Part shown: positions 1 through 36,411 of the stretch, piece by piece | How positions within the stretch are numbered: position 1 is the stretch's first letter | Layout of the letters: each line of letters starts with the position of its first letter | IMG/VR virus record: IMGVR_UViG_3300020438_002496 | Span: 1 to 36,411 of that record | Source: a virus | Length of the DNA: 36,411 nt | Strand: one strand, 5' to 3' | Program-made: the position numbers and the translations under genes | Notes under the pieces: generated by a model | The model's input: the letters and a program-made list of their open reading frames with translations, nothing else | Told to the model about the DNA's origin: nothing | Databases searched by the model: none

Positions 1-1259
1 CCTACTCCCACTTTAATATCTGTTAGTATATTCTTTTCTTCGTTTGTCGTTACTGGCATGGGCCTTCCTTGAATTCCCATCCAAGTATTATTTCTTTGTA
101 CGCCTACATGGTTTAGGACAGTCCACCTTAAATCGGCTGGTCCGCACTCTCCGTCTTGTGGCACTTCTGCATTAGCGTCAGAAGTTCCGATTACACGACC
201 GGTATCGTAGCCTCCACCAGCAAACATCAAAGGAACACTACCGCTCCAGTGGTCACGTCCAGCATTGCCGTTAATTTTAGGTGTTCTACCAAATTCTGTA
301 GCGACAACAAGGAGCGTTTTATCAAACAGGTCTCTAGCTTCTAGCTCGTCCATCAGGAGGCCAACATACCTATCTAATGTTACCTGACGGGTGTTGAGAG
401 CATTGACAATGCCGTTGTGCATGTCCCAGCCACCGTACTGGATGTTTACAAATTTAGCACCATTCTGTATGGCTCTAACTGCGGACAAGGCATCCTTGCC
501 CAACTGATCACCCTTAAACGTCTCGTACTTTGCATCTTCTTCTATTCTAAAGGTTTCAGCCGCCTTGCCTGTAATAGCAGTTACAGCTTGATTTTGAAAT
601 TCGCTCCAACCCTTACCTTGCTCTTTGATGCGTGAATGTTTTTCTACAAGATCTAGTAGCGATTTTCTAGCTAAGAATTTGTCTTTTTCCATCTTTAACT
701 GCAAGTCGCCAACGCCGTCTTTGCTGGCTTCATAACCCATATACTTTTGTCCCATCCAAGCAGAGCCATCACCTTCTATTTTATTCATCTTGATGTACGT
801 TGGTAGTCCGTGAGGGTAAGATACTGGGCCGTAGTATCCAGCCACCATAGCTCCATAACTAGGATAGTTCTGTGAGCTTCCGCCTTGATTTCTTTCTCCG
901 CCAACAACCCAGTGAGTAGCGGTCTGATGATTAGAGTCTTTATGGGCAAAACTTCTGACGATATTAACTTTGTCAGATCTTTTTGCTATTTCTTTGAAGA
1001 GGCCACCTATTTTAACCGTAGGTATCTTTGTTTCAACAAAGCCCGTTGCAGAGCGTCTTTCGACGGGAGCATAGGGGATAGGGTTAAATGTCTCTATGTG
1101 CGTAGCTCCACCGCCTAGCCATAGAAAAATCACGCTTTTCTCGTTTTTAGTTACTCTGGGGGAGTACTCATCAGCGTATGAGATACCAACATTGTTGGAG
1201 GCTAAGTAAGCTCCACCAAGAAAACTAGTGCCATAAGTTAAAAACTCGCGTCTCTTCAT
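1..1259 (-). CDS. DUF1501 family protein with Tat signal (C-terminus cut by window edge)
   Basis: The ORF starts at ATG 1259 and runs off the window, giving about 419 residues. The N-terminus begins MKRREFL, a twin-arginine motif, followed by a short hydrophobic stretch and a possible cleavage after SYA, so export by the Tat route is predicted. Just after it comes VIFLWLGGGATHIETFNP, the typical opening of DUF1501 proteins, which have an alkaline-phosphatase/sulfatase-like fold. Later segments (for example VATEFGRTPKINGNAGRDHW) also fit the family. The usual family length is 400-480 residues, so little is missing. DUF1501 proteins are extremely common in Planctomycetota and their reaction is mostly unknown. 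Finding one beside phage replication genes suggests capture from a planctomycete host. The family call is firm; the function is open. Confidence 0.85.
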   Translation of the reverse strand, partial: MKRREFLTYGTSFLGGAYLASNNVGISYADEYSPRVTKNEKSVIFLWLGGGATHIETFNPIPYAPVERRSATGFVETKIPTVKIGGLFKEIAKRSDKVNIVRSFAHKDSNHQTATHWVVGGERNQGGSSQNYPSYGAMVAGYYGPVSYPHGLPTYIKMNKIEGDGSAWMGQKYMGYEASKDGVGDLQLKMEKDKFLARKSLLDLVEKHSRIKEQGKGWSEFQNQAVTAITGKAAETFRIEEDAKYETFKGDQLGKDALSAVRAIQNGAKFVNIQYGGWDMHNGIVNALNTRQVTLDRYVGLLMDELEARDLFDKTLLVVATEFGRTPKINGNAGRDHWSGSVPLMFAGGGYDTGRVIGTSDANAEVPQDGECGPADLRWTVLNHVGVQRNNTWMGIQGRPMPVTTNEEKNILTDIKVGV

Positions 1260-1286
1260 AATAATATCTATTTATTCTCCCTATAT

Positions 1287-2324
1287 TTACCCCGGCGCTT
1301 CATAAAATCCTATATTAAACCCTTCCCTAGTGCAATCTTCGATGGTTTTTTCCATCCCATGCTCTTTTAAGTGCTTCTCTATATATATACACATATTATC
1401 TTCCGTTTCTGGCCATTTGTTTTTACAAAAATGACAGAGATACTTGCATTTCCAATGTTTTCTTGCGTTATCTAAGGGTTTGGGAGCATTATTTTGTCTA
1501 ATTTCTTCAACTCTATTTTTTAACATCCCCAGAAACCTGTCTTCATCGCTCTTGTCAAACATTAGGGAGAAAGGTTTAGGGTCTGGATTACCCTCTATAT
1601 CTTTATAAAAGAATATGCTCATAATCCTATTTGGGAACTCTGGATAGAGCTTAGAGATAGCGTAGAAGTACAGAAGTAATTGAGCGTCATTCTCAAGTTT
1701 TTTGTAGTCCTTTTCTTCTCCAGTAGCCCAATCCATACGGCGACCACTTTTCCAGTCAATCACTTCTATTGTGTCATCGTTTATTTTTGTTACAAGGTCG
1801 ATTGTCCCCTTGATGGCAAGCTGTCCTTCAACCTTTTCCCCATTTAATTCATACTCAAACTTAGCCCAATCTTCCTCAATTGGTATATCGAAATGTGGCT
1901 CAGGATGATGAATATTCCTAAGTCTGGGATCAAACTGCCCATCGCTATGGGTTAAAAAGGTCCATACCGTCTGAGCTACCTCTTTCCTTTCTTTTGGGGT
2001 AAACTTATGTTTAGAGTTCTTTGCGTAACAATCTATAGATATTTCCACTAATTCATTTACAAAGTCGTCAGTGTAAAGTTTATCCTTGTGGATTCTGATT
2101 TTTCCAGCGGCATCATCATCTACCACTAAATATTTTTTTCTTGGATTGTCTTGCTGGAACTTTTTAAGTCCGGCTAGAATCTCCATAGCCTTGTGAGCCA
2201 TCGTCCCCATGTCGGCTTTCTTTCCGCTATCAGACTGATGTCCAAGGACGTAGGTTATAAAATACTGCATCTCACAGTATGAATAATTATTATAACTTGA
2301 GCTTCTTACGTATGTAACTAACAT
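1287..2324 (-). CDS. RecB/Cas4-like PD-(D/E)XK nuclease with likely Fe-S cluster
   Basis: The protein has 345 residues. The N-terminus resembles the PDDEXK_1 family (RecB, AddB and Cas4-like exonucleases): GTMAHKAMEIL gives the motif I histidine, and GTIDLVTKINDD followed by EVIDWKSGR gives the D...DxK catalytic core. One cysteine near the N-terminus (C17) and a cluster near the C-terminus (C293, C297, C300, C312) match the split arrangement that holds a 4Fe-4S cluster in AddB and Cas4. The start is supported by AAAGGAAT just upstream, which also carries the stop of the preceding gene. It is the last gene of the replication operon, so a role in recombination or end processing is likely. No Cas genes or CRISPR arrays are nearby. 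Confidence 0.8.
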   Translation of the reverse strand: MLVTYVRSSSYNNYSYCEMQYFITYVLGHQSDSGKKADMGTMAHKAMEILAGLKKFQQDNPRKKYLVVDDDAAGKIRIHKDKLYTDDFVNELVEISIDCYAKNSKHKFTPKERKEVAQTVWTFLTHSDGQFDPRLRNIHHPEPHFDIPIEEDWAKFEYELNGEKVEGQLAIKGTIDLVTKINDDTIEVIDWKSGRRMDWATGEEKDYKKLENDAQLLLYFYAISKLYPEFPNRIMSIFFYKDIEGNPDPKPFSLMFDKSDEDRFLGMLKNRVEEIRQNNAPKPLDNARKHWKCKYLCHFCKNKWPETEDNMCIYIEKHLKEHGMEKTIEDCTREGFNIGFYEAPG

Positions 2325-2325
2325 A

Positions 2326-3105
2326 TTATTCCTTTAAGTGATTGTAAAATTTCTTTACCTTCACCATTAAGGTGTCAATACTTTCGACCTTATTGTCAAT
2401 AAAGTTTGTGAAGGGGTAGTCATCCAAGGCGATTTCACTTGAATGAGAGTCATCTAAGACCTTTCTAGTTAGTCTAACAAGTGTCCCTCCTGCTTCAGCT
2501 ACAGCTTTAGCCTCATTAGGGAATCGTACGTCTGCTATGATTGATAGTTGTGACTGTTCTTTTTGTATGTTTTTAATGCAAGAATTTACCCAGATAGGTT
2601 CGTACATCTTACGGCAGACATCCGTACCGAAGAACTGCATGAACTCACGAGCGGTCATTGGGCCTTCTCTCCACCCATAACTCCTCTTTGCATCGGGCGG
2701 CATAACCTTTTTCATTAGTGTGGAGTTTATTGCTTTGGGCATATTCTCCCACAGAAGATGTTCTTGGGGTTGATTCTTTTGTTCGTCTGTTCCAAACACG
2801 CACTCTTCTGGAATATCAAAGAGTCTTACACATATCCATTTAAGATGATCTGCAAAGCTATATAACTTGACATGAGGCCACATGTTCAATTCAGCATATT
2901 GAGAAAAACCTTCGTCGCTTCTTGTTATATCAAATTCTCCCCACCCCTCTTTCCCAGAGGAGTCCTCTGTAAGAATCATTAACTCCCCTTTACCCCCAAT
3001 GTTCCAATCCTTGATTAGGCCGTTTTCTTTTAAGACAATACCGTGAAGCATATTTGCCACAGTGTTTTTACCAGACTGCTTACGACCCGAAATTCCTAAA
3101 ATCAT
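2326..3105 (-). CDS. Deoxynucleoside monophosphate kinase
   Basis: The protein has 259 residues. It opens with MILGISGRKQSGKNTVANML, a P-loop (GRKQSGKNT, residues 7-15) as in phage dNMP kinases of the T4 gene 1 and adenylate-kinase-like type. REFMQFFGTDVCRK and IIADVRFPNEAKAV in the second half match conserved segments of this family. It would phosphorylate dNMPs to dNDPs for DNA synthesis. It overlaps the primase stop by four bases (ATGA), which indicates translational coupling. Its place with ribonucleotide reductase, dCMP deaminase and MazG fits a phage nucleotide pathway. Substrate specificity cannot be read from the sequence. Confidence 0.85.
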   Translation of the reverse strand: MILGISGRKQSGKNTVANMLHGIVLKENGLIKDWNIGGKGELMILTEDSSGKEGWGEFDITRSDEGFSQYAELNMWPHVKLYSFADHLKWICVRLFDIPEECVFGTDEQKNQPQEHLLWENMPKAINSTLMKKVMPPDAKRSYGWREGPMTAREFMQFFGTDVCRKMYEPIWVNSCIKNIQKEQSQLSIIADVRFPNEAKAVAEAGGTLVRLTRKVLDDSHSSEIALDDYPFTNFIDNKVESIDTLMVKVKKFYNHLKE

Positions 3106-4139
3106 TTGTAGTATCCTTTTAAGTCCTTTAATATTTTCTCGTCAATTGTCTCTGTTGGCATCGCGCCTAGATCTTTTGTGTGCATGTGAGGGAAGACCAG
3201 TTTGAAAAGCCTACCTATCTCTCTTTTTATTTTAATCTTAGATTCTCTACCAGCTTGATCATTGTCTGTAAGCACTATGAGTGTTGTCGTACCGCTTTTT
3301 AGCAAGAGGCTTCTCTGCTTGCTGGATATATCTTTTCCAAATAAACCTACTACGTTTTTAACTCCGCACTCCCACAATTTCCAAACATCTCCTTGGCCTT
3401 CGACTAAGAACATACACTGGGTTAGTCTTGATGTTTCAATGGCTTCATCGTAATTGTATAGGTAGTCCGTCTTCTTTATCCCGCTAGAGAATAAATATTT
3501 AGGCTGTAGCCAATCCTTAGTCGATCTAGCTATGTAACCTACTTCTGAACCTCCGTAATATATCGGTATAATTGACCTGTGTCTCATAGCAGATCTATTA
3601 TTGTTACAGTCTTTGACTCCAAAATGATTTAAAGTCTTTGTCTTGAATCCTCTACTCTCAAAGTATGGTGAGCCATCTGATGTTTCTACGGGCGCAATTT
3701 GAGGTTGTATGCTTATTACATCCTTCTTTTTCTTTATAGCTTTTACTAGGTTTCCAAAAACATCTTCTCTTGGCTTGACCTTTTCTTTAGCTTCTGTCTT
3801 AGCTCCGTTAACATTATACAACGCGCAAATATATTTCAAGGCTTCCGAAAACGAATCCGTGCCAAGTACACCTTTGACAAAACCGAAGATGTCGGTATTG
3901 TAGTGTTCGTGACATCCACGAGTCCAGCATCTCCAAGCCTTACGACTCGTTGAGATTGAAAGTCCTTGAGGGTTGTCACTACCTTCATGTATCGGACACC
4001 TCATAAATATATTATCTGCTACCTGCTCATACTCCAAGTCAAAACTATCTAAAAGCTTCTCGATATCTTCAAAAACAATCTCTTTTACTTTGTCTAGATC
4101 TAGTGTTGATTTATTTTTACGTACTGCCTTGCTACACAT
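3102..4139 (-). CDS. DNA primase (CHC2 zinc finger plus TOPRIM)
   Basis: The protein has 345 residues and would make RNA primers at the replication fork. The zinc-binding domain is visible as C48-P-I-H51 with C71 and C76, the DnaG-type CHC2 pattern. The TOPRIM domain follows in the second half, with MFLVEGQGDVWKLWECG giving the conserved glutamate and LIVLTDNDQAGRE giving the D-x-D metal site. There is no helicase domain, and a separate DnaB-like helicase is encoded three genes upstream. The start at 4139 has GGGAG nine bases ahead and lies inside the end of the GNAT gene. The protein is shorter than bacterial DnaG because the C-terminal helicase-binding domain is absent or unrecognisable. 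Confidence 0.9.
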   Translation of the reverse strand: MCSKAVRKNKSTLDLDKVKEIVFEDIEKLLDSFDLEYEQVADNIFMRCPIHEGSDNPQGLSISTSRKAWRCWTRGCHEHYNTDIFGFVKGVLGTDSFSEALKYICALYNVNGAKTEAKEKVKPREDVFGNLVKAIKKKKDVISIQPQIAPVETSDGSPYFESRGFKTKTLNHFGVKDCNNNRSAMRHRSIIPIYYGGSEVGYIARSTKDWLQPKYLFSSGIKKTDYLYNYDEAIETSRLTQCMFLVEGQGDVWKLWECGVKNVVGLFGKDISSKQRSLLLKSGTTTLIVLTDNDQAGRESKIKIKREIGRLFKLVFPHMHTKDLGAMPTETIDEKILKDLKGYYK

Positions 4140-4570
4140 GTGCAGTTACTCCCACAGTATTTACATTGACTTCTAGTATCATTATAGTATTCATCTAGCT
4201 CTTTATGCAACTTAAAACCAAAATTTTCTAGATTCCTACATGACATACACGTTCCGTCAGGTCTAACCCAAGCGTAAGAAAAAACTTCATTGCAGTCACC
4301 TAGATATTCTAGTCTTTTTTTTGTCAGCTCTTTTCCGACCCCTTGACCACGATAATCTGGATGAACCACCACACATCTAAGCATACAGTCTGAGACTGCC
4401 GCCCATCCAATTACCCTGTTTTTATCTAAAGCTATCCACGCGCACTCAATCTCTTCTAAGTGACTCGTGAAATATCCATTAGCAAACGAATTGTCTACAA
4501 GCCTACTAGCTTCAAACAACTGAGCATATCCAAAAGCCGGACTGGGCAATACTATATACTTATACTTCAT
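4100..4570 (-). CDS. GNAT-family N-acetyltransferase with C-terminal Cys-rich tail
   Basis: The protein has 156 residues from the ATG at 4570, which overlaps the end of the preceding gene by 11 bases. A longer reading upstream would run through that gene and is not supported. The acetyl-CoA site is clear: LRCVVVHPDYRGQGVGKEL contains the R/Q-x-x-G-x-G/A motif of GNAT enzymes. The tail after about residue 135 holds CKYCGSNCTC, a possible small metal-binding knuckle that is unusual for this family. The acetyl acceptor cannot be predicted. The last 40 bases overlap the primase start. Confidence 0.75.
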   Translation of the reverse strand: MKYKYIVLPSPAFGYAQLFEASRLVDNSFANGYFTSHLEEIECAWIALDKNRVIGWAAVSDCMLRCVVVHPDYRGQGVGKELTKKRLEYLGDCNEVFSYAWVRPDGTCMSCRNLENFGFKLHKELDEYYNDTRSQCKYCGSNCTCVARQYVKINQH

Positions 4571-4769
4571 GTTTCTTTTTAGGTGGCATATATCCAAAGA
4601 TATGTCCACATGTAAACCCGACAGCAAAAGATATGAAAGGAGCCTCAAACGATGAGTCTTGCATGAATCTGCTTATGCTCAGTGGTATCCCACCGACTGT
4701 TACCGCTAATAAGTCATACATACCTAATGCTATTACTGTAAATGTTACTATTTTTGCCGTTAGCGACAT
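4560..4769 (-). CDS. Small membrane protein, unknown function
   Basis: The protein has 69 residues and two hydrophobic stretches, about residues 4-27 (IVTFTVIALGMYDLLAVTVG) and 44-60 (APFISFAVGFTCGHIFGYM), followed by a basic tail PPKKKHEV. The topology is probably two membrane helices. I do not recognise a named family. It sits in the replication operon between GMP reductase and the GNAT gene and overlaps both, so it is co-transcribed. A holin is possible on size alone but nothing else supports that. Confidence 0.7.
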   Translation of the reverse strand: MSLTAKIVTFTVIALGMYDLLAVTVGGIPLSISRFMQDSSFEAPFISFAVGFTCGHIFGYMPPKKKHEV

Positions 4770-5833
4770 TATAATTTCTCCACTGATAAATCATTATGAG
4801 TTCTGTTTACACGCACAAATCGCGCTGTTTTACTAAAATCTTTTAACGAAGTAGCACCAGTATAAGCACAAGCACTACGCACACCCCCAAGAATATCATT
4901 GATAACAACCTCCGCCTTTCCTTTGTAAGCAACCTTTTGAACCCTACCCTCACTAGAACGATAGTTTAGTAGGCCGTCTCCGTGTTTTTCTTGAGCTTTT
5001 TTAGATGACATGCCATAGAATGTTAGGTATTTTGTTCCTGCGTGTTCTACCCACTCTCCTTCGCACTCTTTGGCTCCAGCCAACATTCCTCCAAGCATAA
5101 CAAAGTCAGCCCCTGCCGCATAAGCTTTGGCTACATCTGCTGGGCAGCGACAGCCTCCGTCAGCACATATCAAGCCGAGACGACCAGAATCAGACCGCAA
5201 GCCATGAGCAACGTGTGAACATTCTGCAATGGCCGAAAGTTGTGGATAACCGACTCCAGCCTTTAATCTGGTTGTACATGCAGATCCGGGGCCAATACCG
5301 ACCTTAACAATGTCAACTTCTCCATGTAAAATTAGTTCAGAAACCATCTCTGGCGTAGCAACATTGCCAGCCATTATAATTGAGTCTGGAAATTCCAGCC
5401 TAACTTTACCGCACCAGTCTACAAATTTCTCAGTGTATCCATTAGCTATATCAATACAAATATTTGGTGAGCAGTTTAAGGAATCTGAAATGTCGAGCAG
5501 TTTATCTAGCTCTCTTTCCCAGTCCATACCAACACTTACCCAAACGTTAGGCTCTATATTGTAGTATTTAAAATAGGATTCTATCTCTTCTGCTTCATAG
5601 TATTTATGCAGACATGTTATTGCTTCATAATTATTTAATGCTGCTCCCATTTTAAAAGTTCCTGTGGTGTCCATATTGGCCGCCATCAAAGGAACCCCAT
5701 GCCATTGTTTAGGCGAGTGGTAAAACTTAAAAGTTCTTTTAAGGTCTACTTGTTTTCTACTCGCAGCAGCCGATCTTTGTGGTACAAGTAAGACATCGTC
5801 GAAGTCTAACTTTATGTCATTATCAATCTTCAT
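4769..5833 (-). CDS. guaC: GMP reductase (IMPDH/GMPR family)
   Basis: The protein has 354 residues and would convert GMP to IMP with NADPH, a purine salvage step. It is a TIM barrel of the IMPDH/GMPR family. The active-site loop GIGPGSACTTR places the catalytic cysteine at residue 186, followed by KAGVGYPQLSAI, ADGGCRCPADVAKA, GADFVMLGGMLAG and YGMSSKKA. The absence of CBS domains, together with the C-terminal GGVRSACAYTGA segment, fits GMP reductase better than IMP dehydrogenase. The ATG at 5833 overlaps the end of the helicase gene; the reading can extend upstream only through that gene. A GMP reductase is an uncommon phage gene and may shift host guanine nucleotides towards adenine precursors. 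Confidence 0.9.
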   Translation of the reverse strand: MKIDNDIKLDFDDVLLVPQRSAAASRKQVDLKRTFKFYHSPKQWHGVPLMAANMDTTGTFKMGAALNNYEAITCLHKYYEAEEIESYFKYYNIEPNVWVSVGMDWERELDKLLDISDSLNCSPNICIDIANGYTEKFVDWCGKVRLEFPDSIIMAGNVATPEMVSELILHGEVDIVKVGIGPGSACTTRLKAGVGYPQLSAIAECSHVAHGLRSDSGRLGLICADGGCRCPADVAKAYAAGADFVMLGGMLAGAKECEGEWVEHAGTKYLTFYGMSSKKAQEKHGDGLLNYRSSEGRVQKVAYKGKAEVVINDILGGVRSACAYTGATSLKDFSKTARFVRVNRTHNDLSVEKL

Positions 5834-7274
5834 CCTGATCCTCCATATCAAACGGTACATCTGAACCTTCAATTACATCTCCATCCGGAGAAGAACGTAT
5901 CTCGTCTCTAGTCCTAAGCTCAATAAGCTGGGAATGAGAACCTATCATGTTCATATTTATATAGTTCCCATCCATAAGACCAGATCCATGTCTAGCTTTC
6001 AATGTCACAACCTTTCTGTTGCCTGCGTTTGGGCCGTCCTCAGCCAGCTCCTCTGCTGACTTTAATTTAAATATGGAGAATGACGTACATAACCAAATCA
6101 ATCTGTCAGAACCGCTCACAGCGGATGTGGACTCTTTGGTGATTCCATCTCTATTTAACTGTACAAAAGACAGACAAGCAAAGTCGTATTTAACAGCAAG
6201 GTTATGCAGGTTAGTAATCTGGAATCCAAGAGCTTGATATTCTTGAATGTTATTTGATATACCCGAAGAGGACATCAGCTTTAAGTAGTCATATACAACC
6301 AAGCAATCATTTGTTCTTCCCTCTTCGTCCTGACCGACCTCTCGTAGAATCCATCTTTTGATTGTGTTCAGGATCGTTTCAAAGGGCGCTCCAGCGACGC
6401 TGACGTAGGTATAAGGAATGTCTCTGATTTCCTCCATTGCGTTCCTGACTTTGATGAGCTTCTCATCATTATCTGCAAACTTACCGGTTGAGATTTCTTC
6501 TATCGGAACACCGCTTATGTTTGATAAGATTCTATTAAGGTGATCTTCTTTGCTCATCTCAGTATCGAGCATTAAAACTGGAATTCCCTTCCTAGCATTG
6601 TGCAGGGCTACATTATCGGCAAATACTGATTTACCAACTCCGGGCCTTGCAGAAACGAGATCAACACACTTGCGCCGCAAGCCACCGCCAACAACAGCGT
6701 CAAATCTAGGAAATCCGCTAGACAGTCCAATTTGGTCACATTTATTCTCTATTAAGAAGTCTACATATTCATCTATATCATCGCCTAGCATCTCAGGTTT
6801 CTGGCCGGATTCATCGTCACGCAAGAAATCCATAAGAGGTGTTTCTACAAGATTGATAATCTCATCAATGCTCTCATCGCCGTTTATAGAAACGATGTCA
6901 GTGTCTATCTTTTTTGCAATACGTCTTGCGCTACGTGCAAATTCAAACTTTTTAACCTGAGCGGCGAAGTGAGGTACATTCTCCTTCTTGACAGGGTAGT
7001 CCATCAAGTCCCGAATGTACTCTAATTCATGTGTAGTTTGGATAGTCTCAGATAAGTTTAACTGCTCCGCTGCCGACAAAATGGCGGGTATATCAATTGA
7101 AGCGTCTGCTTCTAAAACCTTTTCAACACACTTATATATGACTTGGTTGTTACGATTAGCAAAACTGCTTTGCGTAATAAAGTCGTTTATCTCAACATAT
7201 GATTCTAAACCGTAGGCAAACAAACCTGCTAGTACAGCACGTTCTGCCCCGATATCTGACAGTTCCGGATTCAT
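5823..7274 (-). CDS. dnaB: Replicative DNA helicase, DnaB-like
   Basis: The protein has 483 residues from the ATG at 7274, which has GGGAAG upstream and lies one base after the stop of the preceding gene. An N-terminal helical DnaB domain (about residues 1-110, SDIGAERAVLAGLF) is followed by a RecA-type ATPase. Walker A is SARPGVGKS near residue 213, Walker B is CLVVYDYLKL, and VQLNRDG is a typical later motif. It would unwind DNA at the fork as a hexamer and partner with the separate primase. The C-terminus is strongly acidic. Confidence 0.9.
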   Translation of the reverse strand: MNPELSDIGAERAVLAGLFAYGLESYVEINDFITQSSFANRNNQVIYKCVEKVLEADASIDIPAILSAAEQLNLSETIQTTHELEYIRDLMDYPVKKENVPHFAAQVKKFEFARSARRIAKKIDTDIVSINGDESIDEIINLVETPLMDFLRDDESGQKPEMLGDDIDEYVDFLIENKCDQIGLSSGFPRFDAVVGGGLRRKCVDLVSARPGVGKSVFADNVALHNARKGIPVLMLDTEMSKEDHLNRILSNISGVPIEEISTGKFADNDEKLIKVRNAMEEIRDIPYTYVSVAGAPFETILNTIKRWILREVGQDEEGRTNDCLVVYDYLKLMSSSGISNNIQEYQALGFQITNLHNLAVKYDFACLSFVQLNRDGITKESTSAVSGSDRLIWLCTSFSIFKLKSAEELAEDGPNAGNRKVVTLKARHGSGLMDGNYINMNMIGSHSQLIELRTRDEIRSSPDGDVIEGSDVPFDMEDQDED

Positions 7275-7275
7275 C

Positions 7276-7707
7276 TTATCTTCCCGTGCAGCGATTGCAC
7301 CTAACGTACTCACCATATACCAAATTTGCATTCATGGAAAACGTTTTTCCACACACATGACATTCCACATCTTTCTTAGATGGTTTACTTCTTCTTCTAG
7401 GGGTTTTGGTTTTCTCAAATTTTTCTGGGTCAAAGCTTGGATCGCTGTGTTCTCCCTCGTCTGCCCATTGGTTTCTTCTCGCTCTCACTGGAGTTTTCCT
7501 TTTATTATTACTTGGTTCTTCGTTTCTTGTTACGATAAAATCTTCATTTACCACAACACTACGTTCTGGTTTAGCCTCTGTTTTGTTTTCTGTTCTAGCT
7601 GGAGGATCGTCTTGCTTGACATTGCTGCTCAATATTCCTTTTATCAATTCCTCTTTCTGTTCTGGGGTCAGAGATTCTATAAGCGCTTTTACAATTTGAT
7701 CACTCAT
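7276..7707 (-). CDS. Unknown protein with C-terminal zinc ribbon
   Basis: The protein has 143 residues. The first 30 form a helical segment (VKALIESLTPEQKEELIKGI), the middle is charged and probably disordered, and the C-terminus has CHVCGKTF then VRCNRCTGR, a four-cysteine zinc ribbon. It overlaps the upstream gene by four bases and abuts the helicase gene, so it belongs to the replication operon. A DNA- or protein-binding accessory role is plausible, but I do not recognise the family. Confidence 0.75.
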   Translation of the reverse strand: MSDQIVKALIESLTPEQKEELIKGILSSNVKQDDPPARTENKTEAKPERSVVVNEDFIVTRNEEPSNNKRKTPVRARRNQWADEGEHSDPSFDPEKFEKTKTPRRRSKPSKKDVECHVCGKTFSMNANLVYGEYVRCNRCTGR

Positions 7708-8165
7708 TTCCTTTTTCCTTTTTCGATTAAGATATCTGCCTTTCGGCGTACGTTGTATTCTCTACTTTTTAGGTTTTCCAAACGCCCGTCTGCTGTTAGC
7801 TTCCACTCGTTTATCTTGCCTGCAATATCATTGTTTCTTATAATCGTGGCTACCTTTGTGTCGTGTTTGACATACTCACCCATCATCTCTGGAAGTGCTT
7901 CCGCTATGATGCTTTGCAGACTGTTATTGCACCATCTGGATACATTCTCACAGTGGGCGCGCTCTCTAGCTAAATGGTCAGCATACTGATACAAGTGATA
8001 AGCGTAATTAAAGCAATCGTCTTGAGTCAGCCTTTCTAATTGTTCCATACCCAAAGAGTCTGCAAGAGCAAATTCTGGAGCAAACTTAGAAGGCACTATG
8101 TTCTTTGCTGTAACATAACTGTCAATCCCGTCTAAAAAAGCTGATAGTCTATCTGCTGCGTTCAA
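7704..8165 (-). CDS. Unknown helical protein, possible recombination mediator
   Basis: The protein has 153 residues and probably starts at TTG 8165, since GGAGAG lies at good spacing and no nearby ATG has one. It is mostly helical. The tail RLENLKSREYNVRRKADIL resembles in pattern the end of the T4 UvsY mediator (a helix with LxxIKSR). With the RecA/UvsX-like gene two positions upstream, a UvsY-like loading role is a reasonable guess, but this is inference from a short pattern and position. It overlaps the upstream nuclease gene by 17 bases. Confidence 0.7.
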   Translation of the reverse strand: MNAADRLSAFLDGIDSYVTAKNIVPSKFAPEFALADSLGMEQLERLTQDDCFNYAYHLYQYADHLARERAHCENVSRWCNNSLQSIIAEALPEMMGEYVKHDTKVATIIRNNDIAGKINEWKLTADGRLENLKSREYNVRRKADILIEKGKRK

Positions 8166-8565
8166 TTTTATCTCTCCAATATTCTATCGAATCGTCCCAT
8201 CTTAGTTCTACTAATGTTATATCGTTCAATTCACACCATTCTATCTTGGCTCTGTCTCTTGCTTTTGCCTGTAAGAAACCAGCTTTGCTTTTGTGAAAGT
8301 AAGGTACATATTTATAATGCTGCTCTCCGTGTACCTCTACCCCCATTATAGCATTGGGAATATAGAAGTCAAGATATAAAACGGACTTTTTTGCAGGATT
8401 TACAGATCCCGGAAGTTTTACCTCTTCATATACGCTATATCCGGAAAATATTTCACTGAGCAGTTCTCTCGCCATCCTGTGGTAGAAAGAACATTTGGTT
8501 CTCTGCTTGGAATATTTCTTTAGATCAACGTTATATTCACGACCGTTTAGACCTGTAACTTTCAT
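8149..8565 (-). CDS. Vsr-like PD-(D/E)XK endonuclease
   Basis: The protein has 138 residues. The core YLDFYIPNAIMGVEVHGEQH has the D...ExxGxxH layout of small Vsr/DUF559-type nucleases, and DRAKIEWCELNDITLVELRW matches the helix and final strand of that fold. It likely cuts or nicks DNA. It overlaps the RecA-like gene by four bases (ATGA) and lies in the replication operon, so a role in repair or recombination is more likely than a free-standing homing function. No mobile-element boundaries are visible around it. Confidence 0.7.
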   Translation of the reverse strand: MKVTGLNGREYNVDLKKYSKQRTKCSFYHRMARELLSEIFSGYSVYEEVKLPGSVNPAKKSVLYLDFYIPNAIMGVEVHGEQHYKYVPYFHKSKAGFLQAKARDRAKIEWCELNDITLVELRWDDSIEYWRDKIERSR

Positions 8566-9674
8566 ACAAATATATCTTTTACTTCGTCATACAAGAATTC
8601 TAAAAGGGCGGGGTTTTGATTTAAGAAGTTGACAACTTTTTCCATACCTTGAAACTTAAAGGCTTTCTCTATTGCTTCGTCTGTAAGTTCTACTTCGTTA
8701 TCTAATAGCCAGCTTTTTATTATTGGGTTGTCTTTGTTTTCTACAAAAGTAGTGAAGGTATACCAAGCTCCTCTAGCAGAGATCATAGCAAATTCGGTAG
8801 CTATCTGCGCCAGTTCTTGAGCTTCGTCTATACCAATTCCATACTTAATCCAGCTAGACGCTTTCGTCATTGGCGTACCTCCGGCGGCAGAGGTTTTTAC
8901 AATCCAGTTGGCAACTTGGCCCACATGATTGCCAGACTCTTTTGGTACTTCCCACTTGCCCCTATGGGTAATCACCATATTTGTTCCGGCTTGAAACTGA
9001 AGCATGTTACCACAGTCTGCCATTTTGCTTGGAGAAAATCTAGAGCCTCCAGTGTTTGCAATATTGTGAGTGATGAATATAGCGATAGCTTTCATCCTAG
9101 CAACGTCTCCGCTGATACGCTTAAAAAACATAGACAATAAGCGAGGGAGGGCGTTTCTTACGCCTGTTCGGATTTCTCCGTCGATTTCATCTTGTGGAAC
9201 CATGTTGGATGTAGAGTCCACGATTACCACAAGCTCTTCTTCTTCTTTGATGAGTCGTTCTAGTACATTAAGATATGTTTCCGCAGAAACTATAGGAGTG
9301 TCATCAGTGGCCTGAACTACTGTTATAGCATCAATGTCCAAACCCTTGATACCGCGAAAGTTCTCTTTTGTTAAACGACCTTCGGTATTTAAGTAGTATA
9401 CCTTCTTACCTTCGGCTTGAGCTTTAGCGGCGAAGTATAGCGCAGTGGTTGTTTTTCCTGTCTTAGGATCACCAGTCATCACAACGCATTGACCCTCTCT
9501 GATTCCTCCACCTAAAGCAATGTCTAATGCTGGAGCAAGACTTATTGTCTTGTATGTCTCTAGACTTTGTAGAACTTCTGTCCCAGACTGAATTATCTTA
9601 CCGTATTTCTTTGACAACAGGTTGTGGGTTTGATTACCGTCTACCGTGTCAGATTTCTTCCTCTTCTTGGCCAT
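8562..9674 (-). CDS. RecA/UvsX-like recombinase
   Basis: The protein has 370 residues from ATG 9674, with AGGA nine bases upstream; a TTG six bases earlier is less likely. Walker A is MTGDPKTGKTTTA (about residues 67-79) and Walker B is ELVVIVDSTSNM. NALPRLLSMFFKRISGD and AIAIFITHNIANTGG follow as in RecA and UvsX. It would form filaments on single-stranded DNA and catalyse strand exchange in phage recombination-dependent replication and repair. The N-terminus is a basic tail (AKKRKKS). It lies among two nucleases and a possible mediator. Confidence 0.9.
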   Translation of the reverse strand: MAKKRKKSDTVDGNQTHNLLSKKYGKIIQSGTEVLQSLETYKTISLAPALDIALGGGIREGQCVVMTGDPKTGKTTTALYFAAKAQAEGKKVYYLNTEGRLTKENFRGIKGLDIDAITVVQATDDTPIVSAETYLNVLERLIKEEEELVVIVDSTSNMVPQDEIDGEIRTGVRNALPRLLSMFFKRISGDVARMKAIAIFITHNIANTGGSRFSPSKMADCGNMLQFQAGTNMVITHRGKWEVPKESGNHVGQVANWIVKTSAAGGTPMTKASSWIKYGIGIDEAQELAQIATEFAMISARGAWYTFTTFVENKDNPIIKSWLLDNEVELTDEAIEKAFKFQGMEKVVNFLNQNPALLEFLYDEVKDIFV

Positions 9675-10113
9675 TTTCAATTTTCCTAAGTTTATTTAAT
9701 ATGTTATTCTTTTTGCCGTAGCTTTTCTTCCGGTTCTTGGCGTTCTTCTTAACTTCTATTTCTTGCTTTGGTTTAGATCTTTGCTTTTCTAATAGTAGTT
9801 CATACTTTGCTATTACGCTAGTAACCTTTGGGTGATTCAAAGAAAATATACCATAAAATTCATTTGAATTGATCGCTTTTACTAAAGCCTCTTCTGAATA
9901 GGTTTTAAGTAATTTGTTTGCGACAAAAAGTTGACGTTTAAAAGTCCAGTCCCAAGGCTTCTTGCTCCAAAACTTGTGGGGCAGAGACCCTTGATTCTTT
10001 TTCTCTGCATTTCTTTTACACATTATTTCTGCTACATAAGCAGCGCAGGTACAGTGATCTCCTGTAGACTCGTGTTTGTATCTGCTCTTATCAGTTCGAT
10101 TTCTTTTGTTCAT
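9649..10113 (-). CDS. Unknown basic protein
   Basis: The protein has 154 residues. A conserved-looking helical core (DHCTCAAYVAEIMCKRN and LPHKFWSKKPWDWTFKRQ) is followed by a strongly basic region and an acidic end (GQEEEEI). The paired cysteines near residues 21-23 may bind metal. I do not recognise a family. It overlaps the recombinase start by 26 bases and the upstream gene by 23, so it is clearly part of the operon, and its charge suggests nucleic-acid binding. Confidence 0.7.
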   Translation of the reverse strand: MNKRNRTDKSRYKHESTGDHCTCAAYVAEIMCKRNAEKKNQGSLPHKFWSKKPWDWTFKRQLFVANKLLKTYSEEALVKAINSNEFYGIFSLNHPKVTSVIAKYELLLEKQRSKPKQEIEVKKNAKNRKKSYGKKNNILNKLRKIENGQEEEEI

Positions 10114-10507
10114 CGCGTATTAAAGCCTCTTCAAAACAGTCACCAAGGTCATCTTCAAGTTCTTTTTCAACAACTAATTCTGGAATTAGCCACATCTTCT
10201 TGTGTACAATTCCACGTTTCAATATACCTGTCGTATAGAAGTTCTTTGTTTTCTGTCCCATCTGACCCATAGCAGATCTGATTAAATAAATACCTTCTGC
10301 TTCTTCTAAGTCAATATCAACTTCATGTGATCTGTAAGATAGTTTTAGATCTTTTATGAAACATTTGTTTTTCTTACAGAGTTTCTTAATCTCCATCCAT
10401 CCAGAGAATTCATCGTGATAATGCTTAGAGCCATCGGTAAGCTCACACTTAATCCATATAGCCTGTTTATTAGATCGGTATTTAGATATCCATTCTTGAT
10501 TACTCAT
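10091..10507 (-). CDS. Unknown protein
   Basis: The protein has 138 residues from the ATG at 10507, which overlaps the upstream stop by four bases (ATGA). The N-terminal half is strand-rich (QAIWIKCELTDGSKHYHD) and the C-terminal half contains KNFYTTGILKRGIVHKK and an acidic tail. I see no known motif. It is embedded in the replication operon. Confidence 0.7.
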   Translation of the reverse strand: MSNQEWISKYRSNKQAIWIKCELTDGSKHYHDEFSGWMEIKKLCKKNKCFIKDLKLSYRSHEVDIDLEEAEGIYLIRSAMGQMGQKTKNFYTTGILKRGIVHKKMWLIPELVVEKELEDDLGDCFEEALIRDEQKKSN

Positions 10508-10806
10508 CTTGGATCGTGAACCTCTCTGATACTTGTAATGCACTGTCTAGTTCTTGATGGGAGACTTGTTTTCTTTACAGCATCCCCTCTCTCTGATGCA
10601 GACTGTGTCATAACAGTAGAACCTTTGTCGTTCCTTGCAAACTGATCATATGTAAGAGATGACTTTTTCTTTTGAACCGAGTCTAGATATTTTTGAACAG
10701 TCCCCTCTGCTCTATCTAGCTTGGTTGCTAAGTCTCCAATGCTGCCGTCAGAGTGCGAATCAATATATTCTTTATCTTTCTTAGATAGTGGTCCCTTTTT
10801 AGCCAT
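10504..10806 (-). CDS. Small protein with helix-turn-helix-like N-terminus
   Basis: The protein has 100 residues. LSKKDKEYIDSHSDGSIGDLATKLDRAEGTVQKYL looks like a short helix-turn-helix of the kind found in GcrA- or sigma-4-like domains (stretches of this pattern at residues 7-42). The second half has VMTQSASERGDAV, a segment I associate with conserved phage proteins of unknown role. A regulatory or DNA-binding role is possible. It overlaps both neighbours. Confidence 0.65.
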   Translation of the reverse strand: MAKKGPLSKKDKEYIDSHSDGSIGDLATKLDRAEGTVQKYLDSVQKKKSSLTYDQFARNDKGSTVMTQSASERGDAVKKTSLPSRTRQCITSIREVHDPR

Positions 10807-11140
10807 TTGTTAATCCTCTTCTAGCTTTTGTCATATAAATAGAATTCTTGGTCTGTAAATAAAGCATGTAAAAATCAAAGGTGGCCTTAGACACTGGAGA
10901 CATCTTGGTTTCCAAGTACTGCTCCCTTTTGGCGTAAGTCCCCATTGGGTCGTACGGTACACTTTGATGCACTCTTATATAATAGTGGCTCTTCTCGTTT
11001 TTTGCAACTACTTTTCCGAAAACTTTCTCTTTTGCTGACTCTAAATTTCGACCCGACTTATTAAAAAGGAATTCGGTTTTCTTATTCGGTTCTATTTTGT
11101 CGTTTGAATCTATATATTTCATATCTTTTCCTAAGCTCAT
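10799..11140 (-). CDS. Unknown protein
   Basis: The protein has 113 residues. The region around YYIRVHQSVPYDPMGTY is the most distinctive part, and no known catalytic motif is visible. The start overlaps the upstream FmdB-like gene by four bases (ATGA) and the end overlaps the next gene by eight, so it is translated with them. Confidence 0.7.
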   Translation of the reverse strand: MSLGKDMKYIDSNDKIEPNKKTEFLFNKSGRNLESAKEKVFGKVVAKNEKSHYYIRVHQSVPYDPMGTYAKREQYLETKMSPVSKATFDFYMLYLQTKNSIYMTKARRGLTNG

Positions 11141-11487
11141 TTTTTACCCTCCATGATGTATCTCTGTTTCTGTTTTGGTGTCATCCTGTTTATCTCCGTG
11201 TTTGATGCTGTTCCGTGATAAGATGTGCTATCTGACTTTGCTGACTCTTCTCTTTTTTTTGCTTGTCCTTCGTTTATTCTGCTTTTATACTTATTTGCAT
11301 TATTATCAGCTAACTGACCTATAGTGTTTGTATTTTTTACTGAGACGTGTATACCCCCAGTTAATACTCTATATAACTTTGCTTCATTACATTTAGGGCA
11401 AAGCGATAAGGGTTCATCGTTAAAACTTTGCTTCACATCTAATAGGCTGTGTGAACAGCCGTCGCATTCATAATCATATAATGGCAT
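11137..11487 (-). CDS. FmdB-like zinc ribbon protein
   Basis: The protein has 116 residues. The start MPLYDYECDGCSHSLLDVKQ and the second pair CPKCNEAKLYRVLTGG give the CxxC...CxxC zinc ribbon of the FmdB regulatory family. The rest is charged and low in complexity, probably disordered. The role in phages is unknown; binding to nucleic acid or protein is typical for such ribbons. It begins directly at the stop of the PhoH gene. Confidence 0.8.
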   Translation of the reverse strand: MPLYDYECDGCSHSLLDVKQSFNDEPLSLCPKCNEAKLYRVLTGGIHVSVKNTNTIGQLADNNANKYKSRINEGQAKKREESAKSDSTSYHGTASNTEINRMTPKQKQRYIMEGKK

Positions 11488-12150
11488 TTAGTTCTCCAAT
11501 GCGTTTAAAACATCTCCTAGTATTCCGTTTCTCTGTATGTCGTCATAATGCAGCTCGCATATTCCGACGCCTTCTATGTCTTCTAGCCTGCCGATGCAAA
11601 AGTCTAGTCCGCTTCTACCTCTTAGGTCGTCTTGGTTAATATCTCCATTAATTAAAACTTTACTATCTTTACCCATTCTTGTTATGAACATTTTTATTTG
11701 TTCGGTCGTGCAGTTCTGAGCTTCGTCTAGTATCATATAAGTATTATGGAATGTTGCACCTCTCATGACTTCTAGGGGCTTATAGTGTATTTGACCTTCG
11801 TTCTCGTAGAATCCGTAATAACCTTGCCCTAGAAAGAACTTAAGGTTTTCTTTCATAGGTAAAAGATAAGGAGCTATTTTATCACCCAACTCTCCGGGTA
11901 GTGACCCTATATCTTTACCTGTACAAACCAAAGGTCTTGTTACTATAATCTGGTCTATATGCTTTTTATGTAGGTGTTCTGCTGCTATTCCTGCGGCGAT
12001 AAATGATTTTCCAGAGCCAGACGGCCCTGAACAAAAGATAATATCATTCTCTATGATTGATCTTACGTAGTCTCTTTGGTTTTCTGTTTTTGCCTCTAGA
12101 ATTTGAATTTTAGGTTTTGAGTCTCTTTTGTTTCTTCTGTTTCTTGACAT
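11488..12150 (-). CDS. phoH: PhoH-like ATPase
   Basis: The protein has 220 residues. Walker A is GPSGSGKS at residues 42-49. IIVTRPLVCTGKDIGSLPGE, YMILDEAQNCT (Walker B) and SKVLINGDINQDDL are the usual PhoH segments. PhoH-like proteins are widespread in phages; the cellular role is debated and is likely linked to RNA or nucleotide metabolism. The length matches the minimal PhoH core without extra domains. A basic N-terminal tail (SRNRRNKRDSKPK) may bind nucleic acid. Confidence 0.9.
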   Translation of the reverse strand: MSRNRRNKRDSKPKIQILEAKTENQRDYVRSIIENDIIFCSGPSGSGKSFIAAGIAAEHLHKKHIDQIIVTRPLVCTGKDIGSLPGELGDKIAPYLLPMKENLKFFLGQGYYGFYENEGQIHYKPLEVMRGATFHNTYMILDEAQNCTTEQIKMFITRMGKDSKVLINGDINQDDLRGRSGLDFCIGRLEDIEGVGICELHYDDIQRNGILGDVLNALEN

Positions 12151-12171
12151 ATGGTGTTGGCCTTAGTTAGT

Positions 12172-12624
12172 TTAAAGATCAGTTTCTTTGACAAAAATTC
12201 CGTCTATCATTCGTCCTTTTCTGTCTTTGATATCGTTCCATGCCTTATCTAGGCACTCGGCTAATACTACACCGTTTCTTTCTGCTATGTTTATTAACAC
12301 AACGAGCATGTCCCCTATGTCATCTTTAACGTCTTTGCCTTTACAGACGCTATCTGAAAGCTCTCCTAGCTCTTGAGCAAGCTTTAACACTTGATCTTTA
12401 TCGGTACTGCCACCTATCAGATTTCTGTCATAGTGCCAACCAATAACCTTATTGCTTAAGGTATAAAGGTCTTTAGGTTCTTCTACAGTCATATTTTCTG
12501 GGTAACTGTTAAACACAACATCTTGCTTAACACCGTGAACAGTTTCCACTCTATATAAATTTGAGTTTAGTTGTTTTACCCTTGCCTTGTGATCGTGAAT
12601 TCCATTTTGTGAATCTTCTGTCAT
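12172..12624 (-). CDS. MazG-like nucleotide pyrophosphohydrolase
   Basis: The protein has 150 residues. The C-terminal half has KLAQELGELSDSV and DDIGDMLVVLINIAERNG, the ExxE...ExxD-type metal site of MazG-like enzymes, which split nucleoside triphosphates to monophosphates. The first 45 residues are an extra N-terminal segment; an internal ATG exists, but the 12624 start overlaps the NrdB stop (ATGA) and is preferred. Phage MazG is proposed to adjust nucleotide or alarmone pools. Confidence 0.8.
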   Translation of the reverse strand: MTEDSQNGIHDHKARVKQLNSNLYRVETVHGVKQDVVFNSYPENMTVEEPKDLYTLSNKVIGWHYDRNLIGGSTDKDQVLKLAQELGELSDSVCKGKDVKDDIGDMLVVLINIAERNGVVLAECLDKAWNDIKDRKGRMIDGIFVKETDL

Positions 12625-13694
12625 AGTTTTATATCTCCGAAGTCCATATCTTCTAAGTCATTTTTACTAGCACCGATTTTATATGATGTGATCTCGTGTT
12701 CTTGTGGTGCGACTTGAACACTTTCGCTTTGCATCCAAGCCTGAGTCCATCCGGCTATAGGATTTTTACCAACGTTTTCATAGGGTAGTCCTACCATCTT
12801 CCTTCTTGACATACAAAGCCAGTCAATATACTGATGTAAAACTGTCTCGTTTAGACCAAGCATTGATCCGTTTTTAAATAGATAAGAGGCCCATTGCTTT
12901 TCTTCACTAGCTGCGCTTTCAAACATTTTAATTGCATCTTCTTCGCACTGCTTTGCTACTTTTGTAAACCCTTCACTTTCTTCTTTTTGTAAGATATTAA
13001 GTATTTCTTTGGTGTTAGTGAGATGCAGAGCTTCGTCTCTTTTAATTAGCTTAATGATGTCTGCATTGCCTACCATCTTTTTGTTCTCTGCAAAAGCAAA
13101 AGAGCAAATGAAAGAAACATAAAACCTAACAGCTTCTAAAATATTGATGCTCATTACTGTCATGTAAATTTGTTTCTTTATGTCTGACAGCTTGTTCTTG
13201 TCGCAAGCCATACCCATCAAATTGTTATAGTCAGTGATCGCGCTGTTGGCCCTTTTCATGATCTCCTTGTCTTCATAGATACCTTCAAACACCTCAGAGC
13301 TATCCGCATAAACATTTTGGATAATATAAGAGTAAGATTGACTGTGAATCTTTTCAAAGAATTGCCAAGTCATTAGGCACGCTTCTAGTTCAGTGTTGGT
13401 AACAAATTCAAGTAGGGTTGGCACGCCTCTACAGATAACACTGTCTAACATCGTCTGGTACTTTAAGTTGGAAGTGAAGATAAACTTCTCATTGTCCGAC
13501 ATCTCTTTGAAGTCTCCACGGTCTTTTTTCAGCTCTATCTCTTCTGGTCTCCAGAAATTCATCATCTGCTTGCTATCAAGAGTTTTGAACACTGGATATT
13601 TAAGGATGTCGTATCGCTGCACACCTAAGTCTTTACCAAGAAAGAGAGGTTGACTCATTGGGTCTACGTGTTTTGTATTAAATATGGTTTTCAT
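12621..13694 (-). CDS. nrdB: Ribonucleoside-diphosphate reductase, beta subunit (class I)
   Basis: The protein has 357 residues. It is the radical-generating R2 subunit. Metal-ligand helices are visible in ELEACLMTWQFFEKIHSQSYS (two parts, E and ExxH) and in IKRDEALHLTNT (ExxH). The C-terminus (DLEDMDFGDIKL) ends in the acidic and aromatic style of R2 tails that dock on the alpha subunit. It follows nrdA with only the small nucleotidyltransferase gene between, and overlaps that gene by four bases. Together the two subunits make dNDPs from NDPs. Confidence 0.92.
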   Translation of the reverse strand: MKTIFNTKHVDPMSQPLFLGKDLGVQRYDILKYPVFKTLDSKQMMNFWRPEEIELKKDRGDFKEMSDNEKFIFTSNLKYQTMLDSVICRGVPTLLEFVTNTELEACLMTWQFFEKIHSQSYSYIIQNVYADSSEVFEGIYEDKEIMKRANSAITDYNNLMGMACDKNKLSDIKKQIYMTVMSINILEAVRFYVSFICSFAFAENKKMVGNADIIKLIKRDEALHLTNTKEILNILQKEESEGFTKVAKQCEEDAIKMFESAASEEKQWASYLFKNGSMLGLNETVLHQYIDWLCMSRRKMVGLPYENVGKNPIAGWTQAWMQSESVQVAPQEHEITSYKIGASKNDLEDMDFGDIKL

Positions 13695-14092
13695 TTTTTA
13701 GCCTCGTTTATTTTTTGCCTTAAGCCGGAAGAAGAATAGCCATACCTTTTGCAGAAGTATGTTGGTATATTTAAATTTTTGCCTGTATATTGTTTTTTAT
13801 TAATATAATCCTCTCCTAGAAATCTAATGTCAACATCTAGCGACTTTAGCATAACCAGAAGATCCTCCTCCGTTTCATAAGGTATAATTTCGTCTACTGA
13901 AACGTTACAGTCCAGTCTTAAATATCTTTGATAGACAGACTCGACAGGTTTATTCTTTTCTGGTCTATCTATGGTAGGGTCGGTATGTAGACCAACCATA
14001 AGCCAATCGCAGTTTTCTGAGCACTCTTCTAACATCAGCAAGTGTCCAGCATGGCACAGGTCAAAAGCAGAGCAAACAAATCCCTTTTTCAT
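13691..14092 (-). CDS. Cytidylyltransferase-like nucleotidyltransferase
   Basis: The protein has 133 residues from the ATG at 14092, which overlaps the NrdA stop by four bases. MKKGFVCSAFDLCHAGHLLM contains the HxGH motif of the TagD/GCT family, and the GYSSSGLRQKI end fits the second nucleotide-binding motif (normally R/T-x-x-x-S-S/T-x-x). It would couple CTP or ATP to a phosphate substrate such as glycerol-3-phosphate. Its place between the two RNR subunit genes is odd but translationally coupled to both. A second member of the superfamily lies at 28246-28689. Confidence 0.8.
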   Translation of the reverse strand: MKKGFVCSAFDLCHAGHLLMLEECSENCDWLMVGLHTDPTIDRPEKNKPVESVYQRYLRLDCNVSVDEIIPYETEEDLLVMLKSLDVDIRFLGEDYINKKQYTGKNLNIPTYFCKRYGYSSSGLRQKINEAKK

Positions 14093-16317
14093 ATTGCACA
14101 CGCCCCGCTTTCACAGCCCATATCTTTTTCTGTATCTCCATCACCGTCAGGAGTATTGCAGTAGTAGAAGTTCTTTAAGCCAAATTTGTATCCATAAATC
14201 TGATCTTTTATTAGCACACTTAGCGGTATGTTGCCATCGTCATAATGACTGTAGTTATAGTAAAGGTTTGTACTCATGCTCATGTCAACAAACTTCTGAA
14301 TTACTGCTGCCACATTCATAATAGCTGTATTGTTTGGTAAATCCCAAGCCATAGTATAATATTTTTTTCTCATATGGTAATTAGGGACTAATTGTTTTAG
14401 GATTCCGTTCTTAGCTTTCTTGTGGATCAGCAAGGATCTGACCGGTTCAATTCCGTTGGTACTGTTTTGGATGACGGAACTAGACTCACAAGGCATGATA
14501 GCAGATAAAGTGGAATGTCGCAAACCATGTTTTTTAACACGTTCTCGTAGCCCCTCCCAGTCCATATTGTATGTAGGTTTAATTAGTTCGTCAACAGATT
14601 TTTTGTACCAATCTACTGGAAGTAGTCCTTTCGAGTATTTTGTATCTCCAAACTTTTCACACGGGCCTTTCTCTTCGGCAAGCTCGCAACTAGCGCTAAT
14701 TAAGTTCCATTGGATTTGCTCCATCGTTTCGTGTACTAATTCCAAAGTTGCCTCGTCGCCATACTTCAGCTTGTTCTTTGCCAAGAAACCGGCGAGATTT
14801 GTTATGCCGATACCAAGAGATCTTCTATTCTTAGTAAAGTTCTCTCCTGCAATCACTGGGTAATCTTGGTAATCAATTACAGACTCTAGTGTTCTTACAG
14901 CCATTCTGCAAGCATCTTCTACATCTTTCTCACTACTGATTTCCAGCAAGTTCAGAGCAGAGAGAATACAAATCCCTATTTCTCCGTCTGGATCATCAAT
15001 AGATTGAATAGGTTTTGTAGGATGTATGATTTCTTGACATAGATTTGACATGTAACAGGGAATATCCCACGATCCGTGTGCATTAGCTGAGTCAATATTC
15101 ATGTTATAGATACGGCCAGTCTCTAACCGTTCTCGGGCGAATATCTCCGCAAGTTTACGTGCCGAAATTTTCTTTTTAAATTTGAATGACCTAGCGTTCT
15201 CATACTTAAGATATAGTTCTTCAAACTTTTTGTTGTCACCAAAAACCTCATAAAGACCCTTGGCTTCTTGTGGGCTAAACAATGTTATCTCTTCGTCTTT
15301 GATCAATCTGTCATAAAACAACTTACAGAATTGCACTGAGTAATCTAACTTCCTCACTCTATTATCGTCAGTCCCAGCATTGTTCTTTAGCACCATTATA
15401 TCTTCAATCTCATAATGCCAGAATGGTACGTGTACCGTTGCTGACCCTCCCCTTAGACCGTTTTGGGATGTAGACTTTACGGCGGATTCAAAGTTCTTTA
15501 GGTAGGGGATAAGACCTGTATGTATTACTTCTCCGCCCCTGATGGGAGAATTGATTGGTCTCATTCTTCCGATGTTGAGTCCGATTCCTGCTCGTCTTGC
15601 AGTATACTTACCAACTGCATGAATACTCGAAAATATAGCGTCAAGATTGTCATCAACGTCAACCAGAACGCAACTGGCGAACTGACGTATATTAGTCCTA
15701 ACGCCAGCCATGATAGGAGTAGGAAGATTAATTTTGAATGTAGAATAGCAGTCATAAGCCTTCTTTACATCTTGAACAGTGTCAAATAAGCACATGGCAA
15801 TAGACATGTACGCAAACTGGGGTGTCTCGTAAATAGATCCGTCACTTCGATTTTTTACTAGGTACTTATCAATAAGTTGTTGCAGTCCTGCAAAAGTAAA
15901 CTTGTCATCTCTAGAATGGTCTATATATTTACCAAGAAGATCTACAGTCTTATCGTCCCACTTGTCGAGTATGTTCGGGTCATAGATTCCGTTATCCACA
16001 TTCCTCTGTAGGAATAACAAGAAGTCTGTTGGTTGATCTCCATAGCCCCACACTTGTTTTCTTAATTGCATATTCAATAGCCTTGCAGCTACGTACTGGT
16101 AATTAGGAGAGGTGGTTGAGATTAAATCATTAGCAGATTTAATTAAGATATTATGAATTTCAGCGCTGCTTATACCATCGTAAAGAGACAGGTTTGCGTT
16201 CATTTCAATATCAGAAAAGGATACTCCATTTATACCCTGTGTTGCCCACATGACAACCTTATGAATTTTCTCGACAGAGAATGCTTCTTTTTCTCCATTA
16301 CTCTTTGTGACTTGCAT
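14089..16317 (-). CDS. nrdA: Ribonucleoside-diphosphate reductase, alpha subunit (class I)
   Basis: The protein has 742 residues and no intein. The N-terminal ATP-cone (about residues 1-90, VTKSNGEKEAFSVEKIHKVV) indicates allosteric control of activity. The catalytic barrel includes RRAGIGLNIGRMRPI, MSNLCQEIIHP (the N-x-C-x-E active site) and the tail GCESGACAI with two redox cysteines. It reduces NDPs with the beta subunit encoded just downstream. It is first in its operon, with a promoter about 45 bases upstream and a likely SD AAGGGA. Confidence 0.93.
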   Translation of the reverse strand: MQVTKSNGEKEAFSVEKIHKVVMWATQGINGVSFSDIEMNANLSLYDGISSAEIHNILIKSANDLISTTSPNYQYVAARLLNMQLRKQVWGYGDQPTDFLLFLQRNVDNGIYDPNILDKWDDKTVDLLGKYIDHSRDDKFTFAGLQQLIDKYLVKNRSDGSIYETPQFAYMSIAMCLFDTVQDVKKAYDCYSTFKINLPTPIMAGVRTNIRQFASCVLVDVDDNLDAIFSSIHAVGKYTARRAGIGLNIGRMRPINSPIRGGEVIHTGLIPYLKNFESAVKSTSQNGLRGGSATVHVPFWHYEIEDIMVLKNNAGTDDNRVRKLDYSVQFCKLFYDRLIKDEEITLFSPQEAKGLYEVFGDNKKFEELYLKYENARSFKFKKKISARKLAEIFARERLETGRIYNMNIDSANAHGSWDIPCYMSNLCQEIIHPTKPIQSIDDPDGEIGICILSALNLLEISSEKDVEDACRMAVRTLESVIDYQDYPVIAGENFTKNRRSLGIGITNLAGFLAKNKLKYGDEATLELVHETMEQIQWNLISASCELAEEKGPCEKFGDTKYSKGLLPVDWYKKSVDELIKPTYNMDWEGLRERVKKHGLRHSTLSAIMPCESSSVIQNSTNGIEPVRSLLIHKKAKNGILKQLVPNYHMRKKYYTMAWDLPNNTAIMNVAAVIQKFVDMSMSTNLYYNYSHYDDGNIPLSVLIKDQIYGYKFGLKNFYYCNTPDGDGDTEKDMGCESGACAI

Positions 16318-16362
16318 TTAATGATTCCCTTGTATTATATATCAGCGTTGTATTCACTGTTT

Positions 16363-16390
16363 ATTATATAGTATATATTTTATAGTTCAA
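16363..16390 (-). promoter_or_regulatory. Sigma70-type promoter for the nrdA operon
   Basis: On the minus strand TTGAAC and TATAAT are separated by 16 bases, 45 bases before the nrdA start. The site lies directly after the terminator of the upstream operon, as expected for a new transcription unit covering the RNR and replication genes. Confidence 0.65.
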
Positions 16391-16401
16391 GTGGTTAGGT
16401 A

Positions 16402-16437
16402 CAAAAACCCCGCAATAATTTTCATTAGAACGGGGTT
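16402..16437 (-). terminator. Rho-independent terminator
   Basis: On the minus strand the inverted repeat AACCCCG / CGGGGTT encloses an 18-base loop and is followed by a T-run (TTTTTG). It lies just after the stop of the 16448-16621 gene and before the nrdA promoter, and separates the two operons. Confidence 0.75.
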
Positions 16438-16447
16438 GTACGGTTGT

Positions 16448-16621
16448 CTATTTGTTTATTTTTATTTGTACGTTTTCTCCAATCTGGACGATTATAACGT
16501 CTCTTCCATCTTCTTTTGTAAAGGATACCATATCTAAAATGTTGGTAGCCTTATCTATATCTTTTTGTTCTACCTCTAGTTTTTCTAGGATAGTGGCGAT
16601 GATTGTTTCCGCTATTCCCAT
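16448..16621 (-). CDS. Small unknown protein
   Basis: The protein has 57 residues from the ATG at 16621, chosen because it overlaps the previous stop as TAATG. It has an N-terminal helix (MGIAETIIATILEKLEV) and a strand-rich end (GRDVIIVQIGENVQIKI). I see no known motif. It is the last gene before the terminator at 16402-16437. Confidence 0.65.
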   Translation of the reverse strand: MGIAETIIATILEKLEVEQKDIDKATNILDMVSFTKEDGRDVIIVQIGENVQIKINK

Positions 16622-17091
16622 TATTGATGTACGCCCCAAGCGACAGCGTTCAGGCAGTCACACAAGCTTTCTCTTTTTTTGTCTGTCAACTCCGAATCCT
16701 CTAAGCCTATAGTGTTAACTATAACCTTATCTATTTCTTCTCCTAACTGTGGGTATCTGTCCTTAAGATCTAGACCTGCAAAGTTAAGACCTCCGGCCAT
16801 CATATTAAACTCTCTAAATTGTCCAGTAGAGCTTAGAAGGTCGGGGTCAGTACTCACAACATTAGACAATTCTAAGAAGAAGTCTGACATTTGCTTTGCG
16901 TCGTCATCTTTAATGTCGATTTTTACGATGCTTTCTACTAGCGTTTTATATTCTAGTGCCGGTTCATCTACATTTACAGAGGGTGTGTTGACAATGTCTA
17001 CATTGTTTTTTATTACTTCAACAATTTGTTCCCCAAACAAGGCGGCTACCGTAAGGATTAACGCCAGACCTAACTTTATCATGTTAGACAT
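16621..17091 (-). CDS. Exported or membrane-anchored unknown protein
   Basis: The protein has 156 residues. The N-terminus (MIKLGLALILTVAALFGEQI) is a signal sequence or single membrane helix; the remainder is soluble and helical, with one CxC (CDCLNAVAWG) near the end. GGLNFAGLDLKDRYPQL is the most distinctive segment. A good SD (AGGAG) supports the start at 17091. It follows two other small membrane-linked genes, the thioredoxin and the protease, in what may be a lysis or envelope module. Confidence 0.7.
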   Translation of the reverse strand: MSNMIKLGLALILTVAALFGEQIVEVIKNNVDIVNTPSVNVDEPALEYKTLVESIVKIDIKDDDAKQMSDFFLELSNVVSTDPDLLSSTGQFREFNMMAGGLNFAGLDLKDRYPQLGEEIDKVIVNTIGLEDSELTDKKRESLCDCLNAVAWGVHQ

Positions 17092-17368
17092 TTCGTGTCT
17101 CCTTTTCAGCTTTAGGAAGGAAGAGGGGAAATATTTCGTCTAACTCTGTACATGCCTCCTTAAGATTAGCCTTTTGACAACTAACTTTTAGATGCTCCCA
17201 ACATCTAATGATTTCAACCAGTGAGGAATCCTTGGAGAGGCTATCACTTGGTACGTAAGGTTTTACAGACGGCTTGAAATTGTCGTATAAACCTTTAATT
17301 TTTTCCCAAAACACGCTTAGTGCAAGCAGCCCTGCACCGACAAGCATTGTAATCTGAAAAGCGTTCAT
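17084..17368 (-). CDS. Small membrane-anchored protein
   Basis: The protein has 94 residues with an N-terminal membrane helix (FQITMLVGAGLLALSVFW) followed by a soluble domain holding two cysteines (CWEHLKVSC). AGGAGT precedes the start. It may serve as an anchored accessory of the envelope module (thioredoxin, protease), but no family is recognised. Confidence 0.7.
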   Translation of the reverse strand: MNAFQITMLVGAGLLALSVFWEKIKGLYDNFKPSVKPYVPSDSLSKDSSLVEIIRCWEHLKVSCQKANLKEACTELDEIFPLFLPKAEKETRNV

Positions 17369-17370
17369 TT

Positions 17371-17712
17371 TTACTCCTGTATACTGTCCATTAAATTAAC
17401 CAATTCCATTTGTGAAAGAGAGGCTCCTACCTCCGCAAAACTCTTGTAGATTATTTTTCTTTGTTTTTTGTCTTTGAAGTTTCTCCTGATTTCTCTTTTT
17501 AGAAGGACTTCATGAAGGTAACTTCTTTTTTTAATTGCCTTCGCAATGCTTTCTTTTGAGTAACACATATATAATAGCTTGACTACCGATATAATGCAAT
17601 TACAAATCGCCATAATAGTAAACGGATCAAAAGAAAAGTTTTCGTCTTTTGCTTGTGCGTGAGACAAAACTCTTGTCGCAATTAAATTTTGTGCTTCAGG
17701 TATATTATTCAT
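17371..17712 (-). CDS. Unknown protein with one hydrophobic segment
   Basis: The protein has 113 residues. A hydrophobic stretch around residues 30-50 (DPFTIMAICNCIISVVKLLY) may span or attach to the membrane, and is followed by a strongly basic region (KREIRRNFKDKKQRK). It overlaps the thioredoxin gene stop by eight bases. I do not recognise the family. Confidence 0.7.
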   Translation of the reverse strand: MNNIPEAQNLIATRVLSHAQAKDENFSFDPFTIMAICNCIISVVKLLYMCYSKESIAKAIKKRSYLHEVLLKREIRRNFKDKKQRKIIYKSFAEVGASLSQMELVNLMDSIQE

Positions 17713-18025
17713 CTTTTAGTTTCTCGTTTATAGTTTTAATCATTTTTATCGCATCAACAAATCCAGAAGCCCTATACAGAGGTCTACTTAATTCGCCCTT
17801 ATCTACAAAGATAATTGTTGGATAAGACCTTACTTTATAGTATGAAAAAAGCTTCTTGTGTTTTGGGTTCGCTTCATCGTAAATGAAAAGCTTCGCCTTA
17901 CTGTTATTTATAGCTTCTTTCACTTTTGTGCTTGCCCAAGTCTGCTGTTTCATTTTCTCGCATGGGCCACACCATTTCGCTCCAAAGTGATAGATGTAGT
18001 ACTCTGGCTCTATTGAAGAAATCAA
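17705..18025 (-). CDS. Thioredoxin-fold domain (C-terminal part of a frameshifted gene)
   Basis: This frame encodes a thioredoxin-like domain: YYIYHFGAKWCGPCEKMKQQ has the WCGPC redox site, and VRSYPTIIFVDKG gives the cis-proline loop. It has no convincing start of its own. The only in-frame candidate near the domain edge is a TTG at 18025, without an SD. The open frame continues upstream to the A10 run at 18044-18053, exactly where the signal-peptide ORF 17904-18332 is in the other frame. A +1 shift, or loss of one A, joins them into one exported thioredoxin. Its likely role is disulphide chemistry in the periplasm or envelope. Confidence 0.8.
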   Translation of the reverse strand: MISSIEPEYYIYHFGAKWCGPCEKMKQQTWASTKVKEAINNSKAKLFIYDEANPKHKKLFSYYKVRSYPTIIFVDKGELSRPLYRASGFVDAIKMIKTINEKLKDE

Positions 18026-18332
18026 AGAGTCTTGGGAAGATTCTTTTTTTTTTAATATTTTGCTGCAAAGGTTCTACGGTGGGTGTCGATTCTTCCGGAG
18101 TATTGTTCTTGCAAGCGGAGCATCCGGGACACTCTGTCTTGTGGCCATCTCCGTGAGTGATCCATCCAGATCCGTCACATTTTTCTTCTACGACTTCGTC
18201 GTCGCTGTCGGTCATTATAACTTTTGCTAGATTGGTAGAAATGTAAGGTCTGTAATTTACTTCTTGATTGCTTGCAGTAAAGCTAAAACCAAACAACGCT
18301 GAGGCTAAAAGCCAAGTACTTAATAGTTTCAT
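17904..18332 (-). CDS. Signal-peptide and Cys-rich N-terminal part of exported thioredoxin-like protein
   Basis: The ORF starts at 18332. Residues 1-20 (MKLLSTWLLASALFGFSFTA) form a clear signal peptide, with no lipobox. Residues 52-74 hold CDGSGWITHGDGHKTECPGC and a further Cys, a CxxxG...CxxC knuckle resembling DnaJ-type zinc motifs. A linker rich in Thr/Pro/Glu reaches KKK at residues 94-96, encoded by ten As. After that this frame reads a different, low-quality sequence overlapping the thioredoxin frame. I believe residues after 96 are out of frame, and that the natural product continues as the thioredoxin domain. Confidence 0.75.
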   Translation of the reverse strand: MKLLSTWLLASALFGFSFTASNQEVNYRPYISTNLAKVIMTDSDDEVVEEKCDGSGWITHGDGHKTECPGCSACKNNTPEESTPTVEPLQQNIKKKRIFPRLFDFFNRARVLHLSLWSEMVWPMRENETADLGKHKSERSYK

Positions 18333-18341
18333 GATATTACC

Positions 18342-19265
18342 CTATAGGTATGATGTTGTGCCGTAATCTGGCAGGTTTCTAGCTGGGAAACCATCCACGT
18401 CGCTAAAGACCCAAGATCCTTGCTGTGCTAACATCCCTCTAGCATCCTTCTCTCTGATCCAAAAACTCCCTTCTGGTTGACTGTGTACTCTAGGCCCACT
18501 GTTCCACTTACCCCAACTGTTTTGAACTAAGAAAAGGGTTTCTTTGAATCGCTTATGAGTATCATCGCAAGCGATCCAAGCCATAGCGTGATTCCAACCA
18601 GAACCTCGTTTAGCGATCCCGTTGCCATCCCTGCGACTACTGAACCCATGCCCAGAACATACAGAAATAGCGTAACCGTTGCCAAGTGCATCTCTAGCCT
18701 CTTGTACCGTTGTTATCATTGAGATAGTTTTGACTTGATGCTTTTTAGCCTCCGTTATATATACGCTGGAGGGTATCTTATGGTTAGCACCAAGACCTGA
18801 ATTATATTTAGACAGATCTACTTTTCCGTAGTCTTTTCTTAGTAGAATACCGCCCTTAGAGTGGACGTACTTAGCGGCTCCCGAACAGGTCATACCCTGT
18901 GATCTGTGGCCTCTAGATTGATATATACCTTCGGTTGCGCTGCGAGTCTCAAAAGATTCTGACTCGCCCTTTATGTCGATCTCTACTGCTCTTGTGATAT
19001 CGACAGCGTTTCTTGTAGAGTGGGCTACGCAATCGCCCGTTGTCTGCCTTTCAGATGGGCCAAAAGATGAATCAAACTTTAGCAAAGACTTAAACGGCAG
19101 GGAGAGTTTTCCCTCTCCGCTACCGTATAGTCTAAAAGCTGTAGCACCAAAGAGTGGTGTTTTTAGCTTGGCTAAAAGTTGTGCTGTTTCTTCTGGATCG
19201 CACATGCTTCCTTGGAAGCCGTCTCTGTAGGCATTTAACAAATCTCTAGGACTGTTAAATTCCAT
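18342..19265 (-). CDS. Papain-like cysteine protease (C1 family)
   Basis: The protein has 307 residues from the ATG at 19265, which has GAGGAGT upstream. The catalytic triad can be read: RQTTGDCVAHSTRNAVD gives Cys79 with Gln74, GSGWNHAMAWIA gives His226, and LVQNSWGKWNSG gives Asn249 in the NSWG motif. There is no signal peptide, and an N-terminal stretch of about 70 residues precedes the catalytic domain. It lies directly after a small two-helix membrane protein (possible holin) and the membrane PAS protein, so it may act in lysis. An alternative is virion maturation or host-protein cleavage. C1 proteases are uncommon in phages. Confidence 0.85.
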   Translation of the reverse strand: MEFNSPRDLLNAYRDGFQGSMCDPEETAQLLAKLKTPLFGATAFRLYGSGEGKLSLPFKSLLKFDSSFGPSERQTTGDCVAHSTRNAVDITRAVEIDIKGESESFETRSATEGIYQSRGHRSQGMTCSGAAKYVHSKGGILLRKDYGKVDLSKYNSGLGANHKIPSSVYITEAKKHQVKTISMITTVQEARDALGNGYAISVCSGHGFSSRRDGNGIAKRGSGWNHAMAWIACDDTHKRFKETLFLVQNSWGKWNSGPRVHSQPEGSFWIREKDARGMLAQQGSWVFSDVDGFPARNLPDYGTTSYL

Positions 19266-19267
19266 TT

Positions 19268-19480
19268 TTACTCCTCGTCTTTGTTGTCTTTGAGCCACTT
19301 AATAGCGGTGTCCAATCCAACAGCGACGATAGGTACAACTAGCGCACCAAGAGTTCCTAAATCAATTTGATCTAGATTTCCAGCAACGTAAGTAAGAGCT
19401 GCTGCCCCACCAACTAATGCTGCATTTTTGCCGATCTTAGATAAATCAGCCCAATTCAGTGTAAACTTTTTAGAACCCAT
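19268..19480 (-). CDS. Small two-helix membrane protein, possible holin
   Basis: The protein has 70 residues with two hydrophobic segments (NAALVGGAAALTYVAGNL and LGALVVPIVAVGLDTAIKWL) and a charged C-terminus DNKDEE. Size, topology and position just before the papain-like protease gene fit a holin. AAGGAG precedes the start. No sequence family is recognised, so the holin role is inferred. Confidence 0.65.
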   Translation of the reverse strand: MGSKKFTLNWADLSKIGKNAALVGGAAALTYVAGNLDQIDLGTLGALVVPIVAVGLDTAIKWLKDNKDEE

Positions 19481-19481
19481 A

Positions 19482-20060
19482 TTAGTTCTCCTTATAAAGA
19501 TGTATTAAGAATCCTTCATGTTCCTTTTCCGTAATCCTGTACGGATAACCTAAAAAATGAATATCGTGTTCAGAAACAGACTTTGTAACTATATCTATCT
19601 TCCTGTTCATTTCTAAGCAGGATGTAAGTTCTTTTACAAATTCTTCTCTATCTTTTTCATCAACGATGTTCACCCAATCATAGCCCTTTTTAGGGCCATC
19701 GCTTCCTCTAGTCAGTATTTCAAACTGCTCGTTGAACCAAGACATTCTTCCGAATCTGTCTACTTCAAACAAAGCTCTGTCATGGTAATGCAGAGCTGCC
19801 TTGGATCTCTGGTCTAAAACTTTCTGATTTCTTTCTATGTTTCCGCAAGTATCTCTTAAACAATTTAAAGCGTCTTTCATTGAGCCTCCACCGTTAGGTG
19901 TCACCTCGCCCTTAATTGTTTGTATCGACTTTTTTAAGTCCTCTTGATCATCTAAAAACTTAATAGCAGGTTTTACTAATTTCTTCCACATAAAAGCGCC
20001 TAATGAAGCCAAGGCTCCAGCAATCGCACTAGCAAAGGTTATAGTTTCCGCATCGAACAT
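19482..20060 (-). CDS. Membrane-anchored PAS-domain protein
   Basis: The protein has 192 residues from the ATG at 20060 (GGGAG eight bases upstream; a TTG at 20075 is less likely). An N-terminal membrane helix (FASAIAGALASLGAFMW) leads to a helical, probably coiled-coil stretch (residues 30-90). A PAS fold follows from about residue 92, with ALFEVDRFGRMSWFNEQFE, then DWVNIVDEKDREEFVKEL, as in sensory kinases (L-x-G-x-I-x-x-x-N, H/D-P-D). There is no kinase or output domain. It neighbours the putative holin and protease, so a sensor that times lysis is an attractive guess. It lies directly after a strong terminator. Confidence 0.75.
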   Translation of the reverse strand: MFDAETITFASAIAGALASLGAFMWKKLVKPAIKFLDDQEDLKKSIQTIKGEVTPNGGGSMKDALNCLRDTCGNIERNQKVLDQRSKAALHYHDRALFEVDRFGRMSWFNEQFEILTRGSDGPKKGYDWVNIVDEKDREEFVKELTSCLEMNRKIDIVTKSVSEHDIHFLGYPYRITEKEHEGFLIHLYKEN

Positions 20061-20075
20061 AAAAGGAACTCCCAA

Positions 20076-20112
20076 TAAAAGTTCCCCCTCCGCATCAACG
20101 GAAGGGGAACGT
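20076..20112 (-). terminator. Strong rho-independent terminator
   Basis: The arms 20081-20092 and 20099-20110 form a 12-bp stem with one mismatch-like wobble and a 6-base loop. On the minus strand it is followed by TTTTATT. It lies between the Gly/Ala-rich protein gene and the PAS gene, and would limit read-through from the probably highly expressed upstream gene. Confidence 0.85.
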
Positions 20113-20131
20113 GATACACATTGCTAATGGA

Positions 20132-20830
20132 TTAAGATGAAGTGTCGTCGGCAGCTTCAAATGCGTCCTTAGCTTTGTACTCATCAGTCGTAGGCTTGCT
20201 TCGGCCACCGAAGTGGTAAGTAAGTTCGCCCGGAACTGAACGAGATGGGAAAATCTCAGTACTAACAGCCACAGTTCCATCTGCTGGATTTTCCATCAGA
20301 TTCGCACCACCAGCTCCAGTACCTTTGGTTCGACCGGGGACAATCTGAGTACTTGGTCTAGCCAAGGTATCATATGCCTCATCCGCTTTAGAACCAATTT
20401 TCCTGTCGGTAATTGTTCCGTGAATGTTGTCGTATCTACCGTCACCAACGGTTCCACGCGAATGGATCGTTGTATTAGCAACGCCACCAAGTGTTTCGGA
20501 AACACCTCTGATGACCCACTGTGTTGCACTAGCATTAAATGCCAATTCAGTACCTTGTGGTGACAGCCCAGACTGAGAAGACTGAACACCAGCCCTATCA
20601 GTAGTAGCGCCACCAGCGACATTAGCGATGACTTTAGAGCCAGTAGCTCTATCACCAACGTTGTCAGCCAACGTGTTGACGCTTAAAGCGTTGGTAACTG
20701 GGCTATCTGAAGCCTTATTACCTGCCTTGACTATAGTGCCGCCGTCTACGACGCCACTTGTGCCAATTCTCCAACCAGCAGCGTAAGTGCCGCCCTTTGT
20801 ACCCTGTAAAAAACTACTTCCGTATGCCAT
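20132..20830 (-). CDS. Gly/Ala/Thr-rich protein, possible virion protein
   Basis: The protein has 232 residues rich in Gly, Ala, Ser and Thr, without membrane segments or enzyme motifs. Short patterns such as GGTYAAGWRIGTSGVVDGG and the end PSRSVPGELTYHFGGRSKP look structural. It stands alone as a transcription unit: 70 AT-rich bases upstream, GGAG before the start and a strong terminator 20 bases after the stop, a layout common for abundant virion proteins. The smaller protein at 24557-24868 has a similar composition. The virion role is inference. Confidence 0.7.
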   Translation of the reverse strand: MAYGSSFLQGTKGGTYAAGWRIGTSGVVDGGTIVKAGNKASDSPVTNALSVNTLADNVGDRATGSKVIANVAGGATTDRAGVQSSQSGLSPQGTELAFNASATQWVIRGVSETLGGVANTTIHSRGTVGDGRYDNIHGTITDRKIGSKADEAYDTLARPSTQIVPGRTKGTGAGGANLMENPADGTVAVSTEIFPSRSVPGELTYHFGGRSKPTTDEYKAKDAFEAADDTSS

Positions 20831-20903
20831 AATATTATCTCCAATTGAGATTTAAAAAATTGTAGTTTTCCATTTCCGTTTATGTTCCTTTTATCCTATC
20901 TCT

Positions 20904-21437
20904 TTATACACTTTTTTGCAATGCAAGTTTGAGTTTTTTTAGATTTTTATTAATTTTAATTCTGATGGTTTCCCCACAAACCCCCCTATTTTTCGCAATT
21001 TCTTTAATCGACATGTTTTTATAGTACCTGTCTAGGATTAGGTTTGGGTCTTCGCAAGCGAATTTAATCTCATCGAGCATATCTACTGGCTCATATTGAT
21101 TCTTGGTATCTTCGATATTGGGGTGTATTTTGCCTCTAAAAGATATTTTGTCCTTATTAAACTTCTTTTGGCTCAAACACTCCATGACAACCCCCTTGTA
21201 GAGGTAAGTTGTAAACTTACATTTGGAGTCAGTACAATATTTATCTACCGCCTTCCATAATGCGTTGATACAACAAGTAGACATCTCATCTTGAGAAAGA
21301 CTGAACCGGAATGTGGAACAGGCTTTTTTAAGTATCTTAAATACATCTTGTCCGTCTATGTTATTAGACTCCGATATTTTTAAAAATGCTTTTGTTTCAA
21401 CGATCTCTTCAATGCTTAAACTTTCAATATTAACCAC
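20904..21437 (-). CDS. RNA polymerase sigma factor-like protein
   Basis: The protein has 177 residues, starting at GTG 21437 with AAGGAG nine bases upstream and immediately after the previous stop. A region-2-like segment (INALWKAVDKY, then FTTYLYKGVVMECL) resembles sigma-70 region 2 helices. Region 4 is clearer: DRYYKNMSIKEIAKNRGVCG followed by ETIRIKINKNLKKLKLAL is a helix-turn-helix ending in the usual leucine pattern. It is small, like ECF or T4 gp55-type sigma factors. It probably directs host polymerase to late promoters, possibly the gene at 20132-20830 directly downstream. Confidence 0.8.
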   Translation of the reverse strand: MVNIESLSIEEIVETKAFLKISESNNIDGQDVFKILKKACSTFRFSLSQDEMSTCCINALWKAVDKYCTDSKCKFTTYLYKGVVMECLSQKKFNKDKISFRGKIHPNIEDTKNQYEPVDMLDEIKFACEDPNLILDRYYKNMSIKEIAKNRGVCGETIRIKINKNLKKLKLALQKSV

Positions 21438-21872
21438 TTATGTAGCTCCTTTTTCTTTAACGTTTAGTTTATCTTCAATAGCTTTTCTCACATCAGCAAA
21501 CTTAAACATTCTGCCGATGCCTACAAAAAACCTGTATCTACTACAAATCTTCAATATCTCTACGCCGTCTATGCTATCTAGACTGGCTTTAATCTTTGGT
21601 GTAAGGTTAAAGTTGCAATGACCCATCCAACAGTCGTAGTTGGTTGCCATTAGTATTTCTTTAGAAAAGTCTCTGTCTAAAGTAACCTGAGTAAACTCTT
21701 GTGTGTCCTGTTCAGAAGATACATAGTTGTAATCTTCAGTCTCTTCACCGTCTTGATACTTGTCCATAGCCCTGAGTACGCTTTCGTAGAGCTGCTCTGC
21801 TAGGGTGTTATTTACTTGACTTTCTAGTACATCTTCATATTTCTGCCATCCAATTTGCTGTGATTTTTTCAT
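21438..21872 (-). CDS. Unknown protein
   Basis: The protein has 144 residues. The N-terminal part is helical with an acidic stretch (DKYQDGEETEDYNYVSSEQD). The C-terminal part (NFNLTPKIKASLDSIDGVEI, then YRFFVGIGRMFKFADVRKAI) looks like a compact alpha/beta domain. I see no known motif. It is contiguous with the sigma-factor gene downstream and may share its regulation. Confidence 0.7.
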   Translation of the reverse strand: MKKSQQIGWQKYEDVLESQVNNTLAEQLYESVLRAMDKYQDGEETEDYNYVSSEQDTQEFTQVTLDRDFSKEILMATNYDCWMGHCNFNLTPKIKASLDSIDGVEILKICSRYRFFVGIGRMFKFADVRKAIEDKLNVKEKGAT

Positions 21873-21889
21873 GGGTAGATACTCCTCTA

Positions 21890-22255
21890 CTACAGTAGGT
21901 CTGAAGGTTTAATACAAGGTTTATTGTCCTTCCCATCTTTATCCTCTTCTTCTAGCTCTTGCGCTTCTTGTAATGCTAACTGCTCATCTCTTTCTAGTCT
22001 TTTTGTGGTTCTTCTGGTTATTTCTGATATAAATAGCTCAAGTTGATCGGGTATAGACTCCATTATGCCACTGGACGCTATCTGTGCTGCTTCTAGCTGT
22101 AATTGCAAAGTTCCTAAAGAACTGACCAGCTTCGCAAAATTCTTTATAGATTCGTCACCATAATCCTCGATATCAATATCTATATACAACTCTCCGCTTC
22201 TGCTCATTGTAAAGAGAATAGTAGAGTCTGCTTGTTGTCTATCATCATTCAACAT
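21890..22255 (-). CDS. Unknown acidic protein
   Basis: The protein has 121 residues, with a beta N-terminus (SGELYIDIDIEDYG) and a long helical, acidic C-terminal half with many Glu and Gln (LERDEQLALQEAQELEEEDK). It overlaps the glycosyltransferase stop by 11 bases. I do not recognise the family. Confidence 0.7.
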   Translation of the reverse strand: MLNDDRQQADSTILFTMSRSGELYIDIDIEDYGDESIKNFAKLVSSLGTLQLQLEAAQIASSGIMESIPDQLELFISEITRRTTKRLERDEQLALQEAQELEEEDKDGKDNKPCIKPSDLL

Positions 22256-23321
22256 ATTTTAATATTTTCCTCGCCGTATTTTGCCAAGAGAATGTTTTAG
22301 CGGTCTCTATGCCAGACTCGTTAAGAGTACCTTTTTTATCAAAAATGAATCTCTGCATTTTCATGTTGAGATCAAGCATTTGATGTTCTCCTATTTTAGC
22401 CCAGTTGCCCTGACCAAAGAACCATTTGCCGTCAAACGCTGGCTCTACTTCTTTTATCGTCACTAGGCCAGCATTATCTTTAGTACAAAATTCAGTGTGG
22501 GCAGAATATTCTGTGGTTATTACATGCTTTCCAGCCGCCATCATCTCTAAAAGCTCTAGATTCCATCCCTCACCTCTAGAAGGGAATACGCCACAGTCTA
22601 CCTGTGACATTATATTATACACTTCTTGCTGTGTCTCAGCTCTAGGAATTAATTTGACCTTGGGGTGATTGTATAAATGATGCCATTTTTTGTTCTCTTC
22701 TGGTGAATTAAAGGGGTTTTCACACATCATCCACAATTCTGCGTCATGTCCATGTTCAAGAACCTTTTTAAAAGCATTAATTAAAATATCGTGTCCTTTA
22801 CGTACCTCCCATTTACCACAATTAAAGAAGATTGTTTTATCCTCTTGTCTTACTGGCGCTGGAGGGAACAGTTCTGCGTCCACACCAAGCGGAACGACTT
22901 CTACCCTTTGATGAACCCCACGTTCTCTGTAGGATTGAATACTCCAGTCGTAATTCTTTTTGATGACATCCTTAGCCCATTGCGAACAAACAAATAGCTC
23001 ATCACAAGACTGTAGATGATGCTTCTCTAAGTCAGTAAATGTGTCCAATTCAAAGATTGGAAAACCAATTAATTTACCTGATCCTATGCGTTCTGCCATC
23101 TGGTTCTGATGCCAGATTTTAATACAGGGGGCTTTGGGATCAAACGTCTGCGCAGCTTCCATTCCTTTTTTAACAGCGTCTGCATCTTCTTGATTAGTGA
23201 CTTGCGGTTGACCTAATACATGTAAGGACACATTGCTTTTAGCTTGAAGTGCTTTTAGGATGTTGAGTCCAGCTACACCGTAACCAAGCTGATTGATTGG
23301 AGTCATTAAGTTTATATTCAT
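22245..23321 (-). CDS. GT4-family glycosyltransferase
   Basis: The protein has 358 residues. The N-terminal GT-B domain opens MNINLMTPINQLGYGVAGLN. The donor domain contains FFNCGKWEVRKGHDILINAF and VFPSRGEGWNLELLEMMAAG, the E-x7-E motif of GT4 retaining transferases. It would move a sugar from a nucleotide sugar to an unknown acceptor. The phage also encodes an epimerase and mannose-pathway enzymes at 27031-30828, which could supply donors. Targets could be DNA, a virion protein or a host surface glycan. It overlaps the upstream gene by four bases. Confidence 0.88.
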   Translation of the reverse strand: MNINLMTPINQLGYGVAGLNILKALQAKSNVSLHVLGQPQVTNQEDADAVKKGMEAAQTFDPKAPCIKIWHQNQMAERIGSGKLIGFPIFELDTFTDLEKHHLQSCDELFVCSQWAKDVIKKNYDWSIQSYRERGVHQRVEVVPLGVDAELFPPAPVRQEDKTIFFNCGKWEVRKGHDILINAFKKVLEHGHDAELWMMCENPFNSPEENKKWHHLYNHPKVKLIPRAETQQEVYNIMSQVDCGVFPSRGEGWNLELLEMMAAGKHVITTEYSAHTEFCTKDNAGLVTIKEVEPAFDGKWFFGQGNWAKIGEHQMLDLNMKMQRFIFDKKGTLNESGIETAKTFSWQNTARKILKYVE

Positions 23322-23815
23322 TTTTTGAACGCCTCAGTGATAAATGTTTGAACGTCTTTTATATTAGGGTTATTGGTCAACATTTCGTTCACCAGCCTGT
23401 TAGCATCCGACTTCTTGTATCCTAAATTGGTTAGTGCTATGGAGCAGTCTGCGCCAAACTGCGTACCAGACGGCTTTACAACCTTCGGCTTTACAACCTT
23501 CGGCTTTACAACCTTCGGCTTTGCGGTCTGCTTCCTGACAGTCTGTCTGGGTTTAGGTCTAGGTTTAGGTCTAGGCTTGGGAAGAGGTTCTTCCTTTAGT
23601 GTTACATGTGCGGCTAAATAGTCTTGATCACCAGTTAGTATTGCATAAATATCTTCATCGTCCTGAAAATGGGAAAGAAGAGATTCTCTAGAGCTTGAAG
23701 ACTGCTCTTGCGCGCCTACTCCAAGCGAAGTCAACAAAAAAGTCACCGCAAATATAGTCCCAAGGAGTATTGCTAATAGTGACGAGAACATATCTACTGC
23801 TACTGGTTCGTACAT
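23318..23815 (-). CDS. Membrane protein with Lys/Pro repeats and RuvA C-terminal-like domain
   Basis: The protein has 165 residues from the ATG at 23815; an upstream extension would run through the promoter. The parts in order are a membrane helix (MFSSLLAILLGTIFAVTFLL), an acidic stretch, then PKPRPKPRPKPR and three to four KPKVV repeats that form a stiff TonB-like periplasmic spacer. The final 45 residues (CSIALTNLGYKKSDANRLV, then DVQTFITEAFKK) resemble the UBA-like C-terminal domain of RuvA. It probably spans the periplasm. The function is unknown. Confidence 0.7.
   Translation of the reverse strand: MYEPVAVDMFSSLLAILLGTIFAVTFLLTSLGVGAQEQSSSSRESLLSHFQDDEDIYAILTGDQDYLAAHVTLKEEPLPKPRPKPRPKPRQTVRKQTAKPKVVKPKVVKPKVVKPSGTQFGADCSIALTNLGYKKSDANRLVNEMLTNNPNIKDVQTFITEAFKK
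23471..23522. repeat. 15-bp tandem repeat, 3.5 copies
   Basis: The unit CGGCTTTACAACCTT is repeated three times perfectly plus a partial copy. It encodes the KPKVV repeats of the membrane protein. Perfect identity at the DNA level points to recent slippage expansion, so copy number may vary between isolates. Confidence 0.9.
23550..23582. repeat. 12-bp tandem repeat encoding PKPR
   Basis: The unit TTTAGGTCTAGG is present in two perfect copies and a degenerate third. It encodes the Pro/Lys/Arg spacer of the same protein as the neighbouring 15-bp repeat. Confidence 0.75.
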
Positions 23816-23864
23816 TTGAACTTGGCCTTTAATAAAACACTTAGATGAAAACTTTACGTCATTA

Positions 23865-23893
23865 ATTATACTATATATCGACCTGTTTGTCAA
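23865..23893 (-). promoter_or_regulatory. Perfect-consensus sigma70 promoter
   Basis: On the minus strand TTGACA, a 17-base spacer and TATAAT match the consensus exactly, about 50 bases before the ATG at 23815. It follows a terminator at 23924-23960, and so starts a new unit covering the repeat protein, the glycosyltransferase and the genes downstream to the sigma factor. Confidence 0.85.
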
Positions 23894-23923
23894 CCCCTCT
23901 TTAGGAGATTATGGAAACTTTAG

Positions 23924-23960
23924 TAAAAAAGCTCCGCCAAGCATCATGCCTGACGAAGCT
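23924..23960 (-). terminator. Rho-independent terminator
   Basis: The arms 23951-23960 and 23930-23939 form a 10-bp stem with two G-U pairs; the 11-base loop can itself fold (GCAT/ATGC). On the minus strand it is followed by a run of six Ts. It ends the SSB unit and the structured region upstream. Confidence 0.75.
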
Positions 23961-24201
23961 ATGCAGCAACTTGTATTCATACCGTATCATCATCCTAACG
24001 GCTAGCCAATGTTGGCTGTTGCTGGAAATATAAAAATGGAAAGGTGGGTCTTACTTTATTACCCACAACGAGGTTCTACCGCAAGTAGGCAATGTCCTCG
24101 CACTCCTATCTCTCTGCTCACCATTTGGCATTGCTCAAGACTCGGATACCTTATCTGGCTTGCGTCCCAGAGTATTCAGTCACTTTCCTTAACATTGGGA
24201 G
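23961..24201 (-). ncRNA. Candidate structured RNA downstream of ssb
   Basis: There is no credible ORF in these 241 bases between the SSB stop and a terminator. Several perfect hairpins follow one another: CATTGGG/CCCAATG, with one arm spanning the ssb stop; CGAGG/CCTCG enclosing CTAC/GTAG; GTGGGT/ACCCAC; and AGCCAA/TTGGCT. This density, ending at a terminator, suggests a 3' UTR-derived small RNA or a standalone RNA. Part of it shares a pattern (TCCGAG...GCAA...CCAAAT) with the structured region at 34475-34826. No known RNA family is recognised. Confidence 0.45.
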
Positions 24202-24555
24202 CTACCCAATGCTAACTTCTGCTCCTGTTGATCTTGAAGCGATGTTTGCGGGATCAAGACCAAGTGAGATTTCATCTGCCATAATACAGACTGAACTTCT
24301 CTTGTTCTGGTTCTCATCCTCATAATCGTCAATATTCAACTTGCCTTGGATAGATGCCTCTCGCCCCTTGACGAGTTTAGGCTGAAGGCTTTCGGCCATT
24401 TTTCCAAAACACAAAACGTTGATAAACAAGGTCTTGTCATTGCGACGGTCATTTACCGCCATACGAAACTTACTCATTGGCGTTCCCTTTTTTGTGGTAG
24501 AGAACTCTGCGTCTTTTGTAAGACGACCTACACCAACCCAACAATTACTATCCAT
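24202..24555 (-). CDS. ssb: Single-stranded DNA-binding protein
   Basis: The protein has 117 residues forming an OB-fold of the bacterial SSB type: NCWVGVGRLTKDAEF, then TPMSKFRMAVNDR, LFINVLCFGKMAESL and VKGREASIQGKL follow the standard order. The acidic C-terminal tip of bacterial SSB (DDDIPF) is missing; the end is ASRSTGAEVSIG, so docking of partner proteins may differ. The stop codon lies within a 7-bp hairpin. AGGAG precedes the start. Confidence 0.9.
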   Translation of the reverse strand: MDSNCWVGVGRLTKDAEFSTTKKGTPMSKFRMAVNDRRNDKTLFINVLCFGKMAESLQPKLVKGREASIQGKLNIDDYEDENQNKRSSVCIMADEISLGLDPANIASRSTGAEVSIG

Positions 24556-24556
24556 C

Positions 24557-24868
24557 TTAAACTCCTAATGCTGAACGAATTTTTCCACGAACTACTTGTG
24601 TATTACCACGGTTTGAAACGCCCGTAGTAGCGTTGTAAACATGACTTGTGAACTCACGAGTCAATCCAAGTGCTTTACCGGCACGTAAAGTCTCTCGCTT
24701 ATTTGTTCCATAAACCTGACCGGTAGTCTTGTAGGCGACTGCGGTAACTGGGTTTACTGTTTCTCCACGATGTTGACCTCCAGCGATAGAACCAGTCAGT
24801 TCACCCTCTGTGCTGAAATAACTGTTTGGCAATCGCGTGAGTGCCGTGTAAAATTCACTGCTTTCCAT
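24557..24868 (-). CDS. Small protein, possible virion component
   Basis: The protein has 103 residues. GQHRGETVNPVTAVAYKTTG and HVYNATTGVSNRGNTQVVRG are Gly/Thr/Val-rich, without hydrophobic segments. Its composition and small motifs resemble the protein at 20132-20830. GGAGAGATA lies before the start. A structural or DNA-associated role is a guess. Confidence 0.65.
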   Translation of the reverse strand: MESSEFYTALTRLPNSYFSTEGELTGSIAGGQHRGETVNPVTAVAYKTTGQVYGTNKRETLRAGKALGLTREFTSHVYNATTGVSNRGNTQVVRGKIRSALGV

Positions 24869-24901
24869 TATCTCTCTCCAATACTTTCTTAAAGTTAAAA
24901 A

Positions 24902-25081
24902 TTACTCTGCTGACCCTTCGGTTTCTGCCGTATCTTCCGACAGAACCTTAGAACCTTCCAATAGGTATTCATTCAATGTTTTTAATTCATTGTCAATCTC
25001 ACCTCTTTTTGCGGAGAGGTTTTGAATCTCTCTCTGAACATTCAGAAGATGTGCTTCTGCCATTTCTTTCATTGTAGCCAT
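24902..25081 (-). CDS. Small coiled-coil protein
   Basis: The protein has 59 residues from the ATG at 25081 (AGGAAG upstream). Most of it is a heptad-like helix (LLNVQREIQNLSAKRGEID, then LKTLNEYLLEGSKVL) followed by an acidic tail. It is the first gene after the perfect promoter at 25127-25155. Its function is unknown. Confidence 0.7.
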   Translation of the reverse strand: MATMKEMAEAHLLNVQREIQNLSAKRGEIDNELKTLNEYLLEGSKVLSEDTAETEGSAE

Positions 25082-25126
25082 GTTACTTCCTGTTTTGTTA
25101 AACCAATTTGCTCTGATCATTAATGT

Positions 25127-25155
25127 ATTATAGTCTATCGGTTGCTATTTGTCAA
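25127..25155 (-). promoter_or_regulatory. Perfect-consensus sigma70 promoter
   Basis: On the minus strand TTGACA, 17 bases and TATAAT sit about 46 bases before the coiled-coil gene start. It drives the coiled-coil, structural-like and SSB genes. The -35 begins just after the dCMP deaminase stop. Confidence 0.85.
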
Positions 25156-25162
25156 TAGGTTT

Positions 25163-25684
25163 TTAAAATTTTTCAAACATTTCTGCGCTCTCTATTAATA
25201 TAGTATTATCTAGATTTGTTTTCGGTACGTGTTTAATTATCATTCTGCTACCTATTTCTGACAACACTTGGTTGTACTTCTTAGTCCATATATCTCCCTT
25301 GGGCGATGACAGGTCTGAAAAGTATATTTCATGAACCCCACATTGCCATAACATTTGTAGGCAAGATGTACATGGGGGAGCTGTTATATAAGCTCTTGAA
25401 CCCAGCGTTGACTTTCCTTCTCTTGCGCAATTATAAATAGCATTAGCTTCTGCGTGTATCATGAATGGGTATTTGTCTGGTCTTTCGGTTGGTAAACTAC
25501 GATCATTTACATCTCTCATGAAACCATTATAACCAGTGGCAATAGATGTTTTATTTTTTACTAATACACATCCGCATTGCGTTTGACTATCATGACTTCT
25601 TCTTGACCAGAGTACAGCTTCTGAGAAAAATATATTATCCCAGTCATCAGCTTTGTGATCTGTAACCATTATATGAGACAGCAT
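25163..25684 (-). CDS. dCMP deaminase
   Basis: The protein has 173 residues from the ATG at 25684 (AAAGGAA upstream). The zinc site is clear: HAEANAIYNCAREG (HAE) and ITAPPCTSCLQMLWQCG (PCxxC). QTQCGCVLVKNKTSIATGYN and GFMRDVND are further family features. It deaminates dCMP to dUMP, feeding thymidylate synthesis, although no thymidylate synthase is seen in this window. A strong terminator lies only 15 bases upstream of its start, so expression may need read-through from the tmRNA unit or an unseen promoter. Confidence 0.9.
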   Translation of the reverse strand: MLSHIMVTDHKADDWDNIFFSEAVLWSRRSHDSQTQCGCVLVKNKTSIATGYNGFMRDVNDRSLPTERPDKYPFMIHAEANAIYNCAREGKSTLGSRAYITAPPCTSCLQMLWQCGVHEIYFSDLSSPKGDIWTKKYNQVLSEIGSRMIIKHVPKTNLDNTILIESAEMFEKF

Positions 25685-25698
25685 TTCATTTCCTTTTG

Positions 25699-25733
25699 TA
25701 AAAACGGCCAGCTTTGGTAACAAGGTGCTGGCC
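25699..25733 (-). terminator. Rho-independent terminator after the tmRNA
   Basis: GGCCAGC and GCTGGCC form a 7-bp stem around a 14-base loop, followed on the minus strand by GTTTTTAC. It closes the tRNA-Glu/tmRNA transcript. Confidence 0.85.
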
Positions 25734-25740
25734 AAACCCC

Positions 25741-26035
25741 GTGACTCCCGAAGGAATCAAACGGCTACCTAAGCAGCCATTGCGTAATTCTCTACGCCAT
25801 TTAAAGTTGTGATAGATTTTTAACGTAGCCCTTCTATCAACTACGACATGCAATTATTATATCCGCAACCAGTCGATACCATTACGCCCCCATGTTTTTT
25901 TTGTTGGGGTGATCAGTTGAACCTAAAATTAATTAGATGCGAAATTTAACCCCAATCTAAGTGGAGGCGGGGAGAATCGAACTCCCGTCCTGCATTGATT
26001 CAATAACAACGTCTACATGCTTATGCCCGAAGGCA
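25741..26035 (-). ncRNA. ssrA: Circularly permuted (two-piece) tmRNA
   Basis: In the direction of transcription, the acceptor piece comes first. TAAGCATGTAGAC is followed by a T-arm (GGGAG, loop TTCGATT, CTCCC) and acceptor strand CGCCTCC with A73 at 25962. After an intervening segment (25892-25960) the coding piece begins at 25891 with GGGGGCGTAATGGTATCGAC, as in tmRNA 5' ends. The two acceptor strands pair over 7 bp with G3-U70, the alanyl-tRNA synthetase signal. A pseudoknot (CGTAG/CTACG with TGATAG/CTATCA, 25810-25845) precedes a tag frame at 25769-25801 reading NGVENYAMAA then TAG. CCA is not encoded. Exact mature ends are uncertain. Its role is rescue of stalled ribosomes and tagging of proteins for proteolysis. 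Confidence 0.9.
25904..25955 (-). repeat. tRNA-adjacent hairpin element, copy E1
   Basis: It lies in the intervening segment of the permuted tmRNA, seven bases after the acceptor 3' end. Outer stem TTGGGGT/ACCCCAA, internal loop strands TAAATTTCGC and TCAACTGATC (10 nt each), inner stem ATCTAA/TTAGGT. The same architecture recurs at 34827-34879 and 36148-36198. Confidence 0.75.
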
Positions 26036-26037
26036 GT

Positions 26038-26109
26038 ACCCCGTAGGAGAATTGAACTCCTGTCTTCAGGATGAAAACCTGATGTCCTAGTCCACTAGAC
26101 GAACGGGGC
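26038..26109 (-). tRNA. tRNA-Glu (TTC)
   Basis: The cloverleaf is complete: acceptor GCCCCGT against ACGGGGT (a G1-U72 wobble), D-arm TCGTCTAGTGGACTAGGA, anticodon loop TTTTCAT giving TTC, and T-arm AGGAG/CTCCT with loop TTCAATT. CCA is not encoded. The tmRNA acceptor piece begins within a few bases downstream, so the two are probably co-transcribed and separated by processing. Confidence 0.93.
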
Positions 26110-26115
26110 TATAGT

Positions 26116-26220
26116 TTATGTTAGGGTTCTGTAAATAACAATGAGCATTGATAGGCTAATGCCAGACAAAAATCCTAAACTAAAATCTTTTAGTGCTAAC
26201 TTCTTTTCTTTTACCGACAC
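26116..26220 (-). CDS. Very small membrane peptide (34 aa, GTG start)
   Basis: A GTG start lies two bases after the preceding stop, with AGGAT ahead. The 34-residue product has a basic N-terminus (SVKEKKLALKDF) and one hydrophobic helix (LGFLSGISLSMLIVIY). It fills the gap before tRNA-Glu exactly. It is plausible as a real small gene, but length alone gives weak support. Confidence 0.45.
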   Translation of the reverse strand: MSVKEKKLALKDFSLGFLSGISLSMLIVIYRTLT

Positions 26221-26221
26221 T

Positions 26222-26416
26222 TTAATCCTTTCTAAAGAACTTCTTATGTATAATCCACAGGATACTTTTAAATATATTTCTGGGCAGAACTCTGCTCCCT
26301 GTTTCTTTTAGTCCAAAATGATCCAGAGAACATTCTGAGCAGAAGTCTAGGTCGCATATTCTGCACTTGTAGTTATGCTCAGGAGATAATTCTTTTTTGC
26401 AAGATGAACATTTCAT
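26222..26416 (-). CDS. Small double zinc-ribbon protein
   Basis: The protein has 64 residues. CSSCKKEL, CRICDLDFCSECSLDHFG give two to three CxxC pairs, similar to small RING/zinc-ribbon folds. The basic and hydrophobic C-terminus (FKSILWIIHKKFFRKD) could bind membrane or nucleic acid. It overlaps the upstream gene by four bases. Confidence 0.7.
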   Translation of the reverse strand: MKCSSCKKELSPEHNYKCRICDLDFCSECSLDHFGLKETGSRVLPRNIFKSILWIIHKKFFRKD

Positions 26417-26802
26417 TTTTTCCTCTTCTTAAAGAACTTCTTGACATGTTCTGGTATTTCTTTTTTTGCTAAGTCTTCTCCTAGAGATGTTAGAGTGTAG
26501 TAGAAAAGACCGTCTTCGCCAACAAGCTGGTCAACTAATCCTTTTTTCATTAAGTCTATAATCACATCCTCAAGAGCTTCTTCAGACATCTTCTTTCGCT
26601 GCTTCAAAAACTCAAGCATAAGAGGTTCTTCATCTACGTGAAATTCAAATATGTCGTAGATGCAGTCCTTGTCGTCTGTTACTTCCTCTAGCTCCTCAAC
26701 GTAATCCATAGCTATGTCAAGCGAGGAGTACATGCCTATGGGTTCTACCCCGTAGTCTAGACCTTCTCCTCCTTGGATCATTATTATAGCGTATATTACC
26801 AT
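26413..26802 (-). CDS. Unknown protein, possible winged helix
   Basis: The protein has 129 residues. The N-terminal half (VIYAIIMIQGGEG, then MYSSLDIAMDYVEEL) looks like a ferredoxin-like or DUF-type alpha/beta unit common in phages. The second half (EEALEDVIIDLMKKGLVDQL, then YYTLTSLGEDLAKKEI) has a winged-helix rhythm. The end is basic. GGAG precedes the start. No assigned function. Confidence 0.65.
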   Translation of the reverse strand: MVIYAIIMIQGGEGLDYGVEPIGMYSSLDIAMDYVEELEEVTDDKDCIYDIFEFHVDEEPLMLEFLKQRKKMSEEALEDVIIDLMKKGLVDQLVGEDGLFYYTLTSLGEDLAKKEIPEHVKKFFKKRKK

Positions 26803-26822
26803 CTCTTTGTCTCCAGATTTTG

Positions 26823-27041
26823 TTAAATGTCTTGGAAATGCCTGTCTAAAGTTTCTATTCTGTCTTCTGCGTCAGCAAGTTTTGATAGCGCTTCGTTTAG
26901 GTTTCCATGAAGATCGCCAGTGCTGTGATCTCCAATTCCAGCCGGATGGTCTAGCATTATCTTTAAACTAGCCAATGCCTCTGTTTTGTCTTTAGCTGCC
27001 GAAAGTCTTAGGGCTAATAAGGCATCTTCTTTATAAGTCAT
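26823..27041 (-). CDS. Small unknown protein
   Basis: The protein has 72 residues, mostly helical, with a central LDHPAGIGDHSTGDLHGNLN segment that I recognise as typical of small conserved phage proteins without known function. It overlaps the epimerase stop by 11 bases and has AAGGAAAA before the start. Confidence 0.7.
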   Translation of the reverse strand: MTYKEDALLALRLSAAKDKTEALASLKIMLDHPAGIGDHSTGDLHGNLNEALSKLADAEDRIETLDRHFQDI

Positions 27042-27927
27042 TTAATTTTCCTTTAATCCAGTCTTGTAATTTAATTTTAGGTTCCCAGTTTAATTCATCC
27101 CTAGCAACATCTATATTAGCTAGGGTTTCTTTTGGTTCAATTCTTTTCTCTCCGTAAATCTTTTCTCCTCCAAGCATCTCCGCTATAGAGTTTACAGAGT
27201 AATTCTTTCCATATCCAATATTGATTGGCTCACCCATTCCCAACAGGTCGCTCGATATTGCATTGACATTAGCTTCTACAACATCAGATACATGAATAAA
27301 ATCTCTTCTTTGTTCTCCGTCGTTTACTATATTCAGAGGTTTGTTGTTTTGTTTTGCTTCTAGAAAAACGCTAAGTACACTTCTATACGCTCCCGTAGTT
27401 GTCATTCTTGATCCGTAAACATTAAAATATCTTAAACATACAGTCTGTAGTCCGTATAAATTATAAAACATTCTACAGTATTCTTCTCCTTGATGCTTAC
27501 TCAGGGCGTAAGGGCTTTTGGGAGATATTCTATGCGACTCTTTAGTTCTTGTCGAGACATCACCGTAAACAGAAGAAGAACTGCTGAACACAACCTTTTT
27601 AACTTTTAATTTTCTAGCCGTATCTAACACCTTTATAGTTCCCATTAAATCGTTTGCGGCTATTGCTGGGTTATCAATAGAACCTTGTACGCTTGGGTTT
27701 GCCGCCATGTGAAAGATATAGTCTGCACCTTCGCATTCCGACATCAAGTCAAAATCTATTATATCTACATACTTAGCTTTGTCCATATACTTTTTGGGTA
27801 AATTTTCAAGTTCTCCTGTGGAGAAGTCATCTATGACATGTACTTCATAGCCTAACCCATCTAGTTTCTCAACCAAGTGACTGCCTATGAAACCTGCACC
27901 CCCTGTAACAACACATCTACCTTTCAT
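27031..27927 (-). CDS. NAD-dependent sugar epimerase/dehydratase (SDR, GalE-like)
   Basis: The protein has 298 residues. The Rossmann motif GGAGFIGSH lies at residues 9-17, and the catalytic SSSSVYGD and YALSK (Tyr-x-x-x-Lys) follow. LRYFNVYGSRM and RRDFIHVSDVVEA are typical of UDP-glucose 4-epimerase relatives. It would change a sugar nucleotide, most likely UDP-glucose or UDP-GlcNAc type, with NAD. It lies next to other sugar-nucleotide genes and could supply the GT4 enzyme. It overlaps the SNase gene by 11 bases. Confidence 0.88.
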   Translation of the reverse strand: MKGRCVVTGGAGFIGSHLVEKLDGLGYEVHVIDDFSTGELENLPKKYMDKAKYVDIIDFDLMSECEGADYIFHMAANPSVQGSIDNPAIAANDLMGTIKVLDTARKLKVKKVVFSSSSSVYGDVSTRTKESHRISPKSPYALSKHQGEEYCRMFYNLYGLQTVCLRYFNVYGSRMTTTGAYRSVLSVFLEAKQNNKPLNIVNDGEQRRDFIHVSDVVEANVNAISSDLLGMGEPINIGYGKNYSVNSIAEMLGGEKIYGEKRIEPKETLANIDVARDELNWEPKIKLQDWIKGKLNDL

Positions 27928-28231
27928 AAGGCCAAATCCTCGCTAGTTCGTCGGTTACACCCGCTATATGCACGATCCAGCGACCGTACTTACCCGTCTT
28001 GTCTGTTTTAATTACTATCTTACCTGAGTATGGGAAGGCGATTGAGGCTTTGTTTAGTAAATCTCTACACTTGACTGTGGCTGTCAAGAAGTCTGCGTGT
28101 CCTCGCTCTGGCGTATCTACACCGGCAAGTCTACCTCTAATCTTTATCTTGACACTGAAACCTAAGTCAACAATGAAGTCAACTGTGTCACCGTCTACGA
28201 CTCTATCAACTGTTGCTTTGTATTCGTACAC
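27917..28231 (-). CDS. Staphylococcal-nuclease-like (thermonuclease) protein
   Basis: The protein has 104 residues. It starts at GTG 28231, preceded by a strong SD (GGAGG). VDRVVDGDTVDFIVDLGFSV and RGRLAGVDTPERG carry the conserved Asp and the Arg/Glu of the SNase catalytic core, and KTGKYGRW provides the second Arg. It is shorter than secreted thermonucleases and has no signal peptide, so it probably acts inside the cell on DNA or RNA. Confidence 0.82.
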   Translation of the reverse strand: MYEYKATVDRVVDGDTVDFIVDLGFSVKIKIRGRLAGVDTPERGHADFLTATVKCRDLLNKASIAFPYSGKIVIKTDKTGKYGRWIVHIAGVTDELARIWPYER

Positions 28232-28245
28232 TGATTGCCTCCAGT

Positions 28246-28689
28246 TTATTTTTTATTTGCTACTTTTTGTAATAGCGTGCTTGATGATTCAGTTTTTATG
28301 CCGCCAACATTGTAAATCATTCTAACACCAAGTTCTTCACAGGTGTCTGCCTCTGGAACTGTTCCTTGGTTCCTATCCCCTCCGTTCATAAAGAGAATGT
28401 CTGTAACAAATGGGTCGTTACAATATTCATCATGAATAGCTTTTATTGATCTGCATACGGTAGAGTCTTCGTCGATTGAAACCATAGCTCTCTGTACGCT
28501 AGACAATGCACGAACTATTCTAGCTCTAGAGTCTTCGTCCATAAACTGTTTAGACCCTTTGATATTAACTTGTTGGTCGCTATTTACGATAACATAGAGA
28601 AAGTCACACTTTTGTTTTGCACCCTCGATATAGTCTAGGTGTCCAGTATGGATTGGGTTAAAGTATCCTGATATAATTCCTACTCTCAT
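28246..28689 (-). CDS. Nucleotidyltransferase (RfaE/HldE C-terminal-like)
   Basis: The protein has 147 residues. MRVGIISGYFNPIHTGHLDY has the HxGH motif, and KTESSSTLLQKV matches the second motif (xSST). VIVNSDQQVNIKGSKQFMDE is typical of ADP-heptose-synthase-like adenylyltransferases. It would activate a sugar phosphate with a nucleotide. It overlaps the cupin gene by four bases. Confidence 0.82.
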   Translation of the reverse strand: MRVGIISGYFNPIHTGHLDYIEGAKQKCDFLYVIVNSDQQVNIKGSKQFMDEDSRARIVRALSSVQRAMVSIDEDSTVCRSIKAIHDEYCNDPFVTDILFMNGGDRNQGTVPEADTCEELGVRMIYNVGGIKTESSSTLLQKVANKK

Positions 28690-29171
28690 TCTGTTCTCCC
28701 GTAGTCGTCTTCGATTCTAATGATGTCGTCTTCTTGACAGTCACCCTTTTGTAGTTCTAAAATTACAATAGGGATGTCTCCCTCATTAGCGATCCTGTGT
28801 ACCTCAAGTCTTTCTATTGGAACGTGAGAACCAGCAGCGACAGTCCATGTATAGTCCCCAACTTGCATCTCGCCAACGCCGGATAGGATATGCCAATACT
28901 CTGATCTGTGCCTGTGTAGTTGTAGGCTGAGTCTTTGATTGGGATTTACTACAATCTTCTTGACCTTGTAGCCCTCCTCGTCTAGCAAGTTCTCAAAAGA
29001 ACCCCAAGGTCTTACTTCTTTTTTTCTGTCTCCTGAATAATTACCCATTACATAAACATGTTCTTCTTTGTCTATCTCCTCTGCAAAGAAAGAAGTTTCC
29101 CCACAATTATGACACGAGTATGGAATCTTTGTGCATATTGCCCCACAACATGTAAGTCTAAACTGTTGCAT
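28686..29171 (-). CDS. Zinc ribbon fused to mannose-6-phosphate isomerase-type cupin
   Basis: The protein has 161 residues. Residues 1-30 hold CCGAIC and CHNCGE, a zinc ribbon. From about residue 50, EVRPWGSFENLLDEEGYKVK begins the cupin domain found at the C-terminus of bifunctional ManC (type II mannose-6-phosphate isomerase), with QLHRHRSEYWHILSGVGEM providing the metal-binding histidines and glutamate. It likely interconverts fructose-6-P and mannose-6-P. The guanylyltransferase half of ManC is absent and the ribbon fusion is unusual. Confidence 0.8.
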   Translation of the reverse strand: MQQFRLTCCGAICTKIPYSCHNCGETSFFAEEIDKEEHVYVMGNYSGDRKKEVRPWGSFENLLDEEGYKVKKIVVNPNQRLSLQLHRHRSEYWHILSGVGEMQVGDYTWTVAAGSHVPIERLEVHRIANEGDIPIVILELQKGDCQEDDIIRIEDDYGRTE

Positions 29172-29655
29172 CTCGCTGTACTCCCTTTAGCTTATTTATC
29201 GGCATGTTATAACAGTCAGCTTTAACTCTAAATTTATTATTGCCGTCTATTTTGCCTTTTTCTAAGAACCTTGCGTCCTTAAAGTATAATTCCTTTTCAT
29301 ATGAGCCTAAAATCCAAGCTCTACCCCATTTTCCTCCTACGTTTTCTATCCTTACAAAAACATAGTGATCGCATTTTTGTCTTGTGTTGAAAGCCGCTAC
29401 GCTGCAATCATAGTACGACTTAGGTTCTGATGTACATCTTTTGGTCTTTACATCATATCTGATCTCATCTTTAATTATGTCGTAGTCATATGTGTTGTTA
29501 ATCTCTCCTTGTATTATTGTGTTCGCTACTTCTTCTCCAAGAAAACCAGCTATGTTACCATCTCCATGTGTTATGGAGTTGTTGATCTCTCCCATCTCAC
29601 GGGACTTCTTCCAAGCTCTTTTCTTCATATCTTCTGTGATTTTGACTTCTATCAT
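29158..29655 (-). CDS. Putative PD-(D/E)XK nuclease-like protein
   Basis: The protein has 165 residues. NIAGFLGEEVANTII followed by YDYDIIKDEIRYDVKTKR gives a Glu helix and a DxK strand that fit a small PD-(D/E)XK fold, and CDHYVFVRIEN supplies the next strand. The call rests on pattern only. Its role could be host DNA degradation or repair. It overlaps the cupin gene by 14 bases. Confidence 0.6.
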   Translation of the reverse strand: MIEVKITEDMKKRAWKKSREMGEINNSITHGDGNIAGFLGEEVANTIIQGEINNTYDYDIIKDEIRYDVKTKRCTSEPKSYYDCSVAAFNTRQKCDHYVFVRIENVGGKWGRAWILGSYEKELYFKDARFLEKGKIDGNNKFRVKADCYNMPINKLKGVQRDATV

Positions 29656-29873
29656 TTAATTATCCAAGATTTAATCTTTTGCCATAGTGAGGTTTTGAAT
29701 TTTGGAGGTTTTGCAGACGCTTCATATCGCCGTCTTCTTGTCTCCATTATACCATGTTCTTCTAGTTCGTCAAGGGCTTCTTTGTTTTTTTGTTGAAATA
29801 TTCTTTGGGAGATCATTACTTGACTATCTGTTAATCCAGAGTCCCCTCTTACATTGTTTTGTATTTTACTCAT
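29652..29873 (-). CDS. Small basic unknown protein
   Basis: The protein has 73 residues with a helical centre (MISQRIFQQKNKEALDELEE) and a basic amphipathic end (FKTSLWQKIKSWIIK). It overlaps both neighbours by four bases. No family is recognised. Confidence 0.65.
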   Translation of the reverse strand: MSKIQNNVRGDSGLTDSQVMISQRIFQQKNKEALDELEEHGIMETRRRRYEASAKPPKFKTSLWQKIKSWIIK

Positions 29874-30121
29874 GTTCCAGACTCCACATAGATAGGCGTA
29901 TTCTCACCAACCCAAGTGTTGAGCGTATTAAATTCGAGCCAGTCTATCGCATCAAGGTACGTGTCTCCAGAAGACATTAGGCTTTCAATCATTTTTTCAA
30001 CAGAGTATACAACTCTTAATTTGCCAAAATCGTCTGATATGCCAATAATACAATCGTCAAACCCATCAGCGAATAAAAGAGGTTCGTCGAAAGGCTCTTG
30101 TAGTTCTTCTCTTACGCTCAT
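29870..30121 (-). CDS. Small conserved phage protein, unknown function
   Basis: The protein has 83 residues. FDDCIIGISDDFGKLRVVYS, then MIESLMSSGDTYLDAIDWLE and FNTLNTWVGENTPIYVE, fit a short protein family that I recall as frequent in phages, with no assigned function. It overlaps the phosphomannomutase stop by four bases. Confidence 0.75.
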   Translation of the reverse strand: MSVREELQEPFDEPLLFADGFDDCIIGISDDFGKLRVVYSVEKMIESLMSSGDTYLDAIDWLEFNTLNTWVGENTPIYVESGT

Positions 30122-30828
30122 TGTTTGTCCTTATAATAAATGTTCAAAACGTACATAGTTTCTTTCCAGCCGTCTACTTGATGATATTTGTCAGCCTTCT
30201 GAGCAATTGCGTAATCGTTTCCTCCGACCATACATTTGTCACCAAAGAATATTGTTTTTCCTGACATGTGTTGTAGTGCTTGGCTTTTATCCTTGTCTTT
30301 TGGGTGGATGTCTATGCTTGTTTGTCCACCAATAGAAAACTCTAGCTTTGGGTATCTCATTGAGAGCCATTCAGTCATTTTAATTCTTTCTCCGGTAGCT
30401 TCATCCCAAATTCGATAGGCTTGTCTTTGTTCTTCAGTTGCATCTACTCCAACCGTAGAAAAATTTACCATACCAATTCGTTCTTCAAAGTTCTTGTTCG
30501 CCATCTTAAACCAGCGGCTTTTTTCTGAAAGTATCATAAGGTCTAATCTAAGATGTGCAGGCATCTGCCATTTAGACTCGTAAACCAATCTGTTTCTCAC
30601 AAAAAGTTGATTCGCACAATTTTGAAACACCCCATTAAACAATCTGTACAGGGGCAAGCCTATCTGCTTCAAGGTTTTTTGCTTGTCAGCACCCGTCACT
30701 ATAAATACTTCGTCCCCCTTCGATTTTACTTCATTAACCCATTCTCCAAAGAACTTCTTGAAGTCACAATCTATTTGTTGTCTTGAGTCAGTGAGAGTGC
30801 CATCTACGTCAAATAAGTAATGAGTCAT
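30118..30828 (-). CDS. Phosphomannomutase, eukaryotic PMM2-type HAD
   Basis: The protein has 236 residues. YLFDVDGTLTDSRQQID gives the HAD nucleophile (D7-x-D9). ERIGMVNFSTVGVDATEEQR and FSIGGQTSIDIHPKDKDKSQ correspond to conserved substrate segments of PMM1/PMM2-like enzymes, and TIFFGDKCMVGGNDYAIA gives the metal site. It would convert mannose-6-P to mannose-1-P. With the cupin isomerase at 28686 it forms two steps towards GDP-mannose. The type is mainly eukaryotic and only patchy in bacteria, which suggests horizontal transfer. Confidence 0.85.
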   Translation of the reverse strand: MTHYLFDVDGTLTDSRQQIDCDFKKFFGEWVNEVKSKGDEVFIVTGADKQKTLKQIGLPLYRLFNGVFQNCANQLFVRNRLVYESKWQMPAHLRLDLMILSEKSRWFKMANKNFEERIGMVNFSTVGVDATEEQRQAYRIWDEATGERIKMTEWLSMRYPKLEFSIGGQTSIDIHPKDKDKSQALQHMSGKTIFFGDKCMVGGNDYAIAQKADKYHQVDGWKETMYVLNIYYKDKQ

Positions 30829-31040
30829 AACTTTTTAAATATCTCTGCGAAAAAATTTATAAGAACTGGTTGGAAGAAAAGTATAAAAAGAATCACAACA
30901 ACAAAAATGAATCCACCCCAATCTGTTTCCTCTTGCCGTTTTACGCTTTCCAGCCAGAGGTCGTATTCCCTTTTAGAGTCAGTCTTTGGTGGGTCGTATG
31001 GGTTTCTTGTTTCTTCTTTTAATAACTTTGTTTTCTTCAT
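30825..31040 (-). CDS. Small C-tail-anchored membrane protein
   Basis: The protein has 71 residues: a charged N-terminal half (SKREYDLWLESVKRQEETDW) then a single membrane helix (GGFIFVVVILFILFFQPVLI) near the C-terminus. It overlaps the phosphomannomutase gene by four bases. Unknown role. Confidence 0.65.
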   Translation of the reverse strand: MKKTKLLKEETRNPYDPPKTDSKREYDLWLESVKRQEETDWGGFIFVVVILFILFFQPVLINFFAEIFKKL

Positions 31041-31119
31041 TTTTTAATGCCAAAAACATAATAGCCGCTACGGTAATTTCTATAGTCCATGCCAAAAGGC
31101 CAGCTTTTAGTGCATCCAT
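30979..31119 (-). CDS. Very small membrane protein (46 aa)
   Basis: The ATG at 31119 overlaps the preceding stop as TAATG, the coupling style seen throughout the window. The 46-residue product has a membrane helix (GLLAWTIEITVAAIMFLAL) and a basic tail. Its last 62 bases overlap the next gene in another frame. It is one of three consecutive small membrane proteins. Confidence 0.55.
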   Translation of the reverse strand: MDALKAGLLAWTIEITVAAIMFLALKNEENKVIKRRNKKPIRPTKD

Positions 31120-31316
31120 TATACAAACTTAAAAATAAGATAGCCAGCGATCACCGCTGCGATCATGAGGAATAACCATTTTCTTTTAGCGGCAACTGCG
31201 TAGGATTTGGCTGTGATCTCTTGTATCTTTGACAGCTTAAAATCTCTACGATCTTCTTTTCGGTCGCCCTTGTCGTCTTTATTATCTTCTTTGTTTTTGT
31301 TTTTAAGTAGTGGCAT
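31119..31316 (-). CDS. Small C-tail-anchored membrane protein
   Basis: The protein has 65 residues, with a strongly charged N-terminus (KNKNKEDNKDDKGDRKEDRR) and a C-terminal membrane helix (WLFLMIAAVIAGYLIFKFV). It starts directly at the previous stop. Unknown role. Confidence 0.65.
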   Translation of the reverse strand: MPLLKNKNKEDNKDDKGDRKEDRRDFKLSKIQEITAKSYAVAAKRKWLFLMIAAVIAGYLIFKFV

Positions 31317-31517
31317 TTATTTATTCTTGTTATCTCCCTTGTTTTTATTGTTCTTATAAAAAAACTTAAACTGTTTATAAATTGATTTTATCTGTTCAAA
31401 CGCTTCTTCTTCTGTTATTTTACCGCCTGTCTCAAAGTCACATATCATAGCTATGTGGATGTTGACGGCCTTGAACGGGTCTGAGTACTTATTAAAGTCT
31501 ATTTTAATCTTAGACAT
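31317..31517 (-). CDS. Small unknown protein
   Basis: The protein has 66 residues from the ATG at 31517, which overlaps the dipeptidase stop as TGATG. It has an alpha/beta part (INIHIAMICDFETGG-like segment, TEEEAFEQIKSIYKQFKFF) and a low-complexity Lys/Asn tail. No family is recognised. Confidence 0.65.
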   Translation of the reverse strand: MSKIKIDFNKYSDPFKAVNIHIAMICDFETGGKITEEEAFEQIKSIYKQFKFFYKNNKNKGDNKNK

Positions 31518-32752
31518 CATTTCCATCCTTCTTTTAAAATTCTTAGTGCATTTCCCCCTAATATTTTAGATATAACTTTGTCTGAGTATTTTGGTTTTCC
31601 TAGCCCTCTAGTTAAACATGATAAGTACCTTGTCAGTCTTGGTAGCTCTGACATGTCAGTGATTTCGTCTGGAGGGTCTGTGAAGCCATCGAAGTCTGTT
31701 CCAATTCCTACGATGTCTGAACCTCCGATACGCATTGCATGTTCTATAGTTCTCTCAATGTATTTCAATCCAAGAGGTGTGTCAATAGGGCTGATCCAGT
31801 AATTCATAAAAATAATACCAAGAACACCTCCATGTTGACTAAACCATTGTAGCTCCCAGTCGTGTAGGTTATATGGGTCTGGATTGATCTCAAATACTCC
31901 AGCGTGGCTACAGATAACTCTATTGGTTCTGTCTCCCACTATTTCATAAACTTCTGACCTAGCTTTTGGTGTGCAGTGTGCTACATCAATTACCATCTTG
32001 AGATCGCACATTCTTTCAACTACTGATTTGCCTATATCAGATAATCCAACATTCATGTCCCACGCACCCATAAGCTCTTTCCAGTTGTTTCTCTTAATTC
32101 CGTAGTTGGGATATGGAAAAACTGGGTGTGCAATTAGGTTGGGATAAAAGTGAGCTAGTGTCAGGTATGCCACGCCTCTTTCAGATAAATACTCTAAGTT
32201 CTGTAGTATCTCGGATTCTTTCACAGACATGTCGGTAGACATTTCACAATCAAAACCTTGCAGACTGTGGCCTCCCTCTACGGAGTGTATCAATGCGATG
32301 TCTCCGTCCCCAAGAATCTGCTGTAATTCTTGACCGTTTTTAGCAACACACACGGCTCTTTTATCTTCTTCTCCTTTGATTTTATTGTTGTACTCAGCTA
32401 CATGTTTCTCCATATCGTTAATCATATTAACTGTGGCATCAAAGTAAAATGGATCAAACACCCTTTTCTTTACCTCTGGAGATAGGGCTAAAGCCCATCT
32501 AACAAGGCTCTGGTCTTCTAACCATTCTCTCTCAGGTATGTAACAGGTTGAAAGGACAACATCTAGACCGCCCTTGTCAAGAAGTGGAAAGGTACTTCTC
32601 TGGCTCAAAGGCCAAAAAGCTCTCTTAAATAGTCCCGCTAAAAACTTAATTTTACTGGAAGACAAGTCTCTATCTAATAGAAACCTTTTCAGTACAGCGT
32701 GGTTGTGAAGGTCAATTACTGGTGAGCTATTATGTAAGTCTCTCCAATTCAT
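31517..32752 (-). CDS. Membrane dipeptidase-like metallopeptidase (M19, renal dipeptidase family)
   Basis: The protein has 411 residues forming an amidohydrolase-type TIM barrel. Metal-site segments are VIDLHNHAVL (H16, with H18 in place of the usual Asp), HSVEGGHSLQG (E159), VIDVAHCTPKA (H259), VICSHAGVFEI (H283) and VGIGTDFDGFTDP (D353). The M19 family cleaves dipeptides, including those with D-residues. There is no signal peptide, so it would act in the cytoplasm. An M19 enzyme is rare in a phage; it may recycle peptides or degrade peptidoglycan fragments. The HxH variant may change the metal or activity. Confidence 0.88.
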   Translation of the reverse strand: MNWRDLHNSSPVIDLHNHAVLKRFLLDRDLSSSKIKFLAGLFKRAFWPLSQRSTFPLLDKGGLDVVLSTCYIPEREWLEDQSLVRWALALSPEVKKRVFDPFYFDATVNMINDMEKHVAEYNNKIKGEEDKRAVCVAKNGQELQQILGDGDIALIHSVEGGHSLQGFDCEMSTDMSVKESEILQNLEYLSERGVAYLTLAHFYPNLIAHPVFPYPNYGIKRNNWKELMGAWDMNVGLSDIGKSVVERMCDLKMVIDVAHCTPKARSEVYEIVGDRTNRVICSHAGVFEINPDPYNLHDWELQWFSQHGGVLGIIFMNYWISPIDTPLGLKYIERTIEHAMRIGGSDIVGIGTDFDGFTDPPDEITDMSELPRLTRYLSCLTRGLGKPKYSDKVISKILGGNALRILKEGWK

Positions 32753-32753
32753 A

Positions 32754-33248
32754 TTAAACCAAATAGGATTTAACCCCTATCTCCTTTGCTAGTTCTATGT
32801 TCTTTTTATTATCGTCGTAGAAGTATGTTTTATCATACGATCTCATTATTTTAATTAGTGCTTCTCTTTTATTGCTTGCTATTAGGGTTGGTTCATCTTT
32901 GTCTCCCACACATATAATCTGCTTGGCTTTTATATTGTTAAGTCTCAAGAACTTTTCTATAGCATCTGCAACGTCACTGCTTCTTGCTGTTAAAATATAA
33001 ACATCATGTTCTTCGTTAGAAACATCCTCGGCAAGCTGCACTAAGGCTGTTGGCTTCCCTTGCTCGACCAACTCCGAACATCTGAATTGTGAGAAGTCAA
33101 ATTCTTCGCCATACCTTAGATCATAGTTATTGAACTCTGCTGGCGACAGCTTCCTTACAGTCCAATCTGTGTCCGGCCTGTAAACAAGGACACAAGCCTC
33201 CGTAGTGGCTAGAGTGTCGTCAAAATCAAATACAAATGCTTTACCCAT
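32754..33248 (-). CDS. HAD-superfamily phosphatase
   Basis: The protein has 164 residues. FVFDFDDTLATTEA is HAD motif I (D8-x-D10), VYILTARSSDVADAI is motif II (Thr), and TYFYDDNKKNIELA is motif IV (DD). It may be a nucleotide or polynucleotide 3'-phosphatase, as in T4 Pnk, but no kinase domain is present. AAGGGAG precedes the start and a perfect promoter lies upstream. Confidence 0.82.
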   Translation of the reverse strand: MGKAFVFDFDDTLATTEACVLVYRPDTDWTVRKLSPAEFNNYDLRYGEEFDFSQFRCSELVEQGKPTALVQLAEDVSNEEHDVYILTARSSDVADAIEKFLRLNNIKAKQIICVGDKDEPTLIASNKREALIKIMRSYDKTYFYDDNKKNIELAKEIGVKSYLV

Positions 33249-33277
33249 AACGCTCCCTTAGAATTATTCTCCATTCT

Positions 33278-33306
33278 ATTATAGTTTAATATCGTCTAAT
33301 TGTCAA
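33278..33306 (-). promoter_or_regulatory. Perfect-consensus sigma70 promoter
   Basis: On the minus strand TTGACA, 17 bases and TATAAT sit about 30 bases before the HAD phosphatase start. It is the third exact match to the consensus in the window. The -35 overlaps the end of the short ORF 33296-33361. Confidence 0.85.
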
Positions 33307-33361
33307 TCGGTTCTTTAATTTTTCTTAAAATATTATGCGATAATAGTACAACATACTTCAT
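33296..33361 (-). CDS. Possible 21-residue leader peptide
   Basis: An ATG at 33361 with a strong SD (AGAGGAAG, 8 bases ahead) opens a 21-codon frame (KYVVLLSHNILRKIKEPIDN after Met) that ends inside the -35 of the following promoter. Without the SD this would be dismissed. The rest of the gap 33362-33500 shows only a palindrome at 33384-33398 (TAGTAG-TAT-CTACTA) and AT-rich sequence; no terminator is obvious after the UV endonuclease gene. Confidence 0.3.
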   Translation of the reverse strand: MKYVVLLSHNILRKIKEPIDN

Positions 33362-33500
33362 GTTCTTCCTCTTAGTTTATTGTTAGTAGATACTACTATG
33401 TTCCAAGTTATTGGGATTACTAATACTAAATTGTTAATATAAAATGTTAACTCTATAAAGATTATCAGAATTAAAATGTTATGTGGTATTATCGGTATCA

Positions 33501-34409
33501 TTAGTTCAGTGCGTACATGGACTTGGCGTTCTTGAGATTTGAAGCACAGGCACGAATCGCGGTGTCCTTAGACTTGAGTTCGATGTCCCAGTCGTAGTCA
33601 TCGCTAAAAGGGAAGTCTACGGGCATATCTGCGTGAGCGCGTGGATTGGTTTTTTCGGGGTGTGACTCGCTGTAGTGGAACAGTGGTTTGCAAGGCCAAG
33701 TCTCTGCACACTCTAGGTAAGTGTTCTTGGATGATGGGTTGCACTTGTCATGAAGGTTGTCGTATGTGATTGGTAAGCTGATATACTTGAGCAGGTTATC
33801 TACGTTCCAGCACCCCTTGTCCTCGTTCTCTACAACTAGACGACTTGTAACTGACTCGTCGCACTTGGCAAGATTGGACATAAACCGAGTAGCGATGTCG
33901 CTAAGGTCTCCTTTGGTATTATTGATATGGATATTGATAGGGTTGTAGTAGCTACGCTCACAGCCTAGCTGATCCATAACCCAGCCGTGATGGTTGAGTT
34001 CTAGGATGGTCTTGTCTACTGACGCTTGATTCTCGCTGGCAAGCACGTTGAACTGGTCTGGGTGTGTAGACAGACGCACTCCCCAATGCTTGTTCTCCCA
34101 TACGATGTCGTTAAACGTGTCCATGATGGCTTCGTACTGAGGTACGTCTGAGATGTCGTAGCCGAAGTCAGGATGCGTTAGGACGGGGAACAGACTGCTC
34201 GATACACGATAACCCCAACGGTTCATCCAGCAGTGACAGATGGCCTGCTTGGTAACTTGTACATTGTTGAGCCAGCGTGAGCCTAGCTCATTGAGTGCGT
34301 GTGAGATGCTATGCTGACTACACAGGTCGTTAAAACGCTTCCACGTCATGGTCTGGAAGGCGTGATCTTGTTCTTTGAGTTCGTTACTGATGCAGCATAG
34401 ATTGTACAT
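33501..34409 (-). CDS. uvsE: UV damage endonuclease (UvsE/UVDE)
   Basis: The protein has 302 residues forming a TIM-barrel endonuclease that nicks 5' of UV photoproducts. The N-terminus YNLCCISNELKEQDHAFQTM, the metal-ligand segments LSTHPDQFNVLAS, NIHINNTKGD, LVVENEDKGCW and ITYDNLHDKCNPS, and HYSESHPEK are all in family order. It allows alternative excision repair without a photolyase. It has its own promoter at 34447-34474 and an SD (AAGGAT). Codon and base use look slightly more GC-rich than the neighbours, possibly a sign of separate acquisition. Confidence 0.9.
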   Translation of the reverse strand: MYNLCCISNELKEQDHAFQTMTWKRFNDLCSQHSISHALNELGSRWLNNVQVTKQAICHCWMNRWGYRVSSSLFPVLTHPDFGYDISDVPQYEAIMDTFNDIVWENKHWGVRLSTHPDQFNVLASENQASVDKTILELNHHGWVMDQLGCERSYYNPINIHINNTKGDLSDIATRFMSNLAKCDESVTSRLVVENEDKGCWNVDNLLKYISLPITYDNLHDKCNPSSKNTYLECAETWPCKPLFHYSESHPEKTNPRAHADMPVDFPFSDDYDWDIELKSKDTAIRACASNLKNAKSMYALN

Positions 34410-34446
34410 ACTAATTATCCTTAGTTAAATTGTGATTGACTACCCT

Positions 34447-34474
34447 AGTATACTATACTCATCGGCAATGTCAA
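34447..34474 (-). promoter_or_regulatory. Sigma70-type promoter for uvsE
   Basis: On the minus strand TTGACA, a 16-base spacer and TATACT sit about 37 bases before the UV endonuclease start. The -35 is exact; the -10 differs at one base. Confidence 0.75.
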
Positions 34475-34826
34475 TGGGTGACTTTAATATTTTCTGTATT
34501 TATACACCGACAGCGTTTATACCTGTTGAAGAACTAAAAAGCCTTGACAGGTATAAGGTAGTGTTAGCAAGCAATGTGGTCTTTAATGCTTAAATTTTCG
34601 CAACGCTAATGTACTTAGTTGATACTTCAACAGGTCTAGGTTGCTCGCCAGCAGAGCCTAGTAATTTGGTTTGCCACATCTCGGAATGGTCGGACACTCG
34701 CCTGTGACTTGCTTTCTTACAATGGGTCAGGAACGCAAGACTGCACCCAATTACGTCTTTATACAATTCTTGTAAGACGATGACACTGTACTACCATTGC
34801 CATCTATTCATTATAGTTAAATATTG
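34475..34826 (-). ncRNA. Candidate structured RNA between tRNA-Leu and uvsE
   Basis: No ORF is supported in these 352 bases. Hairpins are frequent: CGTCT/AGACG with TACAA/TTGTA (34754-34779), GGGT/ACCC (34725-34748), CTAGG/CCTAG enclosing CTC/GAG (34636-34661). The 11-bp arms 34521-34531 and 34625-34635 are perfectly complementary, while part of the first arm can instead pair over 10 bp with 34547-34556, giving two alternative folds. Composition is less AT-rich than other gaps. It follows tRNA-Leu and hairpin E3. No known RNA family is recognised. Confidence 0.5.
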
Positions 34827-34879
34827 CGGGAGTGACACATTGAATCTAAAATAAATTTAGATGATGTACTGAACCCCCA
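34827..34879 (-). repeat. tRNA-adjacent hairpin element, copy E3
   Basis: It starts three bases after the tRNA-Leu 3' end. Outer stem TGGGGGT/ACTCCCG (two wobbles), internal loop strands TCAGTACATC and TCAATGTGTC (10 nt each), inner stem ATCTAAA/TTTAGAT, 5-base loop. Confidence 0.75.
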
Positions 34880-34881
34880 AA

Positions 34882-34966
34882 TACCGAAGGTGGGATTTGA
34901 ACCCACACGCCCTTGAAGGGCAACAGATTTTAAGTCTGTAGCGTCTGCCTATTCCGCCACTTCGGT
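34882..34966 (-). tRNA. tRNA-Leu (TAA)
   Basis: It has acceptor ACCGAAG/CTTCGGT, anticodon loop CTTAAAA giving TAA, a long variable arm (GCCCTTCAAGGGC) as in class II tRNAs, and T-arm GTGGG/CCCAC with loop TTCAAAT. A73 is present and CCA is not encoded. It follows the RNase H-like gene by six bases. Confidence 0.93.
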
Positions 34967-34972
34967 CTTAGA

Positions 34973-36118
34973 TCAGGATGCTGAACTGAACTCGGAACTA
35001 ACCGAATGACACGCTGAATCCTGATCCTGTTGCTTCATATCTCTTATCAACTGCCATACCTCACGAATACAGTCACAATAGACTTTTCTATACTTGAGGT
35101 ATATATCGTCTTCTTCTTTTGTAAACTGACTGTCTTCTATTTTTTGACCCTTTTTCTTAGCATCAGTGTGGAAGAATCCACCCCTAGACTTAGCCTTGCC
35201 AACTGAACCCTTTATGTTGAAACCTTCTTGTTCGGCCATCCATTTAGTCCAGTTTTTCATTCCGTGATGGTACAGATTACTTCTAGCTACACCTCCTTTG
35301 AAGTGGTAAGGAGACATCCTGATAATATATTTCTTAACATACTTCCAACCAGCCATTTCTCCCGTAGATTCACGAACCCTGACGTTTCCATCGTAGTCGA
35401 TGATGGTACACGCTACAGCATACAACGCTTGCATACTAACGGTATTGGGATTGATCTTCCCCTTGTTCTCACCGGCCTTGATTTTACGAATCTCTCTGTA
35501 CTTAGTTACGACTCCTTTACTTGTACTGCTAGACCCTTTTGAGAATACAGACCTAGCGTCACTAGACATATTATCATAAATGTGATCTATATTTTCTAAT
35601 AACCATTTACTTAAATTATCTTCAGTGTATAGATGAACCCTCGCCATATTGATATATAAATCTGTATATGACTTATAATCATATGATTCTTTTCTTACTG
35701 GAGAAAGACCAAAGGTCTTTGGAGGCTTCATAGACGATTCCAGAATCTTAGGAAAATCTTTAACCAAAGTGTAGATTGCTATGGGGTCAGTGTCGTCATT
35801 TTTTGGAAGCCCAGCGTAAGCACAAGCTCTTGGAGTAGACTTCTGTGGAAAGAATCTTAACTTTACACCATTACTTTCTAATGTTTCGTAAAGGTCTAGC
35901 AACAGTTCTGCTTTGTAAGGTTGAGATAGCGAGAACTTACCTCTTGGGCAACCAAGATGTGACTGTTCTCCATAAACAAAAGAGCCTGACGGAAGGTTTG
36001 TCAGGTAATTAAGAAGCTCATCGTGTGCCAATGTTATAACATTATTATCAGCAACCACATAGACAGTAGATTTATTCGTCCCACAATCTACAACGTGGGT
36101 AGGTAGCATCTCACTCAT
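34973..36118 (-). CDS. RNase H-like protein with IS110-type DEDD pattern
   Basis: The protein has 381 residues (or 378 if the fourth codon, better spaced from AAAGGA, is the start). The N-terminal domain has THVVDCGTNKSTVYVVADNN (D11), FVYGEQSHLG (E51), a helix ending in SNGVKLRFFPQ, and KNDDTDPIAIY, whose K-x-D-x-x-D-P (D108, D111) matches the KTDRIDA motif of IS110 recombinases. The C-terminal part (RMSPYHFKGGVARSNLYHHG) occupies the place of the IS110 G-x-x-P...SG domain but is divergent. No insertion-sequence ends are visible. It sits between tRNAs, with hairpin E2 in its leader, and may be a domesticated recombinase or resolvase. Confidence 0.6.
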   Translation of the reverse strand: MSEMLPTHVVDCGTNKSTVYVVADNNVITLAHDELLNYLTNLPSGSFVYGEQSHLGCPRGKFSLSQPYKAELLLDLYETLESNGVKLRFFPQKSTPRACAYAGLPKNDDTDPIAIYTLVKDFPKILESSMKPPKTFGLSPVRKESYDYKSYTDLYINMARVHLYTEDNLSKWLLENIDHIYDNMSSDARSVFSKGSSSTSKGVVTKYREIRKIKAGENKGKINPNTVSMQALYAVACTIIDYDGNVRVRESTGEMAGWKYVKKYIIRMSPYHFKGGVARSNLYHHGMKNWTKWMAEQEGFNIKGSVGKAKSRGGFFHTDAKKKGQKIEDSQFTKEEDDIYLKYRKVYCDCIREVWQLIRDMKQQDQDSACHSVSSEFSSAS

Positions 36119-36147
36119 TTCATTTTCCTTTAATAAAATCCTAAAAA

Positions 36148-36198
36148 GTGGGTAATCAGTTGAACCCTGAAACGATCAAGGTGTGAAGTTGAACCCAC
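36148..36198 (-). repeat. tRNA-adjacent hairpin element, copy E2
   Basis: It starts three bases after the tRNA-Arg 3' end and ends 30 bases before the RNase H-like gene. Outer stem GTGGGT/ACCCAC, internal loop strands TCAACTTCAC and TCAACTGATT (10 nt each), inner stem ACCTTGA/TCAGGGT, loop TCGTT. It is followed by five Ts, so this copy could also attenuate transcription. Confidence 0.75.
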
Positions 36199-36201
36199 AA
36201 G

Positions 36202-36273
36202 TAGCCCCACGAGGAATCGAACCTCGAATTGCGGTTTAGAAGACCGCTGTTATATCCGTTTAACTATAAGGCC
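36202..36273 (-). tRNA. tRNA-Arg (TCT)
   Basis: It has acceptor GGCCTTA/TGGGGCT with several G-U pairs, D-arm TAGTTAAACGGATATAACA, anticodon stem GCGGT/ACCGC with loop CTTCTAA giving TCT (AGA codons), and T-arm CGAGG/CCTCG with loop TTCGATT. The G-U-rich acceptor is unusual but otherwise the gene is normal. CCA is not encoded. Confidence 0.9.
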
Positions 36274-36285
36274 ATCATTATAAAG

Positions 36286-36358
36286 CTCCGAGGGCTGGAC
36301 TCGAACCAGCAACCGCCTGATTAACAGTCAGATACTCTACCAATTAAGCTACCTCGGA
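36286..36358 (-). tRNA. tRNA-Asn (GTT)
   Basis: It has a perfect acceptor TCCGAGG/CCTCGGA, D-arm TAGCTTAATTGGTAGAG, anticodon loop CTGTTAA giving GTT, and T-arm GCTGG/CCAGC with loop TTCGAGT. The discriminator is G73, as expected for Asn. CCA is not encoded. Confidence 0.93.
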
Positions 36359-36364
36359 TCAAAG

Positions 36365-36411
36365 TAGACTGAGAGGGACTCGAACCCCCGACCAAGAAAT
36401 TATGAGTTTCC
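36365..36411 (-). tRNA. tRNA-Met (CAT), cut by window edge
   Basis: The 3' part is visible: anticodon loop CTCATAA giving CAT, T-arm GGGGG/CCCTC (one wobble) with loop TTCGAGT, and acceptor strand TCAGTCT then A. The 5' half lies outside. CAT could also be an initiator tRNA or an Ile tRNA with modified C. Confidence 0.8.

Follow-up and report, generated by a model that had tools for sequence, protein, structure and literature searches.

The questions raised by this locus are whether a virus carries a circularly permuted tmRNA gene able to work in its host, which host this would be, and how a phage came by a two-piece form usually described from three bacterial groups. The stretch of DNA analysed, here called the window, is the IMG/VR record IMGVR_UViG_3300020438_002496, positions 1-36,411. 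A sequence-only reading had proposed a phage-encoded permuted tmRNA, and this was borne out when covariance models, including the permuted one, were run on the locus. A complete circularly permuted tmRNA gene is located at 26035-25706 on the minus strand, which corrects the strand of the earlier reading. The tmRNA_permuted model RF04321 matches 26020-25769 (-) over its full length in a search of the window (83.2 bits, E 1.1e-14; gathering score 47), and ARAGORN calls a tmRNA* (permuted) with the tag GVENYAMAA in a frame opening at GGC. The two halves of the standard tmRNA model RF00023 match separately and in permuted order, not in the 5'-then-3' order of a one-molecule tmRNA. The window tmRNA is a real variant and, judged from its sequence, probably a functional one.

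The layout of the gene agrees with the earlier description in its main lines. The acceptor half lies 5' of the coding half, with an intervening segment of 70 nt (25961-25892) between them; CGCCTCC (25969-25963) and GGGGGCG from 25891 form a complete acceptor stem of 7 bp, in which the G3-U70 pair is invariant in 14 of 14 homologues, and the predicted processing points, A73 at 25962 and G1 at 25891, are exact as sequence positions. CCA is not encoded after A73, the next bases being CTT. A pseudoknot does precede the tag (PK1, 25845-25810), with a spacing of 11 nt to the resume codon. Likewise, the tag frame and its stop codon stand, but the first codon is GGC (25798-25796) and not AAT, and the ten-codon NGVENYAMAA is replaced by (A)GVENYAMAA. 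The “strong terminator” had to be given up, as its hairpin is stem S2 of an H-type pseudoknot (25742-25706) whose other stem shows compensatory changes. This hairpin has a long loop and is not listed by a terminator scan, and a U-run is found 3' of the pseudoknot hairpin; it may serve both as pseudoknot stem and as terminator. Around the tmRNA gene, a promoter scan of the minus strand showed nothing resembling a sigma-70 promoter. The features are collected in Table 1.

Table 1. Features of the window around the permuted tmRNA gene, and the host-signature gene near the contig end.
Feature	Coordinates	Strand	Basis
Gene for a DUF1501 protein, a host signature in the phage lineage; close to contig end	27..1139	-	PF07394, 210.6 bits
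dCMP deaminase, downstream of tmRNA; ATG at 25684 the likely start	25163..25684	-	start from sequence
3' pseudoknot, H-type: S1 ACGGGGT/ACCTTGT, S2 GGCCAGC/GCTGGCC	25706..25742	-	covariation
Hairpin GATTCC/GGAGTC, missing from 5 of 14 homologues	25743..25758	-	homologue alignment
P5 hairpin, stop codon in loop	25761..25780	-	paired in 90% of cells, with compensatory changes
Tag reading frame GGC...GCT TAG = GVENYAMAA	25769..25798	-	ARAGORN and homologue tags
PK1: S1 CGTAG/CTACG, S2 TGATAGA/TCTATCA	25810..25845	-	pairing in 14 homologues
Coding RNA, G1 at 25891 through end of 3' pseudoknot; starts GGGGGCG	25706..25891	-	
Intervening segment, 70 nt, 7-bp hairpin	25892..25961	-	
Acceptor RNA: P2 3' strands, T arm 25986-25970, CGCCTCC 25969-25963, A73 25962	25962..26020	-	
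Short hairpin TGCC-TTCG-GGCA shortly before P2, probably the 5' part of acceptor RNA	26024..26035	-	sequence
tRNA-Glu(TTC), immediately upstream of tmRNA	26036..26109	-	same order in L101, L110, L111

An explicit structure with both pseudoknots was scored on an alignment of 14 homologues, from which three loci found by the exact T-arm pattern (L100, L102 and L103) were left out as clearly different tmRNAs. At the proposed pairs 94.4% of the cells are standard, and sliding one partner by 1-3 columns leaves pairing in only 34-45%. Two-sided changes are found at 32 pairs (82 cells), compared with 16.3 and 25.8 in shuffles, and both pseudoknots are included: PK1 has eight such pairs, and S1 of the 3' pseudoknot (ACGGGGU with ACCUUGU) covaries, C-G changing to U-A in four sequences and U-A to A-U or G-C in four. 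The acceptor stem, the T stem and both PK1 stems are paired in 100% of cells, while the hairpin at 26024-26035 is only partly kept in homologues (helices 1-2, 61-77% paired). The covariation supports a predicted molecule in which the acceptor and coding halves are joined through the acceptor stem and P2 pairing. Some members depart locally from this plan. The T loop of L097 and L108 is GGCAGUU/GGCAGUA-like in place of UUCGAUU with the stem kept, possibly reflecting altered recognition of the tRNA-like domain, and PK1 of L113 is interrupted by an inserted inverted repeat of about 80 nt. The family members L097 and L113 also carry long structured intervening segments with shared ends, CCACCAGAAGCACACYAC...GURGUGUGUUUCUGA.

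The tag was likewise compared across the family and with candidate hosts. The triplet before GGC varies in the homologues (AAT, AAC, AGT or ATT), and from GGC, GTC or GCA onwards a nine-codon tag is kept in all aligned family members, ending mostly in ALAA, AMAA or ALVA and written with differing codons. In the window it ends in a hydrophobic degron followed by the stop (GVENYAMAA-TAG). Tags of nine codons also predominate in Planctomycetota (54 of 71) and Verrucomicrobiota (18 of 22), but occur in none of 84 bacterial permuted calls.

The tmRNA gene and its tRNA neighbours are conserved in related IMG/VR contigs of up to 167 kb. Scanning IMG/VR for UvsX yielded 80 loci at 70-92% identity and the exact T-arm pattern gave 11 loci; RF04321 matched in 25 of the 48 records screened, 20 of them above cutoff, several of the positive records having come by the T-arm pattern and not being of the window's lineage. 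In the 166.8-kb contig G019 (L111) the order is tRNA-Glu, tmRNA, tRNA-Ile, tRNA-Arg, tRNA-Leu, and the tag is identical to that of the window. Across 50,697 deposited phage records, the window tmRNA matches only about 30 nt of the T arm, and a structural-region protein of G019 adjoining the terminase has no match in deposited phages. Selection in the phage lineage is the best explanation for the persistence of the gene. A passenger, or a degenerating copy of a bacterial gene that was picked up by chance, could be argued from the intervening segment, which at 70 nt is 4-14 times longer in the window than in 13 homologues (5-17 nt) and might impair processing; no repeat of 25892-25961 was found elsewhere in the sequences compared. 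The conservation in many contigs, the covariation and the intact tags make either very improbable. As a separate observation, the window encodes a UvdE-like UV endonuclease (33501-34409) and an M19 membrane dipeptidase (31517-32752), both unusual phage cargo.

For the host, two phage proteins were of little help: UvsX matches deposited phages at about 30% identity, and the large subunit of ribonucleotide reductase, which shares 55% identity with proteins of pelagiphages and cyanophages, is uninformative for host. The DUF1501 family (PF07394) is present in 26 of the 42 phage records screened, namely the window and 25 related contigs; there are up to four copies per contig, G019 has three tandem genes, and DUF1501 genes also lie at 15051-19532 in L358. 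For one copy, identity to Planctomycetota proteins reaches 68%, and matches of at least 50% identity occur in 22 of 149 Planctomycetota genomes compared with 3 of 145 Verrucomicrobiota genomes, one Verrucomicrobiota MAG carrying a protein that is 67% identical. The host is thus probably a member of the Planctomycetota, or at least of the PVC group, an assignment made from gene content. The suggestion that the permuted gene points to a different host is at odds with the DUF1501 genes and the tag format, which indicate Planctomycetota/PVC. RF00023 is above cutoff in 130 of 149 Planctomycetota genomes, nearly all of the matches being full-length, and since the sampled Planctomycetota carry one-piece tmRNA, the phage form differs from that of the host. 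A permuted tmRNA above cutoff was found in 1 of 392 sampled Planctomycetota genomes, on a contig of 9.2 kb; we rejected it as host evidence because it has phage-like proteins and an alpha-type tmRNA, and it is most likely a misbinned phage. The alternative offered in the sequence-only reading, a phage-borne lineage, is supported by the conservation of the gene among these phages, set against the one-piece form found in the phylum presumed to be the host.

Taken together, we consider it quite likely that a large aquatic dsDNA phage of Planctomycetota, possibly of another PVC phylum, carries a functional two-piece tmRNA, kept by selection, that would supply ribosome rescue and a degron in host format during infection. 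By analogy with other two-piece tmRNAs, RNase P would cut at 25891, the 3' end would be trimmed to A73 (25962) and CCA added, and the 70-nt segment would be removed, leaving the halves held by the acceptor stem and P2 pairing. The RNA would be charged by AlaRS via G3-U70 and brought to stalled ribosomes by host SmpB; translation would resume at GGC, adding AGVENYAMAA, of which the first A would be the alanine borne on the tRNA-like domain. Because the tag ends in MAA (in relatives, LAA or LVA), degradation of the tagged product by host ClpXP is likely, and the phage would thus supply rescue at a time of high mRNA decay and great demand on translation. Retagging of proteins by the phage tmRNA, as raised earlier, is plausible. 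A tblastn search with an E. coli SmpB query gave no SmpB in the window or G019, and the same query found SmpB in host tmRNA loci.

The RNA could instead act as a decoy that sequesters SmpB or AlaRS and inhibits host trans-translation without tagging. There is precedent, since the tmRNA of phage DS6A, which lacks a coding sequence, is reported to inhibit endogenous trans-translation when expressed in E. coli (PMC11915505), and forms lacking a coding sequence were also seen in other phage contigs that we examined. A decoy is less likely here because the tag frame is preserved: the frame, the resume context and the stop codon are kept across the family with differing codons and conserved A-L/M-A/V-A ends, and PK1 is kept too. 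We therefore regard a decoy role as improbable and retain rescue and tagging as the preferred function. Separately, two viral loci are too short for a usual tag domain and resemble the DS6A form: L115, at about 1720-1799 (-), 80 nt, with 65.6 bits on RF00023, and L511, at 519-630 (+), 112 nt, with 58.2 bits.

The affinities of the permuted form are mixed. On the beta_tmRNA model RF01850 the window scores 61.2 bits, below the cutoff of 84, and true beta genes score 224-324 bits; on alpha_tmRNA (RF01849) it has 40.3 bits, below the cutoff of 50 that six other screened records reach, and on cyano_tmRNA (RF01851) 38.4 bits, below the cutoff of 70. The 3' pseudoknot with a CCUUGUUACCAAAG-type loop is a beta feature that is present in the window and in other phage permuted genes, but the motif was found in none of 75 Planctomycetota tmRNA loci. 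The standard-type PK1 motif is present in 14 of 14 family members, 50 of 64 Planctomycetota and 13 of 17 Verrucomicrobiota, and in 0 of 77 bacterial loci with the permuted pattern. The nearest tRNA-like domains outside the family are those of Planctomycetota standard tmRNAs (V_L278 in this comparison is a family member). Judged from these sequences, tag length, PK1 and the tRNA-like domain resemble those of the host, while gene order and the 3' pseudoknot resemble those of betaproteobacterial two-piece tmRNA.

One way to account for this is that a one-piece tmRNA of Planctomycetota type was captured and circularly permuted in the phage, giving another two-piece lineage. The distribution of PK1 and the nearest identities are in line with such an event, as is a first tree that placed the family with Planctomycetota standard tmRNA (SH-aLRT 99). 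However, the backbone collapsed in a larger tree to which Verrucomicrobiota and other standard tmRNAs were added, and no grouping put to the AU test was rejected (family with beta, p = 0.475; family with alpha, p = 0.371); for these reasons the claim of an independent origin was lowered to a rival. The 3' pseudoknot shared with beta-type and other phage permuted genes also speaks against it, as does the occurrence of the standard-type PK1 in other phage permuted genes, for example L306. We consider an independent permutation possible but rather doubtful. The family may instead belong to an older lineage of permuted tmRNA in phages and have become host-adapted or mosaic. Gene order and 3' pseudoknot would then have been inherited together with beta-type permuted genes, and the tRNA-like domain, PK1 and tag would have been kept from a PVC-type tmRNA, adapted to it or acquired by recombination with it. 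Most members match the beta model over its full length at 61-84 bits, mostly above the alpha and cyano models, and the PVC-like 5' domain and tag occur alongside this match; yet the scores stay under the beta cutoff of 84 and no recombination breakpoint was demonstrated. To this origin we give a little short of an even chance.

A strict pattern for permuted tmRNA has hits in at least 120 stretches of viral contigs, and their tags differ widely. In a set of such loci (L239-L355), comprising roughly 100 or more viral contigs, tags reach 31 residues, e.g. AKDIDTAANNIVAFSRVLTREFARTSELATA. Mean identity is 0.55 among the sampled phage permuted genes and 0.84 among betaproteobacterial ones, the sampling being unequal. 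In Dechloromonas agitata (G063, L153; C1:1035746-1036471) two adjacent full-length beta_tmRNA matches lie on opposite strands, possibly a duplicated and inverted gene. The phage lineage described here takes a split tmRNA, its tag host-like in length and style, toward a phylum whose sampled genomes have the one-piece form. Given the breadth of the pattern hits and the diversity of the phage genes, a role of phages in spreading, and perhaps in originating, permuted tmRNA becomes a testable question. One may speculate, with considerable reserve, that phages are a reservoir in which the permuted form diversified and from which it was carried across phyla into one-piece hosts, the tag being fitted to the host degron, and that at least one bacterial two-piece lineage (beta) was acquired from phage; the window family would then be an instance of this in phages of Planctomycetota, or else would have been permuted independently.

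The novelty implied at first was overstated, as a two-piece tmRNA had been reported for the Methylophilales phage Melnitz and 53 two-piece tmRNA structures among 18,146 phage genomes (PMC9004378), and a 2025 database holds 79 unique phage tmRNA sequences (PMC11915505). In the open-licence literature searched we came across no description of a permuted tmRNA from a phage of Planctomycetota. Melnitz and related marine phages resemble the window in having a permuted ssrA in a large phage that is not of the host's own type, but the Melnitz gene is reported to be alphaproteobacterial in affinity and to have a glutamine riboswitch (PMC9004378), whereas the window gene is nearest to the beta subtype model and has a nine-codon tag, and its likely host belongs to a phylum with one-piece tmRNA. 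The Maribacter phage Panino (PP540027) also has a permuted tmRNA (62.2 bits), which is annotated, and a host that belongs to none of the three bacterial groups classically known for the permuted form, but its sequence and tag are different. Unannotated permuted tmRNA genes were seen in Achromobacter phage JWDelta and Caulobacter phage CcrRogue (L509, L510). The betaproteobacterial two-piece tmRNA (RF01850) shares the gene order and the 3' pseudoknot with a CCUUGUUACCAAAG-type loop, but has the ten-codon tag ANDERFALAA and another PK1 region, and the window reaches only 61.2 bits on its model. The one-piece tmRNA of Planctomycetota and Verrucomicrobiota (RF00023) shares the PK1 motif, nine-codon tags (GANNYAMAA, ADENLALAA) and the nearest tRNA-like domain, but is unpermuted, and the beta-type 3' pseudoknot motif was not found in it. 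Phage-borne split tmRNA is already known; what is new is the phage lineage, its link to Planctomycetota, the joining of a beta-like 3' end to a 5' domain and tag that are PVC-like, and how widely the form occurs in viral contigs.
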